Below are positions 1 through 51,989 of a stretch of DNA of 51,989 bases, in pieces. The stretch comes from a virus. Under the pieces are notes generated by a model. That model was not told the DNA's origin, made no database searches, and saw nothing but the letters and a program-made list of their open reading frames with translations. The stretch is taken from positions 1 to 51,989 of IMG/VR virus record IMGVR_UViG_3300033388_002889; one strand, written 5' to 3'. A program made the translations under genes and the position numbers. Position 1 is the stretch's first letter, and each line of letters opens with the position of its first letter.

Positions 1-1274
<1,274 letters not shown>

Positions 1275-1275
<1 letters not shown>

Positions 1276-1859
1276 TAAGGTATACCGATTTCAAGTTGCT
1301 CTAATTTAAATCTGCATTGTTTTGGGTCAACCACAGACACACATTTTTTAGTATCTATGGGCCACCCTGATTGTTTCAAAATATTAAAATGTTCTTCTGG
1401 TCGCGTCAACACATCCCGGTACCAAAATTCATGAAGAGACAAAGTGTCTTCTCTTTGCTCAACTAACTTTTTAATTTCATTTAATTCGTGATCAACTCTA
1501 ACCCTTAGTGAGCCACTAAAGAAAGCATTGTAAGACTGCCTAATTTCCTCAGGGTCTCTACGCATCATGATAAAACGTATTCCGTGACACATTGTATCCA
1601 TTGTTACTACTGAACGTCTTAATGATTTAATTAATCGACCTTCGTAATCAGCAGGAAACGTTTCTTTAGTGTGTTCACTAGCACTTAACTCAAACAACCC
1701 GCCCTTATTAGGGTGGTAGTGGTCGTCTGCAAACTGCTTCGAGCGGGCATCTCTTTGATCACTGTATGCAGCATCAAGACCACCTTCACTAAGACAGTTC
1801 ATCATCATAGATGTACCTGATCTCATAAATCCTGTCACTACATACAGTGTTTTATCCAT
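1275..1859 (-). CDS. Sulfotransferase-like protein
   Basis: A 194-residue protein with the two nucleotide-binding signatures of PAPS-dependent sulfotransferases. The 5'-phosphosulfate loop is TGFMRSGTSMMM at residues 9-20. The 3'-phosphate segment is FIMMRRDPEEIRQS near residues 97-110, with the expected Arg and Ser. The family moves a sulfuryl group from PAPS onto hydroxyls of sugars, proteins or small molecules. It is shorter than typical bacterial sulfotransferases (about 250-300), as phage versions often are. It closes a run of five transferases and overlaps the appendage gene by one base, so it is probably translated with it. The likely acceptor is a glycan on the virion or host surface (inference). 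Confidence 0.8.
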
Positions 1860-1860
1860 G

Positions 1861-2427
1861 TTATTTGTGTAAAACCTTAGTTGCTTGCATCTCTGGTGTG
1901 AAGAAACAATAGTGATTAATTCTTTCCTGGGCCATGAATCCTTGGTGGTATGATTCTTTAAAGTTAGCCATGGCGTACCCTCGGTATGGTCGGAAACTTA
2001 TACCTGGACGCCAACGGTAAGCTTTCATGTGTCGCGCACCGGGGTACTTAGGAACTGATCTGTTGTCGTCAGTAGCCATCTGATAGTCAAACATCATCAT
2101 GTTCTTATCAGACTCTTTAAAATTATTCAAGTCTAACTCGAAATTGTCTGCAAACATCTCGTCTTCATCGGGACACAAGACAAAATCAGGTTTGTACTTA
2201 CTTGCAAAATCAGCCATCTCCTGACGCCAGTTCCAACGATTCCAAACAATACTGCTGTTAAAACTCACAACCTCACACTGTGCAGCAGCTTTGCATTTAG
2301 CTAAAATATCTTCGGAACCATTAATAGTGTCGAATCTTAACACAATCAAGTCGCAGTGCTTGGACAGATTCTCGACCATTAAATCTGCTAGTGGAAATTT
2401 ACATATTGCGACTGTTCCGATAATCAT
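1861..2427 (-). CDS. Family 2-like glycosyltransferase
   Basis: A 188-residue protein beginning MIIGTVAICKFPLADLMVEN, typical of GT-A fold enzymes that act at a nucleotide-sugar site. LCPDEDEMF near residues 92-100 is a DxD-like metal/nucleotide-sugar motif preceded by a hydrophobic strand. The pattern matches short GT2-like proteins found beside sulfotransferases and methyltransferases in phages. GGGAGG lies 8 bases before the ATG. The gene overlaps the end of the upstream methyltransferase by 29 bases. The donor and acceptor sugars cannot be told from the sequence. Confidence 0.7.
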   Translation of the reverse strand: MIIGTVAICKFPLADLMVENLSKHCDLIVLRFDTINGSEDILAKCKAAAQCEVVSFNSSIVWNRWNWRQEMADFASKYKPDFVLCPDEDEMFADNFELDLNNFKESDKNMMMFDYQMATDDNRSVPKYPGARHMKAYRWRPGISFRPYRGYAMANFKESYHQGFMAQERINHYCFFTPEMQATKVLHK

Positions 2428-3004
2428 TGACTGCCTCCCGTAACGTGACTGTGGTGTAAGTAAAGTTTTCTCGGGACTTTTTCTCGTAAGGAGTTGGTCC
2501 GACCAGGCTAGACACGTCCCTGCCTCGACCTAGCCACATAACCAACATGCCAGGAAAACCCTCAATGATACGAAAATCATACTCAGGCAACTGTGTCACA
2601 ATGTGTGGAATGATTTTCCAAACGTCACCGCACCATGCTCCACCTCCCGGAGGCTTCGTCTTTTGGTAGACAGAGTCATTTTTATGTGTAGGATTAACGT
2701 CATGGATAAGTATGACCCCGTCTTCTTTGAGTCTTTCAGTGGCATTGTTAACATCCCTCACAACTTGAGTGTACTCGTGTAGTCCGTCAATGAAAACAAT
2801 ATCGAAAATAAGATCGTAGTTCAGGTCGAAAGCTAGGTCTGATGGTTCCTTAACCAGTGTCCCTGATGAGACTCTGCCATTAGGAGAAAAACAATACTTG
2901 TCCTCTAGTGGTACAGAAGCAAAGTTCTTACCGTCACCTAGTCCTATCTCAAGATAAGATTCAGCACCAAGCAACTCTATGAATACTTTTATTTCTTCTC
3001 GCAT
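2399..3004 (-). CDS. Class I SAM-dependent methyltransferase (Methyltransf_24-like)
   Basis: A 201-residue Rossmann-type methyltransferase. Motif I is YLEIGLGDGKNF at residues 17-28. The acidic strand is DIVFIDGLHEYTQVVRDV near residues 68-85. VILIHDVNPT follows near residue 100. This layout is that of the Methyltransf_24 group, often found in polysaccharide and glycan tailoring clusters. It overlaps both neighbours (16 and 29 bases), which indicates coupled translation in the transferase cassette. The substrate is unknown; O-methylation of a sugar is a reasonable guess. Confidence 0.75.
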   Translation of the reverse strand: MREEIKVFIELLGAESYLEIGLGDGKNFASVPLEDKYCFSPNGRVSSGTLVKEPSDLAFDLNYDLIFDIVFIDGLHEYTQVVRDVNNATERLKEDGVILIHDVNPTHKNDSVYQKTKPPGGGAWCGDVWKIIPHIVTQLPEYDFRIIEGFPGMLVMWLGRGRDVSSLVGPTPYEKKSRENFTYTTVTLREAVNDYRNSRNM

Positions 3005-3435
3005 TTTACACCTGTGGCTAAGATTATGTTACCAAACTTTTCGATGTACGACACATTAAATAATGCTCTGATTGCAGACTCAGTGAATCTGTAGTAGTCA
3101 TCGGGGTAACCATGTTCATGAAATCCGATAGTGGGTACTGATAAAACAAACAACCCACCAGTTTTAAGTACACGAAACATTTCAGGAATAGACTTCCAAA
3201 ATGTCGCATCATGTTCCAGCATGTCTAAGCATGTTACATTGTCAAAGTACTCATCGTCAAAAGGAATATCGTCTGCTTTGGCTACAATATCAACACCTCG
3301 ACCGTCACGCATATCTAACGCTATTGTCTGTGGGTACTGTTGTTTCACTGACCCGTTAACATTCAAACCGCCAACGTCCAATATCGACCCACTCAACTTT
3401 AACCTTTTGATTAAATCCCTACTGTGACTAGTCAT
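2989..3435 (-). CDS. Class I SAM-dependent methyltransferase (type 11-like)
   Basis: A 148-residue protein with motif I SILDVGGLNVNG (residues 17-28), the acidic strand ALDMRDG, and FDNVTCLDMLEHD before a VLKTGGLFVLSVP strand. These are the hallmarks of Methyltransf_11-type enzymes. It is short, ending soon after the sixth strand, so it may be a minimal or C-terminally trimmed form. It lies in the same overlapping run as the second methyltransferase and the glycosyltransferases. Confidence 0.75.
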   Translation of the reverse strand: MTSHSRDLIKRLKLSGSILDVGGLNVNGSVKQQYPQTIALDMRDGRGVDIVAKADDIPFDDEYFDNVTCLDMLEHDATFWKSIPEMFRVLKTGGLFVLSVPTIGFHEHGYPDDYYRFTESAIRALFNVSYIEKFGNIILATGVKCEKK

Positions 3436-4639
3436 TTAAAAGCCCTTTAAATTGATTATGCCAAATCTTCTCATAAGAAAATTCCCAAAGGTGACTGCGA
3501 CTTTGCACCTTAGAAATTAGCTCATTAGCTAATGCTTCAAAGTACGTTTTAGCACCAGCGTCATAGTGCACGTTTGTCATATCACCATCACCACCATCTT
3601 GAACACCTGGAGTCTTGTGTGTCGCTTCAAAATGCACAGCACCGTCCCCTGCGAACTCAAGTGCCCACGGTGTTCGTTTGTTCACACACAAAAGGTTACC
3701 GTTGATTTTGGCCTCTAAAAGAACGTTAGGGCAAACCTCTCGCCATGAAGCAAAGACGAACAAGTTACTAATCTTGAATAGGTCAGCCACAGCTTCACGG
3801 GGTAATGGTTTCCAATCTGTGATGTCACTAGTGAACAAGAAATCGTTATCATTAAGACCTAGTGAATAGATAAATGCTTTCTTTTTAAGTATTTCCTCTT
3901 TAACATGCCTACCATTACTGTTGGCTATGACCAGGGCAATTTTTTGGCCAGCAAGTTTCAATGCTGCAAAAACACGTATCACAGAATCGATACCTTTAGC
4001 ATCCATCCGCGTCGAACAAAGGGGTAACACTTGCACAATATCCTTATTAGGGATATCTAGTTTCTTTGTGATTTCCCATGTCACAGGCTGACAGTTGTTG
4101 AACGACCTAAAGTCCTTAGCGTTGTACACGCACTTAACATCTTCTGTCGCATACATTTGTTTAATACCAGACTTCTCAGACTCGTTCATGTACACCATTA
4201 CGGATTTTGGTACTGGTGTGTGACGTAATGATAGTGGGTAGGGGAGATTCACCGGACGGGTTGTCCAAGCAGAGTGTACCCAGTGGAACCATCGAGCTTT
4301 AAGCTCAGGTATCACATTCCTGATGGCCTGGTTCTGTGGTAAAAAGTTACCACGACACTGGTACATTAGGTCGGCAGTTAGAATAACATCGTATTCATCA
4401 AGTAGTGCCAGGTACTCTTCTTCAAAGAAAGCAACGCGATCCTCAAAAGATTTTCCTGTACCAATACCCTTTAAACATTTTTTAATATTTGGGTAGATAT
4501 CTGTGGTGCATTTTTCGTTGACCAGGAAGTCAAAATCCTGACCGTGATACTTTAATAATTTAGCTCGCTCAAGCCAACCAACGTGTAAAGCGTAAGATGC
4601 TTGAAAACTCCCAAAGTGTGTCAGTATTCCTATTTTCAT
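3428..4639 (-). CDS. GT-B (GT4/group 1-like) glycosyltransferase
   Basis: A 403-residue protein, the usual length for GT4 enzymes. The N-terminus MKIGILTHFGSFQASYALHV has the first strand and glycine loop. The C-terminal half has VLPLCSTRMDAKGIDSVIRV (start of the donor-binding domain) and LFVFASWREVCPNVLLEA, the E-x7-E donor-site motif of group 1 glycosyltransferases, at about residues 305-322. It overlaps the methyltransferase downstream and the membrane protein upstream by a few bases. It probably starts or extends the glycan handled by the rest of the cassette (inference). Confidence 0.8.
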   Translation of the reverse strand: MKIGILTHFGSFQASYALHVGWLERAKLLKYHGQDFDFLVNEKCTTDIYPNIKKCLKGIGTGKSFEDRVAFFEEEYLALLDEYDVILTADLMYQCRGNFLPQNQAIRNVIPELKARWFHWVHSAWTTRPVNLPYPLSLRHTPVPKSVMVYMNESEKSGIKQMYATEDVKCVYNAKDFRSFNNCQPVTWEITKKLDIPNKDIVQVLPLCSTRMDAKGIDSVIRVFAALKLAGQKIALVIANSNGRHVKEEILKKKAFIYSLGLNDNDFLFTSDITDWKPLPREAVADLFKISNLFVFASWREVCPNVLLEAKINGNLLCVNKRTPWALEFAGDGAVHFEATHKTPGVQDGGDGDMTNVHYDAGAKTYFEALANELISKVQSRSHLWEFSYEKIWHNQFKGLLND

Positions 4640-5028
4640 AAAATTAGCCCTTTCAAAAGTTTAAAGGTTGTTAGTAATTTGTTAAGTGGTTGTGTGTCGT
4701 CTAAAATACTCTTGAGGTGGTCGGGACAATCTGTAGAGTACATCGCCACTAAGACAATCAACACAGCTATTTGAATCCTCAATCGACGTTTTTCTTGAGA
4801 CTGTAGCTTTTGAATAGCTTTATTCATTGTGTCAAATCTACCTTCACCGACCTTTAAAGCTTTCGCATGAAACGACAATCCTTTATCTACTGATTCCTTC
4901 CTGTAACTATCTTCTAACTCAGTTATTTCTTTTTGGTGAGCGTGTACGACTACTAACTCATCAATACGCCTATTGATTTTACTGTGTGCAAGTTCGCACG
5001 TTTTCGGATCATACTCTGCGTCGGACAT
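4636..5028 (-). CDS. Coiled-coil protein with one membrane segment
   Basis: A 130-residue protein. Residues 1-90 are highly charged and helical (coiled-coil-like). One hydrophobic segment, IQIAVLIVLVAMYS (about residues 95-108), is followed by a short amphipathic tail. AAAGGAG lies just before the ATG. The gene overlaps the receiver-domain gene by 20 bases. A cytoplasmic coiled coil ahead of a single transmembrane helix would suit a holin, a spanin-like protein or a membrane adaptor for the receiver protein. None of these is proven. The family is not recognised. Confidence 0.55.
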   Translation of the reverse strand: MSDAEYDPKTCELAHSKINRRIDELVVVHAHQKEITELEDSYRKESVDKGLSFHAKALKVGEGRFDTMNKAIQKLQSQEKRRLRIQIAVLIVLVAMYSTDCPDHLKSILDDTQPLNKLLTTFKLLKGLIL

Positions 5029-5446
5029 TCTGCAATCTCCTTTCTAGTTCACGCTTCCGGTAAACAATGTCAGACCATTGTGTAACGAGCCTGGTGAATT
5101 CCTGAACAAAATCCTCAGAATGTTTATCTATCCAACCAACACCACCGGAGACTGTTGCTACCATCCTACTAGTAGAACTGCAACTACTGGAGTAGTACAG
5201 AATCACAATCTTAGGGTATTTTTTCAGGACGTCAACACCGATCAAAAACCCATTTTCTCTACCTAGACAAACATCCAACAATAGAATATCTGTAGGATGA
5301 TTTTCCAAAATCTCCCATAACTGCTCAGAGTTCCTAGGGCAGTGCACATTGTCTGCTGACAGTTGTAAGTTATTATACAACACATCACAGGCAATATCTA
5401 CATCTTTCTCCAAATCATCACAAACAACTATCACTATATCTTTCAT
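5009..5446 (-). CDS. CheY-like response-regulator receiver domain protein
   Basis: A 145-residue protein with every signature residue of an active receiver: the acidic pair D10/D11 after VIVVC, the phosphoacceptor D58 in ILLLDVCLG, Ser86 after the IVILYYS strand (the Thr/Ser position), and Lys108 in WIDKHSED. About 25 charged residues after the domain form a short helix; there is no DNA-binding or enzymatic output domain. In bacteria such proteins take phosphate from a histidine kinase. Here the gene sits inside the tail operon, overlapping a distal-tail gene on one side and a coiled-coil membrane gene on the other. The fold call is strong; the role is unknown. Confidence 0.8.
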   Translation of the reverse strand: MKDIVIVVCDDLEKDVDIACDVLYNNLQLSADNVHCPRNSEQLWEILENHPTDILLLDVCLGRENGFLIGVDVLKKYPKIVILYYSSSCSSTSRMVATVSGGVGWIDKHSEDFVQEFTRLVTQWSDIVYRKRELERRLQNVRRRV

Positions 5447-5808
5447 TGTTTCGCTGCCATGAAATCTAAGGTTAGTTTTTTAAAGTTCTTACCTGACTCA
5501 CTACTGAAAGGGTTATTTAAAAACACACCATGATAAACATTACCACTATAATCTATTAACTCAACTAAATTATCGTCAGCAACACTGTACAATAAATGTT
5601 TTAGTAGATTTAATTCTCTCTGAGTCAGATTCTCAAATGTTAATAGGATTTTATTATCTACACTTGAGTCAACATAACTATACATATCTGCGTTCATTGT
5701 GACGTGGTACTTAACATCATGATCCACGTGTTCCACGTCTCGCAACCTAGGGTTAGGTAGCTGAATACTTATAGTGCTAGATACGTTGGGGTAATTTAGT
5801 GTTATCAT
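5443..5808 (-). CDS. Distal tail-like protein 2
   Basis: A 121-residue protein of mostly beta character. It resembles the protein at 6290-6658 in length and plan: an N-terminal PNPRLRDVEHVDHDV versus PSPELDDVEEF segment, a central helix before ELIDYSGNVYHGVFLNNP versus TTTDHDGIVRTGYIVPN, and a closing strand KLTLDFMAA versus EVNLKFIAN. The two are probably diverged paralogues flanking the papain-like peptidase. The position after the tape measure suggests a distal tail or tail-tip component. It overlaps both neighbours by 4 bases. Confidence 0.55.
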   Translation of the reverse strand: MITLNYPNVSSTISIQLPNPRLRDVEHVDHDVKYHVTMNADMYSYVDSSVDNKILLTFENLTQRELNLLKHLLYSVADDNLVELIDYSGNVYHGVFLNNPFSSESGKNFKKLTLDFMAAKQ

Positions 5809-6290
5809 ACTTGATCAGTCGTAAGTAACGTTGCTCCCATAGCCTGAATCAGACAAACAAACATCTCAGGGCTAATGTGGAAAGGTTTGACACTCGTAAG
5901 TTTCTTTATCTCTACAAGAGGCTTGATAGCCATTTCAGAACAAAACATCTTTGATTCAACATCCTTAGTACGCTTCAACAAGAATCCCAAGATGCCCCAC
6001 CAATCATATTTAACTTTATCTTCGGCCATCTGAGTCCACGCGTCCACACAGTAACTGTACTCTTTCGTGGGAACGGAAAGTCCCCATATCTCATACTGTG
6101 TACCTGGTTTGTGTGAGTTAAAATCTGAGTAGTCTATCCACGACTTCATAGATTTACCGTGCGGCCACGCTTCAATAAGCCTACCATCCACTAAGATAGC
6201 AATGTGGCTATACTTACTTGATCTGGTGTGAAACTTAATAAGCTTGCTGGCTATTGACTTACCCTCAAAAGCTACGAATCGTAATAACAT
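5805..6290 (-). CDS. Permuted papain-like cysteine peptidase/amidase of the tail tip
   Basis: A 161-residue protein. A histidine lies early, in SKYSHIAILVDGRLIEAW (about residues 26-43), and the candidate catalytic cysteine lies late, in SKMFCSEMAIK. This His-then-Cys order is the circularly permuted NlpC/P60 (YiiX/YebB-like) arrangement. Such enzymes cleave peptidoglycan cross-links or other amides. The place between two distal-tail genes, as with NlpC/P60 proteins in many siphophages, suggests a tail-tip enzyme that opens the cell wall at infection. It overlaps its neighbours by 1-4 bases. Confidence 0.65.
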   Translation of the reverse strand: MLLRFVAFEGKSIASKLIKFHTRSSKYSHIAILVDGRLIEAWPHGKSMKSWIDYSDFNSHKPGTQYEIWGLSVPTKEYSYCVDAWTQMAEDKVKYDWWGILGFLLKRTKDVESKMFCSEMAIKPLVEIKKLTSVKPFHISPEMFVCLIQAMGATLLTTDQV

Positions 6291-6658
6291 TAACAGGTCT
6301 CCCCAAAACTTAGTGTGATTGTGTTCGCTATGAACTTTAAATTAACCTCATAGGAACAATCTTCTTTTAGTGTGACAACTTCAATGTTAGGCACAATGTA
6401 CCCTGTCCTCACAATACCGTCGTGGTCAGTAGTGGTCACCTCTAGCCCTAACGTGTCACTTATCAATGACCTAAAATCATTTAATAGATCCAAATTTATC
6501 GGGGCAAATTTGTAAGAAAACTCCTCAACATTAGGCCAGTCACTAGCCCTGAATGATTTAACTAACGACCCTACTTTACGGGTAAGAATACTGTTTGTAA
6601 ATTCTTCAACATCGTCGAGTTCAGGACTCGGTAATTGCAGTGAATTAATTTGAAACAT
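6290..6658 (-). CDS. Distal tail-like protein 1
   Basis: A 122-residue protein directly after the tape measure gene, overlapping it by one base. It is related in layout to the protein at 5443-5808 (see there). Beta-rich, no signal or membrane segment. Position and size fit a minor tail or distal tail protein. No motif gives a firmer name. Confidence 0.5.
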   Translation of the reverse strand: MFQINSLQLPSPELDDVEEFTNSILTRKVGSLVKSFRASDWPNVEEFSYKFAPINLDLLNDFRSLISDTLGLEVTTTDHDGIVRTGYIVPNIEVVTLKEDCSYEVNLKFIANTITLSFGETC

Positions 6659-9600
6659 TAATCTAACCTCACCGTGCCACGACGAATTTCTCTCCGTAAC
6701 TGTTTTCCAATACTTATCACGTCGATGGAGGCATTACCAGAAGATCTAGGGCTGATATTTATGTCTCCAACGGTGGTACTGTTAGTTACTTTACCGCCTT
6801 CTGAATACCCTTTCCAACTATTCATTGACATCAGCTGGCTATAGAATCGTCTTGAGGATGCAGCATTAACGACAATCTCATCTGGGGTCAACATGGCTGG
6901 AACAGTGTCTGTTCCGTGTATTGGCCCGCCTGCCGATTTGTTTATTAGTCGACTACCTACAAACCCTGGGCCGTAGGATGAGAAGTGGAGTGATCCTCCG
7001 GCTGGGCTGGATGATGCAGAGAACCCACTAGCCGACGCAGCTTGTTGTTGAATAGCGTTGTTAATATTATAAATATCCATAGACTTTCGCTTTATTTCGT
7101 CTAAAGAATTCAGGTACTCAGTAGAGAACTTAGTGGCAGATAAAGCATGGTTGATCTTTAACCATTGCAGCTTTAAATCCCTAGTGAGCCGTGTTTGCTC
7201 CTCAACGGACAATGTCGTGCCGTCAGCTAGTTGCATTGACTGTAATTGTGCATCGACTAAATTCTTAATAGCTACTCTAGAATCCTGTAAAGTTTCAGGA
7301 GATGGTTGCACTTGAAACTGTTTCAGTGACTGTCTAGCAGTGTCAAAGGCTGAAAAATCGAATCCCTTAGGGAGAACTGATCTTTTTAAATCAAGCTTAC
7401 TTACCAACGCAGTGAGCTTTTCAGTTTGGTCAGATGTTGTATGGAACACCTTAGAGATGTCTTGGGTTGTTTTCAAGAAAGCCTCAGCTGTATCCAGGGA
7501 ATCTCTTAATTTACCTATGGACTTCTCTCTTTGTTGTCCTGCGTCTGTACGTAACCCAATAGCTTCGGCTTCAAATAGTTGCTGCAAATTCGTCTTACGA
7601 AGAAGGAAATAATCTTCTTCATTACGGGTTTTTAAGATTGCTAAAACTTCCTCAGCTTTTACTGCGTCTTCAAACAATGTTTGTGAAGATATCAATTCGC
7701 CCAGAGCCTTATCCGCCAAATCTCTAGCGTCGATAATTTTTTGAACGCCTTCGACATCACCACGTTTTGCAGCAGCGTTGAGAGCAGCTTGAGTGTTACT
7801 TTTTAATAATTCTTGTATGTTACCTAGGAGCTTTTTCTCAATCTCAAACATTGCTAGTTTTTTACTTTGTGCAAGCTGTTCTTTTTCCTTACCAGCTAAA
7901 ATAGTAGCTAGTTCAGATTTAGCTAACCGGGCGTTTTTAGCCGACAGTCCACCGATATCCAGCACATCAGATTTTCTAGCTATTGCATTAATTGTGTTCT
8001 GGTAATTATTTAACAGGTTAGTTAATTGCCTGTCTACTCCTCGGACACTTTCATCATCCCTCAGTAAATCTTGTCGTTCGCGCTCAAGTTTGATGCGTCT
8101 TTTTTCGTACTTAGTAGTGATTGCCTGAGCGTTATCACTGTATTTAACAATATCAGTTAATCGCGACTGGGTCTCTGCTAGAGACAGTCTGCGAACATTT
8201 TGAAAGTATGATTGAATATTTGATTGGGCAAGTTGCCATGTTTTTAAATCACCAGCTTGAGCCGCGTCGAATCTTTGCTTCTGAGCCACTTGTATCTGTG
8301 CTGTGTAGGCATTGATTTGACTAATGTTAGGTAAGCCTTCAAGACTATGTTCGAAACTTAATTTTTGCGCATCAGTAGCTAATTTCTTGTACTCAAGACC
8401 CACACTAGTTATTGCTAATTCTAATTTTTTCAGGTCAGCGTTGACACTAGAAATTTGCTTAGTGTATAGAGTAGCCACTTTAGTGAGCTCATTTTCTACA
8501 CTAATAGACACGTCTCGGTGATTGCGTATTTGGTCTTCACGTAATTTAGTATCAAACTTTGTTAGTTCTGCGATACGCTCAAGCTCTATCTTGTACCTGT
8601 TCTCAATTTGCTCGACAGTCTTTTTTACTTCATCCCGGTAGTCGTTAAAATCTGTCCGACTTAATTCTCTTGTCAGTTTTACCCAGTCTTTTAGAGACCT
8701 TTTGACAAATTTTTGCACTACAGTATCTAGGTACTGCACTGTCCCAGTGAGACCCACAATACCCGCTGCAGCAGCCCCTAAGGAGGCTAGGATAGGGTTA
8801 GCTATTAATAAAGGAACCATTGCGGCCCCGGCTAAAATAAGAACGGGTATGAGTGCTGATTTAACTGTAGCGACAAAAGCCATCACTGCTATATCTAGTG
8901 TCTCAAATCCATTTGTAGCCTTTTGCATCCACAACAGTAATTCACGGGCCAAGTCAACTTTAATGAAGTGATCTATCCTAGATAAAGCACGTTCAAGTTG
9001 TTTACCCGGATCAGCTAAAGAGATTTCAAGGGCTTTCTCAAATGAAGCATAGGAATTTTTTAATTTTTCAAGTGTCCTATCTGCCTCAATGAGGCTCTGG
9101 CCTTGCAAGGACAATGCACCAGTAAGTCCCCTTACACGGGAAATCATTTTAGCTAACTCTGTCGTACTGCCTTTTGTGTAATCTTGCAATCTACGCATGA
9201 ACCCATTGAGTCCATGGATTGCGATAGCTTGCTCACCTGTAGAAACACCTAACTCTTGAAACAACTTCTTCATTTCATTAGTAGGCTTAATTAACTTAAG
9301 TAGTATTCCACGAATCTGAGTAGATGCTACATGGTACTTCACACCCTGAATCGTTAATTGGGTTATGGAAGATAAGACCTCTTCCAAAGGAACACTCAGT
9401 TGATTAGCTACAACAGTGAGTCGACCAATATCGGCAGACATTTCACCGATTCGAACACGCCCTAACTCTACAGTCTTAAAGAACAGTGCAGAGATTCCTG
9501 CAGCATCTTGGAAATCCAGGTTATATGAATTAACAGCAGAGGACATCAGATTAACTGACTCAGCAACAGTTGCCCTACCTGCTACAGCTAACTTGTTTGC

Positions 9601-10815
9601 TTCATTAACGAAGTCAATGGCGTCATGCCCTTGAGCCACCTGATTAGATACTGTTTGGTAAATAGCTTCAAACTGATCACCAATATGTATGCCCCAAGAA
9701 TCAGATAATGATCTGGCACCTTCTACCCACTCATCATTAGTGAGTTTTGCCTGTTGGGAGATTGTTTGAATCTCTGCAACAGCTTTACTTAATTCAATAG
9801 TCGTCGTTACGCCTTCACGTAAAGAATTCACTAGGGCGGCAACGGCTTGATGGGCTAATTGAACAGCCACCATACGACCGAAAAATTGCCATGAGTTGAT
9901 CACTTCACCCATAGCTGCTTTCATGTTTTGGACTTCCGAAACATGTTTTTTCGTGGAGGCTGTTGCTTTATTAGACCCTAGTATAACAGAATTTAGTGCT
10001 GCGGCTTGTGCTTGTCTGGCGGAAGCGATTTGGGCTTGTTGTTGTGCAACAGCGTTAGCGAGTTGTTTTTCAGCGACAGTCAACTTCTTGACTGTTGCCA
10101 CGACTGTTTTTTCTCTTTTTGCGTTAGCTGCAACTATAGCAGCTAGATTCTTTTTTTGTTCGGCACGTGTTGCATTACCGAGGTTTTGTTCAGCGTCCTT
10201 GACTTTGTCTACGGCTAGTTGGATCTTTCCTATAGCGCCTCGATAATCATTAGCTCCTTTTGAAGTTTTATCCCAGACCCGCATAGATTCAGCGTAGGAG
10301 ATTTTGTGTTGCTGGACTAAATCCTGTAACCTAGCTACTGTGGCGTTGTGCGACTGTTTTTCGGCCACTGTGGCTGTGGAAGTATCTACCCCAGCGGTAA
10401 CACTTATGCCTACGGCTGATGCGGTACCTGATGCTCTACGATTTGATGCAGCTAATTGTGCTTGGAGTTTCTTTTCAGAAGCTAGTCTTTTTTCAGAAGC
10501 CTGTTCAGCTTTCTTGGCTGACGCAGCTTGTATGCGCGCGTTTTCTGCTAATGCAGCAGAGTTATCTTTGACTGTTACTGTGTGGGCTGCCCAACCTTTT
10601 TCACCTTTCTTTACTGTGGCTGCGACTTTAAGTTGATCTTTTGTGATCCCTTGAATAACTACCGAGACCTTCTCACCTGCTTTATTGTATTTGGTAATTG
10701 TCTGAATCGTTGACGACATTACTTTATGATAGTTAAGGATGCTAGTTTGGGCATCCTTAACTGCTTTCACAAGGCTGGAAGATTCACCTTTTAGTAGTAA
10801 AGTATCGTCAGACAT
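6658..10815 (-). CDS. Tail tape measure protein
   Basis: At 1385 residues this is by far the longest ORF, in the position where siphophages carry the tape measure. Residues 1-290 are Ala/Lys/Gln-rich coiled coil. Residues about 330-590 match the TP901-type tape measure core: helical, with LSKAVAEIQTISQQAKLT, IGRLTVVANQLSVPLEEVL and MISRVRGLTGALSLQGQSL. Hydrophobic segments at about 640-710 (for example AAMVPLLIANPILASLGAAA) are the membrane-active part usual in these proteins. A second long coiled coil follows, then a C-terminal FASGGPIH-like segment (SAGGPIHGTDTVPAMLTPDE) typical of tape measure ends. At about 0.15 nm per residue of helix the length implies a tail of roughly 200 nm (estimate). 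Confidence 0.92.
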   Translation of the reverse strand: MSDDTLLLKGESSSLVKAVKDAQTSILNYHKVMSSTIQTITKYNKAGEKVSVVIQGITKDQLKVAATVKKGEKGWAAHTVTVKDNSAALAENARIQAASAKKAEQASEKRLASEKKLQAQLAASNRRASGTASAVGISVTAGVDTSTATVAEKQSHNATVARLQDLVQQHKISYAESMRVWDKTSKGANDYRGAIGKIQLAVDKVKDAEQNLGNATRAEQKKNLAAIVAANAKREKTVVATVKKLTVAEKQLANAVAQQQAQIASARQAQAAALNSVILGSNKATASTKKHVSEVQNMKAAMGEVINSWQFFGRMVAVQLAHQAVAALVNSLREGVTTTIELSKAVAEIQTISQQAKLTNDEWVEGARSLSDSWGIHIGDQFEAIYQTVSNQVAQGHDAIDFVNEANKLAVAGRATVAESVNLMSSAVNSYNLDFQDAAGISALFFKTVELGRVRIGEMSADIGRLTVVANQLSVPLEEVLSSITQLTIQGVKYHVASTQIRGILLKLIKPTNEMKKLFQELGVSTGEQAIAIHGLNGFMRRLQDYTKGSTTELAKMISRVRGLTGALSLQGQSLIEADRTLEKLKNSYASFEKALEISLADPGKQLERALSRIDHFIKVDLARELLLWMQKATNGFETLDIAVMAFVATVKSALIPVLILAGAAMVPLLIANPILASLGAAAAGIVGLTGTVQYLDTVVQKFVKRSLKDWVKLTRELSRTDFNDYRDEVKKTVEQIENRYKIELERIAELTKFDTKLREDQIRNHRDVSISVENELTKVATLYTKQISSVNADLKKLELAITSVGLEYKKLATDAQKLSFEHSLEGLPNISQINAYTAQIQVAQKQRFDAAQAGDLKTWQLAQSNIQSYFQNVRRLSLAETQSRLTDIVKYSDNAQAITTKYEKRRIKLERERQDLLRDDESVRGVDRQLTNLLNNYQNTINAIARKSDVLDIGGLSAKNARLAKSELATILAGKEKEQLAQSKKLAMFEIEKKLLGNIQELLKSNTQAALNAAAKRGDVEGVQKIIDARDLADKALGELISSQTLFEDAVKAEEVLAILKTRNEEDYFLLRKTNLQQLFEAEAIGLRTDAGQQREKSIGKLRDSLDTAEAFLKTTQDISKVFHTTSDQTEKLTALVSKLDLKRSVLPKGFDFSAFDTARQSLKQFQVQPSPETLQDSRVAIKNLVDAQLQSMQLADGTTLSVEEQTRLTRDLKLQWLKINHALSATKFSTEYLNSLDEIKRKSMDIYNINNAIQQQAASASGFSASSSPAGGSLHFSSYGPGFVGSRLINKSAGGPIHGTDTVPAMLTPDEIVVNAASSRRFYSQLMSMNSWKGYSEGGKVTNSTTVGDINISPRSSGNASIDVISIGKQLRREIRRGTVRLD

Positions 10816-10820
10816 TACAG

Positions 10821-11348
10821 TTACCTTGTGGGTCGAGTTTTAGACAGTGTATCAATTACTGATTTTACTTTAATGTAAGACTTCCAATTTTCCGAAAAGA
10901 ATAATATGAACTCTTTTTTTCCTTTTTCTAAAGATTGGACATTTTTACTGTATTTATAATTAGCAACATCGTCATGTAAATAATGTTGAAACACTACGAT
11001 GTGGAACTCGAAAGACAAATCAGGTTGGTCAGGTGTTCCAAATTTAATATCGTAGGCATGTCTACCTAGTTGCTGACCCGCCGCTCTTGATTTCCTTGGG
11101 CCTCTTTTAGATTTACTTTTCTTACTTTTAAAAATGTCTCTATTAACAAAAGAACCTAACCTGACTTGTGCCCCCAGTGGCATTAGCGAAGCCTTAGACA
11201 TACCAGTATCTATGAGCATATTCGCTAATGCCACTTTGACAAAAACCTTAATGGAGTCCTTCCAACACGCAATCAATCTTTGATGAATATAGAAAGATAA
11301 GTCAAGAGACTTAGCTCCGTGGAAAGGTGGCACTATTTTAATGTTCAT
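10821..11348 (-). CDS. Tail protein of unknown type (between chaperones and tape measure)
   Basis: A 175-residue basic protein with a Lys/Arg/Ser-rich stretch (FKSKKSKSKRGPRKSRA) in the middle and a hydrophobic N-terminal half. Its ATG overlaps the stop of the frameshifted chaperone extension (ATGA) and it ends 5 bases before the tape measure start. No known family was recognised. The position suggests a minor tail or tail-assembly protein. Confidence 0.5.
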   Translation of the reverse strand: MNIKIVPPFHGAKSLDLSFYIHQRLIACWKDSIKVFVKVALANMLIDTGMSKASLMPLGAQVRLGSFVNRDIFKSKKSKSKRGPRKSRAAGQQLGRHAYDIKFGTPDQPDLSFEFHIVVFQHYLHDDVANYKYSKNVQSLEKGKKEFILFFSENWKSYIKVKSVIDTLSKTRPTR

Positions 11349-11587
11349 CGCGACCCCGCCACAGTTTTAAGTAATTGTGTTCTCTCTTCGTGCTCTTCGT
11401 ACTCTCGTAACTGACTGTAAGCTAGGATTTGAGCTAATGCCCAAACATCATTATCTTCCCAAGTGTCTTTTACATTTGGCGGTCTGATGTTTAATCTTTC
11501 ACACGACCTCCAAACAGCATAATCTGCTGTCCTGAATTTAGGAAGAACTACGGACTTACTAGAGCTTCCTGACCAGCTAAAAAACTT
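11345..11587 (-). CDS. Tail assembly chaperone extension (T-like), made by -1 frameshift
   Basis: An open frame in -1 relative to the G-like gene. It opens two codons before the slippery heptamer (a TGA closes it upstream) and has no start codon of its own near the 5' end. After slippage it adds 77 residues (starting SWSGSSSKSVVLPKFRTADY and including WEDNDVWALAQILAYSQLRE), to give a fusion of about 225 residues. The helical, Trp- and Glu-rich content resembles T-part extensions of phage chaperones, which bind the tape measure. It ends in TGA overlapping the ATG of the next gene. Confidence 0.8.
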   Translation of the reverse strand, partial: KFFSWSGSSSKSVVLPKFRTADYAVWRSCERLNIRPPNVKDTWEDNDVWALAQILAYSQLREYEEHEERTQLLKTVAGSR

Positions 11588-12021
11588 TCAGTCGCCTGAT
11601 CGATTTTTTCCTGATTTAACCCGCAGACAGTTGTCACAGCCTCAACAATTCTAGCGATTTCAGGATCAGTCAATCCTGAACTGATTAGTTCTTTACGGTA
11701 ACGGTGCCATGTGTCTGGGTTGTTGATGTCAACAGTTTCCCATTCAATATTGTCTGTAGATTGCAATGACTGTAAAATCATATAGTCTGTTTTTTGTTGT
11801 GCCCATTTCAACAGATTTTTATTGTACACCACATCATCTACATCTACAGATTTTGCCCCACCTTTCCGCATAATTATTGGTGGCTCAGGTACCGGGCACA
11901 GTTGATTAAATAAATCGTAATTTAATACCACACCAGCTTTTAAGATGATGTTCTCAGGAGTCCTCAGTAATACGACGATTTCCTCAGCAGGTGCGTTGAT
12001 ACTTTTTCCATTGACTTTCAT
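11548..12021 (-). CDS. Tail assembly chaperone, short form (G-like)
   Basis: A 157-residue protein between the tail tube and tape measure genes, where phages place their tail assembly chaperones. It begins MKVNGKSINAPAEEIVVLL with a beta-rich N-terminal half and a helical C-terminal half ending in a Phe/Leu/Ala segment. Codon 147-148 (TTT TTA) forms a -1 slippery site, so a fraction of ribosomes should continue into the overlapping frame at 11345-11587. The short form is the zero-frame product. Confidence 0.75.
   Translation of the reverse strand: MKVNGKSINAPAEEIVVLLRTPENIILKAGVVLNYDLFNQLCPVPEPPIIMRKGGAKSVDVDDVVYNKNLLKWAQQKTDYMILQSLQSTDNIEWETVDINNPDTWHRYRKELISSGLTDPEIARIVEAVTTVCGLNQEKIDQATESFLAGQEALVSP
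11578..11584 (-). promoter_or_regulatory. Programmed -1 ribosomal frameshift site U UUU UUA
   Basis: On the minus strand the codons read AGT TTT TTA, which makes the heptamer T TTT TTA in the canonical X XXY YYZ register. It sits 10 codons before the zero-frame stop of the chaperone gene, and the -1 frame is open for 77 more codons. Position, register and the conserved biology of tail chaperones agree. No strong downstream pseudoknot was identified by eye. Confidence 0.85.
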
Positions 12022-12068
12022 TTGACTCTCCCATAATTAACCTTGTGGAAACCCTCACAAGTAAGGTG

Positions 12069-12086
12069 CCCGCCCCGAAGGGCGGG
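12069..12086. terminator. GC-rich UUCG hairpin after the tail tube gene
   Basis: A perfect 7-bp stem CCCGCCC/GGGCGGG; on the minus-strand transcript the loop is UUCG, an extra-stable tetraloop. It lies 15 bases after the tail tube stop and before the chaperone gene. No U-tract follows on the minus strand, so it may be a partial terminator, an mRNA 3'-end protector or a processing site that lowers downstream expression, rather than a classical terminator. Confidence 0.55.
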
Positions 12087-12100
12087 TTGTTGATTATTGA

Positions 12101-12703
12101 TTAAGTTGTTGTGGTCGTTGTTGTGGTTGATGTGGTTGATGTTGATATTGATGTTGTGGTTGATGACTGTGTGGCACGTACCACAGTAGCCTGAGTAACA
12201 TTACAACGCCCAGATGTAGCTATAGTCCCTGCACGAAGATCATGGTCAAGAGACTCATAGCGATAATCACTGAGTGTGATTATTTCTGAATCTCCACAAT
12301 CCCAAGGTGTCGGGAAGTACTCTACGACAATATCGACAGCGTAAGGGCGGCACTGATCTTCATCAGTAGAGATCCAGTCAGAAGCCTCACCAGTCTTTTT
12401 CATGGCTTCTTCGACTGTCGGAGTGCCTGATCCAGAAGACGCCTTAATGTAATCCCAAAGAAAATCGAGGCTTACATCCACAGGTACTTCATCACCCTCA
12501 CGTACCTCGTCCAACCTGCCACGATCCAGAGTGTACTCAATAGTGCGTTTTTCTGAGTACGTTAAGTTACCTTCACCGATTTTCACAGTCAACGACTTAG
12601 GTGTGCCTGAGCCGTCGTTGATCTTGATGTAGGCATTTTTTAAATCAATCTGGGCGAAGACCGACACCCACACTGCGCCCAAAATACCGTTAAGTTTTTT
12701 CAT
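12101..12703 (-). CDS. Major tail (tube) protein with Thr/Ser C-terminal tail
   Basis: A 200-residue protein directly upstream of the tail chaperones, the normal place for the tail tube protein. The body is beta-rich, with acidic loops and patterns such as RTIEYTLDRGRLDEVREGDE and VPVDVSLDFLWDYIKAS, as seen in other tube proteins. It begins MKKLNGILGAVWVSVFAQ, a peptide shared with scaffold and capsid. The last 20 residues are almost only Thr and Ser. The ATG is preceded by AGAGGTAACA, the same leader as the capsid gene. A stable hairpin follows the stop. Confidence 0.75.
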   Translation of the reverse strand: MKKLNGILGAVWVSVFAQIDLKNAYIKINDGSGTPKSLTVKIGEGNLTYSEKRTIEYTLDRGRLDEVREGDEVPVDVSLDFLWDYIKASSGSGTPTVEEAMKKTGEASDWISTDEDQCRPYAVDIVVEYFPTPWDCGDSEIITLSDYRYESLDHDLRAGTIATSGRCNVTQATVVRATQSSTTTSISTSTTSTTTTTTTT

Positions 12704-12713
12704 CTGTTACCTC

Positions 12714-13163
12714 TTAAGTTGTTAATTCAGCTCGATACTTACCGTCCACGGTAGCTTGCATTAGCTCCTTGGATGGTTCAAGTTGGCCAAAATGATTTAC
12801 CAGAACATCTTTGCCTCTAGAGACAGGAACGATATTCATGCATGTGAGCAAGTTTCCACTATCACCGTACTCATAGATTTTAACACCTGTGAAAGCTTTT
12901 ATGACATCTCCGATGTTCCGATGAATCTTGTGGAAGTCTCCTGTGATTGTGGACGTTATCAGGATATTGACCTCAACCTCCGCTGTCCAGAAGCCTTTAC
13001 TCGTGTTACTGTAATGCGGACCATCCATACGAAATTCACAAAAATCTAACATTGTTTTTGTGGATCGATGTTGCCCTTCAATAAACACATGTAATGAAAT
13101 GTTTTCACTAAAGTGCTTACTGAGAGAAGCAAATATCCATCTAGACCAATTTTCATTAATCAT
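12714..13163 (-). CDS. Tail completion/neck protein
   Basis: A 149-residue protein between the neck protein and tail tube, the usual place of a tail terminator. It starts MINENWSRWIFASLSKHFSE and has an alternating beta pattern (TAEVEVNILITSTITGDFHK). No Shine-Dalgarno sequence precedes the ATG: the upstream 60 bases are the Thr/Ser-coding repeat of the previous gene, whose TGA overlaps this ATG. Translation is therefore probably coupled. The exact neck role is inferred from order. Confidence 0.55.
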   Translation of the reverse strand: MINENWSRWIFASLSKHFSENISLHVFIEGQHRSTKTMLDFCEFRMDGPHYSNTSKGFWTAEVEVNILITSTITGDFHKIHRNIGDVIKAFTGVKIYEYGDSGNLLTCMNIVPVSRGKDVLVNHFGQLEPSKELMQATVDGKYRAELTT

Positions 13164-13642
13164 GTCGTTGTGGTCGATGTTGAGGTTGACGTTGAGGTCG
13201 ATGTTGAGGTTGTTGTTAAAGTGACATACGAGTCAATGGACTCTGCCACAATCAAGAGACTTTTACTATCTGCGGTTAATGTTTTTGCCCGGATAGTGTA
13301 CATTCGATTCTCAAATTTAATGTGGTCTTCAATTTCAACTGCACCACGAATATCCTTGAGGTCGATGATTATTACTCGGTTTGATACATTAAAAATCCCA
13401 CCGTACGTAAAGTTCTTGTTAGCCGCAATAAAAGATAGGTCGTAAACAAAATCTCTGATCTCTTGGGCAGGTAATACAATAGCTCTTCGAATACGTAAAT
13501 TGATGTAGGACTCAGTACTCAACCCTGTCTCCAAATTGTGCACATTCCCAGTAGACTGGAAGATCACAATAGGTTGACCGTACTGCCTTTTCAGACGGTA
13601 GATAACGTTAGTTAACTGTTTTAAATTATTCTGAAAAGGCAT
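13160..13642 (-). CDS. Head-tail connector/neck protein with Thr-Ser C-terminal tail
   Basis: A 160-residue protein right after the capsid gene. The body (residues 1-140) is beta-rich (SNRVIIIDLKDIRGAVEIED, KFENRMYTIRAKTL), compatible with a head-closure or stopper protein. The last 20 residues are Thr/Ser only. In the repeat the codons vary (ACC TCA ACA TCG...), so the Thr-Ser pattern is kept at protein level. The stop overlaps the next ATG. Confidence 0.55.
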   Translation of the reverse strand: MPFQNNLKQLTNVIYRLKRQYGQPIVIFQSTGNVHNLETGLSTESYINLRIRRAIVLPAQEIRDFVYDLSFIAANKNFTYGGIFNVSNRVIIIDLKDIRGAVEIEDHIKFENRMYTIRAKTLTADSKSLLIVAESIDSYVTLTTTSTSTSTSTSTSTTTT

Positions 13643-13657
13643 TACGGTCTCCTTAGG

Positions 13658-15034
13658 TTAGCCGAGCAACATGCAGCCGAGGTCAGTGTTAAGAATCTTG
13701 ATACCGCACAATAGGTCGACAGTTACAAGATGGCCTTGTTTTGCTCCATCGTATGTGATTGTGACACGTACTGCCAGACCCTTGTAATCGGCAACAAAGG
13801 ACAGTGCTCCCGTTCCTGCTGCCGGCATGGCCAGAGGTCTTGTGACCAGGGCAATGGCGTTACGGTGGAAAGCGAAAGAGAACTCACCTGCGGGGCCGAT
13901 TCCGAGAACATCGGCATTTGCCACTGCATTAACCAATGGGCGATCCAACAAGATACCTGTCGTGGTTGGTGTGGACAATGCGCCGTACACAGGAGTTGTA
14001 ATTCCAAAAGAAGCCAACTGGCCAACTTTAGGTGCCACAGAAAAACCATTAACTACCAACTCTTTACTGTAATCGGCTGCGTAACCTGCACCAAAATTGA
14101 CTGCTCCAGGTGTGACCAATGTCACAACAGCACCATCGACTACGTCGTGACGGAGACCTGGTAAGCAAACGATCTCGGTAGGTGTTGAACCGCCTGTGGT
14201 AGACTGTACCTGTTGAGGTGTCATGTCGCCAGCAACAGTGAACCATGTTCCTGGTGAAATAGCAGCAGACAAGCCATCCACAGTCAATGTTCCAGAGCCA
14301 GCCGTGATGTTACCGTTATTGATTGCGCCTGTGACGACAGTGTTACCAGCGGCAACACTGGGCACGTTCTGGCTCATGAAAAAGTTGAAGCCCATCTTGC
14401 GGCCAAGGTGGCCTTCTCTCATCGCTGTACCATCATCACCGATTTTATCGGCGGTGGTAAAGTCAGCGATCTCCAAGACGGCTCCCTCGGAGTTAGGTGT
14501 CAACAGGCAATTTCTACCAGCCAAAGGTACCTTGTTTGTGTTCATGCGCTCTTTCAAGGCTATGATCGTCGTCTTAGTAGGGTCTGTGCCTAATTTACCA
14601 ACAGTGTTTGATAAGAACCCATAGGCCTGATTGAGGACAATCTCATCCAAACCCTGAGCAATGGACAGGACAGCAGGAGTCAAATACTCCTCACGCAGAC
14701 TCTTGAATCCTTTTGACTCTTCACCATCCTTAATTAAAAAACTTGCGTGCAGATGCTGATCGAGCTTGACTGGAACGTTGGTCGCTGACGCGTCCTGCAC
14801 AGTCACTTCGTCAGCATCAGTTTTACGTTTCATGGTGAACGTTCCAGGTTGGCGAGTGTTAACGACATCACCAAACTGCTGGATTTCATCCTCAAAGTCA
14901 CGATGAACCAGATTCGCCGCAATGGTATTTGCTTCCAACACCATGAGTGATTCTTGTGCCCAAACCTCAGGAATGAAAGCATCGTTGTCGTTTGCGAACA
15001 CGGATAAAAAGATTGTTGCTAATTTCTTGGACAT
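13658..15034 (-). CDS. Major capsid protein, P22 coat-like
   Basis: A 458-residue protein. After the shared leader MSKKLATIFLSVFAND it reads FIPEVWAQESLMVLEANTIA, NLVHRDFEDEIQQFGDVV and NTRQPGTFTMKRKTDADEVT, a strong match to the P22 gp5-like coat family (HK97 fold). A Gly/Thr-rich insertion near residues 210-330 is the region where P22 coat carries its extra I-domain. Scaffold lies just upstream and neck genes just downstream. The start is chosen by AGAGGTAACAC before the ATG. Confidence 0.88.
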   Translation of the reverse strand: MSKKLATIFLSVFANDNDAFIPEVWAQESLMVLEANTIAANLVHRDFEDEIQQFGDVVNTRQPGTFTMKRKTDADEVTVQDASATNVPVKLDQHLHASFLIKDGEESKGFKSLREEYLTPAVLSIAQGLDEIVLNQAYGFLSNTVGKLGTDPTKTTIIALKERMNTNKVPLAGRNCLLTPNSEGAVLEIADFTTADKIGDDGTAMREGHLGRKMGFNFFMSQNVPSVAAGNTVVTGAINNGNITAGSGTLTVDGLSAAISPGTWFTVAGDMTPQQVQSTTGGSTPTEIVCLPGLRHDVVDGAVVTLVTPGAVNFGAGYAADYSKELVVNGFSVAPKVGQLASFGITTPVYGALSTPTTTGILLDRPLVNAVANADVLGIGPAGEFSFAFHRNAIALVTRPLAMPAAGTGALSFVADYKGLAVRVTITYDGAKQGHLVTVDLLCGIKILNTDLGCMLLG

Positions 15035-15045
15035 GTGTTACCTCT

Positions 15046-15816
15046 CTAGATTTTACCCTCTTTACGTGCCTTTCGGTACGCAACTGGGTCTTTTGCTGTT
15101 TTACGAACGTCGACACTACCACCACTCTGATGATTATATCCTCCAACACCACCTGAGCCTTCAAACACAAAAAGATTTTGGTACTTCTCAATCTCTTTCA
15201 TGCGTTTCACAGCCTCAGTAACAGAAATACTTAACGTGATTGACTTACCGTCTTTATCTACGTCATTAAATTTTACCTGAGGAACAAGGTTACCTGTCGG
15301 CTCACCCTGATCATCGGTAGCCTCAATAAGCTGAGTAGTAGGCTGTAAAATAGCCACAATTTGCTCTGGTGAAAAAGCTTTGTGCGTAGCAGATGCATCT
15401 GTGATTGATCTCACGATAGTAGAAACAGTAAATTTACTCTTCCAATCATCTCGGTCAGTAGTGAGTGTAGTCAACTCCTTCTGATGATCAGTTTTGAGTT
15501 TCTGTTTCTCTTTTTTAGACAGCTCTTCCTTTGTGAGCAAATCATTTTTCATGGTGTCGATTCGGGTCTCAAGCTCACCGCGCTCTTTATCATTGAGATT
15601 AGTGCGTGTCTTGAGTGTCTCAAGCTCATCAATAGCAGCCTGAGTTTTTACCAAATGCGCCTTTTTATCTTTTGCAAGCATGGTATTAACTTGCTCCTGA
15701 GTAAAGGTTGTTTCACCACCGTCACCACCGTCACCACCGTCACCACCGTCACCACCGTCACCACCGTCATCATCAAAAACACTGAGCCAAACTGTTGCTA
15801 AAATACATTTTTTCAT
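15046..15816 (-). CDS. Scaffold-like protein with Gly-Gly-Asp repeat
   Basis: A 256-residue protein immediately upstream of the capsid gene. It begins MKKCILATVWLSVFD (shared leader), then a (GlyGlyAsp)n linker to about residue 35, then a long Lys/Glu/Thr-rich coiled coil (about 40-135), then a compact C-terminal part. Charged helical proteins in this slot are scaffolds. The very basic C-terminus (DVRKTAKDPVAYRKARKEGK) fits a coat-binding tail. AAGGAG precedes the ATG. No protease motif is evident. Confidence 0.7.
   Translation of the reverse strand: MKKCILATVWLSVFDDDGGDGGDGGDGGDGGDGGETTFTQEQVNTMLAKDKKAHLVKTQAAIDELETLKTRTNLNDKERGELETRIDTMKNDLLTKEELSKKEKQKLKTDHQKELTTLTTDRDDWKSKFTVSTIVRSITDASATHKAFSPEQIVAILQPTTQLIEATDDQGEPTGNLVPQVKFNDVDKDGKSITLSISVTEAVKRMKEIEKYQNLFVFEGSGGVGGYNHQSGGSVDVRKTAKDPVAYRKARKEGKI
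15719..15768. repeat. 9-bp tandem repeat (ACCACCGTC)n in the scaffold gene
   Basis: Five to six near-perfect copies of ACCACCGTC on the plus strand encode the Gly-Gly-Asp run of the scaffold protein. It is a slippage-prone array, and length variation would keep the frame. Confidence 0.9.
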
Positions 15817-15826
15817 AATTGTCTCC

Positions 15827-16273
15827 TTAAGACACCCTACTTAAATTAATTGTTTCTGTGTCACGTAAAAATGGTAAAATCAACCGCCAAGCAGTGATGC
15901 TAGGGATTCCCACTTTCACATGTTCACCCGCAATAGATACGTCGTAGGTAGAACGTACATTTGCGTAACCTTGTGATACCATCTTTAGATTTTCAAACTC
16001 TAAGTCAGGATCAACACCGTCTAATAGAGTTAAAGCAATCTCACAACAAGCATCTAAAATCGCCTGCGGGGTTGTTGTGTCGCCACCCCTAGGAAATTCC
16101 AGTTCCTGTGTTGAGAGAGTTTTAACTCCACTAAAATTTAAATTATCAATGGCTCTAGTGGCCATTATGAGAGATTTGTACTTGTCAGCACCTGAGGAAT
16201 TGTCCCAAGGTTCAACATTCAATTTTTCATCAAAATACAGTTGAGCGTCATCTACAGTTAAGTAAGGGGTCAT
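15827..16273 (-). CDS. Head-tail connector (adaptor) protein
   Basis: A 148-residue protein beginning MTPYLTVDDAQLYFDEKL, with IMATRAIDNLNFSG, ELEFPRGGDTTTPQAILDAC and a C-terminal GIPSITAWRLILPFL. These features recur in the phage connector family sometimes labelled DnaT-like. The family usually follows the portal or capsid genes and joins the portal to the tail. Here it sits between portal and scaffold, overlapping the portal stop by 4 bases. Confidence 0.65.
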   Translation of the reverse strand: MTPYLTVDDAQLYFDEKLNVEPWDNSSGADKYKSLIMATRAIDNLNFSGVKTLSTQELEFPRGGDTTTPQAILDACCEIALTLLDGVDPDLEFENLKMVSQGYANVRSTYDVSIAGEHVKVGIPSITAWRLILPFLRDTETINLSRVS

Positions 16274-17955
16274 TTACCTTCACCTCGCGTGTTGTCGTCT
16301 CTGTTTGGGTCTAACTCATCGACAGCTCCCTTCTCAGCTGCACCCTCACCGGCGTCACCTAAATCATCTACGCCTCGAGCTTGGTTAGTGGCTGTTGATT
16401 GTGCTCTGGCTATACGAGCAGCTCTGTCAGCGTGGTCTTTTTTCGCTTGCTCAACTTCACCATCAGGGTACCCTCGAATAGATGATGCTGTCTGGGTGCT
16501 AACTAACCCAGCATCATGATCCTCAATAATGATACTAGGATCAGTAGTGGTGATAGTGGCAGTGTCGATCTCTGTATGGATCTGCTGTAACACAGTTAAG
16601 GACACTTTAGTCCCCACAGTCACTGTTGCCACTTGCTTCATTACTGTTTTTTGATATGTGACTGATGGTACTTTAGTGGCTAATTGCTCTAAATCATTTG
16701 CCTCGTCTCTGCGCTCTGCATCAGTTTTAAGACTGTACTTGGTGGGGTATTTGATTAGTGGTGCGTCACCAGACTCATACATTGCCCACAACTCACCCAC
16801 GACACGCTCGACATGTTCAAGCTCCAATCCAATATATGATAGGCCCGACTCCAGGCCCTTATCATCTTCTTGTTTGGATTCAGCACTCGAACTAATGACA
16901 GACAATGTTAGATTCATCAACATTAGGATTTCGTCTTTCATGTCCTGTTGCTTTTTCATACTAGCAATCAATGGCTCAGATGAAGGATGAATAAATCCTG
17001 GTCGATCAGCCGTCATAGGGTACCTACGTCCTTGGGACACTCCTACACTGATTTCAGGGTCAGCCTGAATACTTGCTGCTTCGGCTGTGCCGTCCTTACC
17101 AACATTCAACACCTGTTTGATCCTTGCCATGTCGGTACGTTGATCAAACTGCTCAGTGTAAAAAGGGTAGTTTGACCTGAAAGCATAATTAATATCTGAG
17201 CTAGCCAAGTTAAGTAAAGCTATTTGGTAATCAGCTACATCAGTCAATAGTGACTGGGTTATCTCTGCAACAACAAAAGGTATCCTTTTAAGTGTGAGTG
17301 TTGTGCCAGTACCTAGATCCACACCATCCTTATCAAACATTTTAACAGTGACACCTGATTGTGTCAGAGTCAAAAGTCTGAATTGAACAGATGTTCCTGT
17401 TACAAGGGATGTTTCTTCATCAAAAGTCTCAATGTTATCTCTCAAGAGTAAAGATGTCAGTTGATTATTTTCAATCCTCCAACTTCGGATATCCTCAGCA
17501 TTGTATTTGTATATGTACGGTCGGACTTTTACAGCGTTATTTAGTGTTGTCGCACCCATGGGCGGCTTGTCGACATAGATACCTACCTTGGCCATGGAGA
17601 GTAACTCAGGTAAGATTTCAACGCCCATGAAAGCATCCATACTATTACCTCGTAAATCGACGCCACCATTAAGACCTGACACAGTATCTCGGTAAGATTG
17701 TGGCCCACCATCTCGAACAATGTCAACCATTCGTTGATAGATAGCGTTTTTAATATTAATAAGAGCCACCTTAGCGTGGGCAGGACAATAAGAAATCTCC
17801 TTACGGTTGTTGAAATCTGTTACTGTTTCCCTGGCACTCATCTTCTTCAAGTATTCTTCAATGAAGTCAGTGCCACCAGCAAAAGTCAAACGAAACTTAG
17901 ACCAGTTATCTACTTGTGCGTCGTAATCCGGATGTGTGATTTGTTGTACTGTCAT
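16270..17955 (-). CDS. Portal protein
   Basis: A 561-residue protein directly after TerL (4-base overlap). Size, position and mixed alpha/beta content fit a portal of the kind paired with gpA-type terminases. Segments include TDFIEEYLKKMSARETVTDF near the N-terminus, YINAEDIRS-like YIYKYNAEDIRSW in the wing, and a helical stem region ending in an acidic, disordered C-terminus. It forms the ring at the packaging vertex. The family was assigned by context more than by motif. Confidence 0.75.
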   Translation of the reverse strand: MTVQQITHPDYDAQVDNWSKFRLTFAGGTDFIEEYLKKMSARETVTDFNNRKEISYCPAHAKVALINIKNAIYQRMVDIVRDGGPQSYRDTVSGLNGGVDLRGNSMDAFMGVEILPELLSMAKVGIYVDKPPMGATTLNNAVKVRPYIYKYNAEDIRSWRIENNQLTSLLLRDNIETFDEETSLVTGTSVQFRLLTLTQSGVTVKMFDKDGVDLGTGTTLTLKRIPFVVAEITQSLLTDVADYQIALLNLASSDINYAFRSNYPFYTEQFDQRTDMARIKQVLNVGKDGTAEAASIQADPEISVGVSQGRRYPMTADRPGFIHPSSEPLIASMKKQQDMKDEILMLMNLTLSVISSSAESKQEDDKGLESGLSYIGLELEHVERVVGELWAMYESGDAPLIKYPTKYSLKTDAERRDEANDLEQLATKVPSVTYQKTVMKQVATVTVGTKVSLTVLQQIHTEIDTATITTTDPSIIIEDHDAGLVSTQTASSIRGYPDGEVEQAKKDHADRAARIARAQSTATNQARGVDDLGDAGEGAAEKGAVDELDPNRDDNTRGEGK

Positions 17956-19592
17956 GTGGGATTCACAATATCGGTGGAGGTTGTTACGTTAACGCCTAAC
18001 GTTAAGGCTATCTCAGAGTAGTTTCTAGCGTGGGCAAAATGATCGGCACCAGTATTAACATAGGAGCCTACAGGGTTGCCTGTTGCATCTTTTTTATATA
18101 CACGAACCAAAGACTTTAAGTGGTCTTTATATTCAATCGGTGTGTCTACAGGCAGTATTGCTTTGCCTCGTATGATTCTTCCTAGTGACATATCTAACCA
18201 AGAGGTTCTATCCACCGTTATTGACTGTTCTTCGTCAGGGTGAACATTGATTTGCTTGCTGCGAGACAGGTTGTTCCCATAAAAACACATTTTAGCAATA
18301 CCGAAGAACCTTGATGCGAACTCAAAAGACTTACGTCTTTCTGGGTTACCATCTATGACAGCAAAATTGACTGCGTACTTTCGCATGTATTCATCTAGTT
18401 CTTCAAAGTGTCTCAACTTAGCTATGCACAGTGTTTTTGGTAACGCCGATAGATTTACATCCACACCTTCACCAGTGCTTGTCCACTGTTCAACAACTAA
18501 GTGGAGCCAAGTACCAACATCGATACCCATTGTGGTGAACCCGTAACCAGTATCGGACATGTGGTATTTTTTAATGCAGTCTTCGATATTAGTGTCAGTG
18601 ACTCGGGCACCTTTTACTACATGAGTTAATCCTAGCTTACTATTATAAAATTCTTGCTCGTCTGTTGCATTTGTTTGTGAGTTAAGGTAACTCACAGCTA
18701 GCTCGTAAGGCTTTATCGTATTTGAATACAGTTGATTAATGTGAAAACCAACCGACATTCGGTCTGTGTAGGATTCTACCCACTGTGTGTTTTCTAAAGA
18801 AAGCCAGTTAGGCTTCTCACTATGATCTAGAAGACCTTTACACTCTTTACAAATTAAGTAACTGTCTTTGATTTTTATATCTAACTCACTGTCTGCTGTA
18901 ATAACTAAGCACTCAGGGAATGTAAGTTCAGTAAGCCTAGAACACCTAGGACACTTGAAAAAGAAATGATTTTGACTACTGCCTTTGTAGTATTTATTGA
19001 CACCATAATTGTCTATGGTGGGCGTAGACAACATGAAAGCTTCTTTCTCAAGCTGCCCACTACTTCGCTCGAAAGCTAACACAATGTTGTCTTGAATCAT
19101 CTCATCGACTTCATCAAAAATAAGTAAGCCAGCAGGTAGAGATTTAAGTTGCGATCTTGACCTGGAACCTCGCACGTACAAGTTACAGTTACCTGCTCGT
19201 TTGTGCCCGATGTTTTGTACATCGGAAAACATGTTACTTAAATGACTAGACATTTCTAGTGCCGGATCAAACCTAGCAGTACTAAAATCCCCTGCGTCTG
19301 GGGTTGTCGCAGGCAAAACATATAAGACACTTTTACCTTCAATGTCGATGGCGTAAAATGATTTATTTAACGCTACCTCGGTAAAGCCCATCTGGGCACT
19401 TTTCTGACCAATAGTTAAATCTGCCTGTGTGTCGTGAATCAGTTTTAACCAGGGGTGGTATTTAAAACTCCACAATCCAGGAAAGGGCGACCCCATCATT
19501 CTGTACATCTGTGTCCACTTAGAGCAGGAGTTGATTGATTTTCGCTGCAACCCTTCTGCTATTCGTGTAGCTATTAATTTACTCAGCTTCAT
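17952..19592 (-). CDS. Terminase large subunit, lambda gpA-like
   Basis: A 546-residue protein with the gpA-type terminase plan. The ATPase has a deviant Walker A (GQKSAQMGFTE, about residues 57-67), Walker B LLIFDEVDEM (about 151-160) and a coupling motif near MLSTPT. A zinc-like insertion has CPRC and CKEC pairs (about 211-250). The nuclease begins at MGIDVGTW (about 353-360), with the usual catalytic Asp. It packages DNA into proheads with TerS. The ATG overlaps the end of TerS and has only a weak ribosome site, so translation is probably coupled. Confidence 0.9.
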   Translation of the reverse strand: MKLSKLIATRIAEGLQRKSINSCSKWTQMYRMMGSPFPGLWSFKYHPWLKLIHDTQADLTIGQKSAQMGFTEVALNKSFYAIDIEGKSVLYVLPATTPDAGDFSTARFDPALEMSSHLSNMFSDVQNIGHKRAGNCNLYVRGSRSRSQLKSLPAGLLIFDEVDEMIQDNIVLAFERSSGQLEKEAFMLSTPTIDNYGVNKYYKGSSQNHFFFKCPRCSRLTELTFPECLVITADSELDIKIKDSYLICKECKGLLDHSEKPNWLSLENTQWVESYTDRMSVGFHINQLYSNTIKPYELAVSYLNSQTNATDEQEFYNSKLGLTHVVKGARVTDTNIEDCIKKYHMSDTGYGFTTMGIDVGTWLHLVVEQWTSTGEGVDVNLSALPKTLCIAKLRHFEELDEYMRKYAVNFAVIDGNPERRKSFEFASRFFGIAKMCFYGNNLSRSKQINVHPDEEQSITVDRTSWLDMSLGRIIRGKAILPVDTPIEYKDHLKSLVRVYKKDATGNPVGSYVNTGADHFAHARNYSEIALTLGVNVTTSTDIVNPT

Positions 19593-20130
19593 CCGTTAAC
19601 TCAGCCAGAATCTGGTTACTGATCGACTCTAAGGTTTTTACGTCCGGCACATTGTTAGAAACAATACTGATTACGTTTGTAGCAAAAGCAAGTAATTGAT
19701 TCTTGTCTAGATGCTGACCCATTGACGCCTCAAGTTTGTGACAAGAATTAACTACTTTGTCAATTTTAAGAACCAACTCACCTATCGGTCCCGACCAGAG
19801 AAGTAAGTCTGTTGTGTCTTGACATTGATTCAATCTGTCTTCCAACATCATACGTAAAATAGCAACTTCATCTCTCAACGATTTTAAGACTGGTGAGGTT
19901 GCGTGTTTTTCAAGACGTGCCTGGAACCTAGTTAACTGATAGTTACGTAATGACTGTTTGTCCTGTGATTGGATTTGAGCGTTACCACCGTGTACCATAC
20001 ATACTGTACATTCCTCTGCTGCCTTATTATTACACTGACCATGTTTTGTTCGTGCTGTGCAGCGATTTGGGTCATCCTCTTCACACTTGTGGATATTTTC
20101 TGCCATTTGTTGAGTACACTCCGTTGACAT
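19579..20130 (-). CDS. Terminase small subunit-like protein
   Basis: A 183-residue protein directly upstream of TerL, with a 14-base overlap. An N-terminal Cys/His cluster (RCTARTKHGQCNNKAAEECT and CMVHGG) is followed by RNYQLTRFQARLEKHATSP and KSLRDEVAILRMMLEDRLNQ, a combination seen in phage TerS-type proteins. The helical rest suits ring assembly. It would bind the packaging start site. A second ATG at 20106 has a better GGAG, but the longer start keeps all conserved parts. Confidence 0.7.
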   Translation of the reverse strand: MSTECTQQMAENIHKCEEDDPNRCTARTKHGQCNNKAAEECTVCMVHGGNAQIQSQDKQSLRNYQLTRFQARLEKHATSPVLKSLRDEVAILRMMLEDRLNQCQDTTDLLLWSGPIGELVLKIDKVVNSCHKLEASMGQHLDKNQLLAFATNVISIVSNNVPDVKTLESISNQILAELTDEAE

Positions 20131-20149
20131 GATTTAGTAATTCAGATAA

Positions 20150-20200
20150 AAGTCTCTTTATACTATAATAGTGGAATATTGAAAAAATTAAAATTTTATT
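20150..20200 (-). promoter_or_regulatory. Candidate promoter for the virion operon
   Basis: On the minus strand TTTTAA and TATTAT are separated by 17 bases about 40-70 bases before the TerS start, inside a very AT-rich stretch. The -35 element is a poor match to TTGACA, so this is only a weak sigma-70-type candidate, or one read by the phage's own sigma-like factor. Confidence 0.3.
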
Positions 20201-20240
20201 TTATTTATTTTAGTTTGTCAAGATAGTGTACCCGAAACTA

Positions 20241-20343
20241 GATTTTAAAAATTGAGATTTTAAAAATTGAGATTTTAAAAATTGAATCACTTGTTGGTTC
20301 CAGATAAAAAAATTGAGAACAGTGCCTAGATAAAAAAAATTGA
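20241..20343. repeat. 15-bp AT-rich iterons (GATTTTAAAAATTGA), five copies
   Basis: Three perfect back-to-back copies of GATTTTAAAAATTGA occupy 20241-20285. Two degenerate copies (GATAAAAAAATTGA) lie at 20303-20316 and 20329-20343. The set is non-coding and lies upstream of the virion operon. AT-rich iterons of this kind can be protein-binding sites or DNA-unwinding elements. Confidence 0.9.
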
Positions 20344-20393
20344 GTATCGCGTGTCGGTGCCAGGTGGTGGGTTGTAACATACTGAAAACATTA

Positions 20394-20602
<209 letters not shown>

Positions 20603-20738
20603 CGTTTCACCCAAGGTGGGTACTTTTTACCCACTGTAAGGCATTGATATTGTTACACAAAATCTATTTAGGTAATGATATCAGCAACTTACAGGCTGGA
20701 TACTTTGTATCCAAGTGAGTAAAAAGTATACAGGCACT

Positions 20739-20840
20739 ATGCAGGTAGTGATAAACAGTAGAAAAAAGAATAGTAAAGATATCAACAACTTAGCTCTGAA
20801 CATAAAATCATTGGCACAGTTGGCACGGGGGCTGCATTAA
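20739..20840 (+). CDS. Possible 33-residue peptide
   Basis: ATG at 20739 with AGG five bases upstream; it reads MQVVINSRKKNSKDINNLAL and continues to a TAA at 20838-20840. The product would be basic and helical. Only the start context and lack of any other gene here support it. Confidence 0.22.
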   Translation: MQVVINSRKKNSKDINNLALNIKSLAQLARGLH

Positions 20841-20918
20841 CTAGAAGCAAGAAGACGTTGCTTGTTCTTTGACATAAGCCAGGACACTGGTGGTAGGCCG
20901 TGCAGAGCCTATCTATAT

Positions 20919-21139
20919 GATAATTAGTATCGGTATGGTGCCAACATTTATGTATATTAACAATATGTATTTTGCAACTATCCTTGAAGCTATACAATTT
21001 TTATGGAGGCGTGACCATGACGAAAAGAGAGAAAATACACATCTACATGTTGAGTCCTATCTATTGGCGTCTAACTGTTCATCAAAGACTAAAACTTATT
21101 AACTCCTGATAACATGGCACCATACCGATACTAATTATC
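20919..21139. repeat. Perfect 25-bp inverted repeat pair
   Basis: The arms are 20919-20943 and 21115-21139, exact reverse complements over 25 bases (left arm starts GATAATTAGTATCGG and ends GGTGCCA). They enclose 171 bases carrying a small ORF with a strong ribosome site. The right arm ends 46 bases before the ParB-like ATG. No target-site duplication flanks the arms. It could be a paired operator for the neighbouring ParB-like protein, an RNA stem, or a tiny non-autonomous mobile element. Confidence 0.93.
21017..21109 (+). CDS. Possible 30-residue peptide inside the inverted repeat
   Basis: The ATG at 21017 follows TATGGAGGCGTGACC, a perfect GGAGG at good spacing. It reads MTKREKIHIYMLSPIYWRLT and stops at TGA 21107-21109, just before the right repeat arm. 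It would be a basic peptide with a Tyr/Trp-rich centre. A leader peptide or a small regulator are both possible. Confidence 0.4.
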   Translation: MTKREKIHIYMLSPIYWRLTVHQRLKLINS

Positions 21140-21185
21140 TTTAAGTGTTTTACTGTGACTATTGCCCATAAAAAAGGTAATTATC

Positions 21186-22280
21186 ATGGAAAAAACAATA
21201 ACAAAAAACGTACCACTTGTAGAACTTACCCTTGAAGAGAATGTCCGCTTACCTCAAGACAATACCACATTGTCTCAAGACATCGAGGCGCGTGGCCTCA
21301 CTACCCGGCCACTGGTTTGGGATCGTGACGGAACATTGGTCATATTGCGGGGGCATCGTAGGACAGACGCTTTACGTTTGTTTGACCAACGTAACCCGGC
21401 TGAATTCGCGATCATGTTTCCAAAAGGTATTGCAGTTGACGTAGTTAAAAACATTACATCTAACCGTGCTGCCGATCTTAAAGTTGATCACGGAAATGAG
21501 AGGGGTCTTGATCATCCTCATGAGTTACAGATGTCAGCTAGCATGTTATTTAATGCAGACAAGTCTGAAAAGGATGTTGCAATACAGTTAGCCGGATTAA
21601 TGGATCGGTTACATCCTATGAAAGCTACAGCCCGTCTTGAATATGACAGGTTGCAAGATCTTTGTAATGGTCTGGAAGGTGATTCTTTTGTCATTGCTCG
21701 GAATACGGCTGATGTCTACTTGCTCAAGTATAGACGTGGTTTGGTTCAAGGCTTGAACAATGCCCATCGTTGCCCTGAGATTGTAATGGCGGCGCTGTGG
21801 TCTAAGGCTACAGGCAAGAACCCAGACGGCTACACGGGCAAGCGGTTAATTTCATTGACAGGTAATAACGTTACTGCCTTACTTAAAGCGTACAACATCG
21901 ACCTTGAAATTCAGGACGGTGGTGTATCTAAGTACAGCCGTATTATGCCAGGGCCTGCTTTTTGGGAGGCATGGGAAAAGATCGACCAAGCCAACATCAA
22001 GCGTGAAGAAAACAAGAAAAATGGTACACCTGCTGCAAAAAGTAAAAGTTCCAAAGACTTAACAGAAGAAGCTGGTCAATGGAACAGTACACTTGCAAGA
22101 AGACTTTGCTTGTACCATGCTGGCGACAAAGCACAGAAAGACGGTCTGATTGATCTTGACCGGGCGGCTTTGTTCACAGAGATCATGAAAGAAAAAGCGC
22201 CCGAAACATGGGCAGTGTTTGTTACTGAGGCTGAAAACCTCATTAAGATGCAAATTGAAGCCAGCACCGAAACAGTATAG
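21186..22280 (+). CDS. ParB-like nuclease/DNA-binding domain protein
   Basis: A 364-residue protein. The start chosen is ATG 21186, because AAAAAGG lies just upstream and the earlier TTG has no site. NVPLVELTLEENVRLPQDNT, LSQDIEARGLTTRPLVW and VILRGHRRTDALRLF are the first three motifs of the ParB/Spo0J N-terminal domain, with the GHRR box at about residues 50-53. The rest is helical and ends without a known domain. In phages such proteins bind DNA or act as nucleases. It leads a three-gene plus-strand operon next to the 25-bp inverted repeat, which is a natural candidate target. Confidence 0.8.
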   Translation: MEKTITKNVPLVELTLEENVRLPQDNTTLSQDIEARGLTTRPLVWDRDGTLVILRGHRRTDALRLFDQRNPAEFAIMFPKGIAVDVVKNITSNRAADLKVDHGNERGLDHPHELQMSASMLFNADKSEKDVAIQLAGLMDRLHPMKATARLEYDRLQDLCNGLEGDSFVIARNTADVYLLKYRRGLVQGLNNAHRCPEIVMAALWSKATGKNPDGYTGKRLISLTGNNVTALLKAYNIDLEIQDGGVSKYSRIMPGPAFWEAWEKIDQANIKREENKKNGTPAAKSKSSKDLTEEAGQWNSTLARRLCLYHAGDKAQKDGLIDLDRAALFTEIMKEKAPETWAVFVTEAENLIKMQIEASTETV

Positions 22281-22353
22281 TAAATAGTAGCATAAATATT
22301 AATTGGTAATAGTCACAGTAAAACACTTAACAAACAAACCATAGGAGAAAACG

Positions 22354-22593
22354 ATGATATCAGGAATGTTAATTTTAGAAGACACAACAATCAATTTTAC
22401 ACAAGCGGAAAAGGGGATTAACGTGACAATTAATGACACGTTCAGTCGCCAAATTGAGGTATTGGAAAATGTGCCGTTGGATAAATTCACTAAGGCGCTA
22501 GCTATCGCCGTTCACGTTGACGGTATGCCAGACCACAAAAAAGACTATGAGGATGCCGAGTCCATCCAAGGCAAAATAAGGTGGATACCGTAA
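22354..22593 (+). CDS. Small protein of unknown function
   Basis: A 79-residue acidic protein (MISGMLILEDTTINFTQ...) with a GGAG at 22344. The 21 bases up to the start (22337-22357) are identical to those before the next gene (22640-22660), so the two share a copied translation start. No family recognised. Confidence 0.55.
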   Translation: MISGMLILEDTTINFTQAEKGINVTINDTFSRQIEVLENVPLDKFTKALAIAVHVDGMPDHKKDYEDAESIQGKIRWIP

Positions 22594-22616
22594 CCAAAAT
22601 AAGGTAACTAAAAATG

Positions 22617-22636
22617 GCCCATGCTTAGGCGTGGGC
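22617..22636 (+). terminator. Hairpin between two plus-strand genes
   Basis: An 8-bp stem GCCCATGC/GCGTGGGC (one G-T pair) with a TTAG loop, 24 bases after a stop. There is no T-run, so it is more likely an mRNA stability or attenuation element than a full terminator. Confidence 0.4.
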
Positions 22637-22656
22637 TGCAACCATAGGAGAAAACG

Positions 22657-23151
22657 ATGACTAAATTTACAGTGAGTAAGGGCGGGGTGCCTTTAGGTAA
22701 AGAGTTTTATACTTGGAATGAAAGAAGGCGAACATTCCGATCAAATGTAGATGGGTTAGTACTGGACTTTTCTGCCGTACACGACTGTATTATTATAGTA
22801 CATTGTGGATGTACTATAATAGTTGGGGATCGATGTGTTATTAATGTGGGACACTGTGGCTCTATTAGAACAGGTGACGGTTGTTACATTGTGGTTGGTG
22901 ACGGTTGCAACATTGTGGCTGGTGACGGTTGCGACATCAAGACAAGTAGTCTTTGCTCGATAAATATGGGATACAGTGGTACTTGTTACGCGGACAACCG
23001 TTGTCAGATTAACGCGCACCACAATAGCGTTATTAAAACGGGGGGACGTTGCGTGGTGGTTAGAGAAGATATTTTTGAGACTATAATACTTAAAGATGCC
23101 AGCCACATTAAATTAGATAGTCGCGGGGTGCCTGGTTACGAAGAAATTTAA
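22657..23151 (+). CDS. Octapeptide-repeat, beta-helix-like protein
   Basis: A 164-residue protein. From about residue 47 to 130 an eight-residue period with a Cys recurs: GDRCVINV, GHCGSIRT, GDGCYIVV, GDGCNIVA, GDGCDIKT and so on. An 8-residue period with alternating hydrophobics is typical of stacked-strand solenoids, as in ice-nucleation-type proteins. The C-terminal segment VVVREDIFETIIL closes the repeats, as in related phage proteins seen before. The high Cys content is unusual and may mean metal binding or Cys stacking. The function is unknown. Confidence 0.65.
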   Translation: MTKFTVSKGGVPLGKEFYTWNERRRTFRSNVDGLVLDFSAVHDCIIIVHCGCTIIVGDRCVINVGHCGSIRTGDGCYIVVGDGCNIVAGDGCDIKTSSLCSINMGYSGTCYADNRCQINAHHNSVIKTGGRCVVVREDIFETIILKDASHIKLDSRGVPGYEEI

Positions 23152-23172
23152 CCAAAAAACAGCCTAAAAGTA

Positions 23173-23201
23173 GCCCATATCTGACCAGATATGGGCCTTT
23201 T
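23173..23201 (+). terminator. Rho-independent terminator of the ParB-like operon
   Basis: A perfect 10-bp stem GCCCATATCT / AGATATGGGC with loop GACC, then CCTTTTC. It lies 21 bases after the last plus-strand gene. It is the clearest intrinsic terminator in the window. Confidence 0.85.
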
Positions 23202-23973
23202 CACGTTCAAGAGCTTAAAATAACCCGTATTTTGATGCCTTTTACACAAAACACTTTCTACAAGTTGTAAACCCTAGCACTTTTGACTACAAATAACGCG
23301 CGAGCGTGGCGGGTGCGATTTGTAACACGGCACCAAGAACAAATGTGCGACAACCTTACACGACACATGCGAGGAATGTGCAACAACCTAGTAGGCAAGT
23401 TAAATGTGCAACACACTGTACCAACAACCAACAACCAACAACCTTACACTCAAATCAAATGTAACAAGTAAATTGATTCCGCTTCCTTGACAAGCTTTAC
23501 CAAAATATCAGTCAGTGTCGGTTTTCTTAAATGGTTGTTTTTACGTACTTTTTGGCTCGTTCTTACTCATTTTTTTTGGCAAGTTGAAAAAATGTAATAA
23601 TTCCGTTAACTTACTCTTTCTCTGACTGACTGTTTCTACCTATAGCAGTGGAAAAAAAAAGAAGTAGTGTAAGTATATATATACAGCACTTGAAAAACTG
23701 TCAGTCAGTGAAATGGTAAGTTGTTGAAATTGTTACGTTTTCCCATTTAGACCAAAAAAAGTAGTAGGAGCCGGGTAACAGGACAAACCCCAGGTAATTA
23801 GGGCCGTGAAGGTGTCAAATGTGAGTTTTAAGCGATATTTAGCACTGGCAGGGTTACAGGTATGTTCAAAAAACAAGGCACCTCCAAGGCAAGAAAGCTC
23901 AAAAAGCATGTAGAAACAGCTATTTAGGCCACATACTTAAAGTAAACTATTCTTGCCAAGGAAGTGGAATCAA
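23202..23973. other. Gene-free region, candidate replication origin
   Basis: About 770 bases lying between two converging operons, with no convincing gene. It holds three imperfect copies of AATGTGCRACAAC (near 23342, 23377, 23403), a CAACCTTACAC pair (near 23351 and 23441), (CCAACAA)n, long A and T tracts, a 12-bp palindrome GTATATATATAC (23673-23684), repeated (TCAG)n motifs at 23508, 23622 and 23699, and a long imperfect inverted repeat (23468-23494 / 23952-23977). Iterons plus an AT-rich tract are the usual origin signature. A 21-codon ORF at 23862 is too weak to call. Confidence 0.5.
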
Positions 23974-23977
23974 TTAC
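23468..23977. repeat. Imperfect 26/27-bp inverted repeat flanking the gene-free region
   Basis: Arms 23468-23494 and 23952-23977 match as reverse complements with one indel and two mismatches (core ATTGATTCC and CTTCCTTG). They bound about 460 bases of non-coding DNA; the right arm overlaps the last codons of the gene at 23974. Confidence 0.85.
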
Positions 23978-24285
23978 TTATTGAAATCTAAAGGCTTCAC
24001 CTCAGGCTTCACCTCAGGCTTCACCTCAGGCTTCACCTCAGGCTTCACCTCAGGTTCAGGCTCCAAAGGTTCCGCGACAATCAAGGACACCGATTCAATC
24101 CGGTTAATACATAAATCTGAAACACCGGCAGACTTTTTCAACATGCCGTCAACAATCACTCCGCCGTCACACAATACAGGTAAGCTGTTGATCACACCAT
24201 TTAAATCCTGTGTAGTCATTTTCCGACCCACAACCTCCCACAAACTCAGTAAAAACTTTCTTGTTGCTACTTTTTCTAGATTCAT
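23974..24285 (-). CDS. Protein with (PEVK)n tail
   Basis: A 103-residue protein. The start at 24285 is chosen because it overlaps the stop of the upstream gene (TGATG); the longer frame has no ribosome site. The body is unremarkable. The C-terminus is a five-fold Pro-Glu-Val-Lys repeat, encoded by a 12-bp tandem array (GGCTTCACCTCA on the plus strand, 23993-24052). Such Pro/charged arrays form extended, TonB-like spacers. Function unknown. Confidence 0.55.
   Translation of the reverse strand: MNLEKVATRKFLLSLWEVVGRKMTTQDLNGVINSLPVLCDGGVIVDGMLKKSAGVSDLCINRIESVSLIVAEPLEPEPEVKPEVKPEVKPEVKPEVKPLDFNK
23993..24052. repeat. 12-bp tandem repeat (GGCTTCACCTCA)x5
   Basis: Five perfect copies, encoding (PEVK)n on the minus strand. 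No synonymous changes, so recent expansion. Confidence 0.92.
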
Positions 24286-24506
24286 CAATCGTCCTCTGTT
24301 AAATTTAAACAGTAAGCTCGCCCTTGACGGGTACAAAGCCTGCCATCTTCTTTCCAGGTAAAAATGTAGTCACAATCATACCCGGCTTCTCTACTTAGCA
24401 CAAGGTCGGCACCCGATTGCCTTAATATCTTGCTTGCACGTTTTCGCACAGTCACCATACTTCCTCCACGGTACGGTAAGTAAATTCTCGGGAAATCATC
24501 TATCAT
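24285..24506 (-). CDS. Small protein of unknown function
   Basis: From ATG 24506 the protein has 73 residues (MIDDFPRIYLPYRGG...). The longer frame would overlap the reductase by over 100 bases, so this start, 23 bases after the reductase stop, is preferred, though no ribosome site at ideal spacing precedes it. The Arg/Lys-rich centre (MVTVRKRASKILRQSG) could bind nucleic acid. No family recognised. Confidence 0.45.
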   Translation of the reverse strand: MIDDFPRIYLPYRGGSMVTVRKRASKILRQSGADLVLSREAGYDCDYIFTWKEDGRLCTRQGRAYCLNLTEDD

Positions 24507-24528
24507 TATAGTGTAATTTTTCGCACCT

Positions 24529-26616
24529 TTAGATTCCACAGTTAGCTCCTTCACAGGAAACGATGCTAGATCTGGACACAATGTCCGCTCCATCCTCAAA
24601 GAACGCCGTCCAATCAACAGGAACACAGGCATTAATGAGGTTATTCCATTTTTCTTTATCTAAATCAGTAACTACAGCCTTCCTAGGTGCAAAAGGATGG
24701 TCAAATCCGGCACCAACAAACGACAATCCGCCCATAAGCGACTTATTTTCCCAAACAATGTCTAAAATCTCTGACATTTCATCGTCTGCAACAGTAATAG
24801 TGCACGAAATACTGTGATCACACCATTCTTCGTACACTCGGAGCACGATTCTAAGGTGCTCAACACCAGACACACTACTAGCACTACCAATACACGGAAA
24901 AACAAGCGAATATTGATCACCCATAGGTTCAACCATCGAAGGATTCACCTTCAACATGTGCTGAACGGCAGGCTCAGATCGCATACCAGTAACCCTTCTG
25001 AAATATCTAGGTGCGTGGTCTGGGTGAATCCCTGATGCACACCCCAACACCAGAGACGCGGTACCTGATGGTTTGACGGTGGTGCATCTAATCGCAGGTT
25101 CTATGTCGAACATGTCGGCAGCCACCAGATTAGTGCTCTTCACGAAGGCACGGCCCTCAGCCATCCAATCAATACACTGCAAATTATCAAAAATGCCGGT
25201 AACTGACACACCAATCAAGGCGTCACGTCTAACAATTCGTTCCGTAACACTGCCAAGGTAACTAAAATCAGTGTACGTTGCTTGTAATGTGCCGATAAAC
25301 GAAGCAGCTTGGCAGGCATCAAGAAACTCATGCTTGCTGCAATCTTTCGCATTCACCTCAGTAAGATTACAGAAGCTAAATCCCGACACACCATTCAGAT
25401 TAGGTACCATCCTAATTTCACCGCAAGGGTTACATACCTCATCAGGGCCACCAAAGAAGAATCCAGGGTCACCAAATCCCTCAGCAGCGACACGCAACAC
25501 ACGTCTGTAATTTTCTTCGGTCTTAACTACCATAGAATTGTTAGACATCGATCGTTGTGGATTAATGTCACCACCAAAGTTACCGGGGGATTTAGCATAC
25601 AACATTTCAGTATCTGATTCAGAAAAGAGACAAATTGTACTTGATCGTCTGATTCCTCCTGCCAAAACAGTCACCGCAATGTGACAGACGATGTCGTAAC
25701 ACTCAATAGGTCTCAGTCTGCGGTCAGCACACTTAAGCAACAAGCCTCTAATCGTTTCAAACATGATTTTAAGGTCTAAATGACCGGGAGCTTTACCTCC
25801 TGATGTCACAAGCGGAGACCCCTCATCACGAATCAGGTCATAGGAAAACTCAACATGTTCACCAGTGATAAAGAATCCATCCATGAGAGCACCTAACGCA
25901 TCCGCCCAACCTTCAATACTGTCGGCAACACGATGATGGCGCACTGTTCGACCAATCCGTTTCACTTTGGGTAGCTTATCCACATGGTGCCATTGTACTG
26001 AGTACCCAGGGCCGCAACCAGCCAGCAACAGAAAAAACATCCCTTTGAAGACATCTACTCTATCAATGTACGTGCCACCACAATTATATATTCTTGCATG
26101 ACAGGCTTCAATGGCCGCACCACCAAACTGCATGGAGCGCATCGACGGCATCACACGTTTGGCATGAACGAGCTTAAAGGCATCAACAATCTCAGCTGTA
26201 AGTTGAGGAAACCGCTTCACGTGCATCCGAACAACCCTATCTACTGTTTCAGGGTAAATCTCTCTACGCCGCATTATGGTGGAATACTTTGCGTACTTAG
26301 CCACATGCGTATAATCTTGCAACAACAGGGGATTAGGTACCAACAACCTTACTTGATGCCTGTACCCCCGGTAACGAATGTAACTTTTAGCTACAACAGT
26401 GTGTCCTGAGTCGATTAAAACATCTTCAACAATGTCTTGAACAGCCTCGATCCCTAAAATCTTAACATCGAGACCCCTCACACGCCTCGTAACACTCTCC
26501 ACTAAAGGCATAACGTTTGTTCGTTCATCACAGGCATCAAAAGCCATCAACATTGCCCGTTTGATCTTAACTTGGTCAAACAAGACCACGTCACCATTAC
26601 GTTTTTTAACCTGCAT
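24529..26616 (-). CDS. nrdJ: Adenosylcobalamin-dependent (class II) ribonucleotide reductase
   Basis: A 695-residue protein, close to the monomeric triphosphate reductase length. Residues 1-90 form an ATP-cone-like N-terminus (MQVKKRNGDVVLFDQVKIKR). VMPSMRSMQFGG, GCGPGYSVQ, NPCGEI (about residue 400, with the active-site Cys and Glu) and VKPSGTASLVLGCASGIHPD mark the class II catalytic barrel. The C-terminal CEGANC is the redox-relay cysteine pair. It makes dNTPs with B12 cofactor and needs no oxygen. Its start overlaps the exonuclease gene upstream by 11 bases. Confidence 0.9.
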   Translation of the reverse strand: MQVKKRNGDVVLFDQVKIKRAMLMAFDACDERTNVMPLVESVTRRVRGLDVKILGIEAVQDIVEDVLIDSGHTVVAKSYIRYRGYRHQVRLLVPNPLLLQDYTHVAKYAKYSTIMRRREIYPETVDRVVRMHVKRFPQLTAEIVDAFKLVHAKRVMPSMRSMQFGGAAIEACHARIYNCGGTYIDRVDVFKGMFFLLLAGCGPGYSVQWHHVDKLPKVKRIGRTVRHHRVADSIEGWADALGALMDGFFITGEHVEFSYDLIRDEGSPLVTSGGKAPGHLDLKIMFETIRGLLLKCADRRLRPIECYDIVCHIAVTVLAGGIRRSSTICLFSESDTEMLYAKSPGNFGGDINPQRSMSNNSMVVKTEENYRRVLRVAAEGFGDPGFFFGGPDEVCNPCGEIRMVPNLNGVSGFSFCNLTEVNAKDCSKHEFLDACQAASFIGTLQATYTDFSYLGSVTERIVRRDALIGVSVTGIFDNLQCIDWMAEGRAFVKSTNLVAADMFDIEPAIRCTTVKPSGTASLVLGCASGIHPDHAPRYFRRVTGMRSEPAVQHMLKVNPSMVEPMGDQYSLVFPCIGSASSVSGVEHLRIVLRVYEEWCDHSISCTITVADDEMSEILDIVWENKSLMGGLSFVGAGFDHPFAPRKAVVTDLDKEKWNNLINACVPVDWTAFFEDGADIVSRSSIVSCEGANCGI

Positions 26617-27124
26617 AAGTGATTCCCTCCCTCTTAAACAGTTGCATTAAGTATTCAGCTTGCCACCTGGCATCTTCGAGAGCGTTGTGACTAGTCTCTG
26701 TGTCAGGAATGTCAAGACTAGGATACAGACTCTTAACTGTTCTGAAACAACGATCATTCCTAAATCCCCAGGGACGTACCGTGTGGCAAGCTTTGTACGC
26801 ATTAGTGATAATAACATTGTCGAACGTGGCACCGTTACCCCAGACAAGATCATCCTTACTAACAAACCTACCAAGACACTCTAAGGCCGCCATCAAAGAA
26901 ATTGGAGTGTCTTTCAGTGCACCACGTGCCTCATCACTCTGCTCCAACCACCACATGATTGTGCTAGCTGTAACTGTCAGCCCATAATCAATGCTGCTTT
27001 GTAAATCAACAACAGTGTAAAACTCACTAATGTTCTTGGTATTAAATTTAACAGCACCGATAGCCACTATAGCTGCATCGGAACTATTCCCCATTGTCTC
27101 AAGATCGAACATAATGTGATTCAT
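26606..27124 (-). CDS. DnaQ-like 3'-5' exonuclease (DEDDh, Rv2179c-like)
   Basis: A 172-residue protein with Exo I FDLETMG (residues 6-12), Exo II NGATFDNVI (about 97-105) and Exo III HNALEDARWQAEYL (about 146-159): the four acidic residues and His of a DEDDh nuclease. The spacing resembles the Rv2179c-like exoribonuclease family common in phages. It may act on DNA or RNA ends. It overlaps ThyX (4 bases) and the reductase (11 bases). Confidence 0.85.
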   Translation of the reverse strand: MNHIMFDLETMGNSSDAAIVAIGAVKFNTKNISEFYTVVDLQSSIDYGLTVTASTIMWWLEQSDEARGALKDTPISLMAALECLGRFVSKDDLVWGNGATFDNVIITNAYKACHTVRPWGFRNDRCFRTVKSLYPSLDIPDTETSHNALEDARWQAEYLMQLFKREGITYAG

Positions 27125-28020
27125 ATTGCATCCATTCCTATACGTTTCATTTTTAATCCAAACTTACAGTCAAAATCAACAGCAAGACTCTTCATAACTT
27201 CTCTCATTGATGGATCAGCACCCCCACCCGTCCGTAAATAAAGAACATGTGCCCACTGTTTAAGGTTCGCGTGCATCCAAAGACGCGTAACACATGAATT
27301 AGGTAACACGGTACGTGCAGCTTGAGGTGATTTAGTCTTCAACAGGTTCAGGTAGGTCTCCTCAGCCGCCACACAAGCGAGACACCAAATCAAGTACTCA
27401 TAAGACCCCTTTTTAAAGAATATGGGCTCAATAAATTGAACACCGTCCTTGAGCCTACAGTACCGTTGGCTACTCTGTAAGATTCCCATCACTCTGTGTC
27501 TGACAAGTTCATGGGACACGGCCCTGTTTACAACAAAAAACACCGAAGCAAAGGTGTGGGCAAGGTACTCGGCACCTTGTTTGAGTTCTTCGACAGGGGA
27601 CACTGGCATCCTATTAACATACCCCGCATGTGCCACCAAATCACCAAAGAAAATAGGGTAGTTTTTAATAAAATAGTGACACAAATCAGTAAATGCTCTG
27701 TTAGCCATGAGCCACTCACGCCACGCTCTGATGGAACCAGAGATAACGAGTCTTCCATCTGTAGTAACATTCAAAAACGACCTGTCTGACTTCCAAAATG
27801 AGTTCGAAAAATCAACATCGTGAAATTCAATCTCAACAACAAGGGCATTTAAGTCAAACGTAGACGCGTGACCCCGTGTCAGCATGTTGGCAGCAAACTG
27901 TTTACCTGAATCAGGGGTCATTTTACCTTCTGAACGGTAACAAATCCTGCCACACGTCTCAAACTGATCTAACAAACTATCAAATTCGACAATCTTCGCA
28001 CTAGGTTCTATAACTTCCAT
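27121..28020 (-). CDS. thyX: Flavin-dependent thymidylate synthase
   Basis: A 299-residue protein carrying the ThyX signature RHR-x7-S as RHRVMGILQSSQRYCR (about residues 174-189). CYRSEGKMT and MLTRGHASTFDLNALVVEIE (the conserved His-Xaa-Ser region) are also present. It methylates dUMP to dTMP using FAD and methylenetetrahydrofolate. It sits in one operon with the reductase and an exonuclease. Confidence 0.92.
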   Translation of the reverse strand: MEVIEPSAKIVEFDSLLDQFETCGRICYRSEGKMTPDSGKQFAANMLTRGHASTFDLNALVVEIEFHDVDFSNSFWKSDRSFLNVTTDGRLVISGSIRAWREWLMANRAFTDLCHYFIKNYPIFFGDLVAHAGYVNRMPVSPVEELKQGAEYLAHTFASVFFVVNRAVSHELVRHRVMGILQSSQRYCRLKDGVQFIEPIFFKKGSYEYLIWCLACVAAEETYLNLLKTKSPQAARTVLPNSCVTRLWMHANLKQWAHVLYLRTGGGADPSMREVMKSLAVDFDCKFGLKMKRIGMDAI

Positions 28021-28277
28021 TACTTTCCACCTCCTAAAGGTAGTCTTTTCTTAACGAACTTAATAAAATCACCATACACATTAACTAAAACACGATTATC
28101 CTCCCAAGGTAGAAATACACGAAACTTTTTACTGTCTTTAAAGTAGCAAACATGATGTAAGCTACCATTATACACCATACTTACATAAGGTACCTTGCTT
28201 TTAGACACATGGTAACTGGCATCATACCCTAATTGTTTTAGGGCAGATGCTGTGGATTGTAACATTACTTTAATCAT
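28020..28277 (-). CDS. Small protein of unknown function
   Basis: An 85-residue basic protein (MIKVMLQSTASALKQLGYDA...), beta-rich in its middle (GSLHHVCYFKDSKKFRVFLP). It overlaps the ThyX start by one base. No family recognised. Confidence 0.55.
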   Translation of the reverse strand: MIKVMLQSTASALKQLGYDASYHVSKSKVPYVSMVYNGSLHHVCYFKDSKKFRVFLPWEDNRVLVNVYGDFIKFVKKRLPLGGGK

Positions 28278-28601
28278 CTAGTAAAGTCCCTCACTGAAAA
28301 GTGTGTCTTCATGTCCACCACAACCATGTTTAATGTCAACTTTCTGACCGGCAGCAAGAGCGATCTTCATGGCCTCTTCTCGAGTTAAGAAATCACCAAA
28401 CTGATCAATAAATCCTTGAGAAAACATTGAACAAGGTGGTATGCAAGTATATTTTTTCCACCTTTCACTGTTTTTCATCATATCATATTGTTGCCTCATT
28501 GTCTTATCCCAGTGTCTTGGGCCTAGGATAAGCACACCACCATACTCACAAGCAGCACAAACAACAACCTGTTGAGGCTTCTCGATATTGTTATCACCCA
28601 C
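28278..28601 (-). CDS. Conserved phage protein of unknown function
   Basis: A 107-residue protein started by GTG 28601, with AGGAGG at good spacing. VCAACEYGGVLILGPRHWD near the N-terminus and GFIDQFGDFLTREEAMKIAL with a closing LFSEGLY are a pattern I know from many unrelated phages. The function is not established. Its 5' end (AGGAGG to NNIEK) closely matches that of the neighbouring P-loop gene. Confidence 0.7.
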   Translation of the reverse strand: MGDNNIEKPQQVVVCAACEYGGVLILGPRHWDKTMRQQYDMMKNSERWKKYTCIPPCSMFSQGFIDQFGDFLTREEAMKIALAAGQKVDIKHGCGGHEDTLFSEGLY

Positions 28602-28611
28602 AGTACACCTC

Positions 28612-28980
28612 CTAAAATTGTCTACTTAACTTTACAACAGTATAATTTTCGTGATCAGGCACATCTAAGTTTGTAGTAAATATGAACAATGGCATCGGCA
28701 CTGTAACTCTCCCCACACCTTTCACATTTAGTATTATCCGGTCACTGTTACCTAGTAGTGATTTTAACCAATCCAAATCACTTAAGCCATCAACGATCAC
28801 ACATTCCACAGTGCGAACACTTAAGAAGTCGAACCCAAACAGTGCCCTCAGAGAGATCTCTGACCTAACCACGAATCTATCTGGTGCAAGCTCCATAGCC
28901 AAAGATGTTTTACCTGATCTCTCTGGGCCTGAGATGACAACATGATTTTTAAATACACACTTCTCGATATTATTAACCAC
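28612..28980 (-). CDS. Small P-loop ATPase-like protein
   Basis: The start is GTG 28980, preferred over the upstream ATG or TTG because AATTTTAGGAGG precedes it exactly as in the next gene. The 122-residue product has Walker A GPERSGKTSLAME (about residues 17-29) and a Walker B-like strand CVIVDGL. PLFIFTTNLDVP near the C-terminus resembles the sensor-1 strand of AAA+ proteins. It is too short for a full AAA+ module; it may be a cut-down NTPase acting with another protein. Confidence 0.65.
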   Translation of the reverse strand: MVNNIEKCVFKNHVVISGPERSGKTSLAMELAPDRFVVRSEISLRALFGFDFLSVRTVECVIVDGLSDLDWLKSLLGNSDRIILNVKGVGRVTVPMPLFIFTTNLDVPDHENYTVVKLSRQF

Positions 28981-29024
28981 AACACACCTCCTAAAATTGT
29001 TTAATTTTCTCATGACCACATCTT

Positions 29025-29285
29025 TTACAGATGAGTCTCTTCTGTCGGATAACTGCAAGAGCCAGAATATTGAGCCTTTCCATTCTCAAACTGCCTCCTT
29101 GACATTGGCTCAGTGAGCGTGCACCTGAGCATTAAGTGTTTACGAACATTATTCTTTCTGATTCTTTTCAACTCAGCCTTGTGTTCACTCACAAAATCAT
29201 GTAGTTCTTTCACCTTGGAAGTAACGAACTCAGTTTCAATAACGGGGTACTTAGCCATCAAAGCGCGCATCTTTTCTGTTAACAT
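29025..29285 (-). CDS. Small basic helical protein
   Basis: An 86-residue protein (MLTEKMRALMAKYPVIETEF...), helical and basic in the centre (ELKRIRKNNVRKHLMLR). Its ATG overlaps the previous stop (TAATG). No family recognised. Confidence 0.5.
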   Translation of the reverse strand: MLTEKMRALMAKYPVIETEFVTSKVKELHDFVSEHKAELKRIRKNNVRKHLMLRCTLTEPMSRRQFENGKAQYSGSCSYPTEETHL

Positions 29286-29602
29286 TAGGGTTTCTCCTTG
29301 ATATTGAGTTGACTCATTACTATAAGACGCATATCAGTAAGGTGATTTTCCGTGGCTCGCAAACTGCCTGCACTACCTGTTCCCTCACTAGGACGCAACC
29401 CACACTGCCACAACTCATCCATGAGTTGCTGTGCTTCCTGTATTTTCAGTCTTATAAAAGGATCGTAGACAGTGTCCTCACGGTGTTGCCTCATTTCAAT
29501 GGGGTGGGCCACTACTAGACCCATCCCTTGAGTGTTTTCCCTTAAAAACAACGCAATACCGTCATTCCAATCTTCTCGCCTCGCCATGATTTCTGTTTTC
29601 AT
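29285..29602 (-). CDS. Conserved phage protein of unknown function
   Basis: A 105-residue protein. The C-terminal half, QQLMDELWQCGLRPSEGTGS followed by AGSLRATENHLTDMR, is a pattern recurrent in phages of many Gram-negative hosts. TCAAGGAGAAAC precedes the ATG. The function is unknown. Confidence 0.65.
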   Translation of the reverse strand: MKTEIMARREDWNDGIALFLRENTQGMGLVVAHPIEMRQHREDTVYDPFIRLKIQEAQQLMDELWQCGLRPSEGTGSAGSLRATENHLTDMRLIVMSQLNIKEKP

Positions 29603-29617
29603 TGTTTCTCCTTGATA

Positions 29618-29818
29618 CTAGTCTAGGTACCCATTCACTTTGTCATAGGACATGCCTACGTAGATAATGAGCCTTGCTTCTATGGTGGTGTGTATAACAC
29701 ACTCATTTGGTCCACAGTGTTCAAAGCCGTTACGATCAGACAGCACATTGATTGCTGACTTTTTGATCTTGATCCGTTCACCTAATGTAGTAATTAGTGA
29801 GATCATTCCTGTTTTCAT
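29618..29818 (-). CDS. Small protein of unknown function
   Basis: A 66-residue protein. The start 29818 is chosen because AAGGAGG lies 4 bases upstream and the ATG overlaps the previous stop (ATGA). Its leader and first codons (ATGAAAACAG) resemble those of the next gene at 29602. No family recognised. Confidence 0.5.
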   Translation of the reverse strand: MKTGMISLITTLGERIKIKKSAINVLSDRNGFEHCGPNECVIHTTIEARLIIYVGMSYDKVNGYLD

Positions 29819-30333
29819 CCTACCTCCTTGACACTGGTTAAAGGCACATACACACAGTTCTGATTTGGTCCAGGCGAAACTAGTGCACATTTAAAATGCT
29901 CTTTAGGTGTGTAACAAGAACCCTCTTCTCTGTTGTGGGTAGATGTACCATTCGACAACGTCCTTACACCTAGGTAGATGCCTTGGATAACACAATCTAC
30001 CTCCTCCCACACCCTGAAACCACGAACCAGTTTCTTAGTGGCTGACACCCTACTACCATATTCAAGATCAGTTTTCACCCTGGACACAATCTCCTTAGCC
30101 CAATCTTGAACATCGTTCCACATGTTGACGTTCCACACACGAATAACCCTAACCCAAAAAGCATCCAGGTTCATACGTTTGACAGCCTCAGCAGCCGCAA
30201 CCAGATCAGATTTAGTGTAGAATTTACCTTTCCAGGACTCTTCCTTGATGTCTTGAGCAAGCAAGACACCCTTAGCCACAGCAGTTAAGGTTGCTTGCGG
30301 TACATATTTTTCAACTATTTCAAAATACTCCAT
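29815..30333 (-). CDS. Hypothetical protein
   Basis: A 172-residue protein, helical in its first half (LVAAAEAVKRMNLDAFWVRV, VWNVNMWNDVQDWAKEIVSR) and with a Cys-containing C-terminal half. The ribosome site GAGGATTAAG precedes ATG 30333. No family recognised. Confidence 0.5.
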   Translation of the reverse strand: MEYFEIVEKYVPQATLTAVAKGVLLAQDIKEESWKGKFYTKSDLVAAAEAVKRMNLDAFWVRVIRVWNVNMWNDVQDWAKEIVSRVKTDLEYGSRVSATKKLVRGFRVWEEVDCVIQGIYLGVRTLSNGTSTHNREEGSCYTPKEHFKCALVSPGPNQNCVYVPLTSVKEVG

Positions 30334-30334
30334 C

Positions 30335-30580
30335 TTAATCCTCCCCAGGTAATTTGTCTATAGTACGAAGTGTGCCTTTTATTGCCCTGCAATAGTCGCA
30401 ATTACTTTCAGCAAAGTGAGACTGATTAGGCTCTTGTCTGTGCTTGTGACACAGCTTGAGTCTGTGGGCATCATACGCACGTTTCCCCAGGGCTTTTGTG
30501 TCCCGTTTTTCCTGGAGCAAGGCATCAATTTCATCACCATAATTAAACACTAACTTGATTCTGGCTAATAACTTTTTCAT
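30335..30580 (-). CDS. Small protein with duplicated N-terminus (copy B)
   Basis: An 81-residue protein whose first 19 residues, MKKLLARIKLVFNYGDEID, are identical to those of the next gene upstream, after which the two differ completely. The rest has Cys/His pairs (LCHKH, CDYC) that may bind zinc. CTCTCCTTTG gives a good ribosome site. The function is unknown. Confidence 0.55.
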   Translation of the reverse strand: MKKLLARIKLVFNYGDEIDALLQEKRDTKALGKRAYDAHRLKLCHKHRQEPNQSHFAESNCDYCRAIKGTLRTIDKLPGED

Positions 30581-30852
30581 CTTAACTCTCCTTTGTTATT
30601 GAAGATTTTTTTAAATACCATAGGTCTCTCAAACTCAGCAATTCGTTCTTTAGGGTATTGCTTTGTCCAGTATGGGATCACGACCTCACGATACCATTCT
30701 ATAAAAGCTACTCGTTCCTCCCTGTCGTGCTTTTCAATACGTAATTTAAAACCTAGTGGTGGCCATAAGAAACCCAGGAGGGTAAGTAAGCCGGTATCAA
30801 TTTCATCACCATAATTAAACACTAACTTGATCCTGGCTAATAACTTTTTCAT
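30577..30852 (-). CDS. Small protein with duplicated N-terminus (copy A)
   Basis: A 91-residue protein starting with MKKLLARIKLVFNYGDEID, then a hydrophobic segment (LLTLLGFLWPPLGFKL) and a charged tail. The repeated 5' end also contains the final codons of the previous gene (30815-31186), which it overlaps by 38 bases, so this copy is probably the older one. A membrane-associated protein is possible. Confidence 0.55.
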   Translation of the reverse strand: MKKLLARIKLVFNYGDEIDTGLLTLLGFLWPPLGFKLRIEKHDREERVAFIEWYREVVIPYWTKQYPKERIAEFERPMVFKKIFNNKGELR

Positions 30853-31186
30853 CTTGATTCCCTATTAGGTAACTTGATTGAGTAATTTGCTCCCTTAAAA
30901 CCATGTAAAAAACATTTCGAGCCAGCGCCCCTAGGTCGATAAAGTCTGGTTTTAGCTCATTAAGTGCAAGGATCTCGGGTATCTCCTCAAACAGATCACT
31001 ATTAACTAAGGCTTTTAAGCTATTCCAGTTGAATTCCTCAGGCATCTTTGGATTTGGGAAAGCCAACAGTGTGTGTTTCCTGTAGGCAGTCAAAGCAGGA
31101 GTAATATTTATTAATTCCTTATTGGGATTTTGAGAAGTCACCCAGTAAGCGAAGGCACTTAATATGTCCTCAGGTAAGAGGTACAC
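30815..31186 (-). CDS. Hypothetical protein
   Basis: A 123-residue acidic helical protein (MYLLPEDILSAFAYWVTSQN...). It overlaps the following gene by 38 bases and the preceding one by 28. No family recognised. Confidence 0.5.
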   Translation of the reverse strand: MYLLPEDILSAFAYWVTSQNPNKELINITPALTAYRKHTLLAFPNPKMPEEFNWNSLKALVNSDLFEEIPEILALNELKPDFIDLGALARNVFYMVLREQITQSSYLIGNQDEKVISQDQVSV

Positions 31187-31377
31187 TTGGATATCTCTGT
31201 AGCGCGTTGATCCTCTTTGGATTTGGATTTGGATTCACCTAGTTCCCGTGCTGTTTTCAAATATCGAAGAGATACACGGCAGAAAACAGTTGCCTCACCA
31301 TCTCTTCTATAAAAGCGTTCCCAAATTAAAAACTTTCCTGATGCACTGCTCCATATTCCTAGTCTTGGTAAAATCAT
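31159..31377 (-). CDS. Small protein of unknown function
   Basis: A 72-residue basic protein (MILPRLGIWSSASGKFLIWE...) with a Ser-Lys repeat (ESKSKSKEDQ) coded by a short hexamer repeat. AAGGAGATTTAAG gives the ribosome site. No family recognised. Confidence 0.5.
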   Translation of the reverse strand: MILPRLGIWSSASGKFLIWERFYRRDGEATVFCRVSLRYLKTARELGESKSKSKEDQRATEISKCTSYLRTY

Positions 31378-31378
31378 C

Positions 31379-31645
31379 TTAAATCTCCTTAGTTTTAATT
31401 AATGATCTAATCAACTCTTCCTTGGTCGAGAACATGCTTTGGTGATCACGCCGCACACCTTCATTATTACCCCAACCGGCACCGATCCGACTATTAACCA
31501 GCTGGTAAAAGGTTTCAGTCCCAGTTTTCCAATAGTTCATGCTTTTTATAACAGCAAATACTATTTTCTTTTTCGGCTTATTGTTCTCGAACACCCAAAC
31601 GCTGTCGTAAACATCCCAACACCGGGCAACTGTTTGATTTCCCAT
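31379..31645 (-). CDS. Small protein of unknown function
   Basis: An 88-residue protein (MGNQTVARCWDVYDSVWVFE...), beta-rich N-terminal half. TAAGGAGAATCAAG precedes the ATG. No family recognised. Confidence 0.5.
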   Translation of the reverse strand: MGNQTVARCWDVYDSVWVFENNKPKKKIVFAVIKSMNYWKTGTETFYQLVNSRIGAGWGNNEGVRRDHQSMFSTKEELIRSLIKTKEI

Positions 31646-31666
31646 CTTGATTCTCCTTAGTTAATG

Positions 31667-31909
31667 TTATATTTTAGTCAAATCAAGGTCGTCAGAAGCA
31701 TAACTAACCTCAATCGGGGCGTTAACAGTCTCGAACACGAGTTCACCAGCTTTGGTATACCCTCTGTAAATAGCTGTATAAAACGACTCGCCATCATAAT
31801 CAGATTCGTCCTTAATCACATGTAAAAGTAACCCATTATACGTACAGTTAATAAAGAATTGCTTGGTTCCCTGTTGATTTATCACTGTCAAACTCGATAT
31901 TTTACTCAT
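31667..31909 (-). CDS. Small acidic protein of unknown function
   Basis: An 80-residue protein. The start ATG 31909 is chosen because GGGGTGGAG sits 4 bases upstream; the longer frame has no site. Mainly beta (GLLLHVIKDESDYDGESFYT). No family recognised. Confidence 0.5.
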   Translation of the reverse strand: MSKISSLTVINQQGTKQFFINCTYNGLLLHVIKDESDYDGESFYTAIYRGYTKAGELVFETVNAPIEVSYASDDLDLTKI

Positions 31910-31938
31910 AATCTCCACCCCTAGACTTTAACTATTGA

Positions 31939-32088
31939 TTACCACTTACCCTCACGGTATTCCATAAGTAAATCAGGTAAAATTATTGTTTCTAATTCAA
32001 CGCCAATCATTTGCAGATGCTCCGAGTACACTTGTCCTACAAATGTCTTAAGGTCGCCGTTTTTATATACAAAAATATATGATTTCAC
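31939..32088 (-). CDS. Small protein (49 residues) of unknown function
   Basis: GTG start at 32088 preceded by AAAGGAGAGCCAAT. It reads MKSYIFVYKNGDLKTFVGQV and continues for 29 more residues to TAA. The context (ribosome site, tight packing, filling an otherwise empty 200-base gap) supports it. No family recognised. Confidence 0.55.
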   Translation of the reverse strand: MKSYIFVYKNGDLKTFVGQVYSEHLQMIGVELETIILPDLLMEYREGKW

Positions 32089-32116
32089 ATTGGCTCTCCT
32101 TTAAAATTTAACCAAC

Positions 32117-32305
32117 TTATTCGTGATCTTCAATATCTTCTTCACTAGCTTCTTTCCACGAACACTCAGGAGCTAATGCATCTTCCATAAAATCTCTTGC
32201 CCTGATCTCGAGTTCTTCATCTGTTACACTATCTTCAACCTCAACTATCATATAATTATCGCATCCTGCATAGGTGCAACCTGTGTATAATAATATCTTT
32301 CTCAT
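32117..32305 (-). CDS. Small acidic conserved phage protein
   Basis: A 62-residue protein: MRKILLYTGCTYAGCDNYM, then a very acidic helical tail. The YTGCTYAGCDNY start with ELEIRARDFMEDAL is a pattern recurring in phages. AAAGGAGAATC precedes the ATG. Function unknown. Confidence 0.6.
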   Translation of the reverse strand: MRKILLYTGCTYAGCDNYMIVEVEDSVTDEELEIRARDFMEDALAPECSWKEASEEDIEDHE

Positions 32306-32321
32306 GATTCTCCTTTAACTA

Positions 32322-32831
32322 TTATGTAGTTACTTTAACACCTAGAAACTCAGCCCATCTTTCGGCATCTGAATCGGCGTACTCTTTTTCCTCATGCATG
32401 TATGGTGTGATCCTTCCTACATCCCACGGCTTTGCATCTTTTGGCCTATCGGATCGATCTAGTGTCACCCAGTATGTCTCACGGTGGCTTTCTACCATCT
32501 TTAACACACGCACCACAAAACCAGGTGACTCGGTAGGGTTAATGGAACACTGTGTGTTCAGGTTTTCATTCTTTTTACCATCCTCCACGCTTTTCCGCAT
32601 TACTTTAAGATATTCCACGGCTTCAATAATGGATCTATCGTTCACGTTATCTCCCACACCCACCTCATTACACCTATCAGCCATTATTTTGTTGTAGCAA
32701 TCGTCACACACCACGGCCATATCTATGCCGTTCCAACCGTTGGCTTCTTTTTCTTCAACAGCCTCTTCATCAGTCCAACCCTTCTCAAATACTCCACCAC
32801 AATCAGCACATTTATATTCGTTGTCTTGCAT
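32322..32831 (-). CDS. Zinc-ribbon phage protein
   Basis: A 169-residue protein. ATG 32831 is chosen: GCGGAGG lies 8 bases upstream. It begins YKCADCGGVFEKGWTDEEA and has a second pair VVCDDCYNKI, a zinc ribbon seen in many phage proteins. The rest is mixed. The leader before the ATG (AACCTGTTTGCGGAGG) is nearly the same as that before 34546. Confidence 0.6.
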   Translation of the reverse strand: MQDNEYKCADCGGVFEKGWTDEEAVEEKEANGWNGIDMAVVCDDCYNKIMADRCNEVGVGDNVNDRSIIEAVEYLKVMRKSVEDGKKNENLNTQCSINPTESPGFVVRVLKMVESHRETYWVTLDRSDRPKDAKPWDVGRITPYMHEEKEYADSDAERWAEFLGVKVTT

Positions 32832-32866
32832 TGTTCTTATCCTCCGCAAACAGGTTAAAGTTAACC

Positions 32867-33154
32867 TCAGCCTCTGAATCCAGCCTTAAAAATGATCCAA
32901 CGTTTCTGAGTTTCACTGTCCAAATACATGGTGAGTAAATGATGTTCATGCATGTTCAGACCAATACCTGTACCAAACTTTCCAAAAGCGATTCTGGCAG
33001 CTTTAAATTGCTTGCAACCTATTACGGCGTCAGAGCAGACAGTTGTCAATTTGTCGACATATGGCCCGACACAGTCGTCAGTATTTTTAAGCAGCCCACA
33101 GCCGTTTTGAACTCCATCTCTTTGGTAGTAGCATTTTTTATCAATACAGTTCAT
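32867..33154 (-). CDS. Cys-rich small protein
   Basis: A 95-residue protein with Cys in pattern C-x4-C...GC...C...C...GCKQF over its first 50 residues. The order resembles Cys sets in the proteins at 33185, 34184 and 35343, so these may form one loose family. The cysteines could bind metal. No ribosome site of high quality is seen before the ATG. Confidence 0.5.
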   Translation of the reverse strand: MNCIDKKCYYQRDGVQNGCGLLKNTDDCVGPYVDKLTTVCSDAVIGCKQFKAARIAFGKFGTGIGLNMHEHHLLTMYLDSETQKRWIIFKAGFRG

Positions 33155-33184
33155 AATAAAATCTCAGTTTGTTTTTATTGCAAC

Positions 33185-33724
33185 TCAGTTATTGAATACT
33201 ACCATGTCCACAGGTACGTTTCTTACTGACCCATCAGACATCTCAACAATTGCAGTAGTGTAATTACCTGGCCCACTTTCAAATTCTTCATAGTCACACC
33301 CAAACTGGTGAAATATGCCATGTCCTACAGCCACCTTGGCCTGACCTTTTACTTTTGGCCACTCATAGACGACCACTTTTCGTGTTCCTGGTATTGGTTC
33401 GTTTCCAACCACAGAATCAACTTGATTGTTTAATGCGGGTTGTTTTTGGGCTTCGGTGTGGCTAATATGTAGGTTGCAGTGTTCAGGCACCTTACACTTT
33501 CCTTGCTCCGTGCATTGGTGATCTAGGCAATTGCCGCAGTTCACGACTGCTAATGACTTAGTTATTTCAATCTGCGCCATCTTCCCACCTTTCTCCACCG
33601 CAACATCCAATGCGTAGGGTATTATTACTGTCATATCATCTACAATACCCTCCCATCCCGCCTCAAATTCATCATCTAAATATAATTCTTTGTTCAAACA
33701 ATTGGTCCGTATTTCAATTTTCAT
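33185..33724 (-). CDS. Hypothetical protein with Cys cluster
   Basis: A 179-residue protein: an acidic beta-rich N-terminus, a Cys/His cluster at about residues 63-82 (CGNCLDHQC...GKC...HC), and a C-terminal beta domain (KGQAKVAVGHGIFHQFGCDY). GAGGACTTAAG precedes the ATG. An internal ATG at the Cys domain (residue 49) might mark a former separate gene. No family recognised. Confidence 0.5.
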   Translation of the reverse strand: MKIEIRTNCLNKELYLDDEFEAGWEGIVDDMTVIIPYALDVAVEKGGKMAQIEITKSLAVVNCGNCLDHQCTEQGKCKVPEHCNLHISHTEAQKQPALNNQVDSVVGNEPIPGTRKVVVYEWPKVKGQAKVAVGHGIFHQFGCDYEEFESGPGNYTTAIVEMSDGSVRNVPVDMVVFNN

Positions 33725-33754
33725 CTTAAGTCCTCTTGAGTTGCATGGAAAATT

Positions 33755-34114
33755 CTAACGAAGACAACAACCAGTGATCTGCTCGATAGCTTTCTTGGTT
33801 TTTTGTTTTTGGGCATCAGTACCATCTACATACCCCCTAGCATAACTCTTGCTGATAATCATACTGAGTTTTTCAGGGGATTGGGTAGCAAGTGCATGGC
33901 CCATGATATATTTCTCAATTTTTTTATATCTGTCCTTTCTGACAATCATCTCAGATATCTTTTCGCCAACCTTACTACCCTTATTTATCTTGCCGCCAAT
34001 AGTGTCGTTACTGAACCAATACTCAATGGAGTTTTCGCTCAAATTCCCTTCCACAAGACAGGCTGAATTTACCTCTCTTGACTCAATTCCTATATAAAAA
34101 TCATCCCAGGACAT
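33755..34114 (-). CDS. Hypothetical protein
   Basis: A 119-residue protein (MSWDDFYIGIESREVNSACL...), helical and Lys-rich in its C-terminal half. AAAGGTGAGTT precedes the ATG. No family recognised. Confidence 0.5.
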   Translation of the reverse strand: MSWDDFYIGIESREVNSACLVEGNLSENSIEYWFSNDTIGGKINKGSKVGEKISEMIVRKDRYKKIEKYIMGHALATQSPEKLSMIISKSYARGYVDGTDAQKQKTKKAIEQITGCCLR

Positions 34115-34183
34115 AACTCACCTTTTAAATCATCGGTTAAAGGCACTAAACAGTGCCCATTCAAACTATCTCCACAATCAGCG

Positions 34184-34546
34184 TTACACACCATGCTGAA
34201 TTCTTAAAACAAATAAGGCCCAAACCAAACCATCCCGCTCGGCACTAGCATGGGCAGCAGCATCCATTGCATTACTAGCAACAAACCTGTCTACGGATTT
34301 TTGTTTCGAGGCAATTTCTGTCTCTAAAGTTTGGCGTATAGCCCAATTTTTTACTGATGAGTGGTTCTCTTTCAGGCTTTGTTCACCCTCTATGATTCTA
34401 AATTGAGTGCACCCTTCCTTGGTCGCCGCTGCCGTGCGAACACAGGGTGTCCCACTACACTTTTGATTATTTAACATACAAATTTCTATGTCGGTTTGTT
34501 CAGGTCTGTCATCGACAGGCCACATTCTGTTATCTTCTTCACCCAT
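34184..34546 (-). CDS. Cys-rich hypothetical protein
   Basis: A 120-residue protein started at ATG 34546, preceded by CTTGCGGAGGGCAAG, the same leader as the gene at 32831; the upstream part of the frame has no site. A Cys cluster (CMLNNQKCSGTPC...GCTQF) is followed by a helical C-terminus. No family recognised. Confidence 0.5.
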   Translation of the reverse strand: MGEEDNRMWPVDDRPEQTDIEICMLNNQKCSGTPCVRTAAATKEGCTQFRIIEGEQSLKENHSSVKNWAIRQTLETEIASKQKSVDRFVASNAMDAAAHASAERDGLVWALFVLRIQHGV

Positions 34547-34607
34547 GGTCTTGCCCTCCGCAAGCAGGTTAGTTTTTACAGTATTAGCTTTTTGATCACG
34601 ACTACTT

Positions 34608-35024
34608 TTATTTGCCCAACCTGTTGAGCCACTCAGTTGAGTTCTCATGCCAATTTACCCACCTCTCCTCACCCGAATGTTGTACTATAATCCTCACAGA
34701 TCGTATTAAGTTTTCAGCCTCATTCAGTCGGCTAACAAGATCATCCAAAGAGGTGCGTCCTCCTGGAGAGGCTTCGGTTTTACTTAAATAATCCAAATAC
34801 CTGCCGACATGCGCGTATAGTTTTTCAACTTGATTTTTCCAATCTTCCAGTGTTTGATCGTGGGTTTTGTGCAATCGAACTTTATCATGACAACTTGATA
34901 TTTCGACCATATACAGCGGTTCCTCGCCATCTGCCCAGTTTGTCAGTCCTGCAAAAGAAACAACTGAGGGGGTTGCTGGGTCGCCTTCCTCGGTCAACCA
35001 TTCTCGGTCATGGTATTTGCTCAT
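34608..35024 (-). CDS. Hypothetical protein, possible fusion of two small genes
   Basis: A 138-residue protein from ATG 35024. In its middle the codons for EASPGGRTS are a copy of the ribosome-site leader found before the gene at 35346; the copied start lines up with an in-frame TTG at 34748. So the last 46 residues (starting at Leu in TSLDDLVSRLNEAENLI) may have been a separate gene that became fused, and may still be made on their own. No family recognised. Confidence 0.5.
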   Translation of the reverse strand: MSKYHDREWLTEEGDPATPSVVSFAGLTNWADGEEPLYMVEISSCHDKVRLHKTHDQTLEDWKNQVEKLYAHVGRYLDYLSKTEASPGGRTSLDDLVSRLNEAENLIRSVRIIVQHSGEERWVNWHENSTEWLNRLGK

Positions 35025-35046
35025 TACATACACCTAACCATGACAA

Positions 35047-35346
35047 TCAACTTGACAGCAAGCAATGTCCCGTGTCGTCATGGCCCTTTATGTGTTTAAT
35101 TTTTACTAATCGGCCATGCTCCGGCAGAACCAGTCGTTTAACAGCCGGACCACTGTCCAGGTGCCTAGTCAAGTAGTCAAACATCAACTCCGTTTTATTT
35201 TTACTCCAGCAGAGGTCACCATGTTTCATACACACCACACCATTCGGTTCACCTTCATCGTCATATGTGATTTCTGCATAACATGCACCTGTCATCTCCC
35301 CGTGCACTTCCTTGAACATCCACTCCATCTTTTCTATGTCATTCAT
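35047..35346 (-). CDS. Small acidic protein of unknown function
   Basis: A 99-residue protein (MNDIEKMEWMFKEVHGEMTG...), beta-rich in its middle with a CMKHGDLCW pair. CCAGGAGG lies upstream of the ATG. Its ATG overlaps the stop of the 39-residue gene (ATGA). No family recognised. Confidence 0.5.
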   Translation of the reverse strand: MNDIEKMEWMFKEVHGEMTGACYAEITYDDEGEPNGVVCMKHGDLCWSKNKTELMFDYLTRHLDSGPAVKRLVLPEHGRLVKIKHIKGHDDTGHCLLSS

Positions 35347-35462
35347 AGAGGTGCGTCCTCCTGGAGATGCTTCACCCTACTTAAAAAACACTCTTGCGTC
35401 ACTGCTGTTCTTTGGCGGCATTGAGCACTGTCTTTCTCTACTGCACATTCAAAGCAACTCAT
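35343..35462 (-). CDS. Cys-rich 39-residue peptide
   Basis: ATG 35462 follows CTAGGGAGATAATCAA. The product MSCFECAVEKDSAQCRQRTA plus 19 residues has four cysteines in a CxxC...C...C order, like the Cys-rich proteins nearby. Its TGA overlaps the next ATG. The overlap and ribosome site support it. Confidence 0.5.
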   Translation of the reverse strand: MSCFECAVEKDSAQCRQRTAVTQECFLSRVKHLQEDAPL

Positions 35463-35539
35463 TTGATTATCTCCCTAGTCACCCTTAGGTAACTGTCATA
35501 CGTTGGGCCGCTGCGAAAGAGTGTCTCCCCAGCGGCCAC
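35459..35539 (-). CDS. Possible 26-residue peptide
   Basis: A GTG-started frame (V/M AAGETLFRSGPTYDSYLRVT...) whose TGA overlaps the next ATG. The sequence looks protein-like but no ribosome site is visible, and a strong hairpin (35506-35537) covers most of it. Confidence 0.28.
   Translation of the reverse strand: MAAGETLFRSGPTYDSYLRVTREIIK
35506..35537 (-). terminator. Strong 8-bp GC hairpin after a small gene
   Basis: Perfect stem GGCCGCTG / CAGCGGCC with a 16-base loop, 7 bases after the stop of the gene at 35545. There is no T-run, so it may slow transcription, protect an mRNA 3' end or hide a start. Confidence 0.45.
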
Positions 35540-35544
35540 AATTT

Positions 35545-35739
35545 CTAAAGAGTTGCACGAACAAGGCAGTCTTTAGCCTCAAGCAGCTTCCGTAGCCCTG
35601 CACTTTTCTCTGCCGAGTTTGGTAGATACGCGTCCATCTCAGTAGCAAGATCACATATACCTTTACTGACTTCTTGCTGGTGTTTTGGTAGATTCTCGTA
35701 ATTAAAGAACTTCAAGATTGGTGATGGTTCAGATTGCAT
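35545..35739 (-). CDS. Conserved small phage protein
   Basis: A 64-residue protein from ATG 35739 (GAAGGAGAAATAAT upstream). ILKFFNYENLPKHQQEVSKG and LRKLLEAKDCLVRA are a pattern I have seen in many phages, with about this length. Helical, soluble; the function is not known to me. Confidence 0.65.
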   Translation of the reverse strand: MQSEPSPILKFFNYENLPKHQQEVSKGICDLATEMDAYLPNSAEKSAGLRKLLEAKDCLVRATL

Positions 35740-35765
35740 ATTATTTCTCCTTCGGTTAACTATTT

Positions 35766-35951
35766 TCACAGTTCATCATCATGCTTGGCCGCCACAATCC
35801 TTAACTCCTCTGCCTTACAGTAGAAATCAGAATTAGTGTAAGCGTGGGGCACATTAAATTGCTCCAGTCGAAGGTTTTCAAATTTCATCCCTTCAACTTC
35901 TGCCTGTATTGCTAAAACTAAGGCTAATCTTTTCACAGCGTGCGTATTCAT
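35766..35951 (-). CDS. Small protein of unknown function
   Basis: A 61-residue helical protein (MNTHAVKRLALVLAIQAEVE...). GAGGTGAAGAG precedes the ATG and its ATG overlaps the previous stop (ATGA). No family recognised. Confidence 0.5.
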   Translation of the reverse strand: MNTHAVKRLALVLAIQAEVEGMKFENLRLEQFNVPHAYTNSDFYCKAEELRIVAAKHDDEL

Positions 35952-36226
35952 CTCTTCACCTCATCAGCGGCACCGTCTCTACTAAATTTTGGGTCAAAAT
36001 ACCCATAGGCCCAAAAGGCTACAGTGGCCCCGCAATCTTTACAGATGTAATCTTGCTCGGCAGCAATCCCATTGATTGACTCAAGCACAAGTACACCAAA
36101 TATTTTACACCCGCACTCAGTACACCTTTTTGGGCGTCCTTCAACATCGTAGAACAGCCTCTTCGACACAAAGAAGGCACACTGCAACGCGCAGCGTTTT
36201 ACGTTATCATGGCCCCAAAAGTTCAT
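35948..36226 (-). CDS. Zinc-ribbon small protein
   Basis: Started at ATG 36226 (AGGAA upstream), because the longer frame would overlap the previous gene by 155 bases. The 92-residue product has CTECGC and CKDC pairs about 30 residues apart (zinc ribbon), with a basic N-terminus and C-terminus. No family recognised. Confidence 0.5.
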   Translation of the reverse strand: MNFWGHDNVKRCALQCAFFVSKRLFYDVEGRPKRCTECGCKIFGVLVLESINGIAAEQDYICKDCGATVAFWAYGYFDPKFSRDGAADEVKR

Positions 36227-36440
36227 TGTATTCCTCAACCCATTCCAAAGGTATTTTAAATCCTGCTGAATAATATCGAGATATCGCAGAACAGACTTCG
36301 TAGAATCTTTTTTCTTCACAGACATCCTTAGGAACAAGTCCGAGCGGTGATCTCGAGACATCAGTGGGTTGTCTCGGTCTCACCAAGGACTCAAGACATG
36401 CTCCACATTTTATGTCACCAACTTTTATATCTTTACTCAT
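36207..36440 (-). CDS. Small protein with duplicated start (copy B)
   Basis: A 77-residue protein beginning MSKDIKVGDIKCGACLESLV. The first nine residues and about 45 upstream bases are shared with the gene at 36481-36693; the rest is unrelated. GAGGTGAAGAG is the ribosome site. A CGAC pair may bind metal. Confidence 0.5.
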   Translation of the reverse strand: MSKDIKVGDIKCGACLESLVRPRQPTDVSRSPLGLVPKDVCEEKRFYEVCSAISRYYSAGFKIPLEWVEEYNELLGP

Positions 36441-36480
36441 CTCTTCACCTCAAGATTATTTAAAATCAACGACCACATAG

Positions 36481-36693
36481 TTAGGTTATTAGAAAATAGG
36501 CCAACGCCCCTTTTACACACTCACCAGTATCACCTCGGTAGTGCTGATTTCCGCAACAAACCAAGGCATATTCTTTACCTGTCTTTTGATCAAATCTTTT
36601 CTTTATCTCAGTCACAGTAGCGTAACTTGGCGCACAAAATCCACCGTCACCATCTATAAAAACACGGTCACCAACTTTTATATCTTTACTCAT
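36481..36693 (-). CDS. Small protein with duplicated start (copy A)
   Basis: A 70-residue protein: MSKDIKVGDRVFIDGDGGFC, beta-rich, an SH3-like or KOW-like pattern (VGDRVFIDG...ATVTEIKKRF). The MSKDIKVGD start fits this body well (VGDRV is a natural start of such folds), so this is likely the source of the copied leader in the gene at 36207. Confidence 0.5.
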   Translation of the reverse strand: MSKDIKVGDRVFIDGDGGFCAPSYATVTEIKKRFDQKTGKEYALVCCGNQHYRGDTGECVKGALAYFLIT

Positions 36694-36717
36694 CTCTTCA
36701 CCTCAAGATTATTTAAA

Positions 36718-36897
36718 TCAACGAACACAGTACTTGTTTCGTTTTGTACTTGGCTTCCCTTGCCGATGTCTTCTTTTACGCTTTGGCTTGATTGTGCCAG
36801 GACGCTCCGCCCTGTATGGAGCTGCCTGGTGGAACGGTATTGCCAGGCCCATCACCATTGCCACAGACATCGCTTTTCTCGAATATACGTTAATCAT
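36718..36897 (-). CDS. Cationic 59-residue protein with signal-peptide-like start
   Basis: The ATG at 36897 overlaps the end of the previous gene by 8 bases. Residues 8-24 (KAMSVAMVMGLAIPFHQ) look like a short signal peptide or membrane anchor, followed by a strongly basic stretch (GTIKPKRKRRHRQGKPSTKR). Net charge is very high. The frame runs cleanly to TGA. It may be exported or membrane-bound, or an RNA/DNA-binding peptide. No family recognised. Confidence 0.5.
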   Translation of the reverse strand: MINVYSRKAMSVAMVMGLAIPFHQAAPYRAERPGTIKPKRKRRHRQGKPSTKRNKYCVR

Positions 36898-37165
36898 TTA
36901 AAAGATCCTCCAGCAACACTCGCGCAACTTTCAACCGTGCCTGAAAAATCTTTAATCTGACAACACACATATCTACGTCAGCTAGTACCGTGTTGATCTC
37001 TGCTTCAACGGCATCTTTTTGTGTCACATGCACAGTGCACTTATCCAGTCGCCGTTGCCATACCAATCCCTCACAACGATTAACATACACTGATTTAGCG
37101 GTTTCTCTCACCACTTTAGCCTCTACTATCTTACCTTTGTAGACTACGTATATCTTATCAATCAT
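36890..37165 (-). CDS. Hypothetical protein
   Basis: A 91-residue protein from ATG 37165 (GAGGAACAAA upstream; the longer frame lacks a site). A beta-rich N-terminal half (IDKIYVVYKGKIVEAKVVRE) is followed by a helical tail. No family recognised. Confidence 0.5.
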   Translation of the reverse strand: MIDKIYVVYKGKIVEAKVVRETAKSVYVNRCEGLVWQRRLDKCTVHVTQKDAVEAEINTVLADVDMCVVRLKIFQARLKVARVLLEDLLND

Positions 37166-37219
37166 TTTGTTCCTCAAAAAGTGTGACCAGGCCACATACC
37201 AAGGTCTGTAGTTTGTTAA

Positions 37220-37411
37220 TTAGACTGACCCTGTCCACAAATCCATTCTTTTGCCCAGACCATGACTACCAACAATAATCAAAAACAAGAGAATTGATGA
37301 CCACCAATAGTATCCTGGTGTTAACCATATAGGTATCACAATGGCCAACACTACCAACACAATTGATTGTATTAGGCTACATACCACATACGCTATTTTT
37401 AAATCGTTCAT
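37220..37411 (-). CDS. Small membrane protein (two segments)
   Basis: A 63-residue protein from ATG 37411 (GAGGTGCAAA upstream) with two hydrophobic segments: IVLVVLAIVIPIWL and WWSSILLFLIIVG, joined by a short loop. A two-helix hairpin of this size could be a holin or antiholin; there is no firm evidence, as no endolysin lies next to it. Confidence 0.5.
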   Translation of the reverse strand: MNDLKIAYVVCSLIQSIVLVVLAIVIPIWLTPGYYWWSSILLFLIIVGSHGLGKRMDLWTGSV

Positions 37412-37456
37412 TTTGCACCTCAAGATTACTTAAATGTTTATTAGACCCACATCCTT

Positions 37457-37663
37457 TCAAGGAAAGAGAATTTTGCGACAGCGCAGAGGGTCAAGTTTTA
37501 ACTCTTCTGGGTCAAGACAAAACACTGGCCCACGGAAACCACAAGCACACCAAACACTGTAAGTATTTTCATACCCTTCTGGCCCTCGCAACTTGTGACC
37601 ACAATCTTTTTCTATGTGAGAATAAGGGCATTTGTAAAGACTGTAATCTGCCTGATTTTTCAT
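37457..37663 (-). CDS. Zinc-ribbon small protein (Lar-like)
   Basis: A 68-residue protein from ATG 37663. YKCPYSH...C, then VWCACGFRGPVFC, is a layout like that of Lar-type zinc ribbons (restriction-alleviation proteins), which have a CPFCG and CxxCGARG pair. The first pair is not canonical, so the match is loose. Confidence 0.4.
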   Translation of the reverse strand: MKNQADYSLYKCPYSHIEKDCGHKLRGPEGYENTYSVWCACGFRGPVFCLDPEELKLDPLRCRKILFP

Positions 37664-37676
37664 AGTGTTAACCTTG

Positions 37677-37934
37677 TTAGGTAAGTATATTTTTACAGGT
37701 TGAACAAACTTTAATCTCTGCCGGGGTACCCTCACCTAAGGTGTGCTTAAAATCAAACTCTCCGCAGAGATAACATTTACTTAATGAAACAAGCAATCTT
37801 TTTGCAGCAACTTCCTGAGGCACCCTAGTCTTTTGTTCCTCGCGACAACAAAGAATAGGAGATGCTGCCCAAAATATAGTACCATCTGGTGCTGTTAGTA
37901 CCCAAGTACCTCTTTGTGGTTTTGGTGTGTTCAT
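37677..37934 (-). CDS. Zinc-ribbon small protein
   Basis: An 85-residue protein with two CxxC pairs in the C-terminal half (CYLCGE and CSTCKN). TAAGGAGTAAATC precedes the ATG, which overlaps the stop of the 50-residue membrane peptide. Function unknown. Confidence 0.55.
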   Translation of the reverse strand: MNTPKPQRGTWVLTAPDGTIFWAASPILCCREEQKTRVPQEVAAKRLLVSLSKCYLCGEFDFKHTLGEGTPAEIKVCSTCKNILT

Positions 37935-38083
37935 GATTTACTCCTTACAGTGTAGAATAATTGCCACGTAAACAGGGAGAGGTCTAATACTGTCGCCATC
38001 AACCAAACAATACCTACACCCTCCCATCTCACACTGTTCTTCACGCAAATATGGAACAATAAAACTGCGCCCCAAACAGTCAT
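37931..38083 (-). CDS. Small membrane peptide (50 residues)
   Basis: The ATG at 38083 follows GAAGGAGACGCAAA. It begins MTVWGAVLLFHICVKNSVRW and has a second hydrophobic part (VGIVWLMATVLDLSLFTW). Its TGA overlaps the next ATG. Two short hydrophobic segments suggest a membrane peptide. No family recognised. Confidence 0.55.
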   Translation of the reverse strand: MTVWGAVLLFHICVKNSVRWEGVGIVWLMATVLDLSLFTWQLFYTVRSKS

Positions 38084-38238
38084 TTTGCGTCTCCTTCCGT
38101 TACCAGGATTGGTACCCTTATTTCCCGCCGATGTAATCTACTCATAGCATTTACCACAAGTAACTTACCACTTATAATCCTTACGTAATCCTTTACAGCT
38201 TCATCTGGATCGTTCCCATTACCAAAAGCATGTCGCAT
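38080..38238 (-). CDS. Possible 52-residue protein
   Basis: A frame starting at ATG 38238 within the end of the upstream gene (46-base overlap) and ending in TGA overlapping the next ATG. It reads MRHAFGNGNDPDEAVKDYVR and on; the C-terminus is basic. The overlap chain supports it, but the ribosome site is weak. Confidence 0.4.
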   Translation of the reverse strand: MRHAFGNGNDPDEAVKDYVRIISGKLLVVNAMSRLHRREIRVPILVTEGDAK

Positions 38239-38561
38239 CGTGCACTTACCGACAGTACCAAATCATTGGTCTCGGCAAACTCCTCTATCGTGCTTACTTG
38301 TAGATTTTTCAGTCTTTGAACATCCTGATCACCACTTGCAGGACAAATACCTCCAGGTAAATAAAATGTTTTTTCACACGCAACGCAAATGTATAGCTCT
38401 TCGCAATCATCATCGATACGCCACACTTCTTTCTTACCGCACCCAGGACAGAACAACTCTTTTTCTTTCTCCCACGTCTCAGGATATTCATGGGAGAAAA
38501 GTCTCCCATTATTAATCAGTGAGTCATAGGAGAAATATTTGACAGCAAATTGTTTTACCAT
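38193..38561 (-). CDS. Zinc-ribbon protein
   Basis: A 122-residue protein from ATG 38561, which shares a base with the previous stop (TAATG). FCPGCGKKEVW and ICVACEKTFY form a zinc ribbon at about residues 35-70. Helical C-terminus. Function unknown. Confidence 0.55.
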   Translation of the reverse strand: MVKQFAVKYFSYDSLINNGRLFSHEYPETWEKEKELFCPGCGKKEVWRIDDDCEELYICVACEKTFYLPGGICPASGDQDVQRLKNLQVSTIEEFAETNDLVLSVSARCDMLLVMGTIQMKL

Positions 38562-38758
38562 TAGCTTGACTCCCAACCGTATTGACGCAACACAATTAAT
38601 GCGCCGACAGCCGATTCAACCTTACTAGGCGTTACATGGCTGAGTTTCAAGGCTGGCCCGTCACCTGTTGACCAAATCGATATTCCGTTTGCACCAAAAT
38701 TTATTTCAACATGGTTTCTCTTGCAGTACATCTCTAATATATCTAATTCTGCTTGCAT
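38561..38758 (-). CDS. Small protein of unknown function
   Basis: A 65-residue protein (MQAELDILEMYCKRNHVEIN...). AAAGGAGAAATATT precedes the ATG. No family recognised. Confidence 0.5.
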   Translation of the reverse strand: MQAELDILEMYCKRNHVEINFGANGISIWSTGDGPALKLSHVTPSKVESAVGALIVLRQYGWESS

Positions 38759-38774
38759 AATATTTCTCCTTTAT

Positions 38775-39170
38775 TTACGAGTAACTCGTCCCACACACAT
38801 GCCAATGAAAATACCTACTGTAATCATCAAAGTCATCATAGTCGTTTTGGCACCTATTAAAGGCCGCCTTCTTCAACTCTACCATTTTGTCTCGGGCCGC
38901 GCTCGTTGAATCTAAAACAACGGCCACCACCTTATCATTGCAACAGATAACAAAAGCATCCCGGACAGCACACTGTGCCTGTTTATTGTGAAAATATTCC
39001 TGGTCGAAATGTAAATCTATTGTGAACCCTTGCTTATGATGCAAGTAGTCAACAAAAGTGGAGGCACCAACCTGTCTTTGAGGACATACTCGCTCCATTT
39101 TATCTGCTAAGTGTCGCAATTCTTTAGGAGACATCGTTATAATTATTTTTCTTTCTTCTCTTGTGTTCAT
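38775..39170 (-). CDS. Hypothetical protein
   Basis: A 131-residue protein (MNTREERKIIITMSPKELRH...). Mixed alpha/beta; several His near the middle (YLHHKQGF...HFDQEYFHNK). GGGAGTTTGAC precedes the ATG. No family recognised. Confidence 0.5.
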   Translation of the reverse strand: MNTREERKIIITMSPKELRHLADKMERVCPQRQVGASTFVDYLHHKQGFTIDLHFDQEYFHNKQAQCAVRDAFVICCNDKVVAVVLDSTSAARDKMVELKKAAFNRCQNDYDDFDDYSRYFHWHVCGTSYS

Positions 39171-39185
39171 GTCAAACTCCCTAAA

Positions 39186-39389
39186 TTAATAGTCACCATC
39201 GTCTTCGTAAATCAATTGAGGTGTTCGTGTCAACTCATCAAGCACCTCTATATTTAGTTCCTCGTCCGACAGGCCGTGAGAATCAAGCTCAGACCGAATC
39301 ATCTTTTCAGCCGTCTTCTTACTTCCTGCCCAGACAATAACTACACTACCTAAATGATGTCCATCTCCACAATGTTTAAATAATCTCAT
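39186..39389 (-). CDS. Small protein of unknown function
   Basis: A 67-residue acidic protein (MRLFKHCGDGHHLGSVVIVW...). TAGGAGGCAAT precedes the ATG and it overlaps the previous gene by 14 bases. No family recognised. Confidence 0.5.
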   Translation of the reverse strand: MRLFKHCGDGHHLGSVVIVWAGSKKTAEKMIRSELDSHGLSDEELNIEVLDELTRTPQLIYEDDGDY

Positions 39390-39711
39390 ATTGCCTCCTA
39401 AGGCTGCTTGTGTGTTCTTGCATGGTGCCCAAACACCGCACGAAGTAAGGTTCTAAATCATTCCTAGTAGACAACTCTTTCAGCAACACCTTAACTGCCT
39501 GAGTCATGTACTCACTAGTGTAAAACGAACCAAAATTGTATATCCGAACAGGTTGGATTTGCATCTTACGATCAACTATATTGTTCCAAATCATTCGCAG
39601 TGCGAAAAAGACGTGACTCGTTTTCATGTCTTTAGGGTTGTGAAAATTACCCTTACGATCTTTCCACATAAAATCCTGCACATTAGATTGTTGCGTCATA
39701 GAATTTAACAT
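39376..39711 (-). CDS. Hypothetical protein
   Basis: A 111-residue helical protein (MLNSMTQQSNVQDFMWKDRK...), aromatic-rich centre. It overlaps both neighbours. Its position in the replication block is the only clue to role. Confidence 0.5.
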   Translation of the reverse strand: MLNSMTQQSNVQDFMWKDRKGNFHNPKDMKTSHVFFALRMIWNNIVDRKMQIQPVRIYNFGSFYTSEYMTQAVKVLLKELSTRNDLEPYFVRCLGTMQEHTSSLRRQYEII

Positions 39712-40151
39712 GAGTCACCTCTGGGTGTATCGATTCGTAAATTATTTTTCTCTAGGTAGGATATAGTCGCATTTTCTATGCAGGTACGTAAGGATTGTGC
39801 GGTTGTATACACTCGCACATGCTTACGTATGTAACTAACCAGTTCCTGGATTTCGTGGTCTTTGAGTCCCTTGGTCGTGTTTCTTACTTTAGGCACCCTT
39901 GTGACTATGCAATCGTCCACAAAGGGAATTCTTAGTAGAGATGATTTACGTTTTAATAACTCACACAATAAAGCATCTATTGTGCCACCAGGTAGTGAAG
40001 TAAGTAGCGTGTCACAAAGCAACTTACCTTGACTATCATAGAGTAACTTTGCAGATGTTAAAGTCATCTTTCCACTGATCACGTCACTTACACTTACCTT
40101 GATCCTAGGAACGTTGTCCCCACCAGCACGTAACATATTTACAGTTTTCAT
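39705..40151 (-). CDS. Hypothetical protein
   Basis: A 148-residue basic helical protein (MKTVNMLRAGGDNVPRIKVS...). The C-terminal half (LVSYIRKHVRVYTTAQSLRT) might bind nucleic acid. No family recognised. Confidence 0.5.
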   Translation of the reverse strand: MKTVNMLRAGGDNVPRIKVSVSDVISGKMTLTSAKLLYDSQGKLLCDTLLTSLPGGTIDALLCELLKRKSSLLRIPFVDDCIVTRVPKVRNTTKGLKDHEIQELVSYIRKHVRVYTTAQSLRTCIENATISYLEKNNLRIDTPRGDSC

Positions 40152-40196
40152 AATTTAATATACAGCGACCAGTTGCCTGGCCACTGCTCCATGAAG

Positions 40197-41192
40197 TTAA
40201 AAGTTTTTATGACCTCTTGATGCACCAGAGAACCACTTGTCTTCGGCACTGTCACCAGACAATCCTTTGTGCATGTTATCTAACTTGTCACAAAGTTCAT
40301 CTGATTCAGCTCGACAAAGGTCATCAAAGATGTGACCAGAATCCACAGTAGTCATCACATGGTGAGCGTTCGCAAACAACTCAAGTTGGAAGGCTTCACT
40401 GATTCTTGCGCGGTGATTTGCTATGCGAATAAGGGGCTTGTCTACATTTGCTTTACAACACAACTGATCAATGCCGACAATAAATTTAGAACCGACAGGC
40501 ATACCCAACAACCAACCATAAATAGCCAATTGCTTGGCCCAGGTTTTATCAACATTTTCAAGGTAAGAAGCGATGTTGACTTCAATCCCACTCATCAACA
40601 TTGGTTGCACATCTTTATGCCGACCTCCGCTACCTCTTGACGGTGGCGCGATATCAATGTCCCAACCATCTGAAACACGCATGTACTGTTTTTTAGGTGA
40701 CGTGTTGCCTTTACCGCAGTAACCATTAACCTTCCAATCGTAAATAATTGGTAGTTTCGACAGTTTGTAACTAAGGTCAGGCTTACCTAAGAAATTGATT
40801 GCTACACCATTGTGTTCGATGACTTTTTCAACAGTAGCTTCGAACACGGGTTGTTCGTCAGCTTTAAGTAACTCAGTAACCAACAAGGCAAGAGCGCCGG
40901 AAAACTCATAAGAATCAAAGGCATGTTTACCGTGAATGAAGGCCCAATCACGATTGTGTGGTTCAACTTGAGTTTCAAAAATCTCCTGCAATTTAAATCC
41001 ATCGGCATTGATCCCGAGACGCTGATCAAGGTAACTTTTTACATAGGCATCAAACGCGGAACCAATACTCATAGGTCGAGTTTGGGGTAGTCTACCTGGT
41101 CGATTATCTGCCAAATAAGACAAGTAGAATTCTTGCCTGTCTTTGTAGAATTTATCTATTGATGTGGGGCTTAGGTACTTGATCTTACGCAT
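40197..41192 (-). CDS. PD-(D/E)XK nuclease (RecB/Cas4-like)
   Basis: A 331-residue protein. LSPTSIDKFYKDRQEFYLSY opens as in RecB-type nucleases. The catalytic set is GKPDLSY (Asp) and IIYDWKVNG (D-x-K), near residues 137-155, and KQLAIYGWLLG is the QxxxY motif of this superfamily near residue 220. Phage members process DNA ends in replication or recombination. It lies in the replication block near ligase and polymerase. Confidence 0.75.
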   Translation of the reverse strand: MRKIKYLSPTSIDKFYKDRQEFYLSYLADNRPGRLPQTRPMSIGSAFDAYVKSYLDQRLGINADGFKLQEIFETQVEPHNRDWAFIHGKHAFDSYEFSGALALLVTELLKADEQPVFEATVEKVIEHNGVAINFLGKPDLSYKLSKLPIIYDWKVNGYCGKGNTSPKKQYMRVSDGWDIDIAPPSRGSGGRHKDVQPMLMSGIEVNIASYLENVDKTWAKQLAIYGWLLGMPVGSKFIVGIDQLCCKANVDKPLIRIANHRARISEAFQLELFANAHHVMTTVDSGHIFDDLCRAESDELCDKLDNMHKGLSGDSAEDKWFSGASRGHKNF

Positions 41193-41218
41193 ACTGTTTC
41201 TCCAAGGTTTTATTTTAA

Positions 41219-41449
41219 TTAAGAAGCCGAAGTCCAGACTTTAGTTGGTAGCGGAGTGTTCAACAATCCTTCGATGTAAACATTTCCCTTGTCTGTGATC
41301 TCGTACTGTTGACTGTCTTTACTCAGTTGGATAAGGTGTTTCGATGTCAGGTGAGCTACATCGTCTTGCCAGGATGCACCCAGTAACTCTGGATCAACGG
41401 ACTCTGCAATGTAGCAATCTAGTAATAGTCTTAATTGTCTTTTAGACAT
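41219..41449 (-). CDS. Winged-helix-like small protein
   Basis: A 76-residue protein. The order helix, helix, KHLIQLSKDSQQYEITDKGN wing, VYIEGLLNTPLP matches short winged-helix phage proteins with an ITxKGxxYI wing. GGAGATGAATT precedes the ATG. It may bind DNA. Confidence 0.5.
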   Translation of the reverse strand: MSKRQLRLLLDCYIAESVDPELLGASWQDDVAHLTSKHLIQLSKDSQQYEITDKGNVYIEGLLNTPLPTKVWTSAS

Positions 41450-41452
41450 AAT

Positions 41453-41578
41453 TCATCTCCTGATCTGTAATTGTTTAATGATTTCGACTTCGATATTGTT
41501 TTTCTCTACGACACTACCGCAAAGAATGGTAAACGAGATCAAAGCCACTATAATTAGCACATTTTTAACAAGTTTCAT
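41453..41578 (-). CDS. Small membrane peptide (41 residues)
   Basis: The ATG at 41578 sits just before the stop of the previous gene. MKLVKNVLIIVALISFTILC has a basic start and a hydrophobic stretch, then a charged tail of 21 residues. A membrane-anchored or exported peptide; the Cys is not in a good lipobox. No family recognised. Confidence 0.45.
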   Translation of the reverse strand: MKLVKNVLIIVALISFTILCGSVVEKNNIEVEIIKQLQIRR

Positions 41579-41579
41579 T

Positions 41580-41768
41580 TTATTGCACCTGTACTGTTTT
41601 TAATATTAAGTAGTTCATGTAATCAACAGACAGTGGTATTTTGGCATCTCCTAACATAGTTATCCAGTCGTCTGTTAAATACAAACACAAAAGGACTCGC
41701 ACCCAATCATCATCGTTGGCAGGTAAATTACAATCTAACACTGTGGCACAAGCCTCAATCAGCAGCAT
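41580..41768 (-). CDS. Small acidic protein of unknown function
   Basis: A 62-residue protein from ATG 41768, chosen because TTGGAGGAAGT lies directly upstream; it overlaps the ligase end by 14 bases. It reads MLLIEACATVLDCNLPANDD and is helical. No family recognised. Confidence 0.5.
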   Translation of the reverse strand: MLLIEACATVLDCNLPANDDDWVRVLLCLYLTDDWITMLGDAKIPLSVDYMNYLILKTVQVQ

Positions 41769-42801
41769 ACTTCCTCCAATATCTCGCCTCTTGAGGGATA
41801 CCATCACGAGACAACCCTCTGTACCGAAAGGTTACTACCCTACCTACAGGGAAGCTCAAAGCGAAAACGTCGAAGGGGCAGCGCGTGTCTGGATTTTCCG
41901 TGGCCCAAGGAGAATCATTTAACTCCCGTTCATCATCAGTGAACCCTGAAAGTTCGAACACAACATCCCCAAACTGAACCACTAATGCTCCCATCATACC
42001 AAGTAACTTGGAACCTTTACTGGTGACTCTGCCTGTAGTGTGACCAATCACCACAGCCTCGGCATCATCTAATTTCTTTACTTTGAGACTGTGGTGAGAT
42101 CTTTCACAACAATAAGACTGGTCAGGGTTAATTAAGATCAAGCCTTCACCATCAAGGTCAGTGATCTTGTCTAACAAATACGACACTCGTTGCTCAGCGA
42201 TACTCGTTTGAAATGGTAATAGATTCTGTGGGACACGTTTCACAATATCGTTCACGTATTTATTCAGTAAAAAATATGTTTGTCGATGAGTGTTTGTTGG
42301 TTTGGCAACATAATCAAACACGTACCCTGTGTCAACTAACCACTTAACGATTCCGTTAAACGTTTTAACGTAGTTGGTATTGTTTAAGTAACCATTTGCG
42401 AAGATTGTCTCAGGTGAAGGCATCCCGAACACTTGAAACGTAACATCTATCCATGAGTCCGTGGGGATTAAATCTTTTACGATAGACATTAAGTATTGCC
42501 GATCGTTTCGTTTTGTAAATCCCTCACCATCCAGAAAAGTTTTAGGTAGCTCATCCAACCACCAATCAGGGGCATGTATTACGTTACCATATCGTGACCA
42601 CAATCCTGTGCTGACAGGGGCAACCTGGTAACGTTCATCTTTATTAGTGTTGGCCCAGGGCACATCTGATTTTAACATGCCTCGCGACACGCCACCATCC
42701 CAAAACAACCGCATACCATCTAATTTTTCGGACTCGAACCAACCACCGATACCGTACTTACTACTGTGTGTTTGGCTTAATTGTAAAAATTCTCTTTTCA
42801 T
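41755..42801 (-). CDS. ATP-dependent DNA ligase
   Basis: A 348-residue protein (ATG 42801; a TTG two codons earlier is less likely). Motif I SEKLDGMRLFWDG carries the adenylated Lys (about residues 25-37). Motif III FLDGEGF, motif IV DGEGLILINP and motif V HSLKVKKL follow in order, then an OB-fold-like tail with CPFDVFALSFPVGRVVTFRY. This is the minimal two-domain ligase layout. It seals nicks in replication and repair. Confidence 0.9.
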   Translation of the reverse strand: MKREFLQLSQTHSSKYGIGGWFESEKLDGMRLFWDGGVSRGMLKSDVPWANTNKDERYQVAPVSTGLWSRYGNVIHAPDWWLDELPKTFLDGEGFTKRNDRQYLMSIVKDLIPTDSWIDVTFQVFGMPSPETIFANGYLNNTNYVKTFNGIVKWLVDTGYVFDYVAKPTNTHRQTYFLLNKYVNDIVKRVPQNLLPFQTSIAEQRVSYLLDKITDLDGEGLILINPDQSYCCERSHHSLKVKKLDDAEAVVIGHTTGRVTSKGSKLLGMMGALVVQFGDVVFELSGFTDDERELNDSPWATENPDTRCPFDVFALSFPVGRVVTFRYRGLSRDGIPQEARYWRKYAAD

Positions 42802-42803
42802 AA

Positions 42804-42989
42804 TCAACTCCTGGTGCCTGATGGTATTTTCTCGAAGATGGAACCGACATCTGTTCTCTCACTGCCGTGCGTTTTGTGGTGAGCCTTACACATGAAAGCC
42901 CACGCACCGGATTCTGTGGGTGCATCACAGTGTGCTGGTTGGTCACACAAATCACACTTAGGTACCTCTGTCACTTTTAAAATTCTCAT
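42804..42989 (-). CDS. Small zinc-binding phage protein
   Basis: A 61-residue protein: CDLCDQPAHCDAPT...CKAHHKTHG, a Cys/His zinc site of a kind common in small phage proteins. GGAGATTG precedes the ATG, and it overlaps the HAD stop. Function unknown. Confidence 0.6.
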   Translation of the reverse strand: MRILKVTEVPKCDLCDQPAHCDAPTESGAWAFMCKAHHKTHGSERTDVGSIFEKIPSGTRS

Positions 42990-43483
42990 ATCAATCTCCG
43001 TAGTTCCTTTTTAAGGTAGTTGATTTTGTTACCTACCCAATACTTACTGTTCCACTGTTGTGGCCAGACAATAGATTTACCTCCTTTTAACCTAAAGTGT
43101 AGACAATTTTTATCTGAATCATCTATTAGTAACGCATCTTTGTGGGAACAAAAATCTTTTCTATTACCCATCAAGTAATCAATATTTGGGTAGTGACATT
43201 TTAACCAAAGGTACTTACCGTTGTGGCCTGTAGACCCTGGGTCAGTCAAGATGCAAATATCGAACCCACGAAGAGTTTCAAAAATACTGTCTGCATCATG
43301 AGTCTTTGTTAGACCTAGCCAAAATGCTTCATCAAGACTTTTCCAAAAACTGGGGCCTACACGTAACACTTTATTTAAATCGTACTCACCTTTAGGCCAT
43401 TCATCTACTTGTTTACCACAATGATTCATCGCGCCGGTAACGAAGTCAACAATGACCCCGTCCATGTCTAGGAAGATTTTCAC
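42986..43483 (-). CDS. HAD-family nucleotidase (5'(3')-deoxyribonucleotidase-like)
   Basis: A 165-residue protein. Motif I DMDGVIVDF (residues 6-14) is the HAD aspartate pair; ILTDPG is motif II with a Thr; KDALLIDDSDKN is motif III/IV with the acidic pair. The phage pattern matches 5'(3')-deoxyribonucleotidase-like proteins, which dephosphorylate nucleotides. It overlaps both neighbours. Confidence 0.75.
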   Translation of the reverse strand: MKIFLDMDGVIVDFVTGAMNHCGKQVDEWPKGEYDLNKVLRVGPSFWKSLDEAFWLGLTKTHDADSIFETLRGFDICILTDPGSTGHNGKYLWLKCHYPNIDYLMGNRKDFCSHKDALLIDDSDKNCLHFRLKGGKSIVWPQQWNSKYWVGNKINYLKKELRRLI

Positions 43484-43983
43484 TTTAATCTCCTCACTAA
43501 TGAAGATAATTTATTACTGACAGTGGTGTGGGAAAGACTTAATTGCATACCAATCTCAATTAGGGTATAGCCTTCCACCCGTAACTTTAAAATATCTTGC
43601 TCTACCTGGGTCATGCGAAGGGTCTTAATTAAATCAGATTCTGCAAAAGGATTTACTTCTGGTACGTGGGCTTTTAGTCCTACTAAAGACTTGTACTTAT
43701 AGCGCTCTTGTCCTCTGGGACACTGTACTAGACAATCCTTATGTAACGTGTCTTGAATAGTGCCAGTGATTGTGACCCAAATAAAGGATTTAAGATTTTT
43801 GTGTGCTGGGGGATTGTTTTTGATTCTGTTAACAGCTAGAGTGATTCCCTCATATGCTGCTGAGATAATAATATCTTTCTTTTGTGGTACTGTTGCTATG
43901 TAAGGTTGTGCTGCTTTGTGAGCAAAATTTAAGTGTTTTAGGATTATATCATTGCTTTTTAGGTTGTTAAAATCATCTACCAT
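43480..43983 (-). CDS. Sigma-70-like transcription factor
   Basis: A 167-residue protein. Residues about 30-85 look like sigma region 2 (KKDIIISAAYEGITLAVNRI and LKSFIWVTITGTIQDTLHKD). Residues about 118-165 are a region 4 helix-turn-helix: MTQVEQDILKLRVEGYTLIE, then IGMQLSLSHTTVSNKLSSLV. This is the two-domain plan of small ECF-like sigma factors. It could direct host RNA polymerase to late phage promoters. The gene is preceded by 124 bases of non-coding DNA with a palindrome, so it probably has its own promoter. Confidence 0.72.
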   Translation of the reverse strand: MVDDFNNLKSNDIILKHLNFAHKAAQPYIATVPQKKDIIISAAYEGITLAVNRIKNNPPAHKNLKSFIWVTITGTIQDTLHKDCLVQCPRGQERYKYKSLVGLKAHVPEVNPFAESDLIKTLRMTQVEQDILKLRVEGYTLIEIGMQLSLSHTTVSNKLSSLVRRLK

Positions 43984-44107
43984 TTCACAAAATCTCCAAA
44001 TTTTGATTTGATTTTAATTTCTTTCGTTTGTTTGTCGTGCCTGGTAGTGAATAAGTAATTTACACCACATCTATAATAGTTGCAATACTTTTATCACATT
44101 GTGTGAA
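43984..44107 (-). promoter_or_regulatory. Intergenic region before the sigma-like gene
   Basis: A 124-base AT-rich gap, unusually wide for this tightly packed strand. It carries a TATAGAT-like -10 element (TTATAGATG) with TTGCAA just upstream (spacing too short for a classic promoter). At 44095-44107, TCACATTGTGTGA is a perfect 5-3-5 palindrome, which is a typical operator shape. GGAGATTTTGTGAA is the ribosome site of the sigma-like gene. Confidence 0.4.
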
Positions 44108-44554
44108 TCAAATCAATAACCAGATAGTTTGTATATGGAATTGATCTAAAGGATACACCGATCCGTTTGGGTCGAACACCTCTTTACCAGACCAAGCACA
44201 AGCATGGCCCGCACCAGATTTGTTTTGGCCAATCAAGATACCTCGTCGACCAATAATGTAGTACTCAAATCTCTTTCGTGCGTTATCGTAAATCGTGCGA
44301 GACTCAACCTCCAGGTTAGGTGCGATAGTGGGCCACAAATCAATAGGTACTAGCGCCCTGTTCTTACTGAGTACAAAATCAATAATTTCTTGAATGTGGA
44401 CACCTCTAAAGCGACTATTTCCTTTAAGATCAGGCCACCAAATCTCAAGACCGTTATGCCCTAGGGTGTCTGTTATCTCTTTTGGTTCAACATCTAAGAC
44501 CATTGCCGTTGAATACACTAAGCACTCTGGGTTAGTCTGTTTTAGTAATCTCAT
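44108..44554 (-). CDS. Papain-like (C39-like) cysteine peptidase fold protein
   Basis: A 148-residue protein from ATG 44554 (GGAGGGAAA upstream). It begins MRLLKQTNPECLVYSTAMVL, with a candidate catalytic Cys early, then SGAGHACAWSGKEVFDPNGS with the His, and Asp-Pro-Asn at the expected third site. This Cys, His, Asp order is that of C39/papain-like proteases. Its function in phages is open; host-takeover proteolysis is one guess. Confidence 0.6.
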   Translation of the reverse strand: MRLLKQTNPECLVYSTAMVLDVEPKEITDTLGHNGLEIWWPDLKGNSRFRGVHIQEIIDFVLSKNRALVPIDLWPTIAPNLEVESRTIYDNARKRFEYYIIGRRGILIGQNKSGAGHACAWSGKEVFDPNGSVYPLDQFHIQTIWLLI

Positions 44555-44783
44555 TTTCCCTCCAAGGTACACCTAAGTTGCCATTGATAAAATTTAATGC
44601 TTCTTTCTCCGTGGGTAAGATTTTAACCTGGCCTAGTCTTAACCTTGTCTTTAACCTTAGTTGCTCGACCCAACAATCAACATGTCGAGCATTCGACTCA
44701 GATGCCATTGTTAGACCCATAGACGCTGGCTTTTTTACAGCACAAGGATCTGTAATTGGTAGTCCACAGGTTGAGCAAATCAT
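44532..44783 (-). CDS. Zinc-finger small protein
   Basis: An 83-residue protein: MICSTCGLPITDPC followed by HVDCW, a CxxC...C...HxxC zinc site, then a basic helix. It overlaps the peptidase start (23 bases) and the NYN stop (4 bases). Function unknown. Confidence 0.55.
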   Translation of the reverse strand: MICSTCGLPITDPCAVKKPASMGLTMASESNARHVDCWVEQLRLKTRLRLGQVKILPTEKEALNFINGNLGVPWRENEITKTD

Positions 44784-45238
44784 AACAACAACCCGTCAAA
44801 AATCTCAATCGAACTGTTGGCAGACCGTTTCAGATCGTTCGAAAGTAGGCAACCAATAACAATAACCTCTTTACCTTGACTACGCACATGATTCACTAAA
44901 GGCACATAGTCACCATCTGCCGAACCAAGTACCAGTGTGTCGAAATTATGCAGTTGATTCATTGCGTCAACAGTTAACCCTACGTCCCAATCAGCTTTCC
45001 TTTTTTTACCATAGACTTTTGGTTCCTTAAATCTTGTTTTAAAACCTAGATTCTCCAGGTTAAAGATGAATTCTCTCGCAGCACCATTGACTTGTGACCC
45101 GTATGCGACCATTGTGACAATGTCACCTAATTGTTTCACGAAATCCACATACTTCACATAATCAATTTTCTTGGTGTGTACGGAGCCTACACAGTAGTAA
45201 AGGTTACTTAAATCTACAAACAGCCCTATTCGTTTCAT
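44780..45238 (-). CDS. NYN domain (LabA/DUF88-like) putative RNase
   Basis: A 152-residue protein with the NYN acidic set: FVDLSNLYY (Asp9 and Asn12), KADWDVGLTVDAM (two Asp), and LVLGSADGDYVPLV (Asp pair). These make up the PIN-like metal site. NYN proteins cut RNA. It overlaps the VRR-NUC gene by 4 bases, so the two are co-made. Confidence 0.82.
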   Translation of the reverse strand: MKRIGLFVDLSNLYYCVGSVHTKKIDYVKYVDFVKQLGDIVTMVAYGSQVNGAAREFIFNLENLGFKTRFKEPKVYGKKRKADWDVGLTVDAMNQLHNFDTLVLGSADGDYVPLVNHVRSQGKEVIVIGCLLSNDLKRSANSSIEIFDGLLL

Positions 45239-45588
45239 AACTTAAATGCCTGTAAGTATTGGTACCAATTAGGAGCAGTGAATAATTTTTCGTACTCCCC
45301 ATCTGAGTCACCTGTTAGCACCCAGATACCTGTACCGTTAGCAGAAATCTTTGGAAATTCTATGTGTTGCGCGGGGGTAAACACATCGCCTGTGCGATTT
45401 GGATCTTTGACCTCCACTAAGCGGATACCGTATCTTGTGTGAGTACAAAACAGATCTGGGAATCCAGACTGGTACGCGTTGCCGTGCATCACTTTAATGT
45501 ACCAACCCTTGTAAGCCATCATCTTTCTGATTTTGTCTACGATGAGGGCTTCTGGGCCACGCTTCGATGATGTTGTCAATGAGTTCAT
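45235..45588 (-). CDS. VRR-NUC domain nuclease
   Basis: A 117-residue protein: YIKVMHGNAYQSGFPDLFCT, then IRLVEVKDPN, with the Asp and E-x-K of the PD-(D/E)XK site, and FTPAQHIEFPKISANG as in VRR-NUC domains. These cut branched DNA. Its first codons (ATGAACTCATTGACA) were copied with the duplicated segment at 45834. Confidence 0.82.
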   Translation of the reverse strand: MNSLTTSSKRGPEALIVDKIRKMMAYKGWYIKVMHGNAYQSGFPDLFCTHTRYGIRLVEVKDPNRTGDVFTPAQHIEFPKISANGTGIWVLTGDSDGEYEKLFTAPNWYQYLQAFKL

Positions 45589-45590
45589 AA

Positions 45591-45785
45591 CTAAGCTACG
45601 AAGTAAAATTCAGCATCACAAGTGTCACAGACAACGTGAGTTGTGCGACAGTAATGACAAGGAGGGTGCATGTGGCAGGAACAACCACCGTCCCGTGAAT
45701 CTCCCATGATACCAGTACAACCATCGCGACAACACACGGCATCCTCGACCTCCCCAGGTAACTCTTTATCAATTTGGTCTTCCAT
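45591..45785 (-). CDS. Cys/His-rich zinc-ribbon protein (duplicate B)
   Basis: A 64-residue protein: CCRDGCTG, then SCHMHPPCHYC and VCDTCDAEF. The many CxxC and His sites make a zinc-binding role likely. AAGGAGTAAATA precedes the ATG. It is the intact copy of the duplicated pair. Confidence 0.65.
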   Translation of the reverse strand: MEDQIDKELPGEVEDAVCCRDGCTGIMGDSRDGGCSCHMHPPCHYCRTTHVVCDTCDAEFYFVA

Positions 45786-45846
45786 TATTTACTCCTTGTA
45801 AGTAGGATTTTAGTGAAGCTAACAGCTTTAATTGTCAATGAGTTCA

Positions 45847-46032
45847 TCACCAGTCCTTGGAGAAAAATTCAGCGCCGCAGACATCACAAGTTACGTGAAC
45901 TGTGAGACAGTGCCTACATGGAGGCGGAGTGTGATGCACACCATTATCGTCCCGTGAATCCAACATAGTACCAGAACAACCATCACGATGACACACAGTG
46001 TCAGGGGACTCCCCCCGGTAACTCTTTATCAA
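45847..46032 (-). CDS. Cys/His-rich zinc-ribbon protein (duplicate A, frameshifted start)
   Basis: The paralogue of the gene at 45591: VCHRDGCSGTMLDSRDD, PPCRHCLTVHVTCDVCGAEF. The ancestral ATG (46044) still has its ribosome site, and reads MEDQIDKELPG, but a run of six G (one more base than in copy B) leads to an early stop. The body can be read from TTG 46032 after GGAAGATCAAA. So the copy is either made from the TTG, by ribosomal slippage on the G run, or is decaying. Confidence 0.5.
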   Translation of the reverse strand: MIKSYRGESPDTVCHRDGCSGTMLDSRDDNGVHHTPPPCRHCLTVHVTCDVCGAEFFSKDW

Positions 46033-46047
46033 TTTGATCTTCCATCA

Positions 46048-46392
46048 TTAACTCCCTGTAAGTGGTGGATTTTTAGTGAAGCGTACAGCTTTAATTGTGT
46101 CTTTGCCTTCCAATAAGGATTTCATTAGCCTATGCCTACCATCGAGAATACCACCATCCTCATCCAGAATGATTGGGTAATCCAAATCAGCCTCTTGGAC
46201 ATGTAACATATGTTGCACCATCTCACGCAATGTGACATTGTCATAGGTGTACCCTAAAGATAAGTGCACAATAGGAATGTCCATGACAGGTAAGTCCTTA
46301 GAGTGCTCAATTAACGAAGGTACAGAATACACTCCGTTACCATGATTGATGCGTTGGTCTCCCATACTCCAAAACTTACTGATCTTTATCAT
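46048..46392 (-). CDS. Small ParB-like domain protein
   Basis: A 114-residue protein: IPIVHLSLGYTYDNVT, DYPIILDEDGGILDGRHRLM, then EGKDTIKAVRF. The DGRHR box is the ParB-nuclease core signature, here as a single small domain of a kind frequent in phages. The end of the gene lies in the duplicated segment. Confidence 0.72.
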   Translation of the reverse strand: MIKISKFWSMGDQRINHGNGVYSVPSLIEHSKDLPVMDIPIVHLSLGYTYDNVTLREMVQHMLHVQEADLDYPIILDEDGGILDGRHRLMKSLLEGKDTIKAVRFTKNPPLTGS

Positions 46393-46558
46393 TAGTGAAG
46401 TTCTCCATGAACTCTTTTTTAGTCTTAGTGGCTACTACGCTGGTACCTTCCCACTCATACGTCACATGTGTATCTGTGTAAGAGGTGACTTTTACAGAGT
46501 AGTTGCCGCAAAAATAAACACCTTCAAAAGTTTTCAATTTAATTAATGATTTAAACAT
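46376..46558 (-). CDS. Small protein of unknown function
   Basis: A 60-residue beta-rich protein (MFKSLIKLKTFEGVYFCGNY...). GGAAGATAGTC precedes the ATG. It overlaps both neighbours. No family recognised. Confidence 0.5.
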   Translation of the reverse strand: MFKSLIKLKTFEGVYFCGNYSVKVTSYTDTHVTYEWEGTSVVATKTKKEFMENFTNDKDQ

Positions 46559-46757
46559 GACTATCTTCCTGTGGCACAGTCAGTTGTTTTACAGCTTCGT
46601 GCATCTCAGCATTAGTGAGGTAGCCTTTTTTACGCATGGCGTCCATGAACACTACACACCTAGTCAAAACAATCTTCACCTGTTGACTAGCTTCCTCAAG
46701 AGCTAAGACTCTTTTTTCAAGACGTGCTAGTACATTTAATTTTTTCGAGGCGGACAT
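46551..46757 (-). CDS. Small coiled-coil protein
   Basis: A 68-residue helical protein with a heptad-like start (LNVLARLEKRVLALEEASQQ). AAAGGAGTAAATTAA precedes the ATG and it overlaps the previous gene by 41 bases. No family recognised. Confidence 0.5.
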   Translation of the reverse strand: MSASKKLNVLARLEKRVLALEEASQQVKIVLTRCVVFMDAMRKKGYLTNAEMHEAVKQLTVPQEDSHV

Positions 46758-47439
46758 TTAATTTACTCCTTTTGAATAGTATTGGTCTTTTAGCGGAAAT
46801 TAATGTTTTACGTAACTTCGTTAAAGCTTTATTCAACAACAATACCTCACGGTGCTCACCGAAATCAGAACCCCAAGCCTTGTACCGTTTCCAGACATCG
46901 TCAGGTAACAGTTCTTTGATATCGCTAACACTCCTGTACTTAGTATTGTGAACATTTGTCACCCACGCATACCCTTCAAGGATCAAAGACTCATTCAGTG
47001 AGGAGATTTCAGGAAGCAGATAATCCTCGGTAGGCAGTTTCATGTCAGGGAAAAATTGTAACATGTCGTTGACTAGTATTTTTATAGTGTCAATCATCTG
47101 GTCAACATCGATGGTCTGAACCACTTTGTTTTCAGGTTCCTTTTGCAGTGCTTGCAGCAGACCTAACTTATCTAGTCGTGAATAATTAGGTACGCGTTTC
47201 TTACTAGCCAGTTCACGTAATCGTCTTACAGACATCTCACCTAGTTCGTGTGTTGGGTGGTCTTTTACCCAGGTATCTAAGGCGGTTCTGTCACGTTGTT
47301 TAATTATTGATTTAATTGCTTTGAGTTGTTCCTCACTAGAACTCTTACACAACAAATCAAAAGACGCTGAATTTATTAACGTCTCGATGTTACGTAAATT
47401 CAGTATGTCTGCATGTAAGTCTTCTTTGATCTTTTCCAT
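46717..47439 (-). CDS. Rho N-terminal/SAP-like domain protein
   Basis: A 240-residue protein. Residues about 64-98 (HELGEMSVRRLRELASKKRV, then NYSRLDKLGLLQALQ) match the Rho-N helix-extended-helix, a nucleic-acid-binding module. The rest is helical. AAGGAGAAGTC precedes the ATG. It lies directly downstream of the polymerase block, so DNA binding at replication is plausible. Confidence 0.65.
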   Translation of the reverse strand: MEKIKEDLHADILNLRNIETLINSASFDLLCKSSSEEQLKAIKSIIKQRDRTALDTWVKDHPTHELGEMSVRRLRELASKKRVPNYSRLDKLGLLQALQKEPENKVVQTIDVDQMIDTIKILVNDMLQFFPDMKLPTEDYLLPEISSLNESLILEGYAWVTNVHNTKYRSVSDIKELLPDDVWKRYKAWGSDFGEHREVLLLNKALTKLRKTLISAKRPILFKRSKLNVRLEKIKCTSTS

Positions 47440-47459
47440 GACTTCTCCTTAAGAAGTGT

Positions 47460-47639
47460 CTAATACGACATATTTAATATTTGTTTACCAGTTGTCTGAT
47501 CATCGCCAGTTGGCTGATCATCGCAACAATAGTCTAGGGGTGCTGGTGTGGTTACGTAGTCTAATATCGGTACAATCACAGAACAAAGACAAAAACTGTA
47601 AAAAACCACAGCAAACACGATACACTGAAATGTATTCAT
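47460..47639 (-). CDS. Small exported or membrane protein with 18-bp repeat
   Basis: A 59-residue protein from ATG 47639, which shares a base with the polymerase stop (TAATG). The start MNTFQCIVFAVVFYSFCLCS is hydrophobic. The C-terminal half has a DDQPTG/DDQTTG repeat from an 18-bp tandem copy. No family recognised. Confidence 0.5.
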   Translation of the reverse strand: MNTFQCIVFAVVFYSFCLCSVIVPILDYVTTPAPLDYCCDDQPTGDDQTTGKQILNMSY

Positions 47640-49972
47640 TATTTGGATGCCCACGATGTTAAGTTACATCCCCAATCTATGGCTAAAAGAGGGACAAGTT
47701 TCAAATTATCTTCAACAAATTGTTGTTGAACCCTGGTCACTTCATCCTTGTACATAGGTTGGGTTGGGCACATGATCTCATCATGTATGTTCATTGGTTG
47801 GACTCTCCACCTATTGATCCCTGGTGGTTGAATGTCCCAGATGTTACGCTGTAACCCCTTAGTTAACTGTGCACCTGTTGACTGGATTTCATGGTTAGCT
47901 GCTGCCCGCATATTAGATGCTTGAAGGGTAAAAGCCGCAGCAAACAATGCTGATCTACTAGCACCAGTAACGGTTTGCTCTCTGTCTCTACGAGTGACTT
48001 TTATCTTAATATCAATCCAATCCTTAGGAGGTTTTTCAGCAAGTTGAAACAGTGTGCGACAAATATTATTTTCCAACGTAAAGTACCTGCGAAATCCAAG
48101 CATCGATTCCGTGTAATCTGCAGGTTCGTGCCACTCAACTGCTGTACCGATTCCGTTAGGTTGTTTCATGGAGCAAAATTTATCGAAGATTGCCTTTCTC
48201 GCTTCGCCCCAAACAACGTACTTTTTAATCCAACGTTGATACGCTTCCTCAGCTTGTAGTTCAGGGATTCCGACACGGTCACTTAGTGTGTAAGCCTCAC
48301 CACCAAAGGCCAACGCGAACACGCCACGCTTAGCCCTGGCATAGTAAGCACAAGGATCACTGAGTGGTAAATCCTTTGACGCCATCACTTCATCGTAAGA
48401 CAGTTCAAAAAGTTCAGCACCAAACAAAGCATGAATCTTTTTACCTGTTAATAATTCGTCGCGTAATTTAGGATCACCGTAACATGCATCCATAAGACCC
48501 ACTTCAAAACCAGCAAAATCACCACCACACAGAACAGTGTCCGAGTCAGATAATGGAAAACACTCTCTGATGGTTCTCTCATTCTTAATACCTTGTGCGT
48601 TAAGACCGTCAGCACCAGACATCCTAGAGCTAAGAGTTCCGATAACATTAAACGAAGCATGGAATCTATCCGCAAGAAGCAACTTATCGTAATTCTCAAT
48701 TTCTTTTTTAGCGTGTCTCGCATCCAATATCTCCTGTGCTCGTTCTGCTGCTGGGTGTACCACATTGGAACTTATAAGCCCATCGTCACACTTATGACAA
48801 CCCATTCCACCACAATCTTCACAGACAGTTTGTTCCATCCACTTAGAAATCACCTCCAAGACACTGGCTTTAGTTGACCCTTGAACCACCACACGTTCAG
48901 TTTCATCCATGACTTGATACAAGTATGTTTTACAGACTGCAGGGGCATTGAAATTGAATTTTCTTGTGGCTAAAAACTTAACACGCTTAGATTTTAGTTT
49001 CTTCAAACCTTCGGAGTCGATCTTGAACCCTTTCCACCTTACAGTACCTACCATACAAGCTAACACTGAATCATCATCATCTAACTCAGGCTTATCAAAA
49101 TAATGGTACAGTGCTCTAGTGTCGTGAACATCGTCTTCCGCGTATTCACGAGCCATTGAATTGTAGGCCCAGTGGCTTATATGCATGTGGATAACTTCGG
49201 GCCACTTCTTATACCAGTTATTTGGGCCAGGGTAACAAACCTTTTTTGTTACTTTATCAATGAATGGTGCCAAGGCATAAGGAGCGTAACCCAACTCAAA
49301 AGCCTTAGCTTTGTCCGGTAAATCAATGTCTGAAAACAGTAGACGCTTTTCTTTTGAGATACCAGCATCGACACACAACGCTTTCAGTGCTGAACTAGGA
49401 GAAAATTTAAGTACAACATCTTTAAAGTCTGGAACCATATCACCTAGATCATTGTGAACATCAAACACTTGCCAGCGAACAGTTTTGTCTTTTCTTCTGG
49501 CGAAGTACACATCCTTTAAAGGTATTCTGGTATTTAATTCACCTACGAGTTCCCAAGCCAATGCAGTTGGAACACGTTTGATTCGGATATCGCCACGATT
49601 CATTGTGGATTGGTATGGGCCTTTTCGTGCATGGAGCATCAGGTCGAGGGCTTTCTTAGGTTTTAAACAAAGACCGGATCTGCCTTGTTTCTCGTACTCA
49701 GCGTAAAGATTTAAATCATCTTCGGGGTGAGCGTTACGATTCTTATACAAGCTCAAGGTTGTGTATGTTTGGCACATATGGAACCAGTCAAACGCAAGAT
49801 TGAATCCAACGACACCTTCATCATGGTAACAAAGTTCTTCAATAAGCTCTAGGGTTTCGTGTACTGGTGTTGTGAATACAGAATGTAGGTACACTGGCCC
49901 ATCATCGTAAGCATACTGAATGAGGGTTGTGGGGCCATAAAACCCACAACCCTCAGTATCAAAAAAGATCAT
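47639..49972 (-). CDS. Family A DNA polymerase with 3'-5' exonuclease
   Basis: A 777-residue protein. Exo I is FFDTEGCG (residues 3-10) and Exo II lies around GFNLAFDWF. The polymerase has motif A GGDFAGFEVGLMDA (about residues 480-495), motif B RAKRGVFALAFGGEAYTL (about 540-560; a phage variant of RxxxKxxxFGxxYG), and motif C NIHDEIMC (about 725-732). A CEDCGGMGCHKCDDG zinc-like insertion lies near residue 390, which is unusual for PolA. It is the replicative enzyme of the phage. Confidence 0.9.
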   Translation of the reverse strand: MIFFDTEGCGFYGPTTLIQYAYDDGPVYLHSVFTTPVHETLELIEELCYHDEGVVGFNLAFDWFHMCQTYTTLSLYKNRNAHPEDDLNLYAEYEKQGRSGLCLKPKKALDLMLHARKGPYQSTMNRGDIRIKRVPTALAWELVGELNTRIPLKDVYFARRKDKTVRWQVFDVHNDLGDMVPDFKDVVLKFSPSSALKALCVDAGISKEKRLLFSDIDLPDKAKAFELGYAPYALAPFIDKVTKKVCYPGPNNWYKKWPEVIHMHISHWAYNSMAREYAEDDVHDTRALYHYFDKPELDDDDSVLACMVGTVRWKGFKIDSEGLKKLKSKRVKFLATRKFNFNAPAVCKTYLYQVMDETERVVVQGSTKASVLEVISKWMEQTVCEDCGGMGCHKCDDGLISSNVVHPAAERAQEILDARHAKKEIENYDKLLLADRFHASFNVIGTLSSRMSGADGLNAQGIKNERTIRECFPLSDSDTVLCGGDFAGFEVGLMDACYGDPKLRDELLTGKKIHALFGAELFELSYDEVMASKDLPLSDPCAYYARAKRGVFALAFGGEAYTLSDRVGIPELQAEEAYQRWIKKYVVWGEARKAIFDKFCSMKQPNGIGTAVEWHEPADYTESMLGFRRYFTLENNICRTLFQLAEKPPKDWIDIKIKVTRRDREQTVTGASRSALFAAAFTLQASNMRAAANHEIQSTGAQLTKGLQRNIWDIQPPGINRWRVQPMNIHDEIMCPTQPMYKDEVTRVQQQFVEDNLKLVPLLAIDWGCNLTSWASK

Positions 49973-49998
49973 ATTGACTCCTATGACTCAATTTAGGA

Positions 49999-50259
49999 CT
50001 AAATAAACATTTTAGCTCTTGAGGATATTGCCTCGGCCACTGAGATATTGTCTTTAGTAGGAGATTCACACAAGCAATCAATAGTATCCACTAAGGCACC
50101 ATGCTGAGGCAACATTGATGCATTTAATATACTAGTCAATAATGCAGATGGGTTAGTACGTAATCTATTGTACTTACGTTTGTAGCGCAGCCTACGCAAA
50201 TCAATAGGCGAGATAAGTACATCACGCCCACGACCAACAATATTTACATTAGTCTTCAT
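49999..50259 (-). CDS. Small basic protein of unknown function
   Basis: An 86-residue protein: MKTNVNIVGRGRDVLISPID then LRRLRYKRKYNRLRTNPSAL, basic enough to bind nucleic acid. It overlaps the ParB-like stop by one base. No family recognised. Confidence 0.5.
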   Translation of the reverse strand: MKTNVNIVGRGRDVLISPIDLRRLRYKRKYNRLRTNPSALLTSILNASMLPQHGALVDTIDCLCESPTKDNISVAEAISSRAKMFI

Positions 50260-51086
50260 TACAAAGAGGTAGGGATTGAGTAATTGTAGCCGTTATTTTT
50301 TGCATAGGTCTGGATAGAGACAAACAAATCTGCGTTAGTAATCTCACCAGCTGCCCAAGCTAAAGTGCGAGTATACAATCCATTAGGTAGGTTTTCTGTC
50401 ATGTGACCCATCATCTGGAAAATCTCAGCACGATTTCGTTGCTTCTTCGTTTTCATACTGAGAGGCTTTGTTGGAGCAAGACTAATTGATTGACCAGCCA
50501 GCTTACCAGCTTTGACTGTTTTCGCAGCCTCATACAATGCTTTAGTGTCGCCGGTTTTCTTTATGGAATACAAGTCACGTATTTGTGTCTGGTTAATGTA
50601 ACCCGCTGCAACCTCATTCTGAATATCTGCTGGAAAATCAAGAATCATGTACCTCACCTGAATCCAACCTCGTGACTTACCAAGCTTCTCAGCAGCTAAA
50701 GTCTCAGAGATTCCTAAGTCTCTCAACTTTTTAAGAGCCATAGACTCTTGCAGAATATTCAAATCTTTACGCTGAATGTTTTCAGAAAGATTAAAGAACA
50801 TAGCATCTGATTCACTGATGATATTGTCTCGAATGATGCAAGGTATCTTAGTCTGTTTATTGACTTTGTAAGCCATGAATCTACGAAAACCTGCCAACAA
50901 ACGGTACTTGTGTGTGGCACCTTCGGCACTACAAGGCTGAATAACTACTGGTTGAATCAACCCGCGTTCTTGGATATCTTTAGCCAAATCCACCACGCTT
51001 ATCGGCGCAATGTTTCCTCGGCAATTAAATTCTTCATCATCATGAATCTCACCCATATCCACGTCAACAATTTGCATCTTTGACAT
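50259..51086 (-). CDS. ParB/Spo0J-family protein
   Basis: A 275-residue protein from ATG 51086, chosen because GGGAGGTTTTGGT lies just before; the ATG five codons earlier is inside that site. VVDLAKDIQERGLIQPVVIQ, YRLLAGFRRFMAYK and FFNLSENIQRKDLNILQESM are the three ParB boxes; ISETLAAEKLGKSRGWIQVR is the helix-turn-helix. The C-terminal part is unlike chromosomal ParB. It is the most complete of three ParB-like proteins here. Confidence 0.82.
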   Translation of the reverse strand: MSKMQIVDVDMGEIHDDEEFNCRGNIAPISVVDLAKDIQERGLIQPVVIQPCSAEGATHKYRLLAGFRRFMAYKVNKQTKIPCIIRDNIISESDAMFFNLSENIQRKDLNILQESMALKKLRDLGISETLAAEKLGKSRGWIQVRYMILDFPADIQNEVAAGYINQTQIRDLYSIKKTGDTKALYEAAKTVKAGKLAGQSISLAPTKPLSMKTKKQRNRAEIFQMMGHMTENLPNGLYTRTLAWAAGEITNADLFVSIQTYAKNNGYNYSIPTSL

Positions 51087-51100
51087 ACCAAAACCTCCCA

Positions 51101-51989
51101 TTAAATTAATTTTCTATCTTCATCTTTATCGTACACTTCTTCTAATTCACCCATAGACATATTTTGTAAGCGTTTTTTCTGTTTAAGATTGTCTAACACT
51201 AACTTATCTGATGGTAAGTGAATCAGGTCAATGATTGTAAATCCACGGTTCTCGTCCATTCCGATTCTGTGACCACGATCTTCGGCTTGCATACGAGCCT
51301 CACCATCGAATCCGTTTGAGTAGAATAGTTCAGAAGGAGATGCTGTCAAAGTCAATGCCATACCACCGGCTTTTGGATGACCAATGAAACACAACTTAGG
51401 GAACTTTTCAAGTAACTCAGCACGTTTTGGATGTGACCCATCCAGAGCATCTAATAGTTCATCAGTGTCCAGGGTATCGCCCATCGCGGACAACCCAACA
51501 TACCCGCGACCATCGACACGTAACACGTCCCAACCATGTTGTTTTGCGATTTGAACAATACGATCTATTGTCCCAGTAAATCCTCCCCAAACAATAGCCC
51601 TACCAACGTCTTCGTGAACCTCTAAATGCTCTATCAAGTAATCGTCTTTAGGAGTAGGCACCTCTTTAAGTGTTCTTGTGTAAGTAGGTACAGTACCTGC
51701 ACCGCCACAGTAATCACAAATGACTTCTTTTTGGGGCCCCATGACCACATCACTTTGAGGTACAGGTTTGTCCATATTGTGATCCTGTGTCACCACAGTA
51801 ACCTTCTTAGTACCATCACAGTTAGGACAAATTTTCACACCAGTCTTCTCTTCTTGGTACTGAAATCCGTCAGATAATTCACGTAACAAGGTTAGTGCAG
51901 TGATTGCTCTTGGTGACATCTTCTTGATAAGTTTTGCAGCACGTAGTGTTGATACTGATGGTGTTATGTTGATTTCTTCATACTGTTTT
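51101..51989 (-). CDS. SNF2-like helicase, C-terminal half (5' end off window)
   Basis: The frame is open to the right edge, so the N-terminal domain with Walker A is missing. Visible are AIVWGGFTGTIDRIV (motif IV-like strand), ALTLTASPSELFYSNGFDGE (motif V) and AEDRGHRIG (motif VI, the QxxRxxR arginine region), as in the C-terminal domain of SNF2/DEAD-like helicases. A Cys insertion (CPNCDGT...CDYCGGAG) is a DnaJ-like zinc site. It probably unwinds DNA in phage replication. Confidence 0.78.
   Translation of the reverse strand, partial: KQYEEINITPSVSTLRAAKLIKKMSPRAITALTLLRELSDGFQYQEEKTGVKICPNCDGTKKVTVVTQDHNMDKPVPQSDVVMGPQKEVICDYCGGAGTVPTYTRTLKEVPTPKDDYLIEHLEVHEDVGRAIVWGGFTGTIDRIVQIAKQHGWDVLRVDGRGYVGLSAMGDTLDTDELLDALDGSHPKRAELLEKFPKLCFIGHPKAGGMALTLTASPSELFYSNGFDGEARMQAEDRGHRIGMDENRGFTIIDLIHLPSDKLVLDNLKQKKRLQNMSMGELEEVYDKDEDRKLI

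Follow-up and report, generated by a model that had tools for sequence, protein, structure and literature searches.

The DNA analysed here, referred to as the window, comprises the whole stretch from position 1 to 51,989 of the IMG/VR record IMGVR_UViG_3300033388_002889. Within it, the genes for the scaffold, the major capsid protein (MCP) and the tail tube, all on the minus strand, begin with a common peptide, called the leader below. The scaffold gene (15046-15816) starts with MKKCILATVWLSVF followed by DDDGG, the MCP gene (13658-15034) with MSKKLATIFLSVF followed by ANDND, and the tail tube gene (12101-12703) with MKKLNGILGAVWVSVF followed by AQIDLK; the three leaders end in VWLSVF, IFLSVF and VWVSVF, respectively, and all three N-termini were confirmed as the sequence-only reading of this DNA had written them. 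The ATGs of the scaffold, MCP and tube genes are preceded by purine-rich Shine-Dalgarno-like stretches (AAGGAGACAATT, GAGAGGTAACAC and AAGAGGTAACAG, respectively), and the called starts therefore look right.

The scaffold leader (15775..15816, minus strand) precedes a DDDGGDGG linker, and the remainder of the protein, that is, the Asp/Gly linker and then the scaffold domain (15046..15774, minus strand), matches the head scaffolding family phrog_206 of PHROG (E 3e-10). The MCP leader (14996..15034, minus strand) precedes A-NDNDAFIPE and covaries with the scaffold leader over 87 genomes; the P22-coat-like MCP body (13658..14995, minus strand) matches the major head protein family phrog_283 (E 6e-67), and this profile match starts at residue 14, directly after the leader. 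The tail tube leader (12656..12703, minus strand) precedes A-QIDLK, and the presumed tail tube body, which has a Thr/Ser-rich C-terminal tail (12101..12655, minus strand), was assigned from gene order and family alignment and had no match in PHROG. When the MCP leader was scored against every plausible gene start in the window, the scaffold start reached 35 and the tube start 27, compared with a 99.95% level of 24 and a maximum of 25 for a null consisting of the gene starts of 20 other contigs; none of the plausible starts revealed a fourth gene with the peptide. The leaders of the window consist of a basic stretch followed by a hydrophobic one. The AlphaFold model of the MCP is poor (pLDDT 56, with the leader below 50) and is therefore informative at most on the leader, which may be flexible.

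In about 100 IMG/VR genomes, the leader is common to the proteins of one genome and changes between genomes, with SYQIKWVG, RxRxWYG, DARPIAH and YYSLICF as examples from different genomes. The same genes bore leaders in the first 14 relatives, and every phage had its own version (SYQIKWVG / SYQIKWIG / YEIKWVG in L009, KVWYSVY / KVWRSVY / RVWYSVY in L007, and VIRQAYF / MIRQAYF in L014), and the set was widened to more than 100 distinct loci. In 84 distinct genomes, the scaffold leader had a mean score of 32.5 against the MCP leader of its own genome and of 16.3 against foreign ones, the best of 20,000 shuffles of the pairing being 19.8, and a control comparison of scaffold starts with MCP body starts gave no effect (14.4 own, 14.6 other). 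Leaders are mostly 8-20 residues long, with [KR]-[IVP]-[WF]-x-[PT]-V-[YF], followed by A, D or E, as the usual motif; in sixteen leadered genomes the scaffold-MCP agreement is weak or the starts are ambiguous. The sequence-only reading had concluded from differing synonymous codons that the peptide is kept as amino acids, and the larger set bears this out: at 386 leader positions with matching residues in scaffold and MCP, the codons agree in 46% of cases, whereas codon usage predicts 44%, demonstrating that the constraint acts at the amino-acid level. The literature searched contained no description of a phage-specific leader common to virion proteins, and the collections searched contained no cultured member of this phage family; an MCP profile search of genome contigs matched no relative.

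The carriers are not restricted to the three proteins of the window. The sequence-only reading had described these as the proteins expected in highest copy number, but abundance is not what the carriers have in common, because some relatives also tag the portal, the tape measure or the fibre. One contig (G008) carries the leader on six virion proteins, namely, the portal (RSRYWYG), scaffold (RHRGWYG), MCP (RARRWFG), tube (RTREWFG), tape measure (IRKWYG) and fibre (RNRIWYG), and it is also found on the portals of L020, L040 and L060 and on the tape measure of L092. A tree of 123 MCP bodies requires 7 changes to account for the leaderless MCP state, at least 5 of them by supported branches, which means five or more losses or gains of the MCP leader. 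The scaffold is also leaderless in L181, L188, L124, L311 and L309/L312, and the flexible linker is gone too, whereas in leadered scaffolds the leader sits on a long flexible linker that is acidic or rich in Gly or Ala. In L180/L288, L282/L287 and perhaps L284, a leader-like start is present on the scaffold only and the MCP has none. Relatives without the peptide, of the kind that the sequence-only reading had considered damaging to its proposal, thus exist; the fully leaderless ones, nevertheless, miss it in scaffold and MCP together, which makes the outcome of this check informative.

Covariation was followed, over 87 genomes for the scaffold-MCP pair, with positions numbered P1 backward and P1' onward from the presumed cut. 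For both the scaffold-MCP and the tube-MCP pair, a strong signal extends from P1 to about P9-P11, and from P1' on there is none. The covariation peaks at P1-P3, with z of about 15 for scaffold-MCP, where the register was picked to maximise P1-P7 and those positions are inflated, and of 7.6-9.2 for tube-MCP, where the register was set independently, from the tube body, with the same outcome; at P1' the tube-MCP value is -0.4. P1 is identical within genomes in 87% of cases, compared with 32% after shuffling, and within-genome agreement is strong at P1, P2, P3 and P5, whereas P4 and P6-P9 show less of it and the positions from P1' on show none. The covariation therefore ends sharply at one bond. 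Leaderless MCPs of the family begin with MANSLDAY, MANDLDAF or MANNNDAL, and leaderless tube proteins with MAQIDLK or similar; thus, the leader replaces the Met, being inserted between the Met and ancestral residue 2, and the edge of the covariation is the very bond whose cut would restore the leaderless N-terminus. In the MCP, tube, portal, tape measure and fibre, no spacer separates the leader from the body. The nearest MCPs of cultured phages are about 22-33% identical; the three that were checked carry no leader and begin with MANTLEA, VANTFLT and MSNNLL. P1 is Tyr or Phe in most genomes and Gly in about 6%, and P2 is mostly Val or Ala. A peak at P1-P3, a taper to P11 and a loss at P1' would be the pattern expected of a peptidase that reads the non-prime side of its cleavage site. 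A cleaved propeptide, one of the options offered by the sequence-only reading, is thus favoured by the sequence pattern, from which the cleavage itself is inferred.

It should be noted that within-genome sharing combined with between-genome change would also be accounted for if the leader stayed uncut and served as a docking tag for a partner of the phage or host (a chaperone, an assembly site, or each other) with a coevolving pocket. The long flexible linker of the leadered scaffolds, which is missing in fully leaderless scaffolds, would fit a displayed binding motif. However, a tag used for binding could sit at some distance from the body, whereas here the covariation breaks off at precisely the bond whose cleavage would give the leaderless N-terminus, and the gene that is missing in leaderless genomes looks like a peptidase with an active site (see below). 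Docking without cleavage is accordingly considered unlikely.

The gene in question was spotted by clustering the genes of the relatives' contigs. In the window, it encodes a candidate leader peptidase of 148 aa, a papain/C39-like cysteine peptidase (44108..44554, minus strand; C11-H117-D128 counted from Met). Its neighbours, both used as synteny anchors, are the genes for an NYN-domain protein upstream (44780..45238, minus strand; PF01936, E 1e-29) and for a sigma-r4/GerE-like regulator downstream (43480..43983, minus strand; PF00196, E 1.5e-6), and it is located in the replication module, away from the structural genes. An alignment of 15 divergent members has C, A, H, D and P as its invariant columns; two further members (from G004 and G037) have Asn in place of the Asp, with Cys and His kept throughout. 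In the AlphaFold model (pLDDT 97), the first helix begins with the Cys, and Foldseek matched the model to staphopains (E 1e-4), to the C39 domains of PCAT1 and ComA (TM about 0.5-0.6) and to a phage protein named 'Peptidase C39', BFVD being among the sources of the structural matches. The predicted structure thus shows a papain-type fold with its triad. At the sequence level, by contrast, Pfam gave no match for any of the 15 members, PHROG none for the window member and a PDB sequence search none, and three C39 queries against cultured phages gave no credible match. Two other candidates for the partner were discarded: a permuted papain-like protein encoded at 5805-6290 is not conserved, and an S78 prohead protease (PF04586) is absent from the 30 contigs searched, although the controls were positive.

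The gene order NYN-C39-sigma is found in 15 leadered contigs. When gene order and protein searches are combined, the peptidase is present in all 19 contigs that have an MCP leader and hold the NYN gene (in one of these, G035, sharing of the leader with the scaffold is uncertain), and in neither of the two leaderless relatives that could be scored, the NYN-bearing contigs G044 and G047. Fisher's exact test for 19/19 versus 0/2 gives about 0.005 (1 in 210), a post hoc value that includes two leaderless genomes and concerns a link noticed after about 18 core families had been compared. Three further leadered contigs (G011, G014 and G040) are without the peptidase and are uninformative, because NYN and sigma are missing there as well. 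The leaderless contig G044 (73 kb) contains 16 of the 18 scored core families, including polA, NYN, sigma, ligase and terminase, yet no C39, and its NYN-sigma interval holds only a 60-aa ORF. The other family missing from it (f18029) is also missing from the leadered contigs G000 and G030, so that C39 is the sole family of the 18 that is kept in all region-spanning leadered contigs and missing in G044. The second leaderless contig, G047, which lies apart from G044 on the MCP tree, has polA, VRR-NUC and NYN and no C39. A test in the forward direction was also made: the contig G048, found via its C39 gene alone, turned out to be leadered on the scaffold (NYYSLICF, then EGD), the MCP (NYYSLICF, then DND) and the tube (QTICF, then APIDLK).

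Leader distance correlates with C39 distance (rho 0.50, Mantel test), whereas the value for MCP-body distance is 0.02 and tube bodies are not tracked either. The correlations with polA (0.62), NYN (0.65) and the replication gene p46720 (0.64) are at least as high, and therefore C39 is not singled out. The leaders travel with the replication module and not with the proteins that carry them. This tracking of other module genes would also be compatible with removal of the leader by another protease, from the host or an unrecognised one from the phage, the C39-like gene being linked by chance or through another role; the small number of leaderless genomes available for testing (two) and the location of the C39 gene away from its presumed substrates point the same way. 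Against this stand the absence of the S78 protease noted above, the singular distribution of C39 among the 18 families and the correct prediction of the G048 leaders, and a different protease appears improbable.

The leaders of the window have the basic-then-hydrophobic shape that led the sequence-only reading to suggest a signal or membrane-targeting sequence. However, many leaders of the relatives are polar, charged or very short (RTREWFG, SYQIKWVG, DARPIAH and RTLR), and, judged by inspection, the relatives' leaders lack the hydrophobic core of a Sec signal peptide; they resemble neither the basic-hydrophobic type nor one another, although they agree per genome, and a general export signal would need no residue-by-residue match inside one genome only, so that this suggestion is very improbable. 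That the leaders are recent, functionless DNA duplications or gene-conversion tracts hardly deserves consideration, since the codon test refutes it for the set as a whole and the leaders persist over about 100 divergent genomes, even though a few pairs, for example those of L009 and L010, are still similar at the DNA level.

Taken together, the leader is probably a removable propeptide that is most likely cut off by the papain/C39-like peptidase encoded at 44108-44554 by the same phage, a reading to which we assign a probability of roughly 0.7. The leader would identify the virion proteins of its phage as targets of processing, and the peptidase would recognise a stretch of seven to eleven residues ahead of the cut (in the window approximately L-A-T-[VI]-[WF]-L-S-V-F) and cleave behind the aromatic residue. 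This would leave the N-terminus that the leaderless relatives have after removal of Met, that is, A-NDxDAF for the MCP and A-QIDLK for the tube, and in the scaffold it would be the acidic linker. Because one enzyme must accept all leaders of its own phage, these would be alike within a genome and would drift with the enzyme between genomes. The purpose of the cleavage is the least certain step: the leaders might keep head and tail proteins assembly-incompetent, or bound to the scaffold, until the peptidase frees them.

Somewhat less confidently, it can be proposed that in a large family of tailed phages both head and tail mature by such a leader system, in which unrelated structural proteins gain a short leader specific to the phage and a single small peptidase of papain/C39 type, encoded in the replication module, takes it off all of them, enzyme and leaders evolving in step. 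Work on the known maturation proteases of phages has concentrated on the head. If the proposal is true, the family would represent a second, independent solution to maturation, one that serves the portal, scaffold, capsid, tube, tape measure and fibre and in which new proteins could be tagged simply by the addition of a short N-terminus. The about 100 genomes would constitute a natural collection of differing leader specificities, and virion proteins of uncultured phages could be recognised from their gene starts alone.

Several known systems invite comparison. In virus polyproteins, several products depend on one protease and the cut sites drift together; here, in contrast, the products come from separate genes, each with its own N-terminal site. 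The C39 double-glycine peptidases PCAT1, ComA and LahT150 share the papain-type fold and Cys/His/Asp with the candidate; these enzymes recognise leader residues to about -12, tolerate the P' side and act on several substrates with one leader type (PMC6363468). Classical C39 substrates, however, end in Gly-Gly, Gly-Ala or Gly-Ser and the classical peptidase is the N-terminal domain of an exporter, whereas here P1 is mostly Tyr or Phe, the candidate stands alone at about 148 aa with no ABC exporter fused, its 15 members do not match the Pfam model of the family, and its presumed substrates are virion proteins. The likeness to prohead proteases such as T4 gp21 and SPN3US gp245 would lie in the use of one phage protease for several substrates, including the portal, and in N-terminal propeptides with a short common motif before the cut, which here is inferred. 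The gp245 protease of the giant Salmonella phage SPN3US has eight substrates with N-terminal propeptides and was shown to act on head proteins (PMC10052503); in the present family, the tags extend to the tube, tape measure and fibre, the role is proposed for a small cysteine peptidase of papain/C39 type, and the motif changes from phage to phage. Thus, the system departs from classical C39 systems by sequence and by the lack of Gly-Gly and of an exporter fusion, and from classical prohead-protease systems by the absence of S78, but in its mode of operation it would resemble both the prohead-protease processing of SPN3US gp245 and the leader removal of LahT150.

Leaders were also detected on proteins other than those of the capsid and tail tube. 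On contig G001, two tandem 91-amino-acid paralogues of unknown function (L161:6238 and L161:6557) carry the leader of that contig in the versions ATPVATSY and ATSFASSF, compared with GTPFATSF on its major capsid protein (MCP); because they bear this leader, their sequences suggest that both are processed as well, and they are perhaps virion proteins. The fibre-like proteins encoded at L257:1708 (-) and L263:2985 (-) (sequence GTKAELDGITLAAGELGFTTD) open with the leader of their own phage, RNRIWYG or RIRNWYG.

At the scaffold start of locus L082, leader and linker together appear to be tandemly duplicated (AFRTCYEDADG AFRTCYEDADG). At L180/L288, L282/L287 and possibly L284, which lie on short contigs, the MCP is leaderless, yet the scaffold start is leader-like, with IWTPVY/GED and LLVWAG/DGEG (slash, presumed cut) among these starts.

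In the window, the presumed tail tube protein ends in a Thr/Ser-rich low-complexity tail (TSTSTSTTTT, 12101-12170), which is absent from the relatives in the family alignment, and a 160-amino-acid ORF has a similar Thr/Ser-rich, low-complexity end (TTSTTTTTTTT, 13160-13225). Beside the tail genes, 5009-5446 (-) gives a weak match to the response-regulator receiver domain PF00072 (E 1e-6, slightly below the cut-off). Downstream of the tape measure gene, the product of 5805-6290 (-) looks on visual inspection like a papain-type protein in permuted order, with the H at the front and FCSE towards the end; a Pfam search returned no match, and the protein is not conserved among the relatives.

Contig G037 (112 kb) contains two genes for C39-like proteins, the family of the candidate leader peptidase, at 46890-47342 and 68014-68466, and in the better-matching copy the catalytic Asp is replaced by Asn.
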